From NCBI GenBank assembly GCA_028706475.1, contig JAQWBI010000019.1:1-38391 (forward strand): a DNA stretch of 38,391 nt. The letters are read 5' to 3'. This document shows positions 1 through 38,391 of the stretch, in pieces. The stretch comes from Candidatus Cloacimonadota bacterium (lineage in GTDB: Bacteria > Cloacimonadota > Cloacimonadia > Cloacimonadales > Cloacimonadaceae). Below the pieces are notes generated by a model, which saw nothing but the letters and a program-made list of their open reading frames with translations, was not told the origin of the DNA and did not search any database. The translations under genes and the position numbers were made by a program. Each line of letters starts with the position of its first letter. The first letter of the stretch is position 1.

Positions 1-220
1 GTTCATCTATTATCGCATAACCGATGTCTTGAATATCTGCATCAATCAAATCATCCAATATAAACGAAGACCCAGTATTGAAGAACGACGAGACCAATGG
101 CAAATCAAAATTAGGCTCGATTAAAAATGGGGGAATGCCAGCAGGAATAATCATTGACAAACAAACATGGATGAAAATAGGTGGAATACTAATGAAAACA
201 CTCAGGAGCATAAAACAGCT
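1..220. other. Left-edge region, possible partial gene
   Basis: No gene can be firmly assigned here. Two open frames enter from the left edge. On the minus strand a frame starting with ATG at 154 runs off the edge and would give an acidic, hydrophobic N-terminus (starts MIIPAGIPPFLIEP) with no visible ribosome binding site. On the plus strand a frame from base 2 to a TAA at 122-124 would give about 40 basic C-terminal residues rich in CGA and AGG arginine codons, which the neighbouring genes use little. Neither matches a family I recognise. A TTGACA at 154-159 could be a -35 element for the downstream operon, but no good -10 follows at the right distance. Confidence 0.3.
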
Positions 221-1174
221 ATGAAGAACATACTTGTGATCGGTGCAGCCGGACAAATCGGATCGGAGCTCGTCCCCTATCTCAGAAAGATTTATGGAGA
301 TCAACACGTTGTTGCCACCTTCAACCACACTCCCCTTCCTGCAAACATCATGGAAGCCGGACCTTCCGCAAAAGTGAACTCCACTGACGGCATTTGTCTG
401 AATGAAGTGGTAAAGAAGCATAGTATTGACACTATTTTTAACCTGGTGGCAGTTCTTTCAGCCAAGGGCGAAGCCAATCCCGCCCAGAGCTGGAAGATCA
501 ATATGGACACAGTATTCAACTGCCTCGAGATTATGAAGGAAGTGCGCGGTGCGGTATTCACCCCGTCTTCAATCGGTGCTTTCGGCCCCACAACTCCGTT
601 GGATCATACTCCGCAGGATACCATCATGAGGCCCACAACTATATACGGGATCTCCAAAGTAGCAGGAGAACTCCTGAGCGATTATTACTACTTGAAATAT
701 GGCGTGGATGCCCGCGGTCTCAGATATCCCGGCATCATCTCGAACGTTACTCTTCCAGGAGGAGGAACTACCGACTACGCAGTAGAAATCTATTATGAGG
801 CAATCAAGCAAAAACGTTATGTGTGCAATCTCCCCGCTGGAACTTTCCTGGATATGATGTATATGCCCGATGCACTGCGCTGCGCTGTTGAGCTGATGGA
901 AGCTGATCCTGCCAAATTGATCCACAGAAACTGTTTCAACGTAACCGCCATGAGCTTCGATCCAGAGATCATCGCTGCCGCCATCCGTAAGTACATTCCG
1001 GATTTTGTACTTGAATACAAAGTGGATCCCATCAAGAAAGCCATTGCCGATAGCTGGCCAAACTGCATGGACGATTCTGCCGCTCGTGAAGAATGGGGCT
1101 GGAAACCAGAATACGATCTGGACAGCATGACCAAGGATATGATCGAGAAAGTATCAGCTAAGCTGAAGAAATAG
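221..1174 (+). CDS. L-threonine 3-dehydrogenase, SDR (epimerase-like) type
   Basis: This 317-aa protein is an NAD-dependent enzyme of the extended short-chain dehydrogenase family, predicted to oxidise L-threonine to 2-amino-3-ketobutyrate in the cytoplasm. The N-terminus carries the Rossmann glycine motif GAAGQIG (residues 8-14). The catalytic Tyr-x3-Lys is YGISK (Tyr142, Lys146) with the upstream Ser in TPSSIGAFGP. The substrate-side stretch RYPGIISNVTLPGGGTTDY and the WGWKPEYDLD ending are typical of short-chain threonine dehydrogenases and differ from sugar epimerases. I chose ATG 221 because AGGAG at 204-208 precedes it and the protein then begins directly at the first beta strand; a longer frame from 167 adds a polar, unlikely N-terminus. 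It is first in an operon with the next two genes (8- and 5-bp gaps). A sugar-nucleotide epimerase is the main alternative. Confidence 0.88.
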   Translation: MKNILVIGAAGQIGSELVPYLRKIYGDQHVVATFNHTPLPANIMEAGPSAKVNSTDGICLNEVVKKHSIDTIFNLVAVLSAKGEANPAQSWKINMDTVFNCLEIMKEVRGAVFTPSSIGAFGPTTPLDHTPQDTIMRPTTIYGISKVAGELLSDYYYLKYGVDARGLRYPGIISNVTLPGGGTTDYAVEIYYEAIKQKRYVCNLPAGTFLDMMYMPDALRCAVELMEADPAKLIHRNCFNVTAMSFDPEIIAAAIRKYIPDFVLEYKVDPIKKAIADSWPNCMDDSAAREEWGWKPEYDLDSMTKDMIEKVSAKLKK

Positions 1175-1182
1175 GACAAGAT

Positions 1183-2181
1183 ATGTTGAAGATCGGCGTA
1201 GTAGGCGTTGGGCACTTGGGACAGCATCATGCCCGCAAGTTTATGGCAATGGACAATGCCGTCCTGGCTGGTATCTACGATGCTAAAAGCAGCCGTGCCA
1301 AGGAAATAGCCAAGACCTTGTCTGTACATAGATTTGAAAGCTACGATGCACTGCTCGATGCCTGCGATGCCATCGATATCGCCGCCACCACCACCGCTCA
1401 TTATGAACTGGCATTAAAAGCTTTGCAAGCCGGAAAGCACATATTTTTGGAAAAGCCAATTACCAGCAAACTGGAAGAAGCCAAAGAGCTTCTGGAATTG
1501 GCAGACAGCAATAAGCTGAAGATTCAGGTGGGGCATATTGAGCGTTTCAATCCTGTAGTCATGAAAGTAGAGAATGAGATCAAAGATCCGGTATTCATAG
1601 AGTCCACCCGCATCTCCACTTTCCATAGCCGTGGCACGGATGTTCCAGTGGTACTGGATGTAATGATTCACGATATTGACCTCATCCTCAGCTTTGTGCA
1701 TAGTCCCATCAAGCATATTCATGCTTCCGGAATAGGTGTTCTCACACCTTCGATAGACATTGCCAATGCCCGTATCGAGTTTGAAAACGGCGCCATAGCA
1801 AACGTGACTTCATCCAGGGTATCTCTGAAGCAGGAACGTAAAATCCGCTTCTTTCAAAAGGATTGTTACATCACGCTTGATTTTCAGTCCAAGCAAGCCA
1901 AGGTTATAAAAAAGAGCCCTCATGTGATGAAGTATCTGCCCAAGATCATGATGGGCGCTACCGATATTGATCCCACCAAGCTGGTGGATCAAAACTTATT
2001 CGATTGTGCAGACAGCCCCAAGGACGCCCTGTCTATGGAGCTGGAATCCTGGGTAAATGCCATTCTTACGGATACAAAACCGATAGTTGACGGTCATGCC
2101 GGCGCTAACGCCCTGGAAGTAGCGGAACAAATAATCCAGATTATCAACGAACAGCTAAAGAAGAGTAAAATCAAGGTTTAA
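1183..2181 (+). CDS. Gfo/Idh/MocA family NAD(P)-dependent oxidoreductase
   Basis: This 332-aa cytoplasmic oxidoreductase has an N-terminal Rossmann fold, GVVGVGHLGQHHARKF (residues 5-20), and the family's catalytic EKP motif in HIFLEKPI (Glu90-Lys91-Pro92). The C-terminal alpha/beta domain includes GHIERFNPVV and the HDIDLILSF helix, which holds the usual active-site histidine. The family oxidises or reduces hydroxyls of sugars, inositols and nucleotide sugars; the substrate here cannot be read from sequence. The overall look resembles UDP-GlcNAc 3-dehydrogenases (GnnA type) used for amino-lipid A, but no partner aminotransferase or lpx gene lies beside it, so that is only a suggestion. The start at 1183 has AGGA seven bases upstream, and the gene is co-transcribed between the threonine dehydrogenase and AsnRS. 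Confidence 0.85.
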   Translation: MLKIGVVGVGHLGQHHARKFMAMDNAVLAGIYDAKSSRAKEIAKTLSVHRFESYDALLDACDAIDIAATTTAHYELALKALQAGKHIFLEKPITSKLEEAKELLELADSNKLKIQVGHIERFNPVVMKVENEIKDPVFIESTRISTFHSRGTDVPVVLDVMIHDIDLILSFVHSPIKHIHASGIGVLTPSIDIANARIEFENGAIANVTSSRVSLKQERKIRFFQKDCYITLDFQSKQAKVIKKSPHVMKYLPKIMMGATDIDPTKLVDQNLFDCADSPKDALSMELESWVNAILTDTKPIVDGHAGANALEVAEQIIQIINEQLKKSKIKV

Positions 2182-2186
2182 GAAAC

Positions 2187-3482
2187 ATGCAAGATATATT
2201 TGTAAAGGACATTGCCCGCCATGCAGGCACAGAAGTGCGTCTGAAAGGTTGGGTGCGAAACATGCGTCACAGTGGCAAATTGCTCTTCATCATCTTTCGT
2301 GATGGTAGCGGAGAAGTGCAAGCCGTAGCTTTCAAGCCAGAATTGGGAGATGAAGCTTTTGAGGAGGCCAAACGCCTTACACTTGAATCCAGTGTCATCC
2401 TTACCGGTATCCCCAAAGAGCATCAAAAAAAAGCTGGGGAATATGAACTGGCCATCACTGGGTTGGAGATCGTCCAAATCGCCGATGAATACCCCATCAG
2501 CAAGAAAGAACACGGCCCCGATTTCCTGCTTTCCAATCGTCATCTCTGGATCCGTTCCCCCAAACAATGGGCGATCCTGAGGATTCGTCATACTGTGTAT
2601 TATGCCATCTGTGAATACCTGAACGACAATAACTTCTTCCGCTTTGATTCTCCCATTCTTACACCCAATGCTTGTGAAGGGACTACCACTCTGTTTGAAC
2701 TGGAATATTTTGACGAAGGTATGGCATATTTGTCTCAGAGCGGACAATTGTACCTGGAAACTGGCATTATGAGCTTGGGCCGAGTATATGACTTTGGCCC
2801 GGTCTTCCGCGCTGAACGCTCCAAAACCCGCAAGCATCTCACTGAATTCTGGATGATGGATGCTGAGGCAGCATATGTGGAACATGAAGAGAATATGGCC
2901 ATTCAAGAAGGTCTGATTCGCCACGTAATCCGCAAAGTACTTGCCACCTGTGATAAGGAATTGGACATCTTGGAACGGGATAAAGAGCAACTGAAAGCAG
3001 CGGATGCGCCTTTCAAACGCATGACGCATTATGAAGCGATTGAGTATCTTCGTTCCAAGGGTAGCGAGATCGATCACAACAGCGATCTGGGAGCGGCTGA
3101 TGAAGTTATGCTCACCGAAGGTTCCGCAGTGCCGATCTTCATAGAAAGATGGCCCAAAGCAATAAAGGCTTTCTACATGCGTCGCGCTCCTGAAGATGAA
3201 AATCTGGTTCTGGGCAGTGATCTTATTGCTCCTGAAGGTTTTGGAGAGATTATCGGTGGTAGTGAGCGTGAAACCGATTACGAAGCGCTCCTCTCCCGCA
3301 TGAAAGAAGAAAAGATGGATCTGGAAGCATATCAATGGTTTCTTGACCTTCGTAAATACGGTTCTGTGCCCCATAGTGGTTTCGGTATCGGCTTGGAACG
3401 GCTGGTCACATGGATGAGCGGCACCCATCACATCCGAGAAACCATACCATTCCCAAGGATGATCTATCGCATCTATCCTTGA
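2187..3482 (+). CDS. asnS: Asparaginyl-tRNA synthetase
   Basis: This 431-aa class IIb aminoacyl-tRNA synthetase charges tRNA-Asn. The N-terminal OB-fold anticodon-binding domain (about residues 1-110) includes VRLKGWVRNMRHSGKLLFI. The catalytic domain shows motif 2 as FGPVFRAERS followed by KHLTEFWMMDAEAAY, the AsnRS rather than AspRS form, and motif 3 as GFGIGLERLVTWM with the terminal HIRETIPFPR signature. Length fits the compact AsnRS class. An AAGG ten bases upstream of ATG 2187 serves as ribosome binding site inside the end of the previous gene. It is the last gene of its operon, and an intrinsic terminator follows the stop codon. The minus strand is open for 417 codons over this gene, which is only a coding shadow. 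Confidence 0.95.
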   Translation: MQDIFVKDIARHAGTEVRLKGWVRNMRHSGKLLFIIFRDGSGEVQAVAFKPELGDEAFEEAKRLTLESSVILTGIPKEHQKKAGEYELAITGLEIVQIADEYPISKKEHGPDFLLSNRHLWIRSPKQWAILRIRHTVYYAICEYLNDNNFFRFDSPILTPNACEGTTTLFELEYFDEGMAYLSQSGQLYLETGIMSLGRVYDFGPVFRAERSKTRKHLTEFWMMDAEAAYVEHEENMAIQEGLIRHVIRKVLATCDKELDILERDKEQLKAADAPFKRMTHYEAIEYLRSKGSEIDHNSDLGAADEVMLTEGSAVPIFIERWPKAIKAFYMRRAPEDENLVLGSDLIAPEGFGEIIGGSERETDYEALLSRMKEEKMDLEAYQWFLDLRKYGSVPHSGFGIGLERLVTWMSGTHHIRETIPFPRMIYRIYP

Positions 3483-3496
3483 TACTCAATATATTG

Positions 3497-3547
3497 CTTT
3501 GCCATGCATGAAGGCAAATGTATGGCAAGGCTTGTTTTTTCTTTTTT
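3497..3547 (+). terminator. Rho-independent terminator after asnS
   Basis: A 13-bp stem with two wobble pairs (3497-3509 with 3518-3530, arm CTTTGCCATGCAT) closes an 8-base loop and is followed by a T-rich tail with T6 at 3535-3540 and another T6 at 3542-3547. It lies 15 bases after the asnS stop and ends the first operon. Confidence 0.88.
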
Positions 3548-3553
3548 ACACCC

Positions 3554-3584
3554 TTGCTTCAATAGCGCTTAATACGTTTATAAA
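3554..3584 (+). promoter_or_regulatory. Putative sigma-70-type promoter for the aminotransferase gene
   Basis: TTGCTT at 3554-3559 and TTTATA at 3577-3582 are separated by 17 bases; the overlapping TATAAA at 3579-3584 is an alternative -10. The site lies between the asnS terminator and the ATG at 3608, where a new promoter is needed. Confidence 0.45.
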
Positions 3585-3607
3585 TAAAGCATATAGAGGA
3601 TAGAAAG

Positions 3608-4819
3608 ATGATTAAAGAAAAGATTAATCATACTACAAGAACCATGAAGTCATCCATGATCCGTGAATTGGTGGCCAGCACTCGCGATATCGAGGGCTTA
3701 ATCTCCTTTGCGGGAGGCTTTCCATCTCCAAAAACCTTCCCAGTAGAAATCATGAGAGACTTGTACAGCAAAGTAATCCGTGATGAAGGCTCCAGTGTGC
3801 TGCAATACGGTGCCAGTGAAGGCGATCCCGTGCTAAAGAAGGAACTGCTGAAGTGGGAAGGATACGACATTAGTCCGTCTCAAATGCTGATTACAGCAGG
3901 TTCAACTAACGGAATATACTATATAACGCGTGCTCTGGCAGATCCAGGCGATGTCATTATCTGCGAAGCACCCAGTTTCTTGGGAACTTTGGTTGCTTTT
4001 GAGGCCACTGGAGCAGAACTGGTTGGAGTCCCTTTGGATCAGGAAGGCTTGGATATAAACATCCTGCAAAGTAAAGTAGAAGAGCTGCACCACCTGGGTA
4101 AGAAGGTGAAACTAATCTATACCATTCCAGATTTTCATAATCCTGCAGGGCTCACCATGAGCCTGTCAAGACGCAAGGCATTGATAGAGTATGCCATTGC
4201 CATGCAGATTCCGATATTGGAGGATAATCCCTATTCCCGCTTGCGTTTCAGCGGTGAAGCCCTACCCACTTTATACAACATCGCCACGAAAGACTATATG
4301 AATCACGAAGTGGTAACTGAAGTAGTATCCTTTTCCAAGATACTGGGTCCTGGCTTGAGACTTGCTTTTGTGAAAGGCGATAAGACTCTGATAGAGCGGA
4401 TGTGTTCCTGGCAACAGAAAGTAAATATTGCTCCAGATAATGTATCCCAAAGGATCGCAGCCAGATTCCTCGAAGCCGGACACATGGAATCCCATCTCGC
4501 CAAGTGCTGCGATTTCTATAGACCATATCTGCAAAAAATGCTGGATGCCATGGCACAATACTTGCCTTCCTACATTCAATACACAAAGCCGGAAGGCGGT
4601 ATCTTCACGTGGCTTCGACTTCCGGAAGATATGAATGCTGATGAGCTGTTTGAGCAAGCCAAAGCCAAAAAAGTTAGTTTTATCCCCGGCAGCAAGTTCT
4701 ATCCCAGCGGTCAGGAGAAGTACAATGCTCTCAGGCTCAATTTCAGCTTCAGTACAATGGAGCAAATCGACCAAGGCATGAGCAGCCTTGGAAAACTGAT
4801 GGAAGACTTTTATACTTGA
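3608..4819 (+). CDS. PLP-dependent aminotransferase, class I/II (2-aminoadipate/aromatic type)
   Basis: This 403-aa cytoplasmic fold-type I aminotransferase has the PLP Schiff-base lysine in SFSKILGPGLRLAF (Lys244), the ring-stacking and PLP-binding region TAGSTNGIYY, the IPDFHNPAG stretch that binds the cofactor O3' and substrate, and the C-terminal carboxylate-binding arginine in ALRLNFSF. The opening, ISFAGGFPSPKTFP followed by LQYGASEGDP, is characteristic of the LysN/ARO8-like branch that also forms the catalytic half of MocR regulators. No DNA-binding domain is present here. These enzymes accept 2-aminoadipate, leucine or aromatic amino acids with 2-oxoglutarate, so the exact substrate stays open. 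The gene is a single unit between its own promoter and the one that overlaps its stop codon. Confidence 0.85.
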   Translation: MIKEKINHTTRTMKSSMIRELVASTRDIEGLISFAGGFPSPKTFPVEIMRDLYSKVIRDEGSSVLQYGASEGDPVLKKELLKWEGYDISPSQMLITAGSTNGIYYITRALADPGDVIICEAPSFLGTLVAFEATGAELVGVPLDQEGLDINILQSKVEELHHLGKKVKLIYTIPDFHNPAGLTMSLSRRKALIEYAIAMQIPILEDNPYSRLRFSGEALPTLYNIATKDYMNHEVVTEVVSFSKILGPGLRLAFVKGDKTLIERMCSWQQKVNIAPDNVSQRIAARFLEAGHMESHLAKCCDFYRPYLQKMLDAMAQYLPSYIQYTKPEGGIFTWLRLPEDMNADELFEQAKAKKVSFIPGSKFYPSGQEKYNALRLNFSFSTMEQIDQGMSSLGKLMEDFYT

Positions 4820-4844
4820 CGGCAAACGTGCAGCGCGCTATATT
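4816..4844 (+). promoter_or_regulatory. Strong sigma-70-like promoter overlapping the aminotransferase stop codon
   Basis: TTGACG (4816-4821) and TATATT (4839-4844) are exactly 17 bases apart. The -35 element contains the upstream stop codon. Transcription would start near 4851, giving a leader of about 25 bases before the small exported protein gene. Confidence 0.7.
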
Positions 4845-4875
4845 GTATTCAGATAGCCTGAAAGGAGTATCTACC

Positions 4876-5301
4876 ATGAAAAACGTACTTATAACTATAC
4901 TAATGCTAAGTCTGATCATTCCGGCAATGGCTACATACAATCTGCCGCGACCCAACCTGAATCCCTTTACAATCAATAACCCTGTGCTGCAGAATCTCAA
5001 GATGTCCCATTCCATGGGCTTTGAAGCTGGAAGCAGCTCAACCGGAAGGGGTTATTATCTTTCGCGATATACAAATCATATGAAGTATCAGTTCAGCCCC
5101 AAATTGGAACTTGACCTAGATCTGAACTTCGTGAATTTAGGTACTATGAACAGTTCTAGCAAATTCACTTTGAACGATGATAACAAGAATAAAGTGCTGC
5201 CGGAGTTTTCCTTGCGTTATAAACCCAACGATTCAATGAGTTTCGAGATCCGAATGAGCCAGGGTCTGCTGATGCAACAGAGTTTCTGGTACGATAAATA
5301 A
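4876..5301 (+). CDS. Small exported protein, probably outer-membrane associated
   Basis: This 141-aa protein begins with a typical signal peptide (MKNVLITILMLSLIIPAMA, cleavage near residue 19). I recognise no family. The mature part has alternating polar and hydrophobic strands, for example LELDLDLNFVNL and MSFEIRMSQGLL, as in short beta-barrel or beta-sandwich outer-membrane proteins. ATG 4876 is chosen because AAAGGAG at 4861-4867 is well placed; an upstream in-frame ATG at 4816 lies inside the promoter and would destroy the signal peptide. It has a strong promoter and is followed 17 bases later by the prepilin peptidase gene, so it may be exported envelope material linked to pilus biogenesis. 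That link rests on position alone. Confidence 0.72.
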   Translation: MKNVLITILMLSLIIPAMATYNLPRPNLNPFTINNPVLQNLKMSHSMGFEAGSSSTGRGYYLSRYTNHMKYQFSPKLELDLDLNFVNLGTMNSSSKFTLNDDNKNKVLPEFSLRYKPNDSMSFEIRMSQGLLMQQSFWYDK

Positions 5302-5318
5302 TAAGGAGACTTACCGGT

Positions 5319-6086
5319 TTGAACATAGTAATACTCATCTTATTAGCTGTCATAGGCGCTGCTTTGGGCAGCTTTTTTAATGTGATTATCTACCGCTTGC
5401 CCAGAAAACAGTCCATAGTATATCCACCGTCACACTGTGGAGAATGCAACAAACCAATACCCTTCTATTTGAACATCCCGATAGCAAGCTATATAATACT
5501 GCGCGGAAAGTGCAAGTATTGTGGCGCTTCCATCCATTGGCACCACTTTTTGGTAGAGCTTTTAACACCCATTATCCTCATGTTGCTGTTCGTTCAATAC
5601 GGCTACGATGGGCAGTATATGCTCTTTTTCAAGTATTCAGTGTTGTGCCTGTTTCTGATCCCGATATTCTTCATAGATGCTTTCCATCAGATCATCCCCC
5701 ACAAGCTTTCTATACCGCTAATTCCCTTGGGACTGATCTTTGCGCTGATCCCGGGTAACGACATCACGATCCTGGAATCAGGCATTACTGCTGCCATCAT
5801 ATTCTGCTTTCTGGTTTTTATCGCCTATGCTTATCGGTTTGCAAGGAAGGCAGATGGTCTGGGAGGCGGAGACATTTGGCTTCTGACCGGTATATCTACC
5901 TTCATGGGGCTGATCAGTATGCCATACTTGATCCTGGTATCGGCTGTGTTGGGAATCGTCTATTTCTTTATATTTGTGCGAAACAAGGAACAAGGCTTTG
6001 CCTTCGGGACATTCATAGCAGTTACCACTATCTTGTTGTCACTCTTGGGATCTTCCCAGATGCTGGCGAACTTGCCATTTTTCTAG
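5319..6086 (+). CDS. pilD: Type IV prepilin leader peptidase (A24 family)
   Basis: This 255-aa inner-membrane aspartic protease should cleave, and possibly N-methylate, type IV prepilins and pseudopilins. Residues 1-90 form the family's N-terminal domain, with two zinc-binding pairs (Cys40/Cys43 in CGECNKPI and Cys65/Cys68 in CKYCGASIHW). The two catalytic aspartates are Asp120 in FFIDAFHQIIP and Asp185 in the GLGGGD motif. Several hydrophobic segments span the membrane. The start is a TTG at 5319 with AAGGAG at 5303-5308, and it gives the expected short N-terminus before the first helix. The gene is separated from the pilus operon by more than 15 kb but is the only visible processing enzyme for the pilin-like proteins there. 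No methyltransferase activity can be judged from sequence. Confidence 0.93.
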   Translation: MNIVILILLAVIGAALGSFFNVIIYRLPRKQSIVYPPSHCGECNKPIPFYLNIPIASYIILRGKCKYCGASIHWHHFLVELLTPIILMLLFVQYGYDGQYMLFFKYSVLCLFLIPIFFIDAFHQIIPHKLSIPLIPLGLIFALIPGNDITILESGITAAIIFCFLVFIAYAYRFARKADGLGGGDIWLLTGISTFMGLISMPYLILVSAVLGIVYFFIFVRNKEQGFAFGTFIAVTTILLSLLGSSQMLANLPFF

Positions 6087-6549
6087 TGTCATGCCAAGCT
6101 TGGTGTGGTAATCTCCGTATTGCCACAGCGACCGAAGGAAGCTATTGAATCCTTCTCCTCATATCCTTTGTTCTATACAATGTTGAAGCTGATATCAAGG
6201 TGTTATCATCCTGTGTTCACTCGATGATAACCCGACAATATCAGGTTCATGTATAGATAATCGGAAGAGGAATCAGCTCAGATAATGCGATTGGATTACA
6301 TTTGACCTTTTATATCTTCATGTATACCTGTATGTTTCAGTCAAATGGAATTCAATAGCAGGAGAGGATTCTATGCATTGCCCAAAGTCCAAGCCACCTC
6401 TTCACTTTTTTAACAGATACATATAGCATAGGTGTCTTGCACTCCGTGCATTATTTGGGTTCAAACATCAGGTTCGATGGTGATGAATATATGCTCCTCG
6501 GAGTTTGTATCTCAGATCCGGTAGTTGATGAACCGTTACGAAGATATAC
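6087..6549. other. Gene-poor convergent intergenic region
   Basis: This 463-bp stretch lies between the prepilin peptidase stop (+) and the flavin reductase stop (-). It contains the first copy of the 64-bp palindromic repeat. A tiny frame at about 6374-6424 has a purine-rich AGGAGAGG upstream but would encode only 16 residues and is not called as a gene. TTGACC at about 6303 with TATACC nearby is too closely spaced (15 bases) to call a promoter. No canonical terminator with a T-run was found for either flanking gene. Confidence 0.6.
6185..6248. repeat. 64-bp imperfect palindromic repeat, copy 1
   Basis: The whole 64-bp unit is symmetric about one centre. GTTATCATC (18th-26th base) pairs perfectly with GATGATAAC (39th-47th), CTGATAT pairs with ATATCAG further out, and GTG/CAC sit at the tip. 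It aligns without gaps to the second copy at 16147-16210 with 47 of 64 identical bases, including a 15-base identical block, TCACTCGATGATAAC. No T-run follows, so it does not look like an intrinsic terminator. It begins 98 bases after the prepilin peptidase stop. Confidence 0.75.
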
Positions 6550-7029
6550 CTAACTCTTGGAATAAAAGAAGAGTTCGGCCTCGTCGTTGCTCCAACTGTA
6601 TTTCACTTCGCCCACATAGATAGTGTGATCACCGCTTTTTACTTGCGAGACAACCTCACATTCAAAGCAGGCGACAGCATCTTTGAGAATGGGTAATTTG
6701 TGAAGCTTACCTGGAAAAGACTCAACCTTTCCAGCAGCAAATTTGTCGATATCTCTGCCGCTTTGAGAACCTGCTAAGGTTAAAAGCGTTTTTTGAGTGG
6801 AAGCGGGAAATACAAGATTGAAGTATCTGTTTTCTTGCAGACATTCATAGGAATAGCGGCTGTGTCCGATTGAAATCGCAAACATAGGTGGTGCAATTGA
6901 AGTTCTCATGAACCATTCCAAAGTTATCAGATTGAAGCTGTTATCCGGTTTTACCGTAACCGCCATGGCAACCTTGGAAGGCAAATGAACTTTGGCATAT
7001 GCTTCCGGCAGATTGTGGATTCTCATCAT
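6550..7029 (-). CDS. Flavin reductase-like FMN-binding protein
   Basis: This 159-aa protein belongs to the flavin reductase-like split-barrel family. Family features include the N-terminal AMAVTVKPDNSFNLITLEWFMRTS-type stretch, where the Thr/Ser after MRT contacts the FMN phosphate, GHSRYSYECLQENRYFNLVFPAS and the LAGSQSGRDIDKF segment. It probably binds FMN and reduces flavin with NAD(P)H in the cytoplasm; the electron acceptor is unknown. The start was placed at 7029 because AAGGAG lies ten bases upstream and the first strand then begins correctly; a frame extending to 7119 adds an improbable N-terminus across the promoter. It is monocistronic and diverges from the GNAT gene. Confidence 0.82.
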   Translation of the reverse strand: MMRIHNLPEAYAKVHLPSKVAMAVTVKPDNSFNLITLEWFMRTSIAPPMFAISIGHSRYSYECLQENRYFNLVFPASTQKTLLTLAGSQSGRDIDKFAAGKVESFPGKLHKLPILKDAVACFECEVVSQVKSGDHTIYVGEVKYSWSNDEAELFFYSKS

Positions 7030-7065
7030 CGCTGAATAACTCCTTATGCTTGGCTTGATAATGAT

Positions 7066-7094
7066 AATATAAAACGAAATGCTCATGTGAACAA
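7066..7094 (-). promoter_or_regulatory. Putative promoter for the flavin reductase gene
   Basis: Read on the minus strand, TTGTTC (7089-7094) and TATATT (7066-7071) are 17 bases apart, with AAGGAG and the ATG about 30 bases downstream. Confidence 0.5.
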
Positions 7095-7199
7095 GCGGAC
7101 AGGAAAAACGGGTTGCCATCTATGATGATCCTGCACAATATGCTTGACAGAATAAGGGCATTTGGCAGATTGATTGCAAAGACATACAAGGAATATGAT

Positions 7200-7805
7200 A
7201 TGAAATACTTTCGAAAAATGACCGGTGAAAAATGCTTCCTATCCCCCGTTTCTTTGGAAGATGTGGAGCGTTACACAGAATGGGTCAACGACCTTGAAAT
7301 TGGGCAATTTGTGCTGTTTTCTTCCACTGTTTTTGATGTCGATAAAGAGCGCACGGCCTTGCAGGATTTGATGAAAAACAGTGTGATCTTTGCCATCGTG
7401 GAGAAGGATACTAACAAAGTGATAGGGAATTGCGGATTGCATTTAGTGAACAATGTCCACCGCCATGCTCAATTCGGCATCTTTATCGGTGAAAAGACCT
7501 ATTGGAATCAAGGAATTGGCTCTGAAGCCACATCTCTGATCCTGGATTATGGCTTCAATATAATGAATCTGAACAATATCAGTCTGGAAGTGGTGGATTA
7601 CAACAAGCGAGCCATAAAATGCTATGAAAAGGTAGGATTCAAGTTTGTGGGCAGACGCCGTAAATACAACTTTATGGCAGGCGAATACCACGATGCCCTC
7701 ATCTACGACATCCTTGCCGAAGATTTCCAGAGCCCTTATGTGAAGAAAACGTTCGACTACTCCATTAGTGACGAAGCTGGGCACAGCAAGATATCCATTG
7801 TCTGA
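7200..7805 (+). CDS. GNAT acetyltransferase, RimJ/RimL type
   Basis: This 201-aa cytoplasmic enzyme transfers an acetyl group from acetyl-CoA to an amine. The RimJ/RimL-like order is visible: MTGEKCFLSPVSLEDVERY at the N-terminus, then IGNCGLHLVNNVHRHAQFGIFIG, the acetyl-CoA pyrophosphate loop as WNQGIGSEA, and the late motif NKRAIKCYEKVGFKFVGRRR. The acceptor could be a ribosomal protein N-terminus, an antibiotic or a sugar nucleotide amine and cannot be told from sequence. ATG 7200 has AAGGA seven bases upstream; a longer frame from 7113 runs through the upstream promoter region. Its TGA overlaps the ATG of holB by one base, so the two genes are translationally coupled. Confidence 0.82.
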   Translation: MKYFRKMTGEKCFLSPVSLEDVERYTEWVNDLEIGQFVLFSSTVFDVDKERTALQDLMKNSVIFAIVEKDTNKVIGNCGLHLVNNVHRHAQFGIFIGEKTYWNQGIGSEATSLILDYGFNIMNLNNISLEVVDYNKRAIKCYEKVGFKFVGRRRKYNFMAGEYHDALIYDILAEDFQSPYVKKTFDYSISDEAGHSKISIV

Positions 7806-8902
7806 TGTTTCGTAATATCAAGGGACAGCAGCAAGTTGTTGACTTGTTGCAACATGCCATCGAACAGCGACGTATAGCCCAAGCTTATATCTTCCATGGT
7901 GGAGAAGGAGTGGGCAAGTTTATGACCGCACTTTGTTTTGGGATGGCGCTAAACTGTCTCTCCAGCAGCGAATATCGCCCCTGTGGGGTTTGTGCATCCT
8001 GTCACAAATTCCTCAGTTTCGAGCATCCTGACTTTACGTATCTATTCCCAACGGTGAACCTGAAACTAAGCTCAGATGGAGAGATCAAAGATGCAGATGC
8101 CCTGAAACAATATGAAGCCTATATCAAGAACAAGATTGAAAGCCCCTGGCAGGACTACTTCTTTAGCGGTTCCACAGAGATTCGGAAAGAGAGTATCAGC
8201 TTGCTCATCAAGCGCTTGGAATACTCCATTCATGAAGCCCAATATCGGGTTGCGATCATCGAAAACGCAGACATGATGAATACCCAGACCGCAAACGCAT
8301 TTCTAAAAACTTTGGAAGAACCTCCAAAGAACACACTTATAATCTTGATTACAGAAAGACTGCCGCAGATACTGCCCACCATTCTGTCCCGCTGTCAGCC
8401 GGTTTACTTTAAGCCTCTTTCTCAAACTGTGATACAGGAAATCCTATTCGAGAATTTCCATGTGGACACTGCATTGGCAAAGAGTGCTGCCAGAATAAGC
8501 GGGGGAAATCTGAAGACGGCAATCCGCGTAGCAAATGACGCAGGTAATACCACCAGAGACAAGGCTTTCGAACTCGTTTCCATGGCATATGAGAAAGCGA
8601 ATCTGGATTATATCGACCAAACGGCCAAGCACAAGATCAGTTCCGATGCTCTTCGCGACCTGCTAGCTTATATGGGGATTATAGCCAATGATCTGGCTTT
8701 GATACACTTAGCCCCAGACGAAGTAACCAATCTGGACAAAAGTGATTTTTTGGGAGAAGTATCTCATAGCGGCATTCCGGATCGTATTCCGGACTACCTG
8801 TTGCTTCTGGACGATTTTAGCAGAAAGCTGGACGGTAATGTGAATCCAACCTTGATCCAATTGAACCTCTTTCTGGCCACACGTAATCTGCTAAGTATAT
8901 GA
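7805..8902 (+). CDS. holB: DNA polymerase III delta prime subunit
   Basis: This 365-aa AAA+ clamp-loader subunit helps load the beta sliding clamp during replication. It opens with FRNIKGQQQVVDLLQHAI and IAQAYIFHGGEGVGK, a Walker A-like loop whose last residue is Phe instead of Ser/Thr, as expected for a delta prime subunit that does not hydrolyse ATP. The zinc module is C..CGVCASC, followed by HPDF. NAFLKTLEEPP and the SRCQP sensor motif match HolB well. The gene is coupled to the GNAT gene upstream (1-bp overlap) and to murJ downstream (4-bp ATGA overlap). Confidence 0.92.
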   Translation: MFRNIKGQQQVVDLLQHAIEQRRIAQAYIFHGGEGVGKFMTALCFGMALNCLSSSEYRPCGVCASCHKFLSFEHPDFTYLFPTVNLKLSSDGEIKDADALKQYEAYIKNKIESPWQDYFFSGSTEIRKESISLLIKRLEYSIHEAQYRVAIIENADMMNTQTANAFLKTLEEPPKNTLIILITERLPQILPTILSRCQPVYFKPLSQTVIQEILFENFHVDTALAKSAARISGGNLKTAIRVANDAGNTTRDKAFELVSMAYEKANLDYIDQTAKHKISSDALRDLLAYMGIIANDLALIHLAPDEVTNLDKSDFLGEVSHSGIPDRIPDYLLLLDDFSRKLDGNVNPTLIQLNLFLATRNLLSI

Positions 8903-10461
8903 GTCTACGCCGTCTGGCCCGCAGTATCAGCGTGATGAGTATCGCTGTATTCTTCAGCCGAATCTTAGGGCTGGTAAGGGATCAGTTGATGGCTTTCTTC
9001 TTTGGCGGCGGATATTTGAACGATGCCTTCAACATAGCCTACAACATCCCCAATCTCTTGCGCAGACTTTTTGGCGAAGGAGCGCTTTCTACAGCTTTTG
9101 TGCCTATCTACAACGATATTGGCATAAAGAAAGATAAAAACGCCCAGATAGATTTTGCGCTAAATGTCCTTAGTATCCTCACGGTATTTTTGCTGTTACT
9201 TACCATTTTGGGAATTGTCTTTGCTCCAGTTATCGTCAGGCTTCTGTATCCCGGATTGACACCGCAGACTAGCGATATTGCCATCAAACTAACCCGGATT
9301 ATCTTTCCTTATCTCTTTTTTATTGGATTGTCATCCACATTCATCGCAATTCTAAATTCCCACGATTACTTCTTTATGACCGGATTATCCAGTGCACTGC
9401 TGAATATAGGTATGATATTGAGCCTTGTAGTACCATATTTTATCTGGAAGCTGCCTGCAGAACGCTTGATTTATCCGGCTGGTTGGGGCGTGGTGATCGG
9501 TGGAGCCATGCAGACGATTATCAATTTTCCCTATCTGAAAAAGGTGGGATATCGCTTTACTATTATGTTACACTTTGGTCAGGAAGCGCTAAAAACCTTG
9601 TGGAAACGCTTTATTCCTGCTATGATCGGTATCGGTATCAGAGAGATCAACCTGATTGCGGATGCTTTAATGGCCAGCTTTCTGCCCATGGGTAGTATCA
9701 CCGCTCTGGCCTATGGTAATAGACTGATGCAATTGCCTTTGGGAATCTTTGCCATCAGTGCGGGTACTGCTGTGTTGCCCACATATTCCAGATTGGTAAG
9801 CAAGGGAGAGTACTCAGAGCTCTCTGATAGCCTGCGCTTCACATCCTTGAGTTTGGCATATATCATGTTGCCTATCAGCGCCATAATCCTCGCACTTGCA
9901 GAAGATTTCGTTGTGATCCTGTTTGCTCATGGTGCATTCGATCAACATGCAGTTTGGATGAGCTCACAGGCTCTGATCTTCTATTCTCTGGGACTGCTGT
10001 TCTACAGTATGAATCAGGTGCTTACTCCGTTGTTCTATGCCAAAGGAGATACTCGTACACCCGTGATTTTGGCTGCTGTAATGATAGGACTAAACATCAG
10101 TTTGAACTTTGTGTTGATGCAGTTTATCCAACATCGGGGATTGGCATTGTCCACCTCAATCACAGCAATTGTGAATTACCTCAGCTTATTGATTCTGATT
10201 CGCAAGAGATTTCCCTACATCAGCAGTAAAGGCGTATTGGGCAACCTCTTGAAGACTCTGCTTATCTCAGTTGTCATCTATTTCATGGCGCATTATCTAA
10301 GAGATCTGATCCCGCTGGAATCTAAAGCCGGATTAGTCCTGCAATCCGTTCTTATTTCAGGATTGTGCTTTCTATTCTTCTATCTGATGGGAATACTACT
10401 CCACTTAATCTACATCAAAGAGGCTACACAAAACTTATGCAAGCGCCTACACCGCAGATAG
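8899..10461 (+). CDS. murJ: Lipid II flippase MurJ
   Basis: This 520-aa polytopic inner-membrane protein of the MOP superfamily flips the peptidoglycan precursor lipid II to the periplasm. The N-terminal signature is SRILGLVRDQLMAFFFGGG, followed by DAFNIAYNIPNLLRRLFGEGALSTAF-type residues in which the charged groups of the MurJ cavity (Asp, Arg, Arg, Glu) are visible. The rest shows about 14 hydrophobic helices and the family's FYAKGDTRTPV loop. The start overlaps holB by 4 bp, and the C-terminus overlaps the start of uvrC by 25 bp, so the genes form one transcript. Confidence 0.94.
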   Translation: MSLRRLARSISVMSIAVFFSRILGLVRDQLMAFFFGGGYLNDAFNIAYNIPNLLRRLFGEGALSTAFVPIYNDIGIKKDKNAQIDFALNVLSILTVFLLLLTILGIVFAPVIVRLLYPGLTPQTSDIAIKLTRIIFPYLFFIGLSSTFIAILNSHDYFFMTGLSSALLNIGMILSLVVPYFIWKLPAERLIYPAGWGVVIGGAMQTIINFPYLKKVGYRFTIMLHFGQEALKTLWKRFIPAMIGIGIREINLIADALMASFLPMGSITALAYGNRLMQLPLGIFAISAGTAVLPTYSRLVSKGEYSELSDSLRFTSLSLAYIMLPISAIILALAEDFVVILFAHGAFDQHAVWMSSQALIFYSLGLLFYSMNQVLTPLFYAKGDTRTPVILAAVMIGLNISLNFVLMQFIQHRGLALSTSITAIVNYLSLLILIRKRFPYISSKGVLGNLLKTLLISVVIYFMAHYLRDLIPLESKAGLVLQSVLISGLCFLFFYLMGILLHLIYIKEATQNLCKRLHRR

Positions 10462-12254
10462 CCGAGAAGATTCCATACTTGCCGGATAAACCCGGTGTGT
10501 ATCTATGGAAAAACGCAAAGGATGATGTGATCTATGTAGGTAAAGCACTCTCCTTGAAGAACCGCATCAAATCCTACCTCAGCAACAGTCCCAAAGATCC
10601 AAAGACAGAGCAATTGGTAGCTCATATCGCAGCGCTGGACTACATCATAACATCCAGCGAGAATGAAGCTTTCTTGCTGGAAGCAAATATGATCAAGCGC
10701 TTCCAACCGAAGTACAACGTGATGCTAAAGGACGATAAGCGCTATCCCTATGTGAAGATCACTTTGAACGAAGATTTCCCCAGGGTATTTGTTACCAGGG
10801 ATCTAGTGAAAGACGGATCCCGCTATTTCGGTCCTTACACGGATGTACGTTCATTAAGACGCACATTGAGAAGCTTTGAATGGCTCTTCCCCATCCGTGA
10901 TTGCAAGCGCAATATCCCCATTGGAGCGGTAGTGTTCCAGAAAGCCTGCATCAATCATCAATTGGGAAAGTGCAGCGCTCCATGCATCGGGAAGATATCT
11001 CAGGGGCAATATATGCAAATCGTCGATAAGATGATCCGTTTTTTTGAAGGCAAATACGAGGAAGTATCGGATGAGTATCGCCAAGAGATGAACAACTTAT
11101 CTGATGAATTGCGTTTCGAAGAAGCGGCAAAGATTAGAGATCGCATAGTCGCCATACAAAAGATACAGAAGCGGCAGAGCATAGTCTATTCTGATCGCCG
11201 CAACATCGACATCATCGGGTTCTATCAGGAAGAGAACGACGCTATCTGCCTGGTTCTGAGGATGCAGGAAGGAGTCATCATCAATCAGGAAAACTATCCC
11301 ATGAAGAATATCTCCTTGGAGAGTAGGGAGAGTATTTTGGCATCTTTTCTGAAGCTGTATTATGCCCAGAAAGATGAACTGCCCCAAGAGATCCTGTTGC
11401 CCTTTGAACCCGCTGATTATGAGGCTCTGTCGCAATGGCTGAAGGGTTTGCTGAGTCTTCCTCAACGCGGAGACAAAGCTAGACTGCTGGCCATGGCCAA
11501 ACGTAATGCATTCAACTTGATTGAGGAAAAGAAACTGGCGCATATGCGCAAAGCAAATCGTACGATATTCCCCATTCAGGAGCTAAAAGAAGCCTTGGGT
11601 TTTGACAAGCTTCCCCGCAAAATCGTATGTATGGATATCTCCACCATTCAAGGGACAGATACAGTATCCAGCGCGGTTTACTTTGAAAATGGCAAAGCCA
11701 AAAAGAAGTATTACCGGCACTTTATTATTCGTGAAATTCAAACTCAGAATGACTTTGCTGCGCTTCAGGAAACGCTGTCCCGCTACCTCACAGAAATCGA
11801 TAAAGAACCGGATATGAAACCTGATCTATTCATCATAGATGGTGGTAAAGGACAGCTTTCTGCTACACATGAGATTTTACAAAACAGTGCCTACGCTGAT
11901 CTGCGCATTGTATCCCTTGCCAAGCGGGCTGAAGAATTATTCTTACCCGGAAACAGTGAGTCTATTATCCTGTCCCGTAGCTCATCTGCACTCAGATTGG
12001 TCACGAGAATACGAGATGAAGCACACCGTTTTGCCATCAGTTTTCATCGTAGCAGACGGAGCAAGCGCACTTTGATCAGTGAATTGGAAGAGATTCCCGG
12101 GATCGGAGAAAGCACCAAATTCATTCTGCTAAAAGAGCTTGGCAGCGTGGGAAAAATCAAAGATGCGGATATTGCTACCCTTACAAGCATCAAAGGTATC
12201 GGCGAGAAGACTGCATCCAGCATATATAAACATTATCACAAGGAACAAGAATGA
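10437..12254 (+). CDS. uvrC: Excinuclease ABC subunit C
   Basis: This 605-aa protein is the dual-incision nuclease of nucleotide excision repair. The GIY-YIG domain is at the N-terminus (KPGVYLWKNAKDDVIYVGKA, around residues 18-37). A cysteine cluster follows in CINHQLGKCSAPCIG, then the UVR motif (ELRFEEAAKIRDRI) that contacts UvrB. The central RNase H-like endonuclease domain carries CMDISTIQGTDTVSSAV and DLFIIDGGKGQLSA. A pair of helix-hairpin-helix motifs ends the protein (ELEEIPGIGES and LTSIKGIGEKTASSI). ATG 10437 places the GIY-YIG domain as in other UvrC proteins; a frame from 10365 would add 24 residues read through the end of murJ. Its stop overlaps the start of the aldo/keto reductase remnant. 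Confidence 0.95.
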   Translation: MQAPTPQIAEKIPYLPDKPGVYLWKNAKDDVIYVGKALSLKNRIKSYLSNSPKDPKTEQLVAHIAALDYIITSSENEAFLLEANMIKRFQPKYNVMLKDDKRYPYVKITLNEDFPRVFVTRDLVKDGSRYFGPYTDVRSLRRTLRSFEWLFPIRDCKRNIPIGAVVFQKACINHQLGKCSAPCIGKISQGQYMQIVDKMIRFFEGKYEEVSDEYRQEMNNLSDELRFEEAAKIRDRIVAIQKIQKRQSIVYSDRRNIDIIGFYQEENDAICLVLRMQEGVIINQENYPMKNISLESRESILASFLKLYYAQKDELPQEILLPFEPADYEALSQWLKGLLSLPQRGDKARLLAMAKRNAFNLIEEKKLAHMRKANRTIFPIQELKEALGFDKLPRKIVCMDISTIQGTDTVSSAVYFENGKAKKKYYRHFIIREIQTQNDFAALQETLSRYLTEIDKEPDMKPDLFIIDGGKGQLSATHEILQNSAYADLRIVSLAKRAEELFLPGNSESIILSRSSSALRLVTRIRDEAHRFAISFHRSRRSKRTLISELEEIPGIGESTKFILLKELGSVGKIKDADIATLTSIKGIGEKTASSIYKHYHKEQE

Positions 12255-12479
12255 ATTACCGTACAATACAAATCCCCCGACCGATTATCGGCACTGGGCT
12301 TTGGCTGCATGCCCTGTCCACATGGAGTAGATATCCCCTCAGTGCTTGGAATGTATATGGAAGCCCGCATGTATGGTGATGAACCCTTCAACAAGGGCGA
12401 ATACCAGGGATTCATCGAAGCTGAAGCACTGGCCGATGAATGTGTTTCCTGTAAAGCATGCCTATCCAAATGCCCCTAA
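12251..12479 (+). pseudogene. Aldo/keto reductase (4Fe-4S type) remnant: internal deletion plus frameshift
   Basis: The ATG at 12251 overlaps the uvrC stop (ATGA). It begins MNYRTIQIP; one frame over, the sequence continues DRLSALGFGCM, the standard N-terminus of this oxidoreductase family. The frame change falls in a run of five C residues, and removing one C restores the reading frame. The text then jumps straight to CMPCPHGVDIP and ends with ADECVSCKACLSKCP, the C-terminal ferredoxin-like domain of the same family. About 280 residues of the barrel are missing, with the join at the shared TGCATG (Cys-Met). Only about 75 of the usual 370-390 residues remain, and the end after the last CP is also cut short. 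It is a decayed gene, not a functional enzyme. A sequencing error in the C run is possible, but it would not explain the deletion. Confidence 0.8.
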
Positions 12480-12572
12480 AGATAGAGATAACCGATTGGA
12501 TGCATCAGATTAGTGAGTTTATAAAGACTAGCATGGTACCTGCAAAATTTTCAAATTGAGGAGGATAGCTTC

Positions 12573-15413
12573 ATGAAGCAATGCGATTACGCTGTGATCA
12601 CCGATATCGGTTCCACTACCACCAAGGCCATCCTGATCGATTGCGTGAAAGCTAGGCTTTTGGCAGTAGAGCATGCAGATACCACAGTGGAAGCCCCGCA
12701 TAATGACGTTAAGATTGGCATCATCGAAGCCATCAGGAAGGTTGAAAGGCAAAGCGGTATATCGCTGCTTTCAGATGTTTCCAGAGACAAGCACTTCAGT
12801 TTCGTACCAAACATACGATATCTGAGCACAAGCAGTGCCGGAGGGGGATTACAGATCCTGGTAATCGGCCTTACTCTCTTTGATAGTGCCAGTAGTGCAA
12901 AACGAGCGGCTTACGGAGCCGGAGGCATCATTCTGGACGTATTTGCCATCAACGACCGGCGCAGTACCATAGAGCAAATGATGGCAATGCGAGATTTGCG
13001 TCCGGATATGATCCTTATCTCCGGAGGGACAGATGGAGGTGCGATCAGTTCTGTGCTACGCTTGGCGGAAATCCTCCGCATTGCAAAACCCATGCCGAAA
13101 TTCAGCACCAGTGTAAAAATCCCGACAATCTACGCTGGTAACAGCGATGCTGCCGACATGATCCGGATGATGATTTCGCAGGATTTTGACCTGCATATTC
13201 TACCCAATCTGCGACCCAGTTTACAACAAGAGAACCTGAAGCCTAGCCGGGACAAGATACAGGAGCTATTCATGGAAACCGTGATGGAACGAGCTCCCGG
13301 ATATACCGAGATTAAAGATATTGTTCACGCTCCGATTTTACCTACTCCCTCAGGAGTATTGCAAATCCTTTTAGAACTGGATAATGCAAAGGTAAAGAAC
13401 TTGATACTCTTTGACATCGGAGGTGCTACCACTGATGTCTTTACCCGTATAGACACTCATTTTCAACGAACTGTAAGCGCAAACCTGGGTATGAGTTACA
13501 GTGCCCTGAATGTGATGAAGGAAAGTGAGGTGGAGACTGTGCGCAGGCTACTGCCAGACAATATCTCCGAGCGTGAACTGAGGAACTATGTGGGCAATAA
13601 AAGCTTGTACCCTACCAGCAATCCCGGGAGTACCAATGAATACCGCATCGAACACGCCTTGGCCAAATGCGCATTACGATTGGCTGTTACTCAACACGAG
13701 AACATGCATTACAATCAAGAGAAACTGGGCTTTCTGGATGCCATGAAATCCAACGGAAAGGACAAGTATGAAGCCAAATTCAATTATATTGCAAACGAAG
13801 AATCATTCTACTTTTATCCCAGCGACATCGGACTGATTATCGGAGCAGGTGGAGTATTTGCCCATGCCCAAAATCCAAATCAATGCCTGGATATTCTGAT
13901 TGGTGGAGTATTCCCCGTTGGAATCACAGAACTGGCTATTGATAAACACTTTATTAGCCCGCATTTGGGAGTTTTCTCCACGGTGGATAAAAGTCTCAGC
14001 CGCGATCTATTGTTCAAAGAATGTCTGTCGAGCCTTGCCATTTATGTACGTCCAATTTTCCCGGAAAAGAAGAGTATCCCGGTGCTGAACGTAGAGTATG
14101 ATGGCAAATCGCATTTAGTACTTTCAGATAATCTTGTGCTTCTTCCGGCTCAAACCGGGCGTAAAATGCTATTCAAAGCTTTAAAGAAATGCATGATAGA
14201 CGGAGCCAGTAAGGAGCAAAGCATCACCAGCGACCTACCGATAATTATCGACACCAGACTGGAGCGTGATGGCTTCGATCCGATCATGGATTATCTGCTT
14301 GAGTTGTATACCGAAGATGCTGCACCACACGTCTTTAAGAATGATGCCGATCCCATTCGAGATCAATTCTGGTATGATGTGGAACTACCCTACAATGGAG
14401 ATATCCTAAAGAAATGCGGTGAAAAGGTAGTACCTGATGAAATTGTCGCCCAAAACCTCTATAATCCTCCCCGCCTGTTTGTAGTTAATACAAATTTATC
14501 CAATGCCAAGGTTCCGGAAGAGATATTCCAAAGAGCTATCTGTGTGAAGATCGGGGACGAAATATACTTCTCTGATGAATTGCGCCGTCCCTTGCCGGAG
14601 TATGATATGCGCCAGGCTCACCATTCCCCAGTGCGCGGGAAAGTGGAATTCATCGATTACAAGAGCGGTCTGATCGTGTTGTCCGAGATTCAGAAGTATA
14701 GCAGAAAGCCCATTGAAATTATGATTGCAGACAAGCTGGGTGTAGCCCCTAAAAAGGCGAAACGATACCTCGTAAAGAATGTCGGTGAGTTCGTCTATGA
14801 AGGTGATACTGTGGCTCGCTATATCAAACCCGATCATGTGAAGATTGTACCAAGTCCCAGCACGGGACAAATCATCGATTTTGATGCTAAAACAGGAGTA
14901 ATGACCATTCAATATAATTACAAAGCTACCAGCTACCATGCCAATGTATCGGGAATAGTGAGCCGAGTAGAGCAAGACCGTGCATTACGCCTTTCATATA
15001 ATGCCATCCGTTTGTCCGCTGCTATCGGCTGGGGAAAAACCGTACATGGTAACCTGTTCTGGGTGCCGGACGTTTCACAGGATCCACTACCAGAAAACTG
15101 CATAGCAGTTTTGGGCTTCAAACCTACATTTGCCGATCTAAAGCGCCTTTCACAGCTTTCCGTCGGGATCATTTGCCCATCTATGGATGAAGCTGATCTT
15201 TGCGAATATCTGGGTGCAGAACAGGGAGTAATCAATACAGGTGATGAACACATACCTGCCAGTTTGGTATTGATCCAGGGGTTTGGCGATATCGCATTAG
15301 TGCCACAACAAGAAAAATACTTCAGGGAGAATACCGGAAAACTCTGTATGCTGGAGCCGCACACCAGAATCCGGGCAGGAGTAGTACGAGCAGGAATCAA
15401 TATTCTTTGCTAG
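12573..15413 (+). CDS. Long GlmL/MutL-family ASKHA ATPase with C-terminal barrel repeats
   Basis: This 946-aa protein starts with a GlmL/MutL-like actin-fold ATPase of about 470 residues. Phosphate-1 motif is AVITDIGSTTTKAILID (residues 8-24), LISGGTDGGAISS is at 148-160, and the phosphate-2/connecting motif LFDIGGATTDVFT is at 279-291. GlmL is a companion of adenosylcobalamin-dependent glutamate mutase, but no mutase subunit lies nearby. The rest, about 400 residues, is unusual. It includes three beta repeats of the form SPVRGKVEFID..GLIVLS, SPSTGQIIDFD..GVMTIQ and ANVSGIVSRVE..ALRLS, resembling lipoyl/barrel-sandwich or KOW-like folds. A final domain ends in TRIRAGVVRAGINIL. GAGGAGG just upstream sets the start. 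A repair or reactivation ATPase for a B12 or other metalloenzyme is plausible; the substrate is unknown. Confidence 0.75.
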   Translation: MKQCDYAVITDIGSTTTKAILIDCVKARLLAVEHADTTVEAPHNDVKIGIIEAIRKVERQSGISLLSDVSRDKHFSFVPNIRYLSTSSAGGGLQILVIGLTLFDSASSAKRAAYGAGGIILDVFAINDRRSTIEQMMAMRDLRPDMILISGGTDGGAISSVLRLAEILRIAKPMPKFSTSVKIPTIYAGNSDAADMIRMMISQDFDLHILPNLRPSLQQENLKPSRDKIQELFMETVMERAPGYTEIKDIVHAPILPTPSGVLQILLELDNAKVKNLILFDIGGATTDVFTRIDTHFQRTVSANLGMSYSALNVMKESEVETVRRLLPDNISERELRNYVGNKSLYPTSNPGSTNEYRIEHALAKCALRLAVTQHENMHYNQEKLGFLDAMKSNGKDKYEAKFNYIANEESFYFYPSDIGLIIGAGGVFAHAQNPNQCLDILIGGVFPVGITELAIDKHFISPHLGVFSTVDKSLSRDLLFKECLSSLAIYVRPIFPEKKSIPVLNVEYDGKSHLVLSDNLVLLPAQTGRKMLFKALKKCMIDGASKEQSITSDLPIIIDTRLERDGFDPIMDYLLELYTEDAAPHVFKNDADPIRDQFWYDVELPYNGDILKKCGEKVVPDEIVAQNLYNPPRLFVVNTNLSNAKVPEEIFQRAICVKIGDEIYFSDELRRPLPEYDMRQAHHSPVRGKVEFIDYKSGLIVLSEIQKYSRKPIEIMIADKLGVAPKKAKRYLVKNVGEFVYEGDTVARYIKPDHVKIVPSPSTGQIIDFDAKTGVMTIQYNYKATSYHANVSGIVSRVEQDRALRLSYNAIRLSAAIGWGKTVHGNLFWVPDVSQDPLPENCIAVLGFKPTFADLKRLSQLSVGIICPSMDEADLCEYLGAEQGVINTGDEHIPASLVLIQGFGDIALVPQQEKYFRENTGKLCMLEPHTRIRAGVVRAGINILC

Positions 15414-15547
15414 TAAATTGTGACTGGAAGACTGTGGAATTATTTCAACAGTTCACCGTCCCTTACGTGCTTTTCAGACCTATCTTGCCTTTTCCAGGCG
15501 ATGCATGCCGCTTATCATTTATGTAGAATAAATATTGGAGGTGGAGT

Positions 15548-16111
15548 ATGATACACCAGCTAGTAGTTCGCAACAGAAGTTTCAGACGGTTTAAACAGCA
15601 TACTCCCATCAGCAAACAGACTTTGAGGGATCTAGTTGATCTGGCACGGGTTTCTGCAAGTGCGGCAAACTTGCAGAACCTGCGTTACTGGCTGGTGGAC
15701 AATCCCCACGAAGGTCTGTTCAAGTGCTTGAAATGGGCCAACTATTTGAAAGACTGGGACGGTCCCGCTGATGGCGAGCGCCCTGCCGCCTACATAGTAG
15801 TCCTGGCTCCAGTATCCTGTTCAACATTCTGCTATATCGATACAGGAATAGCCTGTCAGAGCATGTTGCTGGGGGCCACGGAACTTGGTATTGGCGGGTG
15901 TATGATTGCTGCTGTTGACAGAGACAAGGTTCATGAAGTGCTAGCAATTCCCAATAAATGGGAAATTGTACTGGTGATAGCCTTGGGAGTTCCTGACGAA
16001 GAAGTAGTGATCGATAGCATCGGACCCGACGGTAACATCGAGTATTGGAGAGATGAGCAAGACCGACATCATGTGCCGAAACTGGATCTGAACACATTGA
16101 TCCTGAACTGA
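15548..16111 (+). CDS. Nitroreductase family FMN oxidoreductase
   Basis: This 187-aa flavoprotein has the nitroreductase opening VVRNRSFRRFKQHTPISKQTL, in which the Arg-x-Ser-x-Arg-Arg residues contact the FMN phosphate. The ARVSASAANLQNLRYWLV helix and the glycine-rich LGIGGCMIAAVDRDKV segment match the family. The mid-protein region YIDTGIACQSMLLGATELG is the usual FMN-side helix. Such proteins reduce nitro groups, quinones or flavins with NAD(P)H, or process specialised substrates; the natural substrate here is unknown. GGAGGTG is placed directly upstream of ATG 15548. It stands alone, with 134 bp before it and the palindromic repeat 36 bp after its stop. Confidence 0.85.
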   Translation: MIHQLVVRNRSFRRFKQHTPISKQTLRDLVDLARVSASAANLQNLRYWLVDNPHEGLFKCLKWANYLKDWDGPADGERPAAYIVVLAPVSCSTFCYIDTGIACQSMLLGATELGIGGCMIAAVDRDKVHEVLAIPNKWEIVLVIALGVPDEEVVIDSIGPDGNIEYWRDEQDRHHVPKLDLNTLILN

Positions 16112-16146
16112 TCTCCCTATCCAGCCTCTTGACATTATCGAGATTT

Positions 16147-16210
16147 GATCCAGATATCATCGTGTTATAAAGGAGTGGTCACTCGATGATAACGGGATGA
16201 TATCTGCTTC
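16147..16210. repeat. 64-bp imperfect palindromic repeat, copy 2
   Basis: This unit has the same length and symmetry centre as the copy at 6185-6248. Here the outer arms are perfect (CAGATATCATC at 16151-16161 with GATGATATCTG at 16196-16206), inner arms GTTAT/ATAAC pair, and the tip is GAGTG-GT-CACTC. The best-conserved block between copies is TCACTCGATGATAAC. The copies keep strong pairing in different parts of the stem, which suggests an element maintained by its secondary structure. No T-run follows. Confidence 0.75.
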
Positions 16211-16355
16211 AGCTTTGGACAAAGCAGAGGGGATGATAGGTATTACGATTGACTGGATGCCAATATAACGATCATCCATAATGGAGCTGTCCTCAAGTTC
16301 AGTATCCATCGAAGCTTGTTGACAAAAAAAGCAGATGGTCATTTACTGCTTCCTT

Positions 16356-17687
16356 ATGGATAATATTCAAGTTTTCAGCGTATTTGAGATTTCCCGCCAC
16401 ATTCGGCAAGTGATCGAAAGCAGCATAGAACCCTTGTATGTAAAGGGCGAGATATCGAACTTTGTGCATCACAGTTCGGGACATATTTACTTCAATCTCA
16501 AAGATGAGTATGCCACTTTACGCTGCACTTTTTTCAAGAACGCCAACTACAATATCAACTTCAAGCCAAGTGATGGACAGAGCGTGATCTGTTTTGGCAA
16601 GATTACTCTATACGAAAAAAGCGGTAGCTACAACCTCAATGTAAGCTCCATGGTTCCTGCCGGGATCGGAGAGATGCAAGCGCGCATCGAAGCTTTAAAA
16701 AAGAAACTAAATGCCGAAGGTTTGTTTGACGCGACAAGCAAGAAGAAACTGCCCCCCTACCCGGAGCGGATCGGAATCGTTACATCTCCTACCGGAGCGG
16801 CTTTACAAGATATTGGAAACATCCTGAAACGGCGTTATCCAGTAGAAGCCCTCGTTTACCCAGCTTTGGTGCAGGGAAAAGATGCTCCCGCAACATTGAT
16901 CAGAGGTATTGAGTACTTCAATACCGCTGCTAATGTCGATCTCATCATTATCACCCGGGGCGGTGGTTCGCAAGAGGATCTATTTTGCTTCAATGATGAA
17001 GATCTAGCGCGAGCAATATTTGTATCCAAGATACCAATTATATCGGCTGTAGGGCACGAAATTGACTTTAGTATTAGCGATTTTGTAGCCGATCTCAGAG
17101 CACCCACACCTTCTGCGGCTGCTGAGATAGCCGTACCGAACAAGGATGATCTGATCTCCTACCTATCATCAATGCAACAGCGTTTGGCTTTAAGTATAAA
17201 GCACAATCTGGGGCAGAGCCTTCAACAACTAAGCGAGCTTACACTGAAGCTCTCCCGCTATCATCCTCAACGCTTGTGGCAAGATTATCAGCAACGCTTA
17301 GACATGGCTGATATGGCGCTAAAGAACATCAGGCACTTCATCCGTGAACCGCAAATTGCTCTCCATAATGCGCAACAGAGGTTATTCAACAGCGCTGATG
17401 CGAGGTTAAAAGGAAAGATCGACCGTGGACAGGACAATCTGAATAATCTGGCTGGTCAGCTGCGTGTGTTGGGACACAACATTCTCGCTCAACATACGAT
17501 GGAGCTAAAAGCTAAAGCTGGATTGCTGGCTCAGCTTTCGCCGGACAATATGCTGCAAAAAGGCTGGGCATTGGCGATGAAGGACAATCACTTGGTGCGA
17601 AGTATAAGGGAACTGAACACAGGAGATGTTCTGAAGCTCCAGCTTTCCGATGGATCAACTCAAGTAGAGGTTAGTAAAGATAAATGA
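16356..17687 (+). CDS. xseA: Exodeoxyribonuclease VII large subunit
   Basis: This 443-aa protein is the catalytic subunit of exonuclease VII, which degrades single-stranded DNA to oligonucleotides. The N-terminal OB fold includes VKGEISNFVHHSSGHIYF. The catalytic core has RIGIVTSPTGAALQDI, TRGGGSQEDLFCFNDE and ISAVGHEIDFSISDFVADLRAPTPSAAAE, all diagnostic. A long helical region (about residues 260-400) matches the coiled coil that binds the small subunit, and the end (NMLQKGWALAM) is typical. ATG 16356 matches family N-termini, but no Shine-Dalgarno is visible; the longer frame from 16335 lacks one too. A TTGACA at about 16319-16324 could give a transcript with almost no leader. The expected xseB gene is not next to it. 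Confidence 0.93.
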   Translation: MDNIQVFSVFEISRHIRQVIESSIEPLYVKGEISNFVHHSSGHIYFNLKDEYATLRCTFFKNANYNINFKPSDGQSVICFGKITLYEKSGSYNLNVSSMVPAGIGEMQARIEALKKKLNAEGLFDATSKKKLPPYPERIGIVTSPTGAALQDIGNILKRRYPVEALVYPALVQGKDAPATLIRGIEYFNTAANVDLIIITRGGGSQEDLFCFNDEDLARAIFVSKIPIISAVGHEIDFSISDFVADLRAPTPSAAAEIAVPNKDDLISYLSSMQQRLALSIKHNLGQSLQQLSELTLKLSRYHPQRLWQDYQQRLDMADMALKNIRHFIREPQIALHNAQQRLFNSADARLKGKIDRGQDNLNNLAGQLRVLGHNILAQHTMELKAKAGLLAQLSPDNMLQKGWALAMKDNHLVRSIRELNTGDVLKLQLSDGSTQVEVSKDK

Positions 17688-19150
17688 AACGATTGGAGAT
17701 ACTGATATTGATTCTGACAGCTCTCACGGCATTATCTGCTGAACTGCGGTCATTATGGGTTTTACCTTGGGATATAAAAAGCCCGGAGGCAATAGACGAG
17801 CTTATCGATGATGCTGTACAAAACCATCAAAATGAACTACTGGTGGAAGTTCGCTACCGCTCAGACGCACTTTATACTCCCAATAGGACTGGATATAGGT
17901 ACTTTAATCCGGAACCTCGCAGCTACATCCTGGAAGATGACGGTTTTGACCCCCTGGAGTACATCATAAGGCAAGCTCATGCCCATCATTTGAAGGTTCA
18001 GGCTTGGGTAATAGTGTTCAATGCCACTCCCTTGAAGCAGGAACTCGTTGCGGAAAACTATATGTATCAAAACTATCGGCATTGGTTTACGCACGATGCA
18101 CAAGGAAATCCGATGCGCAGCTCCGAGCAATTTGGCTATTTTATAGATCCCGGTGTCCCAGAGGTTCAGGACTATCTACTGAATGTTTTTAGCGACATCG
18201 TGGCGGGATATCCCGATCTTGACGGACTTCATCTGGACTATATACGCTATCCCAGCTCCAAGTGGGGTTATCATCCCAGATCTGTAGCCAGGTACGAACA
18301 AGCCAAGAAGCAAGGAGAGGTACTAAGCTGGAATGAATGGCGTACACGTCAGATCAGCGATTTTGTGAGCAAATGTTATCACCGCATAAAGAGTATCAAT
18401 CCCAAGATAATACTTAGTGCTGCAGTGTTTTCAACCATATACGATGCCAGAATAGCATATGCTCAGGATTGGTATGACTGGTTGGATAAGGGTATCATAG
18501 ACAGAATCTACCCTATGGCTTATACCTTAGATTATGGCGACTTTAGAGATCAATTGACAGATATGAAACAGAGAGGATATGAGGAGAAACTGATTATTGG
18601 GCTGAGAGCCTGGAATGCCAACGGAGGGTCGTTGATGCCCTTGGATAGCCCTCGCTACAACATTACTCACATAAACAAACGTATCGCTCTGATTCGGGAT
18701 GGCGAATTTGCGGGAATTGCCTTGTTTAGCTATGAAGGGATAAAGAAGAACAATGCCTTGATAAGCCTGGCTAATCTGGCCTACCCTCCTCTCGAAGATG
18801 CAGAAGTAAAAGAAGAAGTAATAGTACCAGAGGTACAGCTTGCTTCTGCGCTGGATCCAAATAAGAAAGCCGTGGACGCCAGATTTGAAGCACTGGCTGG
18901 ATCGTATGTGATATCTTTGGAAGTTCCCCTTGGCGGACGATGGACCTGGGGCTTGTGTAATAAAGATATGAAGACTATCTACAGCAAAGAGCAGTATCTT
19001 TTGAAAGGCCCTCATCAGATCTTTTGGAATGGGAAACCAAACGGAGTGGACACTGTAGTGGCCGGGAATTATTTTTTCACTGCGTTTAGAGAGGGCGATG
19101 AAACTAAATACTACATCCCTGTAACTCTGGGATCTTCGTTGTATGAGTGA
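17684..19150 (+). CDS. Secreted GHL10 glycosidase-like protein with FlgD-like C-terminal domain
   Basis: This 488-aa protein has a signal peptide (MKRLEILILILTALTALSAE) and then a TIM-barrel of the glycoside hydrolase-like GHL10 family (YngK-like). The barrel shows ELRSLWVLPWDIKSPEAID, the strand LLVEVRYRSDALY, HHLKVQAWVIVFN, the characteristic DGLHLDYIRYP and DRIYPMAYTLDY. After residue about 370 a linker leads to an immunoglobulin-like domain with HQIFWNGKPNGVDTVVAGNYFFTAFR, like the FlgD-type tails of proteins exported in FCB-group bacteria. It probably acts on envelope or extracellular glycans outside the inner membrane; the substrate is unknown. The start overlaps the xseA stop by 4 bp, and its end overlaps the flippase gene by 8 bp. 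Confidence 0.82.
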   Translation: MKRLEILILILTALTALSAELRSLWVLPWDIKSPEAIDELIDDAVQNHQNELLVEVRYRSDALYTPNRTGYRYFNPEPRSYILEDDGFDPLEYIIRQAHAHHLKVQAWVIVFNATPLKQELVAENYMYQNYRHWFTHDAQGNPMRSSEQFGYFIDPGVPEVQDYLLNVFSDIVAGYPDLDGLHLDYIRYPSSKWGYHPRSVARYEQAKKQGEVLSWNEWRTRQISDFVSKCYHRIKSINPKIILSAAVFSTIYDARIAYAQDWYDWLDKGIIDRIYPMAYTLDYGDFRDQLTDMKQRGYEEKLIIGLRAWNANGGSLMPLDSPRYNITHINKRIALIRDGEFAGIALFSYEGIKKNNALISLANLAYPPLEDAEVKEEVIVPEVQLASALDPNKKAVDARFEALAGSYVISLEVPLGGRWTWGLCNKDMKTIYSKEQYLLKGPHQIFWNGKPNGVDTVVAGNYFFTAFREGDETKYYIPVTLGSSLYE

Positions 19151-20606
19151 TTTATCCCGGCAAGCCGGATTGCTGACCCTGGCAGATTTTGTCCGCTTTT
19201 CAATCAAGACTCTAATCGGAATTGCCCTCGCCAGAATCTTGAGCCCTGCAGATTTGGGAACCTATCGGCAGCTGTTTCTGATCTATGGCACTCTGTCCGG
19301 TATTCTGCTGTTGGGCTTTCCGCAAAGCCTATTATATTATATACCCAAATCCGATGATCCCGAAAAAACAAAGAGACTGATCTCCAGAACCTTGCATGTG
19401 GTGTCATTTCTGGCTGTTTTATGCGCTTTGATCATCTTCTGTTCCCGTTCTTTCATCGCCCACAGCTTCAACAATCCGGATTTGCAGTATCTATTGATTC
19501 CCTACAGCATCTATCCGCTCTTGCTCTTCGTTACACAGATGTATAGTTCCATCCTGCTAGGGCTAAAACAACCGTTGAAGTCTGCTACATTTTCGATCTT
19601 TGCCATTAGCTGCGACTTTGTCCTTGTATTGGGAAGCGCACTCATTTTTCGAGATATGCGCTATATAGTAGCAGCGTTGATTGTATCTGCGTTACTGCAG
19701 TGGTTATGGGCAGAATGGGGCTTGCGCAGCCTCAAGGCGGGATGGTCACTGCAAAACTACGCCGGATTCAAAGAGCAACTGGCTTACACCATACCTTTGG
19801 GACTTTCCTTGCTGGTGGGGGTTCTGAGCGTACAATTGGACAAATTGATGATCTCGGGATTCTTCAAGCCAGAGGAGTTTGCGGTGTTTTCTTTGGGAGC
19901 TTTGGAATTACCGCTTATCGGCATCTTGATAAACTCCGTCAATGCCGTCTTGTTACCAAACATGAGTTCCAGTAGCAAAGCAGATATGGCAGCCATCTTT
20001 AGCGCTTCAGTGCGCAAAAACAGCATCATAGTGTTTCCTCTGGCTACCGTATTCTTTATTTTTGCAACGGAATTCATGTTCGTTATCTACGGAGCCATTT
20101 ATGTTTCTTCTGCGCTCTATTTTAAAGTATATCTCCTGATTCTACCCTTACGTGTTGCAACCTATGGTCTCGTCTTTCAGGCTTTGGGCAAGACGAAACT
20201 GGTAATGTTAGATTCCTTGATCATGCTGATCCTGAATGTGATTTTGAATTATATCTTGATCAGAACCTTCGGCATGGTGGGAGCAGCTATTGCCACCGTG
20301 ATAGTATCCTGGTTTATCGTGCTTGTATATCTGTTTCAGATGCGATATTGTATGGGATTGAAGCTACTGGATATGTTTCCGCTTCAGAGCATACTTACGA
20401 ACCTCTGCGCTGCATTACTTCCTGTGTTTGTTGTAGTCCCTGTATCGGGCTTAATCCCCAATTCATTCTTGCGCATGACCCTTGGTGGCACGATCTATAT
20501 GTTGCTCTACTACGGGATTGCCCGCATCCTAAGAGTAATAAAACCTTACGACCTGGAGCTGGGTCGTAGTATTATCTCTGGTATTCTAAAACGAGGCAGG
20601 AAGTGA
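19143..20606 (+). CDS. MOP-superfamily polysaccharide flippase (Wzx-like)
   Basis: This 487-aa membrane protein has 12-14 hydrophobic helices and the polysaccharide-exporter opening SRQAGLLTLADFVRFSIKTLIGIALARILSPADLGTY, in which the LARILSPADLG loop is diagnostic. Later, the VQLDKLMISGFFKPEEFAVFSLGA loop matches the Asp-containing segment of Wzx-like exporters. It should move lipid-linked saccharides across the inner membrane. It lies between a GHL10 enzyme and a glycosyltransferase with overlapping reading frames, which fits a small surface-glycan module. It is separate from MurJ, which is encoded 8 kb upstream. Confidence 0.85.
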   Translation: MSDLSRQAGLLTLADFVRFSIKTLIGIALARILSPADLGTYRQLFLIYGTLSGILLLGFPQSLLYYIPKSDDPEKTKRLISRTLHVVSFLAVLCALIIFCSRSFIAHSFNNPDLQYLLIPYSIYPLLLFVTQMYSSILLGLKQPLKSATFSIFAISCDFVLVLGSALIFRDMRYIVAALIVSALLQWLWAEWGLRSLKAGWSLQNYAGFKEQLAYTIPLGLSLLVGVLSVQLDKLMISGFFKPEEFAVFSLGALELPLIGILINSVNAVLLPNMSSSSKADMAAIFSASVRKNSIIVFPLATVFFIFATEFMFVIYGAIYVSSALYFKVYLLILPLRVATYGLVFQALGKTKLVMLDSLIMLILNVILNYILIRTFGMVGAAIATVIVSWFIVLVYLFQMRYCMGLKLLDMFPLQSILTNLCAALLPVFVVVPVSGLIPNSFLRMTLGGTIYMLLYYGIARILRVIKPYDLELGRSIISGILKRGRK

Positions 20607-21658
20607 AGGCGCTATTCTTTTATCCCAACCATAGTCCCTTCATACAAGTGGATGAGGATATCCTGATGAGCATAATGCCCGTTCATAGCATATGCTTGCA
20701 TCAGAGCAAAGGTAAATGGACTTATTTGTTGCATTTATGGAGTATCGTCACTAAAATACTACGTCATTCTAGCGCCAAGCTGTGTTTGTGCTGGTTTGCG
20801 GATTATCATGCATTTGTGATGGTCTTGGCTGCGAAAGTGTTTCAGCGCAAAGCAGTAATTTTTATCGGCGGATATGATGCAGTACACTATCCTGAGTATG
20901 CTTATGGAGTATATCACCATGCTCTGCGCAGATTTTGTGCGATTTATGCCTTGAAACACTGTGACTTGATAATTGCCAATCATGAAGCACTGTTAAGTTC
21001 TAACAACTACTATTATAATAGCAGCGGGCATCCCGAAGGAGTATTCAAGCTGATCCCGGAGCTAAAGACTCGAGCCGTTACTGTGTACAACAGCATCACC
21101 GGTAGCGCGCCCAGCACAATCAATCTGGTCAGGCAACAGCAGATACTTAGCGTTGGCAGTACCCCACGATTGGAGGATTTTTACAACAAAGGCTACGACC
21201 TTTTGATAGATGCAGCAAAGGCTTTCCCCTGTTGGCAGTTCATAATTGTGGGCATCCAAGATAGATGGAGGGATACTCTGGAGCCGAGACACAAACTATC
21301 CGCTGTGCCAAACCTCCGGATTCATGCCAAAATGGAACACTCTGAAGTTTTGAGGTTAATGAGTGAAAGCGATATATATGTGCAGGTATCAATCTCTGAG
21401 GGGATGCCAAACGCTTTGATGGAAGCCATGCTATATGGATGCAAAGCCTTGGGATCGGATGTCGCTGGTATTCCGACCATCATTGGAGAATATGGCCATA
21501 TCATCCGGGAACGCAGTACAAAAGCTCTGATTGAAGGCTTGAAAATATTGATGGATAAGGAAGTGGATCGAGTGACCTTATCAAAGGACATAAGCACCCG
21601 ATTTAGTAATCAAAACAGGATGGACGGGATTCAACGAGCTTTGCGGGATGTACTCTAA
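20603..21658 (+). CDS. Glycosyltransferase family 4 (GT-B fold)
   Basis: This 351-aa cytoplasmic or membrane-associated enzyme would transfer a sugar from a nucleotide sugar to a lipid-linked or surface glycan. The C-terminal half has the GT4 features: LSVGSTPRLEDFYNKGYDLLIDA, WQFIIVGIQDR, and the donor-binding motif VQVSISEGMPNALMEAMLYGCKALGSDVAGIP, in which the first Glu of the E-x7-E motif lies in SEGMPNALMEAM. The start is GTG at 20603, preceded by a purine-rich GAGGCAGGAA and overlapping the flippase stop by 4 bp. Its TAA stop overlaps the stop codon of the convergent response-regulator gene by 4 bp, so there is no room for a terminator between them. Confidence 0.85.
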   Translation: MKALFFYPNHSPFIQVDEDILMSIMPVHSICLHQSKGKWTYLLHLWSIVTKILRHSSAKLCLCWFADYHAFVMVLAAKVFQRKAVIFIGGYDAVHYPEYAYGVYHHALRRFCAIYALKHCDLIIANHEALLSSNNYYYNSSGHPEGVFKLIPELKTRAVTVYNSITGSAPSTINLVRQQQILSVGSTPRLEDFYNKGYDLLIDAAKAFPCWQFIIVGIQDRWRDTLEPRHKLSAVPNLRIHAKMEHSEVLRLMSESDIYVQVSISEGMPNALMEAMLYGCKALGSDVAGIPTIIGEYGHIIRERSTKALIEGLKILMDKEVDRVTLSKDISTRFSNQNRMDGIQRALRDVL

Positions 21659-22026
21659 TCTTCCGCTAACACACGCGCAATAGTCGCCAGCATTTCCTCG
21701 CGCATAAAGGGTTTCTGCAAAGTGGCTTTAGCGCCTAACTTCTCTGCTAAAGGTAAATAGCTATCGGGGCCAAATTTCCCTCCACCGCTCATTGCTACAA
21801 TCCTTATCGTGGGACAAAGCTCCAGAAGCTCCTGGATGGTTTCCAAACCTTCTTTATCCGGCATGATGATGTCTGTAAGCACCAAATCCGGACAAAACTG
21901 CGCACATACCTCCAACGCTTGATTGCCATCCCCTGCCTGACGGACGTCATAACCAGCCTTGGTGAGCATTTGTACCAGTACTCTGCGAAAGCTGTCTTCG
22001 TCCTCAATTACCAGAATCTTTGTCAT
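21655..22026 (-). CDS. CheY-like single-domain response regulator
   Basis: This 123-aa receiver domain has the acidic pair in VIEDEDSF, the phosphoacceptor Asp in LVLTDIIMPDKEG, the switch Ser in VAMSGGG and the conserved Lys in LQKPF. There is no output domain, so it should act by protein contact or as a phosphate relay. It is the last gene of the pilus-signalling cluster, 129 bp after the hybrid kinase, and is the likely partner of that kinase or a diffusible signal to the pilus motor. AAGGGG sits seven bases upstream of ATG 22026. The larger gap suggests that it may also have its own promoter. Confidence 0.9.
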   Translation of the reverse strand: MTKILVIEDEDSFRRVLVQMLTKAGYDVRQAGDGNQALEVCAQFCPDLVLTDIIMPDKEGLETIQELLELCPTIRIVAMSGGGKFGPDSYLPLAEKLGAKATLQKPFMREEMLATIARVLAED

Positions 22027-22127
22027 CTATATACCCCTTTGGGACAACCCCTGTTGTATTTTTTGAACACTAACTCAGACATGTGAGACATTATTGACGC
22101 GCTACAGATCGTGTAAAGAGATTTCTT

Positions 22128-22151
22128 TCACACTACCCCGACAGAGTGTGA
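22128..22151. promoter_or_regulatory. Inverted repeat upstream of the CheY-like gene
   Basis: TCACACT (22128-22134) and AGTGTGA (22145-22151) form a perfect 7-bp inverted repeat with a 10-base spacer in the gap between the hybrid kinase and the single-domain regulator. No T-run follows on either strand, so it is more like an operator or weak hairpin than an intrinsic terminator. Confidence 0.35.
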
Positions 22152-22155
22152 CTAT

Positions 22156-24711
22156 TTATCCACTATCACTTTCTTTAGCCTTGTTCCGCTTTGTGTAAAA
22201 CTCATGCATAGAGCGTCTTACGGCTTTTATCATATCGTCTGGCATTATCGGTTTATTCAGGATAATTTTGTGTGTGATAGCATCAGCTTTTTTCTGTTGA
22301 GCAGGATCCATAAATCCCGTATAGAGGATTACCGGAGCCTTGCGCAGCTCCAAGGCTTTGCTAACCAGCTTCAAACCATCCATCACCGGCATATTGATAT
22401 CGGCTATGATGATATCAAAGGGGGCTTCAGCATCTCTATAGGCATCCAGTGCTTCCTGAGAATCGGTAAAGGATACGGTGTGATAACCTGCAGCCTGTAA
22501 GGATTGAGAGAAGATATCTATTAGGGACGGTTCGTCGTCCACTATCAGTACTTTTGCGGGAATAAAGGGGTAATCCCTTGTGCTGCGTGCTTTCTTCTTT
22601 ACTTTTGCTGCATCAATTGCCGGTAAATAAATGTGGAAAGTGCTGCCTTCACCTACGTTGCTGTGTACATTTATAAATCCGCGATATCCGCTTACTATGC
22701 CATGAACAATGGAGAGACCCAGTCCCGTACCTTCTCCGGAGGCCTTGGTGCTGAAATATGGATCGAAGATGCGTGAGACTAGCTCCGGCGCAATCCCGCT
22801 TCCGGTGTCGCTTACTTCCAGATGTAAGTATTTACTCTCGAACTGTACCTTGGGATCCAGTCCTAAGATATCAAAACCGCTGACCTCATCAAGACAAATG
22901 CTGAGAGAGCCCCCATCAGGTTGCATGGCATGCACAGCATTTGTTGCCAAGTTCAACAGTACCTGCTGCATTTCCGTTTCATCCACCCGGGCAAAGCTTT
23001 GGCTCTTGATATCTGTATTGATTGAGACTTGTACCGGAATGATTGCTCGGATCATGGGTAAGGTATCTTCCAGGATATCGGCAAGCACTACCTCGCCTAC
23101 ATCAGTTTCGCCCTTGCGGGTGAAGGTGAGAATCTTGCCGATCAGGCTCTTGGCTCTAAGGCATGCTTTGAGGGCTTCATCAAGATCATGCTGAGCTTCT
23201 GCGCAGTGTTCTATCTTTCCAGTTGACAGAGCGATATAACCAGCAATAATTGTAATAATGTTGTTGAAATCGTGAGCTATTCCGCCTGCCATGGTCCCGA
23301 TGGACTCCATCTTTTGCGACTGACGCAATTGGGATTCCAAGCTTTTTATATCTGTAAGATCACGAGCAACAAAGACCAGTTTACCGGGTTTGTTGTAATC
23401 GTCCAAGATCACAGATGCGCTGATCAGGCATGGGATACTCTCGCCCAAACTATCACGGAATATGAGTTCTTGGTTCTTTACATAGATGCCCTTGTAGAGA
23501 TCTTGGAACATTCTTTTTATGTGCTGACGATCGGGGCCAATCACCAAATCTTCCAGTTTGAGACTACGTTTGATGATCTCCGCTTCGCTTTCAAACTTAT
23601 AGATCTTCAAACTCTCGTCATTTACGCTAAGGATATGTCCGTCCAGATCGGTCACTACCACAGATTCCGGAATAGTCAGGATAATCTTTCGAGTCTGTTC
23701 TTCGATCTCACGCAAGCGGGCTTCTGTGCGGGCACGCTCTTCGATTTCGTTGATCAGTTCTTCTTTTTGATCAAAGAACCGCTCAATCAGGTTTGCCACA
23801 TCAGCAAACTCATTACCCTTTTTACTGAGATCGTGGATGATGCTCGGATCATTAGTCTTCAAGCTCTGGGATATTAGGCTCATGGGTTGACTGATCCATT
23901 GTTGGATCAAAAAGAACTGCATCATTAGAAATACAAAGATGAAGCCGATCGTCCCGAACAGAATCAGGTTGCCTAAGCTGCGCAAGCGCTGCAGGAATGG
24001 ATTTGAACTGCCAAAACTCAACCAAGCTATGGTATCGTTCCTATTATTCTTCAGGGCTATGATGATGTTTGTATCGTAACTCTCTGTACTGATCTCCTCA
24101 CCGGGATTATGCCGGGTAATACTGATATTATAGTTCAACTCGGAGGATAGGTACTTCAAATACGGATAATCGAAGACCCTGGCAATTAAAATAAATCCTA
24201 CTGGATTGCTCTCGCGTAGAGGATCATAACCGGGATGGATTGATGCTATGGAACAGAACATTGTATGTTGATGGAAGATGTCGTAAAAACCTGTTGTTCC
24301 GCCATTGCGAAGATCATCGATAACTGATGGTTCCAAAGTATATTCGGAAAATCCAGGATTCGTTTCCAGGGTACTACTATAGATTTTCGATCCATTGCTG
24401 TCGTATATCTGCAATAAAGTATAGCCAAATACGGTATTGATAATATCTAGATTTTTAATAGCCCATTCTGGATCACGGTTGTTTATGTAGTTGTACAAAC
24501 CGTCTGAGACCGAGAAGGACTCTCCTAGCAGCTTCTGCTCTCCTGCTTTGATATCCAGGATGGTTTCTATGGTATGACTACGCTGGATGTGGTCGCTTTC
24601 GGTATACAAGCGCATTTCTTCACGCTTGATGTGATAAAATAGATAAAAGAATGCTGTGAATACTATCGCAATGACTATAAATAGTAACAGCAGCCTGGAT
24701 GATATTCGCAT
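22156..24711 (-). CDS. Hybrid sensor histidine kinase: CHASE4-HAMP-PAS-HisKA-HATPase-REC
   Basis: This 851-aa inner-membrane kinase starts with a transmembrane helix (residues 7-27). A periplasmic sensor of about 215 residues follows, resembling CHASE4 by its layout and the PVGFILIARVFDYPYLKYL ending, then a second helix (247-272) and a HAMP-like linker. A PAS domain spans about 340-455 (IPESVVVTDLDGHILSVN). The HisKA H-box is GGIAHDFNNI with His480. The ATPase domain has QQVLLNLATNAVHAM (N box), SDTGSGIAP and GEGTGLGLSIVHGIV. A receiver domain ends the protein (VLIVDDEPS, IIADINMPVMDG, LNKPI). It lies 18 bp after the secretin gene in the pilus operon, so it probably links an envelope signal to pilus function or expression. 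Confidence 0.92.
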   Translation of the reverse strand: MRISSRLLLLFIVIAIVFTAFFYLFYHIKREEMRLYTESDHIQRSHTIETILDIKAGEQKLLGESFSVSDGLYNYINNRDPEWAIKNLDIINTVFGYTLLQIYDSNGSKIYSSTLETNPGFSEYTLEPSVIDDLRNGGTTGFYDIFHQHTMFCSIASIHPGYDPLRESNPVGFILIARVFDYPYLKYLSSELNYNISITRHNPGEEISTESYDTNIIIALKNNRNDTIAWLSFGSSNPFLQRLRSLGNLILFGTIGFIFVFLMMQFFLIQQWISQPMSLISQSLKTNDPSIIHDLSKKGNEFADVANLIERFFDQKEELINEIEERARTEARLREIEEQTRKIILTIPESVVVTDLDGHILSVNDESLKIYKFESEAEIIKRSLKLEDLVIGPDRQHIKRMFQDLYKGIYVKNQELIFRDSLGESIPCLISASVILDDYNKPGKLVFVARDLTDIKSLESQLRQSQKMESIGTMAGGIAHDFNNIITIIAGYIALSTGKIEHCAEAQHDLDEALKACLRAKSLIGKILTFTRKGETDVGEVVLADILEDTLPMIRAIIPVQVSINTDIKSQSFARVDETEMQQVLLNLATNAVHAMQPDGGSLSICLDEVSGFDILGLDPKVQFESKYLHLEVSDTGSGIAPELVSRIFDPYFSTKASGEGTGLGLSIVHGIVSGYRGFINVHSNVGEGSTFHIYLPAIDAAKVKKKARSTRDYPFIPAKVLIVDDEPSLIDIFSQSLQAAGYHTVSFTDSQEALDAYRDAEAPFDIIIADINMPVMDGLKLVSKALELRKAPVILYTGFMDPAQQKKADAITHKIILNKPIMPDDMIKAVRRSMHEFYTKRNKAKESDSG

Positions 24712-24729
24712 GAAGCCCTCAGTTTTATT

Positions 24730-25881
24730 CTACGGTTGCACTTCCGCATCCATTGCTCTGCTTTCCAGTAAACGGTCCAAGGCAGAATCAACAATCTCAG
24801 CTTTAATAGTGATGATAAGTTCGCGTTCTTTACGTTCCACCGAATTGTAACCAGTAAGGTAGCGAATTCCAAGGAACCACCAAGGTAAATCCTTCAGTAT
24901 CGGTATTCCACTGCGTGTGACAACCTCATCCGTGTCAAAGAGCCCGGCAATCACTGTTTCTTCATTATCATACATGATCAGTTCCGTGGAAGAAGTGCTT
25001 TTGGTGATAACTGTGGAAATCTCAGAGGGCTGCCCGCTGGAACGCTCTATAGAGAGTTTCATCATGATCAGGTCTTCACCATTCACATCTACAACTAAAG
25101 GACTTACGTCCATGATAATACCTGTAGAGAAGAAAGAATCTAAAGTGTTACCCGCTTCATCGGCTGTTTTTATTGAGATGTCCTGACCAACCTGGATACG
25201 CCCAGTTTTTCCGCTGCTCACCAGGATACTGGGTTCAGCAAGGATACTACCCTTCTGGTTCGACTCGATGGTACGGATTAGAGTGTTTATATCCACACTA
25301 TAGTCGCCCACATCTGCAGTACCGGAACCACTCAAAGTAAGGGGAGAACTCAGCTGCGAAGCACCTGCAAATCCTGCTTTCACGGTTACTTTTCCGTTAA
25401 ATACGCTTGACCAGTCGATACCCAGATTTTTCAGATAGCTTCTGTCGGCAAGCATGGCCACTGCTTTGATCCTCACCTGTTTGGTGAGAGCATCTTCCAC
25501 CAATTGTTTGGTTTCGGGATCCAGTTCTTCCAGCGCATTTGCAGCTGCTATCACAGATTCTTTGGTGTCTCTAAAAGCCAAATAACCTACCCCTTCTTCC
25601 AAAACCAATTTATTCTGTAATGCGATCAATTCGAGCGCTTGTCGCCATTGCATATTTTGTATGGGGACATTGATGTTGCCGTTGTAGCTAGATAGGTTAA
25701 TCAGTTTTTTCCCTTCTTCCTCTTCACTAAAGTTCTCCAGGATTCGCACAGCATTGTTGATATGCGTCATTTCGGACATACTTACTTTTTCCTGTATATA
25801 CTGTGCTGTGTTTTGGGCAAAGAGCCATCCACCGAAAATCAGAGTCAGGCAGCTTGTAGCAATCATTATTTTGTTCATCAT
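24730..25881 (-). CDS. Short secretin (PilQ/GspD family)
   Basis: This 383-aa outer-membrane channel protein begins with a signal peptide (about residues 1-22). A short N-terminal region contains one STN-like stretch (INVPIQNMQWRQALELIALQ). The secretin core begins with VRIKAVAMLADRSYLKNLGIDWS and contains IRTIESNQKGSILAEPSILV, TGIIMDVSPLVV and the C-terminal signature GIPILKDLPWWF followed by RELIITIKAEIVDS. It is far shorter than PilQ or GspD (600-750 aa) because most periplasmic N domains and any AMIN domain are absent. It should form the exit pore for the pilus encoded around it. Two adjacent ATG codons (25881 and 25878) are possible starts; the second has better spacing to GAGG. Confidence 0.88.
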   Translation of the reverse strand: MMNKIMIATSCLTLIFGGWLFAQNTAQYIQEKVSMSEMTHINNAVRILENFSEEEEGKKLINLSSYNGNINVPIQNMQWRQALELIALQNKLVLEEGVGYLAFRDTKESVIAAANALEELDPETKQLVEDALTKQVRIKAVAMLADRSYLKNLGIDWSSVFNGKVTVKAGFAGASQLSSPLTLSGSGTADVGDYSVDINTLIRTIESNQKGSILAEPSILVSSGKTGRIQVGQDISIKTADEAGNTLDSFFSTGIIMDVSPLVVDVNGEDLIMMKLSIERSSGQPSEISTVITKSTSSTELIMYDNEETVIAGLFDTDEVVTRSGIPILKDLPWWFLGIRYLTGYNSVERKERELIITIKAEIVDSALDRLLESRAMDAEVQP

Positions 25882-25885
25882 GGCC

Positions 25886-26737
25886 TCAGTTTTCGTTGTT
25901 CATGTATAGTGTCTGGTTTTCTTCGAAACCGTATTTATTTATTTTAAACACAGCCATTTGCTCGCGGCTGTCGATCTTGTACAAACGCCCCCAAAGAACC
26001 TTGTCTCCCTCTTTCAAAATACGAATGATGCCTCGGTTGTCCCTCAGGAAAGCTCGTTTGTCGCTGATCGCAATGAGTGTGTTGTTGTCCAAATTCACCA
26101 ACCGGGGATCTTCATCATAATCTTGAATCTCTTCTGTGTATCGGGCTCTGAAAAGGTCAAAGGCTTGCACCGGTTTACTTACACTTTTGTAGCTGATCTC
26201 CTCAGGAGAGAGCCCACCTTCCTTGAAGTGAGTGCGAAACATCATGGAAAAATTCACTGTGTCCGAACGAGCTGACTCACTGGAGATTGAGATATCTTCC
26301 ACTGTCAGAACCGGCCTTTGATACTCCAACTGCCGCGTGAATCTCACCAGATCCATGTAGTGGCTTTGTCCCGAGATCACATATTCATTATAATTGCCTT
26401 CGGATTTTGCGGACATGCCAAAATCGTACTCTATGTCTCGACCCAACAATTTGAGCAGTTTCAACAAGTAGTCGTAGGTTATTATTGAGCTGTCTCTATT
26501 GAATAGTATTTTGGCGTGTGATCCTGCCATGGCTTGGTATTTTGCATGCTCGCTTTCCAGATTATCCCTGTTTGAAACAAGCTTGCTAAAATTCGCAGCC
26601 TCTTGGGAAATTGCATCGTTTGCGGCTTTCTTTTGATTCAAATCCTGCTTGGCGCTTCTAAGTATAAAAAAGCCGATCATTCCGCTCATAATTAAGAGGC
26701 TACTCAGGACGAGGGTGTTCCTTGATGTATTTGTCAT
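25886..26737 (-). CDS. PilO-like inner-membrane protein with PilP-like C-terminal domain
   Basis: This 283-aa protein has the order expected of PilO: a single N-terminal membrane helix (residues 9-27), a periplasmic coiled coil (about 28-70) and an alpha/beta domain (YLLKLLKLLGRDIEYDFG... YVISGQSHYMDLVRFTRQLEYQRPVL). The last 70 residues (NNTLIAISDKRAFLRDNRGIIRILKEGDKVLWGRLYKID) resemble the small beta domain of the PilP/GspC group that contacts the secretin. I therefore read it as a PilO-PilP fusion. This is an inference from order and fold pattern, since these families share little sequence. It overlaps the PilMN gene by 4 bp and precedes the secretin gene by 4 bp, exactly where pilO and pilP sit in pilMNOPQ operons. 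Confidence 0.65.
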   Translation of the reverse strand: MTNTSRNTLVLSSLLIMSGMIGFFILRSAKQDLNQKKAANDAISQEAANFSKLVSNRDNLESEHAKYQAMAGSHAKILFNRDSSIITYDYLLKLLKLLGRDIEYDFGMSAKSEGNYNEYVISGQSHYMDLVRFTRQLEYQRPVLTVEDISISSESARSDTVNFSMMFRTHFKEGGLSPEEISYKSVSKPVQAFDLFRARYTEEIQDYDEDPRLVNLDNNTLIAISDKRAFLRDNRGIIRILKEGDKVLWGRLYKIDSREQMAVFKINKYGFEENQTLYMNNEN

Positions 26738-28890
26738 CTGGCATTCCCCGCTTCGATGTTATACATATCTATCACTGCTTGTTTACCTGCTAATGTAGAA
26801 GAATACTGGCTAGATAGCTCCTCATACTTTTGTCTGAAACTGCTTTCAGCAAGGGCAAAACTAATCCTGGCGTCCAGTAACTTGCTATAAGGTAGATAGT
26901 AGTCTGTCTTTACCAGATTTGGGCGCAGAGAATTGCGGGCAGCCACCATCTCCCGATCCAGATACAGGCGATATGCCACCCACCAGCGGATCAAAGAAGC
27001 CAGTTGACTATGGGGATACTTCTGCAAGAACACATGAGCTGACAAACGGTATTCCAGCATATTGCCTTTACCGATGGATTCCACAAAGCGCATATACATT
27101 GCCTTCATCTCTTCATCCCCCGCCAATTCATCGCCGATGGGTCCGGGAGTGTATTCATGTTCAATATTGGGTAAGATTCCATAGCGATACACTTTAACCT
27201 TGTTTTTGCCGTTAGTGCTTGTGCTGCGGCTGGAAACAGGCTTGTACCTAACAACCGTGCCCGTGTTTGAAGTAGTAGTGACCTCACTTTCTTGATCAGT
27301 AAATTCGGAACTTATAATATCGTCCCAGTCCACTTCAGGTAGAGTAAACTCAATCTCGAAATTCCACACGGAATGATTCCTGATCTGGGATCTGGCAACA
27401 CTGTTGATTTTCCCGTTGGGCAAACCTCCGGCAAGGCGGCTCACATTCTCTCGCTGGGATGTAGTACCGGAGATACTCATCTTCTCTCCGTTTTGCTTCA
27501 GATTGTTTATCCAGCTGTCCCGATGAGAGCTGAAAGTGCTGTTTATAACATGAAACAGCTCTGTCCATCTGTTCTTACCCTTCAGCAATTCAGAAACTGC
27601 TTGGGTAGTCTTGCGATATTCTTCTATCTCAGCAGCTAGGTTCTCCAACACGGCATTCTCTGCTCTCAGCTTATTCAAGGCAAAAGTGAGGTTTTGCCCT
27701 TTTGAGGTCTCCTCTCTATCCGCCTGCTTAATGCGCATGAAATTAATAGTAGTAAACAACCCCAGGGCAAAGATCATGCTAAGTACTATAAAACCGTGCC
27801 ACACCACCCGCAGTTCTTTTTGGTTGTCCGTGATCTTGTTGGGAAGGAAAGTACAGCGGCTGAAATCAGGATCATCAGTGTTGAGTGCCTTATATGCTAA
27901 TGCAAGAGCAAGGCTGTAGGGTTCCAATACTTGTTCGCTGTATTCAATGTCCTCAGCTGTAGGAATCACCAGATTGGGAAAATGCAGCAAAGTGGTCTTT
28001 GTGGAAGTACTTTGGGAATTCATGTACTCCACTAATTGTGCACTAGCCAGGTCTCCTGCTAATACGATGGTCTCCGGTTCTCTGATCTGAGCGCTGTCCA
28101 GAGCTAGAGATAGCTTTGAATAGATGATCTCCGGATCAGGATATTCCTGAGTGATGTGTACTGATTGGGTTTGAATCCATTTCCCGTCTTGAAATATGAA
28201 AAGCTTGCGGTAATCGGCGCCCAAATATACAAAGAGATTAATGCCTTCAGGACTGTCACCCAGAGAATGGCGATAGTATTCAGTAAGCACCACATCGTTA
28301 GCATCGGCAAGTTGAAAATAAAGTATGGTGCTGCTTTCCTGCCCATAACTGATTATGGCATCCAACAATAGATTTGGTCCGGAATAGAGCCAATGCTGAG
28401 GACCTTCCTCCGCTTCCACCACACATGAATGCCACGCACCTGCCTTACGCTGCTCCGGGCTAAGGCTTTCTTTTTTGAAGCGTCGCAGATCGGCCCTTTT
28501 TACTTTACCCGGAACATCTTTGAGGATGTGCTGATCGTGGATATTTAGCGCTATTACGCCTTCATTTAAAGGAAACCGGGAAAGCAGCAGAGTGCTGGGG
28601 CTTACTTCCATACGTCCCAGTTGGGGAAGATCAGCCATCTCGGTTGATTCCTTCTCATCCAGTTCGTTCACCTCATAGTTTTCGGTTTCCATAAAGTTGA
28701 CATCCAAGGGAATGAATTCAGCATCCGCACTGCCGGCTTTTGCCTGTTCCCCTTTATACCAATCACTATCCAGTTCTGTACTATCCATCTTGATAAGATA
28801 GATTTTGTCGCCTTCTTTACGTAAATGGACTATCCTTAGGATTGTACCATCCTGAAAAATACCGAAGGCTTCTTTGGGTAGTTTTTTCAT
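26734..28890 (-). CDS. PilM-PilN fusion-like protein with C-terminal helical repeat tail
   Basis: This 718-aa protein appears to join several alignment-complex parts. Residues 1-350 look like a degenerate actin-like PilM (IALNIHDQHILKDVPGKVK; ETIVLAGDLASAQLVEYM; LEPYSLALALAYKAL). One membrane helix at about 364-385 and a coiled coil at 390-435 match PilN, followed by a ferredoxin-like periplasmic domain (440-520: WTELFHVINSTF... WINNLKQNGEKMSISG). After a Ser/Thr-rich linker, residues 590-718 are helical with FLQKYPHSQLASLIRWWVAY, like a TPR or YfiO repeat that could bind peptidoglycan-side or secretin partners. The PilM part lacks clear phosphate loops, so nucleotide binding is doubtful. Fold assignment is by order and pattern; the gene sits where pilM and pilN belong. 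Confidence 0.68.
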   Translation of the reverse strand: MKKLPKEAFGIFQDGTILRIVHLRKEGDKIYLIKMDSTELDSDWYKGEQAKAGSADAEFIPLDVNFMETENYEVNELDEKESTEMADLPQLGRMEVSPSTLLLSRFPLNEGVIALNIHDQHILKDVPGKVKRADLRRFKKESLSPEQRKAGAWHSCVVEAEEGPQHWLYSGPNLLLDAIISYGQESSTILYFQLADANDVVLTEYYRHSLGDSPEGINLFVYLGADYRKLFIFQDGKWIQTQSVHITQEYPDPEIIYSKLSLALDSAQIREPETIVLAGDLASAQLVEYMNSQSTSTKTTLLHFPNLVIPTAEDIEYSEQVLEPYSLALALAYKALNTDDPDFSRCTFLPNKITDNQKELRVVWHGFIVLSMIFALGLFTTINFMRIKQADREETSKGQNLTFALNKLRAENAVLENLAAEIEEYRKTTQAVSELLKGKNRWTELFHVINSTFSSHRDSWINNLKQNGEKMSISGTTSQRENVSRLAGGLPNGKINSVARSQIRNHSVWNFEIEFTLPEVDWDDIISSEFTDQESEVTTTSNTGTVVRYKPVSSRSTSTNGKNKVKVYRYGILPNIEHEYTPGPIGDELAGDEEMKAMYMRFVESIGKGNMLEYRLSAHVFLQKYPHSQLASLIRWWVAYRLYLDREMVAARNSLRPNLVKTDYYLPYSKLLDARISFALAESSFRQKYEELSSQYSSTLAGKQAVIDMYNIEAGNAR

Positions 28891-28904
28891 TTACACAGTC
28901 CTCA

Positions 28905-30116
28905 TTATATTACAGACATCAGTTGATGCATCCGTTTCTTGTTATTTGCATAGTTCAGAGCTGTCTGCTGGCTTATATGACCTTTTTGATACAAAGTCTT
29001 CAAATCCTGTTCCAAAGTACACATCCCCAGTTTCTTACCTTCCACCATCATCTGATAGATCTCGCCGATATTCTTGTTTCGGATGGCAGCTTGCACACTG
29101 GAATCCACCGATAGAATTTCCTTGGCCAAAGTAAGCTTTCCGTCCGTAGTAGGCACCAGTTTCTGGCTCATACACACGGTTAACACATCCGCCAGACGGT
29201 TTCTTACTCTTTCTTGGGAATCTGTGGGAAACTCTGCCACAATGCGGTGGACACTATCTATGGCAGAGCTGGTGTGTAGAGTAGTAAAGGCTTTGTGGCC
29301 GCTATCGGTTATTTCCAAAACCGTGGCTATGGTTTGAGGATCGCGCATCTCCCCCACTACGATGATATCCGGATCCTGACGCAGAGCTTCCACGGCTCCG
29401 TGTTCAAAACTAAGCACATCCACCCCGACCTCACGATGGCGCACCAAACAGTTTTTGGAATGGTGCACATACTCGATGGGGGAATCGATGGAAACGATGT
29501 GCCCGTTATTCTGCCGGTTATTCATATCGATGATGGCGTTTAAGGTGGTAGATTTTCCGCTGCCGGTGATGCCGGTAATCAGCACAAGGCCAGTTTTTTC
29601 ATAGCGCAGGTTCATACGGTTTGCCACTACTTCCGGGATGCCCAATTGTTCCATGACCAAAAGATTGTCGTTGATCCTGCGGAAGTTTGCACCCAGAGCG
29701 TTACGGTCAAAGAAAGCGGTTCCGCGAAATCTCACTTCGTTGCCCCCGATATCGAAGGCCAAGGGGAAATCCAAGCTCTTTTGCATAAAGAGTCGGGACC
29801 GTTGCGCCGGAGACAGCCAACTGATGATAAGTGTATTGGTATCGATGAGGGAAAACTCGCCCAAGTCCTCCACAGGTTTTTTATTACCAAATACCCGCAT
29901 CCAGATCTTATTTGAACAACCAGGAGCTCCCAAATCCACATCGGAGGCTTCCATTTCCCGCGCTTTACGCAAGATGTACTTTAGCAAATCCCGGCATTCA
30001 TTCTCCCGTTCTGAGTGATGCAACAGCCATTGACTGATGATCTCGCATACTTCCACTCCCTGATAATTTGAAGGGATGTCCTTGCTAAGCGCTTCGGTAA
30101 AACTGAGTCTCATCAT
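28905..30116 (-). CDS. pilT: Twitching ATPase PilT-like (pilus retraction)
   Basis: This 403-aa hexameric ATPase of the secretion NTPase family should power pilus retraction. Walker A is GITGSGKSTTLNAI. The Asp box includes IVSIDSPIEYVHHSKNCLVRHREVG, Walker B is DPDIIVVGEMRDPQT and the His box GHKAFTTLHTSSAIDSVHR, all as in PilT. The C-terminal AIRNKNIGEIYQMMVEGKKLGMCTLEQDL is PilT-like. The N-terminus (about residues 1-70) is longer than usual for PilT and contains the PAS-like lead-in EASDVDLGAPG. The gene overlaps the upstream response regulator by 4 bp, which couples the two translationally. PilU is an alternative; no second retraction ATPase is seen. Confidence 0.92.
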   Translation of the reverse strand: MMRLSFTEALSKDIPSNYQGVEVCEIISQWLLHHSERENECRDLLKYILRKAREMEASDVDLGAPGCSNKIWMRVFGNKKPVEDLGEFSLIDTNTLIISWLSPAQRSRLFMQKSLDFPLAFDIGGNEVRFRGTAFFDRNALGANFRRINDNLLVMEQLGIPEVVANRMNLRYEKTGLVLITGITGSGKSTTLNAIIDMNNRQNNGHIVSIDSPIEYVHHSKNCLVRHREVGVDVLSFEHGAVEALRQDPDIIVVGEMRDPQTIATVLEITDSGHKAFTTLHTSSAIDSVHRIVAEFPTDSQERVRNRLADVLTVCMSQKLVPTTDGKLTLAKEILSVDSSVQAAIRNKNIGEIYQMMVEGKKLGMCTLEQDLKTLYQKGHISQQTALNYANNKKRMHQLMSVI

Positions 30117-30994
30117 CGTGCAAATACATCCTCGTCGATCGGGGTATTGCGTCCGATCAAAGATAGTCTTACAATGCTACGCTTCCATTTTACTTGCATA
30201 CACTGGATCAGGTTGATGGTATAGCGATCGGTGAGGGCTTTGTCGTTATATGTAAAATAGTCTATCAGTTTCCTTCGGGGGAAATAACGTACCACTACGT
30301 CGCCATGCGCCCTCAAGGTAGTGAATACAGCCTGAGGATTGATGAAGGTTTCTTCACCCCACACATCCCCTTCCTTCAGGGAATCCACCAGATCCGTATT
30401 GTAATACACGTTTACAAAGCCGCTTTCTATCACGACCATGCAGCCTTCTTCCTTGTCCATAGGAATGGGCATACCGCTCTTATACTCTTTTAGGGTACCA
30501 ATACTCTTAAAATTATATACTTGCTCAGTATTAAAGCCCCTCAAAAGAAGAAGTTCTGGTTTTTTATCCGGCTCTTCTGTACTCTCTTGTTTTTCTTCAG
30601 ACAGCGTCACTTCCGCCACAGATGTCCGGGTTTGAGCTAATCCGGCATCTACTGCCCGAATCAGTTCATCCGGTTGTATTGGCTTTGGCAGATACATGAA
30701 AGCCGATTGGCGGATACTACGAAAATCCACATCCAATCCGGAATAACCGGTAGTTACGATTATCACCGCATTGGGCTGGATCTCTTTTAAGCGGGAGATC
30801 AATTCCAAACCTCCCATCCTGGGCATATATATATCTACTATATAGAGGTCGAATTTTTCTATAGCTACTTTTTCCAAGGCATCCAAACCATCGATTGCGG
30901 TAGCTACGCTATACCCCATTTCCTGCAAAAAGGTTTGGAATATATCCCTGATGTTTTGCTCATCATCTACTACTAATAATCTTTTAGTACTCAT
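30113..30994 (-). CDS. Response regulator with cyclic-nucleotide-binding-like output domain
   Basis: This 293-aa protein has an N-terminal receiver (LLVVDDEQNIRD, phosphoacceptor Asp in LYIVDIYMPRMGG, Thr in IVTTGYS, Lys in YLPKPI). A Glu/Lys-rich linker leads to a cNMP-binding-like beta barrel at about 165-265 (MVVIESGFVNVYY, LKEGDVWGEETFI, TTLRAHGDVVVRYFPRRKLIDYF). The binding cassette keeps the Gly-Glu of FGE (WGEE) but lacks the arginine normally found in the following RSA/RTA position (VFT here), so cyclic-nucleotide binding is uncertain. There is no DNA-binding domain. It overlaps pilT by 4 bp and follows the DHp-only protein by 2 bp, suggesting direct control of pilus motor activity. 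Confidence 0.85.
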   Translation of the reverse strand: MSTKRLLVVDDEQNIRDIFQTFLQEMGYSVATAIDGLDALEKVAIEKFDLYIVDIYMPRMGGLELISRLKEIQPNAVIIVTTGYSGLDVDFRSIRQSAFMYLPKPIQPDELIRAVDAGLAQTRTSVAEVTLSEEKQESTEEPDKKPELLLLRGFNTEQVYNFKSIGTLKEYKSGMPIPMDKEEGCMVVIESGFVNVYYNTDLVDSLKEGDVWGEETFINPQAVFTTLRAHGDVVVRYFPRRKLIDYFTYNDKALTDRYTINLIQCMQVKWKRSIVRLSLIGRNTPIDEDVFAR

Positions 30995-30996
30995 AA

Positions 30997-31470
30997 TTAT
31001 TGCCCTATTTCTGTGGTTGAATTAATCCCTTTATTTTTTATCAAAGGATGGGTTTTCAATATTCTTACAGCTTGCATTATCTCTCCGATGCGATTTACTG
31101 CGTCTGAGATGTCTTTCACATTGTTCAAAAGAGTATCATCTCCGGTCTGTTGACCCAACTTCTTGGCTCTGCCCAAAGACATGGTAATCACGCATAACGG
31201 AGTATTTACATCATGATCCAGTTTTGCGATTTTCTGCAATTCCGGGATCAGTGCGTTCAATTCATCCAGTTTCTTTTGCATCCCCTTGCATGTACTCAGT
31301 TCCACGAGAAGCTTATGTTTGTCTCTCTTAATTTGTTGCACTTGTTGCCGATAACGTAATGCACACACACCCAGGATGATGACCAATAGCGAAAGAGCTA
31401 TATATAAGGCTGATCCCGCCGTACTCAGCAGCAGAATCGGGTTCATTGTTGCGAAAGCTAACATGTCCAT
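30997..31470 (-). CDS. Membrane-anchored histidine kinase dimerisation (DHp) domain without ATPase domain
   Basis: This 157-aa protein has a long hydrophobic N-terminal region (about residues 8-40) likely to span the inner membrane. It is followed by a coiled coil and an H-box, KLDHDVNTPLCVITMSLGR, with the candidate phosphorylated His86. The helix after it (DISDAVNRIGEIMQAVRIL) completes a HisKA-like two-helix hairpin. The protein then stops; there are no N, G1 or G2 boxes of the ATP-binding domain. The frame is intact and has a good ribosome binding site (GAGG), so it does not look like a recent truncation. It could serve as a phosphotransfer relay for the hybrid kinase or as a dimerising scaffold for the adjacent response regulator. 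Confidence 0.72.
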   Translation of the reverse strand: MDMLAFATMNPILLLSTAGSALYIALSLLVIILGVCALRYRQQVQQIKRDKHKLLVELSTCKGMQKKLDELNALIPELQKIAKLDHDVNTPLCVITMSLGRAKKLGQQTGDDTLLNNVKDISDAVNRIGEIMQAVRILKTHPLIKNKGINSTTEIGQ

Positions 31471-31473
31471 TTA

Positions 31474-31578
31474 TTACCTCAGAGCTTCATATCTATCTAT
31501 TGCTTTATCATTAATATCCGTCTTTATCTGCAATCCATTTGCGAGGGGCAAGTATCCTTTCTCCATCGATAGTATCAT
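31474..31578 (-). CDS. Possible 34-aa peptide between LamG protein and DHp protein
   Basis: An ATG two bases after the LamG-protein stop opens a 34-codon frame (starts MILSMEKGYLPLANG, ends in an ALR-TAA) that fills most of the 110-bp gap before the next gene. No clear Shine-Dalgarno is present, although an internal ATG is also possible. I recognise no family. It may be a real small protein, an untranslated spacer or a leftover of the preceding gene. Confidence 0.3.
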   Translation of the reverse strand: MILSMEKGYLPLANGLQIKTDINDKAIDRYEALR

Positions 31579-31580
31579 GG

Positions 31581-32954
31581 CTAATCCCGAATATACTGAA
31601 CCAGGGTGGACTTCATTACCCCTTGATGCCATAAGAGCATTTCTGTAGGTGTAAAAGCACGGTCATCCATTCCAGCCTGATCCATAATGCCAAAGAAGTG
31701 GCGATTTTTCACGTTCTCGGAAACAGTATATGGAGTCCTGCCCAAGATCATTCCATACTTGCTTTTGTGCGCCCGTACTGCTCCATCTTTAATTCTCTGT
31801 CCCACCTTTACTCCATTGATATAAGCAGTTAAAATACTCTGTTCGTTTTTGGTTTCATAGGTAAGACCGTATGAACCCCAGGGGTATTGCGGATGATTTG
31901 GATTAATAACATAGGCCAGAGTTACAATAAACGACACTTTCTTCCATACTTCCGCTGTACGAGTATAGTTTATCGATACCATCAGAGAATCATTGTCCTC
32001 TCGGGTTACGACAAAATGCATTTTTCCGGTTGGGCTTGAAGTGCTTGTTGTTTCGAAGTAGATAGCAGCGGAGGGCTTGGACTGCATTGATGCGTCTGTA
32101 GCGTCACTGGGTATCCATAATAAGGTTCCCTGTTGTTTACGTTTGTCGCCTGAAGATTCCACAGATGTCGCCCTTCCTGATTTATCAATCTTGGCAAAAC
32201 ACATCAGAGAAAACTCTGTATCGGTGTCTAGCGGTTCATCGTCTTCACTATCGACAGGGAGTTTGTTCTCCACTTCTATCCAGTTGTTGTAGCCGTTAAA
32301 CTTCAAGTAACGCTTGCTGTATGCTCCGCCCCATGTTTCCAGGTCTTCGTCCATTTCATCTACACTATAGTATGGTGCAGTCGGGGAAATAAATGAAAAC
32401 CCATGAAACTGACCCCCGTATTCATTGGGCGAAGAATCAGGAAGAAGGCGGTTACTAAGGCCGAACAGATCATACAGCCAGGGAAACAGCAGTAAGCGTT
32501 CAAACTCCAGATAGACCACGTTTGGGGCCACTTTACCCAGAGTAACCATGGGGAAGCTGAATGCCATTTCGGCATCACGAAACACTTCAATTCCTTGCAT
32601 GGATCCTCGGATGTGGGTCTTCACCTTATAATGATCTTCGGTATGTGCGTAGCTGTATTCCAGGCTCAAGATATCACAGTTACCGATCTTTCTTTCGCCA
32701 GGGGCAAAGCTTTGGACGTGAGTGATTTCACCAACAACAGCTGCTCCACTGAGAATGGAATCCAGGAAATCCTTGGAATTGGCGTTGCGTACCGCAGCTC
32801 TGAGCACGAAGTCGCTGATATTCTCAACTTCTTTGTTTAGCTGATTTCTGATAAGTACATCCGGTACTCCGCCAATGCTATTCTGCACTCTTACCAATAT
32901 AGAAGCAAAAATTGTGGTCATCAATATCACGAACATCAATGAAGCGCGTCCCAT
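31581..32954 (-). CDS. Pilin-like protein with C-terminal LamG/concanavalin-like domain
   Basis: This 457-aa protein opens with Met-Gly and then a hydrophobic stretch (RASLMFVILMTTIFASILV), like the N-terminal helix of PilX-type minor pilins but without a normal leader or Glu5. After a pilin-like N-terminal region there is a large C-terminal beta domain (about 195-455). Its strands include YLKFNGYNNWIEV, FSLMCFAKID, ILTAYINGVKVGQ, YGMILGRTP and FGIMDQAGMDDRAFTPTEM; the last is the usual closing pattern of LamG/concanavalin-like domains. These domains bind carbohydrate or protein ligands, so this could be a tip adhesin. AAGGAG seven bases upstream fixes the Met-Gly start. It lies within the pilus operon. 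Confidence 0.72.
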   Translation of the reverse strand: MGRASLMFVILMTTIFASILVRVQNSIGGVPDVLIRNQLNKEVENISDFVLRAAVRNANSKDFLDSILSGAAVVGEITHVQSFAPGERKIGNCDILSLEYSYAHTEDHYKVKTHIRGSMQGIEVFRDAEMAFSFPMVTLGKVAPNVVYLEFERLLLFPWLYDLFGLSNRLLPDSSPNEYGGQFHGFSFISPTAPYYSVDEMDEDLETWGGAYSKRYLKFNGYNNWIEVENKLPVDSEDDEPLDTDTEFSLMCFAKIDKSGRATSVESSGDKRKQQGTLLWIPSDATDASMQSKPSAAIYFETTSTSSPTGKMHFVVTREDNDSLMVSINYTRTAEVWKKVSFIVTLAYVINPNHPQYPWGSYGLTYETKNEQSILTAYINGVKVGQRIKDGAVRAHKSKYGMILGRTPYTVSENVKNRHFFGIMDQAGMDDRAFTPTEMLLWHQGVMKSTLVQYIRD

Positions 32955-32965
32955 ATCTCAGCTCC

Positions 32966-33544
32966 TTACCATCCGCCTTCTTGCAGATAGGCATTCATAA
33001 AAAAACACTTTAGCTGTAGATTTGACCGAAGTGGTTGAGCTGGCCGCCATGGGGAATCACGGCGAAAGGTCAGCAGAATCTCCGCAGACATTATATCCCG
33101 TAAAGTAGTGGTGGCAACTCCATTAATATTATAATAATTCAAAGTCATGTTTTCTATGAACAGAATGTGACCCAAGGGCATGATTACGCTGCCATCTTGC
33201 CGTATTTCCAGCACTTTTCCGGATTCATAACCATAATCTACAACTTTCATCTCTATCAAGTGTCGATCATCCGACAGTGAATCTCCATCACAGTCCCAAT
33301 AAGTACGGAACTTAATACTGGATGAATTGGCTGAAACGCATATAGAATCCGCAGGAATCCCCACTCCTGCCATTGCAAATATGTGGTTCACATTGCGTGC
33401 GGCGGCATCCATGTGATCAATCATAGAACTGGTATAATAGATACGTCCTGCAGTCTCCTGCAATTGCAGCTGAAAGGTCATTATCATCAACAATAATGTT
33501 GCTCCGATGATCACGCTTCCCAGTACATCCAGCAATACGCCCAT
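32966..33544 (-). CDS. Pilin-like minor subunit with Met-Gly N-terminus
   Basis: This 192-aa protein begins MGVLLDVLGSVIIGATLL, a long hydrophobic helix starting immediately after Met-Gly, followed by about 165 residues of mixed beta structure. The pattern matches type IV pilin or pseudopilin architecture (single N-terminal helix plus globular head), but there is no classical leader ending in Gly-Phe and no Thr-Leu-Ile-Glu. If Met is removed, an Asp occupies position 5, where pilins carry Glu5. Two cysteines in the head (ICVSANS and YWDCDGD) could form a disulphide. AGGTGA precedes the ATG. It is placed between the two other pilin-like genes; no exact family is recognised. Confidence 0.6.
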   Translation of the reverse strand: MGVLLDVLGSVIIGATLLLMIMTFQLQLQETAGRIYYTSSMIDHMDAAARNVNHIFAMAGVGIPADSICVSANSSSIKFRTYWDCDGDSLSDDRHLIEMKVVDYGYESGKVLEIRQDGSVIMPLGHILFIENMTLNYYNINGVATTTLRDIMSAEILLTFRRDSPWRPAQPLRSNLQLKCFFMNAYLQEGGW

Positions 33545-33548
33545 TTAT

Positions 33549-33974
33549 TCACCTGATAAATGTTTCGGTATATATTCTATGCATTACATAGGGTCTTTGC
33601 AGATATCTGTGACCGCTGACCGTTATGGTCATCTTTTTATACAGGCTCAGAGAGTCATCTACTGTAAGTACATTACCCAATTCATCGCAATTTACGGTTG
33701 CGGCTTCTACATTGAAAGTAATGGGTAAATGAGGGTAAGTCTGGCTATGAGTATAGTTGTACTCGGTAAGGAGATCATTCAAATCCAGTTGTTTGGAAAA
33801 GAGCTTGGCATCAGCTTCGTCGAGGATGGAATGGCATATCTGTGAGGCCTGTACTACCAGAGTAGCATTGTTCAGATAATCCGTCTGAGCCCATATCGCC
33901 TGGTTATAGGTAAGTGATAAGGTAGTGAACAGCACTACTGCAAATAAGGCCAGTACCATTTCCATCATATTCAC
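33549..33974 (-). CDS. Small pilin-like protein
   Basis: This 141-aa protein has an N-terminal hydrophobic helix (MNMMEMVLALFAVVLFTTLSL) and a short globular part with two cysteines (CHSILDEADAK and VNCDELGN). A Glu at residue 5 lines up with Glu5 of mature pilins if the start methionine is residue 1, so the protein would need little or no leader cleavage. The start is GTG at 33974, eight bases after GAGGA, which lies inside the end of pilB; an ATG at 33968 is the alternative. The gene is separated by 4 bp on both sides from pilB and the next pilin-like gene. No specific family is recognised. Confidence 0.58.
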   Translation of the reverse strand: MNMMEMVLALFAVVLFTTLSLTYNQAIWAQTDYLNNATLVVQASQICHSILDEADAKLFSKQLDLNDLLTEYNYTHSQTYPHLPITFNVEAATVNCDELGNVLTVDDSLSLYKKMTITVSGHRYLQRPYVMHRIYTETFIR

Positions 33975-33978
33975 GGGC

Positions 33979-35766
33979 CTAATCCTCTGATGTTACAAAT
34001 AGCACTTCAGTTAAATCGGTGAGGCCTTCCCGCATACGCTCCACTCCACTGTCGCGCATGGAAAGCATACCATGTTTTTCCGCGATCTTGCGGATGCGAT
34101 CTTCATCGATATCATTTACGGATTTCACAATTTCCTGCCTTATCTCAGGGTAGAAATACAGAGCTTCAGCCACGTTTATCCGGCCTTTGTAGCCATTATG
34201 ACACTTGCGACAGCCCACTGGCTCATATATTTTACCGGATTCCAGTTCTTCCAGGGTAAGACCCAGTTGCAAGGCAGCATCCCAATGCTCTTTGGAAAGC
34301 GGTCTGCGGCAATGTACACAGAGCTTGCGCACCAGCCGCTGAGCGATGATGATATTGATCGAATATGCCAGCAGGAAAGTCTCGATACCCATTTTGTACA
34401 TCCGGGAAATAGCGGAAGGGGCGTCGTTGGTATGCAGAGTACTGAAGGTAAGGTGACCGGTATTGGCGAGCTTTACCGCCGTTTCTGCCGTGATTTTGTC
34501 ACGAATCTCGCCTACCATCACGATGTCGGGGTCATGACGCAGGATGGAGCGTATGGCTTGTTCAAAGGTCATTTTATGCCCGATCTTGAGCTGCCGTGCA
34601 CCTTTAATCACATACTCCACCGGGTCTTCGCAAGTAAGCACATTCACTCCGGGGTGAATCACATGATGCAGAGCTGCCATCAATGTGGTCGATTTTCCGC
34701 TACCGGTAGGACCGGTTACTATCACAATGCCTTTCGAGGTATTTATGGACTTCAAAAATTCTTTTTCTGCTTGTTCCTGAAAGCCCAGTTTACGGAAGTC
34801 TGTGATCACTTTACGGTCGTCGATCACGCGGATCACCACGCTTTCAAAACGGCGTTCATATTCCTGAGAGACAATCGGAAGGATGGAGATACGATAGCGG
34901 ATCAGGTGGTCATCTACCATTCTTTGGGCAAATCCGTCCTGTGCTGTATCACGTTCAAAACGGTCAACTCCGGTTGATCTGTCCTTCACCACTGCTGTCA
35001 AAGCTTCTGGAGCCGTATTCTCTTGCCGCATCCACAATTGTAATTTTCCATCAATGCGGAAGAATATATCCACCGAGCTTTTCCCGAAGGGAATGATGTG
35101 AATATCACTGGCGTCCCGGTGCACAGCTTCGATGAGGCAACCTTCAAAGAGGTTTACCAGCAGGCTTTTATTGATCTCCTCATCCAGCGCTTGTTCATCC
35201 AACACCTCTTTCTCCGGGGTGACCATATCACTCACCACCTGCCCCGCTTCTTCCAGGAGTTGTAAAAATTCGTTCTTTTGTGGAGCTACCCTGGCGATAA
35301 TATCTTCCACTGTCTTTTGCGGAGCCCAAAAGATCTCCAACCTGCGGAATTGAGTACGGCTGGTGATCTCCTGGATCACTTTGTTGGTAGGATCTGTGGT
35401 AAGTACTCGCAGGATGTCGCGATTGGTCTTGTGTACTCCAAAGGGTATTATTTTGTGATAGATCAGTTTACGCTTAAAGTCTTCGTCACTGCCCCGGCGC
35501 ATACTGTCCAAGGCCTGCTTGCAGGCTTCCAACTGCATTTCCGGAATCTCCTCGATACTTTTTTTGAACACCGGAAAAGCATAGTGAATGGACAGGGCTT
35601 CATACACCGTGTCGTGAGCTGCACCAAATTCGATCTCCAATACCCTTGCCAGTGCACTGGCGGAGGTGCCGCCATACTGCTCCATCTTTGCTTCAGCTTT
35701 CTTCATGGTCTCTTCATCGAAGTATCCGTTGCGAACCAAGTATTGTGCGAATTTATTACCTTGCAT
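33979..35766 (-). CDS. pilB: Assembly ATPase PilB/GspE
   Basis: This 595-aa hexameric ATPase energises pilus assembly or type II-like secretion. The N-terminal part (about 1-190) is an MshEN/GspE_N-like domain. The core carries Walker A GPTGSGKSTTLMAAL, Asp box LTCEDPVEYVI, Walker B DPDIVMVGEIRDKITAETA and His box GHLTFSTLHTNDAPSAISR. The C-terminal zinc module has the tetracysteine pattern CVHC and CRKC. Length and domains match PilB and GspE equally well; pilus context (PilT, PilM/N-like proteins) favours PilB. A good ribosome binding site (AAAGGTGAT) precedes ATG 35766, and the gene follows pilC by 16 bp. Confidence 0.93.
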   Translation of the reverse strand: MQGNKFAQYLVRNGYFDEETMKKAEAKMEQYGGTSASALARVLEIEFGAAHDTVYEALSIHYAFPVFKKSIEEIPEMQLEACKQALDSMRRGSDEDFKRKLIYHKIIPFGVHKTNRDILRVLTTDPTNKVIQEITSRTQFRRLEIFWAPQKTVEDIIARVAPQKNEFLQLLEEAGQVVSDMVTPEKEVLDEQALDEEINKSLLVNLFEGCLIEAVHRDASDIHIIPFGKSSVDIFFRIDGKLQLWMRQENTAPEALTAVVKDRSTGVDRFERDTAQDGFAQRMVDDHLIRYRISILPIVSQEYERRFESVVIRVIDDRKVITDFRKLGFQEQAEKEFLKSINTSKGIVIVTGPTGSGKSTTLMAALHHVIHPGVNVLTCEDPVEYVIKGARQLKIGHKMTFEQAIRSILRHDPDIVMVGEIRDKITAETAVKLANTGHLTFSTLHTNDAPSAISRMYKMGIETFLLAYSINIIIAQRLVRKLCVHCRRPLSKEHWDAALQLGLTLEELESGKIYEPVGCRKCHNGYKGRINVAEALYFYPEIRQEIVKSVNDIDEDRIRKIAEKHGMLSMRDSGVERMREGLTDLTEVLFVTSED

Positions 35767-35782
35767 AGCTTATCACCTTTGC

Positions 35783-37120
35783 TTAGAAAGTAGGCGGTGA
35801 AATTGTAGCGATCTCAGCTGAAACCACAGTGAGGAAAGTAATGGCAATTGCTATCACCAAGCCCACTAAAGTTTGGATGTATTCTATCAGATTATTCATT
35901 TTATAAGTTGTCTCCGCTTCGTAGAAAGTAGCAATCTGTTGAGCAGATTGACGCAGAGTACCGGTCTCCTGACCAGTGCGCAAGCGAGTGAGAGTCGTTT
36001 TGGTAAATACCTCAGCAGCGGTCATCGCCTCTACAAAACCCAAACCATCTTTTAGCATCAAGGGTATAGTGATCTTCTTCACTCTATCCTCCATCCAGGC
36101 ATTACGACAGGCCTCTGCACTGGTCTTGATGGTCTCGATGTTGTCTCCCGCACCCCCATAGATGGTACCAAACACACGGAAATAGATTTCGATGGAAGAT
36201 TTGTGAATCAAGTGCCCCACCAGAGGTAGCTTTACAATGCGTTTATCCCGCCAAATCTTACCTTTTGGAGTACTCCACCAACGCCAAATTATCACCGCGG
36301 GGATCAATATGGCCATCAGGAGTAACCACCAGTATACGCCCAGCCAATCACTGATTTCCAATGTTTTCTTGGTAAGAGTCGGTAATGGCATATCGTATTT
36401 TAGAAACATCTGCGCTGTAGAGGGAAATATGTCCACAATATAATAGACCGTAGCACCGATTGTTGCGGCAAGGGCGAAAAAGGGAGAGATAATGGCACTC
36501 TTTACGTTCTTCTTGATCTCCATATCACGCTCGATAAATTTCGCCGTGGCGTCGAATACCTCTGCCATATTACCGCTTCGGGTAGCCAAACCCAGCATGT
36601 AGGATGGAAATTTGCCAAAGATATGCTGATAGCGACTGAAGACTTCACGTCCTTCCGCTCCGGATTTCAATTGACTCTCTATCTGCTGCAAAGCTTCGCG
36701 GAATCCGCGATTGGGCTGCTCTTCCGCCAGCATTTCCAAGATCTTTCCAAAGCTCATTTTGTCCCGCAACATAGTGGCGGAGAGCTTTATAAACATCATG
36801 ATGTCTGGCATGGAGGGTTTGGAGGGAATATCGAAGAGAACAGGAGATATCTTGAATTTGCTGTAGCCCATCTTGGTGAGAGCACTTGCTACTTCTTCTT
36901 TGGAATATGCTGATTGCCTGCCGTTAAACTTCTTTTTCCCAGGCAGGCTTACGTTGTACAGCCAATCCCGCTTTTTGTCGAAAGCCTGAATCTTCAGATT
37001 GTAGCGTAAGGACACTTTTGCCAATTGCTCTTTGGCTGCCTTGCCGCTATCTGCCGTAAAGGTGCCCTGTACCAGCTTACCTTCAGGATTCAATCCCTTA
37101 AATCGGTATTCTTTCGTCAT
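35783..37120 (-). CDS. pilC: Inner-membrane platform protein PilC/GspF
   Basis: This 445-aa protein is the platform of the type IV pilus or type II secretion machine and recruits the assembly and retraction ATPases. The first 100 residues are a cytoplasmic lead-in (EYRFKGLNPEGKLVQGTFTA). Two GspF domains follow, with MFIKLSATMLRDKMSFGKILEMLAEEQPN, the helix pair around SAIISPFFALAATIGATVYYIVDIF, the second repeat around IEIYFRVFGTIYGGAGDNIETIKTSAEA, and the final hydrophobic helix VGLVIAIAITFLTVV. It is first in the long pilus operon, and GGAG precedes its ATG at 37120. Confidence 0.93.
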   Translation of the reverse strand: MTKEYRFKGLNPEGKLVQGTFTADSGKAAKEQLAKVSLRYNLKIQAFDKKRDWLYNVSLPGKKKFNGRQSAYSKEEVASALTKMGYSKFKISPVLFDIPSKPSMPDIMMFIKLSATMLRDKMSFGKILEMLAEEQPNRGFREALQQIESQLKSGAEGREVFSRYQHIFGKFPSYMLGLATRSGNMAEVFDATAKFIERDMEIKKNVKSAIISPFFALAATIGATVYYIVDIFPSTAQMFLKYDMPLPTLTKKTLEISDWLGVYWWLLLMAILIPAVIIWRWWSTPKGKIWRDKRIVKLPLVGHLIHKSSIEIYFRVFGTIYGGAGDNIETIKTSAEACRNAWMEDRVKKITIPLMLKDGLGFVEAMTAAEVFTKTTLTRLRTGQETGTLRQSAQQIATFYEAETTYKMNNLIEYIQTLVGLVIAIAITFLTVVSAEIATISPPTF

Positions 37121-37136
37121 TCAATCTCCACTTTCG

Positions 37137-37164
37137 ATTATATACCCTATATTACCAAAAGCAA
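37137..37164 (-). promoter_or_regulatory. Putative promoter of the pilus operon (pilC)
   Basis: Read leftward, TTGCTT (37159-37164) and a perfect TATAAT (37137-37142) are 16 bases apart. The ATG of pilC lies about 15 bases beyond the -10 element, giving a very short leader with GGAG in it. Confidence 0.55.
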
Positions 37165-37457
37165 AATAGCCTAAATCGGTCAAGCTTTTTTTTGGGCTTT
37201 TTGCTGTAATTTTCCAGTAGATACAACTGATTGAATCCGTTATACTCTGTAATATATATAGATAGCCGTGCTGTATTGATTTTTCCATTTTGATAATCAG
37301 CAGCAGAATTAGCTTATTTTCAATCAGATAGCTCCACGTCCTTTCATTCTCGATCTCAGTGGTACTTTATCAGAAAATACAGAGAAATCAAAGCAAGATC
37401 ATACACTGCACAAGTTATTGCAGCTTAGTCTTTAAGCTACTATCTACAAAATTGTAC

Positions 37458-37487
37458 TTGACACAAAAATACAGCTACAGATACTTT
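37458..37487 (+). promoter_or_regulatory. Putative promoter of the pilin-like gene
   Basis: A consensus TTGACA (37458-37463) is followed after 17-18 bases by a weak -10 (ATACTT at 37481-37486 or TACTTT at 37482-37487). GAGGA at 37506-37510 and the ATG at 37517 follow. The poor -10 with a perfect -35 might reflect regulation. Confidence 0.45.
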
Positions 37488-37516
37488 GTTATCATTGAAT
37501 AAAATGAGGATATATA

Positions 37517-38005
37517 ATGGGAACTCAACAAATTCTATTAATCGTGCTTAGCGTGATCATCGTGGGAGCAGCTATTGCTGTCGGAATCGATATGTTCAAT
37601 CGTCAAGACTTCAGCAGCAACCGCTCTGCCGCTGCCTCTGATGTACAAATCTTTCTTACGCAAGTCTTGCAATATTATAAAATGCCGGAATCCTTGGGCG
37701 GTTTGGGTGGAGACATCGATAACGCCGAAGATGCAGATGCCATCGCCTCTTACATCGGTTGGGGGGATGAAAACCCCATGTCCAACGACAATGCCACCTA
37801 TATGGTTGAGATACCGGAACATACCGATGATCTGGAAATTGTGGACATCAAAGCCATCGGTAGCGCAGAGCTGAATGGAAAGCATTCTGTGGTACACGGC
37901 CGCATCACCTTCCCCGCTGGCAAGATAGTATCCAGAGTAGATGAAATTGCAAAAACCGGAGATATCGTGGACACAGATTTCGTTTTTGACTTATGGACTG
38001 ATTAG
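37517..38005 (+). CDS. Candidate major pilin, Met-Gly type
   Basis: This 162-aa protein begins MGTQQILLIVLSVIIVGAAI, one long hydrophobic helix beginning right after Met-Gly, then a globular acidic domain (about residues 35-162: FLTQVLQYYKMPESLGGLGGDI, YMVEIPEHTDDLEIVDIKAIG). This is pilin-like, but there is no Lys/Arg leader, no Phe1 and no Glu5. GAGGA six bases upstream of ATG 37517 makes the Met-Gly start firm. The gene faces away from the pilus operon, has its own promoter, and is followed by an inverted repeat and a T8 run, so it may be produced separately at a high level, as expected of a main subunit. I do not recognise a named family; it could also be a membrane-tethered secreted protein unrelated to pili. 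Confidence 0.62.
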   Translation: MGTQQILLIVLSVIIVGAAIAVGIDMFNRQDFSSNRSAAASDVQIFLTQVLQYYKMPESLGGLGGDIDNAEDADAIASYIGWGDENPMSNDNATYMVEIPEHTDDLEIVDIKAIGSAELNGKHSVVHGRITFPAGKIVSRVDEIAKTGDIVDTDFVFDLWTD

Positions 38006-38255
38006 CACCCAAACATTATCAATGTTTTAAGACGTATTATTCTTTTTTTTGTTAAGTAGAATAGCTTATCAATAGCTCAGTGTCAAAGCGCTTTGGCTTC
38101 GCTTTCTAAGTTAGATTAATCGGCAAGAGGCCGTTTTTACATTGATGCTGCACGTTACTGCGGGTGTCTCGCGTGAGTTAGCTAAAAGGATCAATACTAC
38201 TCTACCATTTTTTCTCCCACTCTTCTCCGAATACTGCGAAGGAATCATCCGCCTT
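38006..38255. other. Downstream intergenic region with weak hairpins
   Basis: After the pilin-like gene there is a hairpin AAACATT-atc-AATGTTT (38011-38027), followed after a 15-base gap by T8 (38043-38050); this may end the transcript but is not a canonical terminator. A perfect 12-bp palindrome, CAAAGCGCTTTG, lies at 38084-38095. A short CGGC-aagag-GCCG stem with T5 (38121-38138) is a second weak terminator candidate. On the minus strand, a 38-base stretch flanked by CCCAC and GTGGG adjoins the reverse-transcriptase remnant. No open gene is seen. Confidence 0.45.
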
Positions 38256-38391
38256 TTAGTGGGCTCTTACCGGAGAGGGCTGAAAGGTCTTTGTGCGTAG
38301 ATATTCATGAAGTTGATTGATATTCTCTACAAGATTTGCTTCAAAGTCTGCGATGCTCTGATGATCCACACCCGCTGCTCCTTTGTTACGC
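38256..38391 (-). pseudogene. Truncated group II intron-type reverse transcriptase (enters from right edge)
   Basis: The minus strand at the right edge encodes RNKGAAGVDHQSIADFEANL and then VENINQLHEYLRTKTFQPSPVR before a TAA at 38256-38258. NKGAAGVD and the LR-x-F-x-P-x-PVR stretch are the N-terminal signature of group II intron and related reverse transcriptases, where PVRR is normally followed by x-IPK and the rest of the polymerase. Here only Ala-His follows, so the downstream catalytic domain with the YADD motif is missing. The N-terminus lies outside the window. This is read as a mobile-element remnant. A full element on the other side of the edge, or a diversity-generating type reverse transcriptase fragment, cannot be excluded. 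Confidence 0.72.

Follow-up and report, generated by a model that had tools for sequence, protein, structure and literature searches.

Candidate leaderless type IV pilins in a Cloacimonadota pilus locus and in related loci of other phyla

The window analysed here, a stretch of 38,391 nucleotides from a Cloacimonadota genome, contains a type IV pilus locus with pilin-like proteins that begin almost directly with their hydrophobic helix. We consider it very likely that this locus encodes a type IV filament with leaderless subunits, which would be translated in a mature or nearly mature form and would not be substrates of a prepilin peptidase. Both the class III signal peptide and the peptidase that cuts it are counted among the core traits of type IV filaments, and even as defining ones; pilin-finding models search for the motif of this signal peptide, and leader cleavage is taken to be universal for type IV pilus fibres. 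Leaderless type IV pilins look like a new and widespread variant. If true, they are a natural counter-example with which one could test directly what leader cleavage and N-methylation are for. No description of these N-terminal sequences or of prepilin-peptidase-free pilins was found in the searchable literature, which covers only a minority of subscription papers and preprints.

The pilus locus and the identity of its subunits

The genes concerned are the following.

37517–38005, forward strand: major-pilin-like protein of 162 aa (MGTQQILLIVLSVIIVG), its gene divergent from the operon in the window
35783–37120, reverse strand: PilC/GspF-like inner membrane platform (Pfam T2SSF, 3.7e-28; NCBIfam GspF/PilC), kept in relatives
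33979–35766, reverse strand: PilB extension ATPase (Pfam T2SSE, 7.6e-98; TIGR02538, 1e-118, below the equivalog cut-off)
33549–33974, reverse strand: ORF141, minor-pilin-like, GTG start, MNMMEMVLAL
32966–33544, reverse strand: ORF192, GspJ/PilW-like minor pilin by AF2 model and PDB fold matches, MGVLLDVLG
31581–32954, reverse strand: ORF457, modular minor-pilin-like protein, MGR plus hydrophobic helix, C-terminal ConA/LamG-like lectin module
30997–31470, reverse strand: short histidine-kinase-like membrane protein (HisKA, E 0.0055, sub-threshold)
30113–30994, reverse strand: response regulator (Response_reg, 1.7e-26) with a cyclic-nucleotide-binding-like domain (cNMP_binding, 4e-6)
28905–30116, reverse strand: PilT-like retraction ATPase (TIGR01420, 4e-96, above cut-off)
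26734–28890, reverse strand: PilM-PilN fused alignment-complex protein, by position and conservation (PilN, 0.0026, and Amuc_1101 family, 9.5e-5, both sub-threshold)
25886–26737, reverse strand: PilO-like protein, by position and conservation in relatives
24730–25881, reverse strand: short PilQ/GspD-type secretin (TIGR02515, 3.6e-20, below the curated cut-off), kept in relatives
5319–6086, forward strand: prepilin peptidase/methylase (Peptidase_A24, PF01478, 8.8e-18), TTG start

The locus thus combines the PilB/GspE ATPase and PilC/GspF platform that define the machinery of the type IV filament superfamily with the PilQ/GspD-type secretin gene expected in diderms and the PilT gene expected of type IVa systems. 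Its order, [MG-pilin]-PilC-PilB-ORF141-ORF192-ORF457-kinase-regulator-PilT-PilM/N-PilO-PilQ, is kept in related genomes, where the gene for the 162-aa protein is co-directional with the operon and present in 1–4 tandem copies adjoining PilC. The core of MG-pilin, PilC and PilB was also found in Neomarinimicrobiota, Calditrichota, Kryptonia and Ignavibacteria.

Structure prediction, which the initial annotation had proposed as a check on all four subunits, covered two of them, and both models had a long hydrophobic helix at the N-terminus that leads into a beta-sheet domain. The AF2 model of the 162-aa protein (pLDDT 91) has the pilin architecture of one 53-residue helix and a four-stranded sheet. 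For the ORF192 model (pLDDT 86.5), the best PDB fold matches were the Thermus type IV pilin TTHA1219 (E 8.8e-4, probability 1.0) and EpsI:EpsJ (GspI/J). A profile search of the PDB with the 162-aa family placed type IV pilins (geopilin and PilE1 entries) in the top four positions, with weak E values of 0.007–0.043, and a single-sequence search returned nothing useful. Foldseek found no PDB match to the 162-aa model below E 0.001, and the Streptococcus sanguinis PilA minor pilin reached a TM of only 0.3–0.5. PDB profile searches with ORF141 and ORF192 yielded no pilin matches, and none of the four proteins matched a pilin model in Pfam or NCBIfam. Laminin_G_3 lies just below its curated cut-off in ORF457 (E 2.3e-5) and was detected in 22/31 of its homologues (best 1.6e-12), suggesting ORF457 as a candidate tip adhesin.

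We considered the possibility that the four proteins are accessory membrane proteins and that the real pilin is encoded elsewhere. The silence of the pilin models and the weak Foldseek result for the major subunit would agree with this, yet two models have pilin architecture, pilins are the best PDB profile and fold matches, and tandem copies of the major gene adjoin PilC. Furthermore, within the class of Kryptonium, N_methyl proteins are absent from 56 of the 65 genomes with MG-pilins. We therefore regard this possibility as very improbable indeed.

Translation starts and conserved N-termini

The three Met-Gly starts with ribosome binding sites that had been proposed from the sequence were borne out. 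ORF457 begins with the ATG at 32954 (MGRASLMF), preceded by GGAG and by an in-frame stop one codon away; ORF192 begins with the ATG at 33544 (MGVLLDVLG), with AGGTGA upstream and the stop 0 codons away; and the 162-aa protein begins with the ATG at 37517 (MGTQQILLIVL), with GAGG upstream, three codons (GYI) after a stop. The fourth start, at 33974, also held: it is a GTG (MNMMEMVLAL), with GAGG upstream, six codons (HQRIRP) after a stop and without a start codon among these. In all four proteins, 1–5 residues precede the hydrophobic helix. Since in all four genes the upstream stop is 0–6 codons off with no alternative start codon in between, a longer leader cannot be encoded. A leader initiated at an upstream non-AUG codon was ruled out because the stops are near the start and the short upstream peptides are the translated Shine-Dalgarno stretch. 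Class III leaders of type IV pilins are hydrophilic, comprise 6–26 residues and have a Gly before the cut (review, PMC4471445); none of the four proteins has such a leader. As the initial annotation had stated, the window encodes no pilin with a canonical leader, no N_methyl (PF07963) protein being present there.

Upstream in-frame starts were also looked for in relatives, and none added a normal leader. A stop lies 0–2 codons upstream in 17/126 (162-aa), 33/63 (ORF141), 8/61 (ORF192) and 14/57 (ORF457) distinct homologues, a Shine-Dalgarno-like motif is located 5' of the start in 124/126 members of the 162-aa family, and sequence conservation starts exactly at residue 1.

Gly2 and Gln4 are each present in 125/126 distinct homologues of the 162-aa protein, and Gly2 in 56/57 of those of ORF457. 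As Gly2 occurs in only 4.4% of 1,116 other long ORFs from related loci, its presence is not due to chance. Residue 2 is mostly Asn (33/63) in ORF141 homologues and Ser, Gly or Asn in those of ORF192. Gly2 is not general across the four subunit families, so that the idea of a Met-Gly-plus-helix start conserved next to pilC/pilB stood for the 162-aa and ORF457 families and failed for the other two. The 162-aa family starts with MG[T/Q]QQ, with Gln4-Gln5 instead of Glu5; ORF141 homologues have Glu, Gln or Asp at residue 5 (52/63) and ORF192 homologues Asp or Glu at residue 6 (56/61). Gln4-Gln5, Glu/Gln5 and Asp/Glu6, respectively, appear to take the place of Glu5 in a cleaved pilin. ORF457 has no acidic residue at the equivalent place. 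Taken with the conserved gene order, the predicted pilin folds and the pilins heading the profile or fold matches, these conserved N-termini support the distinct pilin class suggested initially.

Prepilin peptidase and canonical pilins

The Peptidase_A24 gene, overlooked in the initial annotation, is 18.6 kb from the pilus locus and is the sole PF01478 match in the genome. Its translation looks intact, with CxxC pairs and a GGGD motif. The genome has three canonical N_methyl pilins, all on another contig (C8), one beginning MLRNLKNQKG/FTLIEV, and the peptidase probably serves these. As this genome has PilD, absence of the enzyme is no argument against cleavage there.

In the class of Kryptonium, MG-pilins were found in 65/119 genomes; PF01478 was missing from 58 of these 65 and present in 7. 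It was also missing from 13/24 MG-pilin genomes with named loci. The genomes lacking it include near-closed ones, and the MG[T/Q]QQ start is kept in them. N_methyl proteins were found in 9/11 named-locus genomes with PF01478 versus 0/13 without (p 4e-5), and in 7/7 versus 2/112 of the 119 Kryptonium-class genomes (p 6e-10). Canonical N_methyl pilins track Peptidase_A24, whereas MG-pilins do not. Two single-contig genomes (G181 and G186) have pilus operons with MGQQQ pilins and neither PF01478 nor N_methyl proteins. A genome of the same order (G043; 99% complete, PilC of the MG-pilin-locus type, no A24) was dropped as a natural knock-out because a 162-aa homologue was undetectable there.

Two mechanisms had been offered initially: a two-residue Met-Gly leader, cut after Gly2 by PilD, or no leader, with at most Met removal. 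The former is suggested by the nearly invariant Gly2 of two families, by the A24 peptidase in the window and by the Gly that invariably ends bacterial leaders before the cut (PMC4471445). Yet many MG-pilin genomes without A24 retain the start, Gly2 is usually absent from homologues of ORF141 and ORF192, and known leaders are 6–26 residues long (PMC4471445), making cleavage by PilD highly unlikely. Removal of Met only is favoured, both because many MG-pilin genomes lack A24 and because two of the four families have not conserved Gly2. Against this leaderless reading, the near-perfect Gly2 in the 162-aa and ORF457 families exceeds what Met removal needs. The strict Gly2, together with the many carriers without A24, in which another enzyme could have replaced it, might also point to maturation by a non-A24 peptidase, still unknown. 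This we regard as distinctly unlikely: compact operons such as L180 (PilQ-PilO-PilMN-PilT-PilB-PilC-pilin-pilin) contain no additional gene, and the 1–5 residues before the helix vary between subunit families at positions 2–5.

It is likely, in our view, that these proteins represent a class of type IV filaments that spans several phyla and is built from subunits that at no stage have a leader or encounter a prepilin peptidase, such that cleavage and PilD-dependent N-methylation would not be universal for assembly. The genome paper of Melioribacter roseus reported pilT, pilQ, pilB and pilC, with no pilA or pilD (PMC3534657); leaderless pilins likely explain these 'missing' genes.

Proposed assembly and comparison with known systems

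That MG-pilins form filaments, at the surface and with the N-termini given below, is our inference. Translation begins 1–5 residues before the alpha-1 helix, which would act as an uncleaved signal anchor, with its N-terminus in and the globular domain in the periplasm. Methionine aminopeptidase would take off Met where residue 2 is Gly, Ser, Thr or Ala, leaving Gly-Thr/Gln-Gln-Gln at the start of the major subunit. By homology, PilB and PilC would extrude the subunits as a filament through PilQ, and PilT would retract it. ORF141, ORF192 and ORF457 may form a GspI/J/K-like tip complex exposing the lectin module of ORF457.

The system shares with type IVa pili PilB, PilC, PilT, PilQ, PilM/N/O-like proteins, subunits with a (here predicted) pilin fold and minor pilins beside the motor genes. 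It differs in that its subunits lack a class III signal peptide, its major subunit has Gln4-Gln5 rather than Glu5, PilM and PilN are fused, and many of its genomes have no prepilin peptidase. MSHA pilus loci also lack a prepilin peptidase gene of their own, but MSHA genomes always carry the peptidase of another system (Denise et al. 2019, PMC6668835), whereas many MG-pilin genomes are without any A24 peptidase. As in the GspI-GspJ-GspK tip complex of the T2SS, three distinct minor subunit genes stand in a row, the ORF192 model resembles EpsI:EpsJ and the largest subunit (ORF457) has no acidic residue; in contrast, Gsp pseudopilin leaders are cleaved, ORF457 has a lectin-like module instead of the GspK alpha domain, and PilT is present in the MG-pilin locus. 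Finally, S. sanguinis PilC, reported to be an ordinary type IV pilin of modular build with a ConA-like lectin module (PMC8179133), shares with ORF457 a hydrophobic N-terminal helix and a C-terminal lectin/LamG-like module, probably exposed at the tip, but ORF457 starts with MG[RK] right at the helix.

Start codons and gene order of the pilus locus

The initial annotation described four proteins that begin Met-Gly or MNMMEMV directly before a hydrophobic helix, and no canonical pilin, in a type IV pilus locus. Inspection of the reading frames confirmed both points.

37517-38005, plus strand: major-pilin-like protein of 162 aa (relatives are called MG-pilins); in-frame stop 3 codons upstream, no start codon in between
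33974 (start), minus strand: ORF141, minor-pilin-like; GTG start, in-frame stop 6 codons upstream, no start codon in between
33544 (start), minus strand: ORF192, minor-pilin-like; in-frame stop 0 codons upstream
32954 (start), minus strand: ORF457, minor-pilin-like; in-frame stop 1 codon upstream, no start codon in between

Due to these close upstream stops without an intervening start codon, none of the four genes can encode a class III leader. Their neighbours are the genes for PilC and PilB, for a short kinase-like protein and for a response regulator that carries a cNMP-binding-like domain, as well as those for PilT, a fused PilM-PilN, a PilO-like protein and a short secretin. The recurrent order in relatives is pilin-PilC-PilB-ORF141-ORF192-ORF457-kinase-regulator-PilT-PilMN-PilO-PilQ. 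The pilin gene is co-directional with PilC in relatives, but divergent from it (35783-37120) in the window, which probably reflects a local inversion or rearrangement.

Further pilin copies of this genome lie on contigs C84 and C14 (L075, L076). The kinase-like protein and the regulator (30113-31470) are located inside the pilus operon and kept in many relatives, which suggests regulated pilus dynamics. The apparently fused PilM and PilN (26734-28890, 718 aa) weakly matched the Akkermansia Amuc_1101 family (E 9.5e-5). At L062, L112, L118, L126 and L134, the ORF457-type gene is duplicated or triplicated in tandem.

Conservation of the N-termini and predicted folds

The 162-aa protein was present in 43 of 60 relatives, often in 2-6 copies, with a match nearly always starting at residue 1. 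A scan of GTDB contigs yielded at least 277 relatives, of which 80 were retained; among these are Neomarinimicrobiota, Calditrichota, Kryptonia, Ignavibacteria and MAGs labelled Bacteroidetes, Deltaproteobacteria and Armatimonadetes. PilC, usually together with PilB, was downstream of the pilin in 18 of the 22 neighbourhoods listed. Full-length PilC proteins formed two clearly separate identity groups (38-87% for this system versus 20-27% for canonical paralogues). Among 126 distinct homologues of the 162-aa protein, Gly2, Gln4 and Gln5 were each found in 125 and a Shine-Dalgarno-like motif in 124, with the upstream stop at a median of 6 codons; the background frequency of Gly2 was 4.4% (1,116 other long ORFs of the same loci). 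In the 162-aa family, Met-Gly plus helix is conserved beside PilC and PilB.

An MG[RK] start was shared by 56 of 57 ORF457 homologues. Residue 2 of the ORF141 homologues (n = 63) was Asn in 33, Gly in 17 and Thr in 8, and residue 5 was Glu, Gln or Asp in 52; of the 61 ORF192 homologues, 47 begin with Ser, Gly or Asn after the Met, and residue 6 is acidic (Asp or Glu) in 56. These counts put an acidic or amide residue at position 4-6 from the initiator Met in three families, where Glu5 is placed in processed type IV pilins. The family of the largest subunit, ORF457, lacks such a residue, an absence shared with GspK. Some ORF141 homologues outside the window's family (e.g. L096, L138, L151) have M-x-x-Gly4-Gln5 instead of M-N-x-x-Glu5; this Gly4 is right before the Glu5 equivalent, and the motif is also found in genomes without prepilin peptidase. 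At a guess, the strict Gly2 of the 162-aa and ORF457 families could serve filament-core packing or efficient Met removal.

For the 162-aa protein, AlphaFold2 (44 homologues; pLDDT 91, pTM 0.81) predicts one helix (residues 3-55) followed by four strands, a pilin architecture. A sequence profile of the family, run against 177,635 PDB sequences, gave weak top matches, but the best four were all pilins (geopilin, geopilin, PilE1 and geopilin; E 0.007, 0.016, 0.028 and 0.043). A Foldseek search with the AlphaFold2 model returned nothing significant, which counts against pilin identity. For ORF192, the model (pLDDT 86.5) comprises a helix (2-57) and a beta domain, and its best PDB fold matches were the Thermus type IV pilin TTHA1219 (E 8.8e-4, probability 1.0, TM 0.55) and the EpsI:EpsJ pseudopilins. 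The predicted folds, obtained for these two of the four proteins, are both pilin-like. A ConA/LamG-like module was detected in 22 of 31 ORF457 homologues; in this respect ORF457 resembles PilC of S. sanguinis, a modular pilin with a lectin module (PMC8179133). In 2 of the 31, the match was to Bactofilin rather than LamG.

Co-occurrence with the prepilin peptidase

The initial annotation had left open whether PilD cuts a two-residue Met-Gly leader or only Met is removed, and had not mentioned a prepilin peptidase gene in the window, 18.6 kb from the pilus locus. Contig C8 of the window's genome (2.06 Mb, 97% complete) encodes another, canonical system that comprises GFTLIEV pilins, PilT and a PilC paralogue of just 22% identity. 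A survey of the superfamily regards the peptidase as possibly shared between systems (PMC6668835). In the window's own order, the peptidase (Peptidase_A24, PF01478; A24) was found in 55 of 60 genomes, and the canonical system is nearly universal there too. G043 (L064, L197), a 99% complete genome of this order, has two PilC genes of the present type, without canonical PilC, A24 or a detectable 162-aa homologue.

Loci of the wide scan led to 24 genomes, all of them with the MG-pilin. A24 was found in 11 of these and not in the other 13, among which are all three Kryptonia, the Ignavibacteria, the three Bacteroidetes and both Neomarinimicrobiota genomes. Canonical pilins (N_methyl, PF07963) scored above cut-off in 9 of the 11 genomes with A24 versus 0 of the 13 without (Fisher p 4e-5). 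Among 119 genomes of the Kryptonium class (90% completeness requested), MG-pilins were present in 65, A24 in 7 and N_methyl in 9, including all 7 with A24 (p 6e-10); 58 of the 65 MG-pilin genomes lacked A24. Canonical pilins track the peptidase, whereas MG-pilins do not, and the MG-pilin N-terminus is identical in genomes with and without A24.

Genome incompleteness is an unlikely cause of the missing A24, since neither A24 nor N_methyl was found in two practically closed genomes, G181 (a contig of 3,742,376 bases in 3.7 Mb) and G186 (3,665,746 in 3.7 Mb). Both have pilin-PilC-PilB-PilT-PilMN-PilO operons with MGQQQ pilins, and G181 has PilQ as well; one of its MGQQQ pilin genes has a stop codon directly before the ATG.

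Processing and comparison with type IV pili

The independence of MG-pilins from A24 favours Met removal without a leader over a two-residue leader cut by PilD. Subunits would be inserted into the membrane without a charged leader, lose Met through methionine aminopeptidase, and assemble into a retractable filament; ORF141, ORF192 and ORF457 may occupy the tip, with ORF457 mediating adhesion through its lectin module. The conserved N-termini, gene order and predicted folds support the distinct pilin class originally proposed.

No description of leaderless pilins or of these conserved N-terminal sequences was found in the literature searched, which covered few subscription journals and preprints. 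Leaderless pilins would resolve the missing pilA and pilD of Melioribacter roseus, for which pilT, pilQ, pilB and pilC were reported and the pil set was considered probably incomplete (PMC3534657). A review takes a class III signal peptide, 6-26 residues long and with Gly at its end, as the defining feature of type IV pilins, counts the peptidase among the conserved components, and names Nanoarchaeota as the sole phylum in which prepilins occur while a peptidase is not detectable (PMC4471445). The present system would work in the same way as a type IV pilus, but its subunits lack the class III signal peptide, a defining feature of membership, which sets the locus apart from ordinary members.
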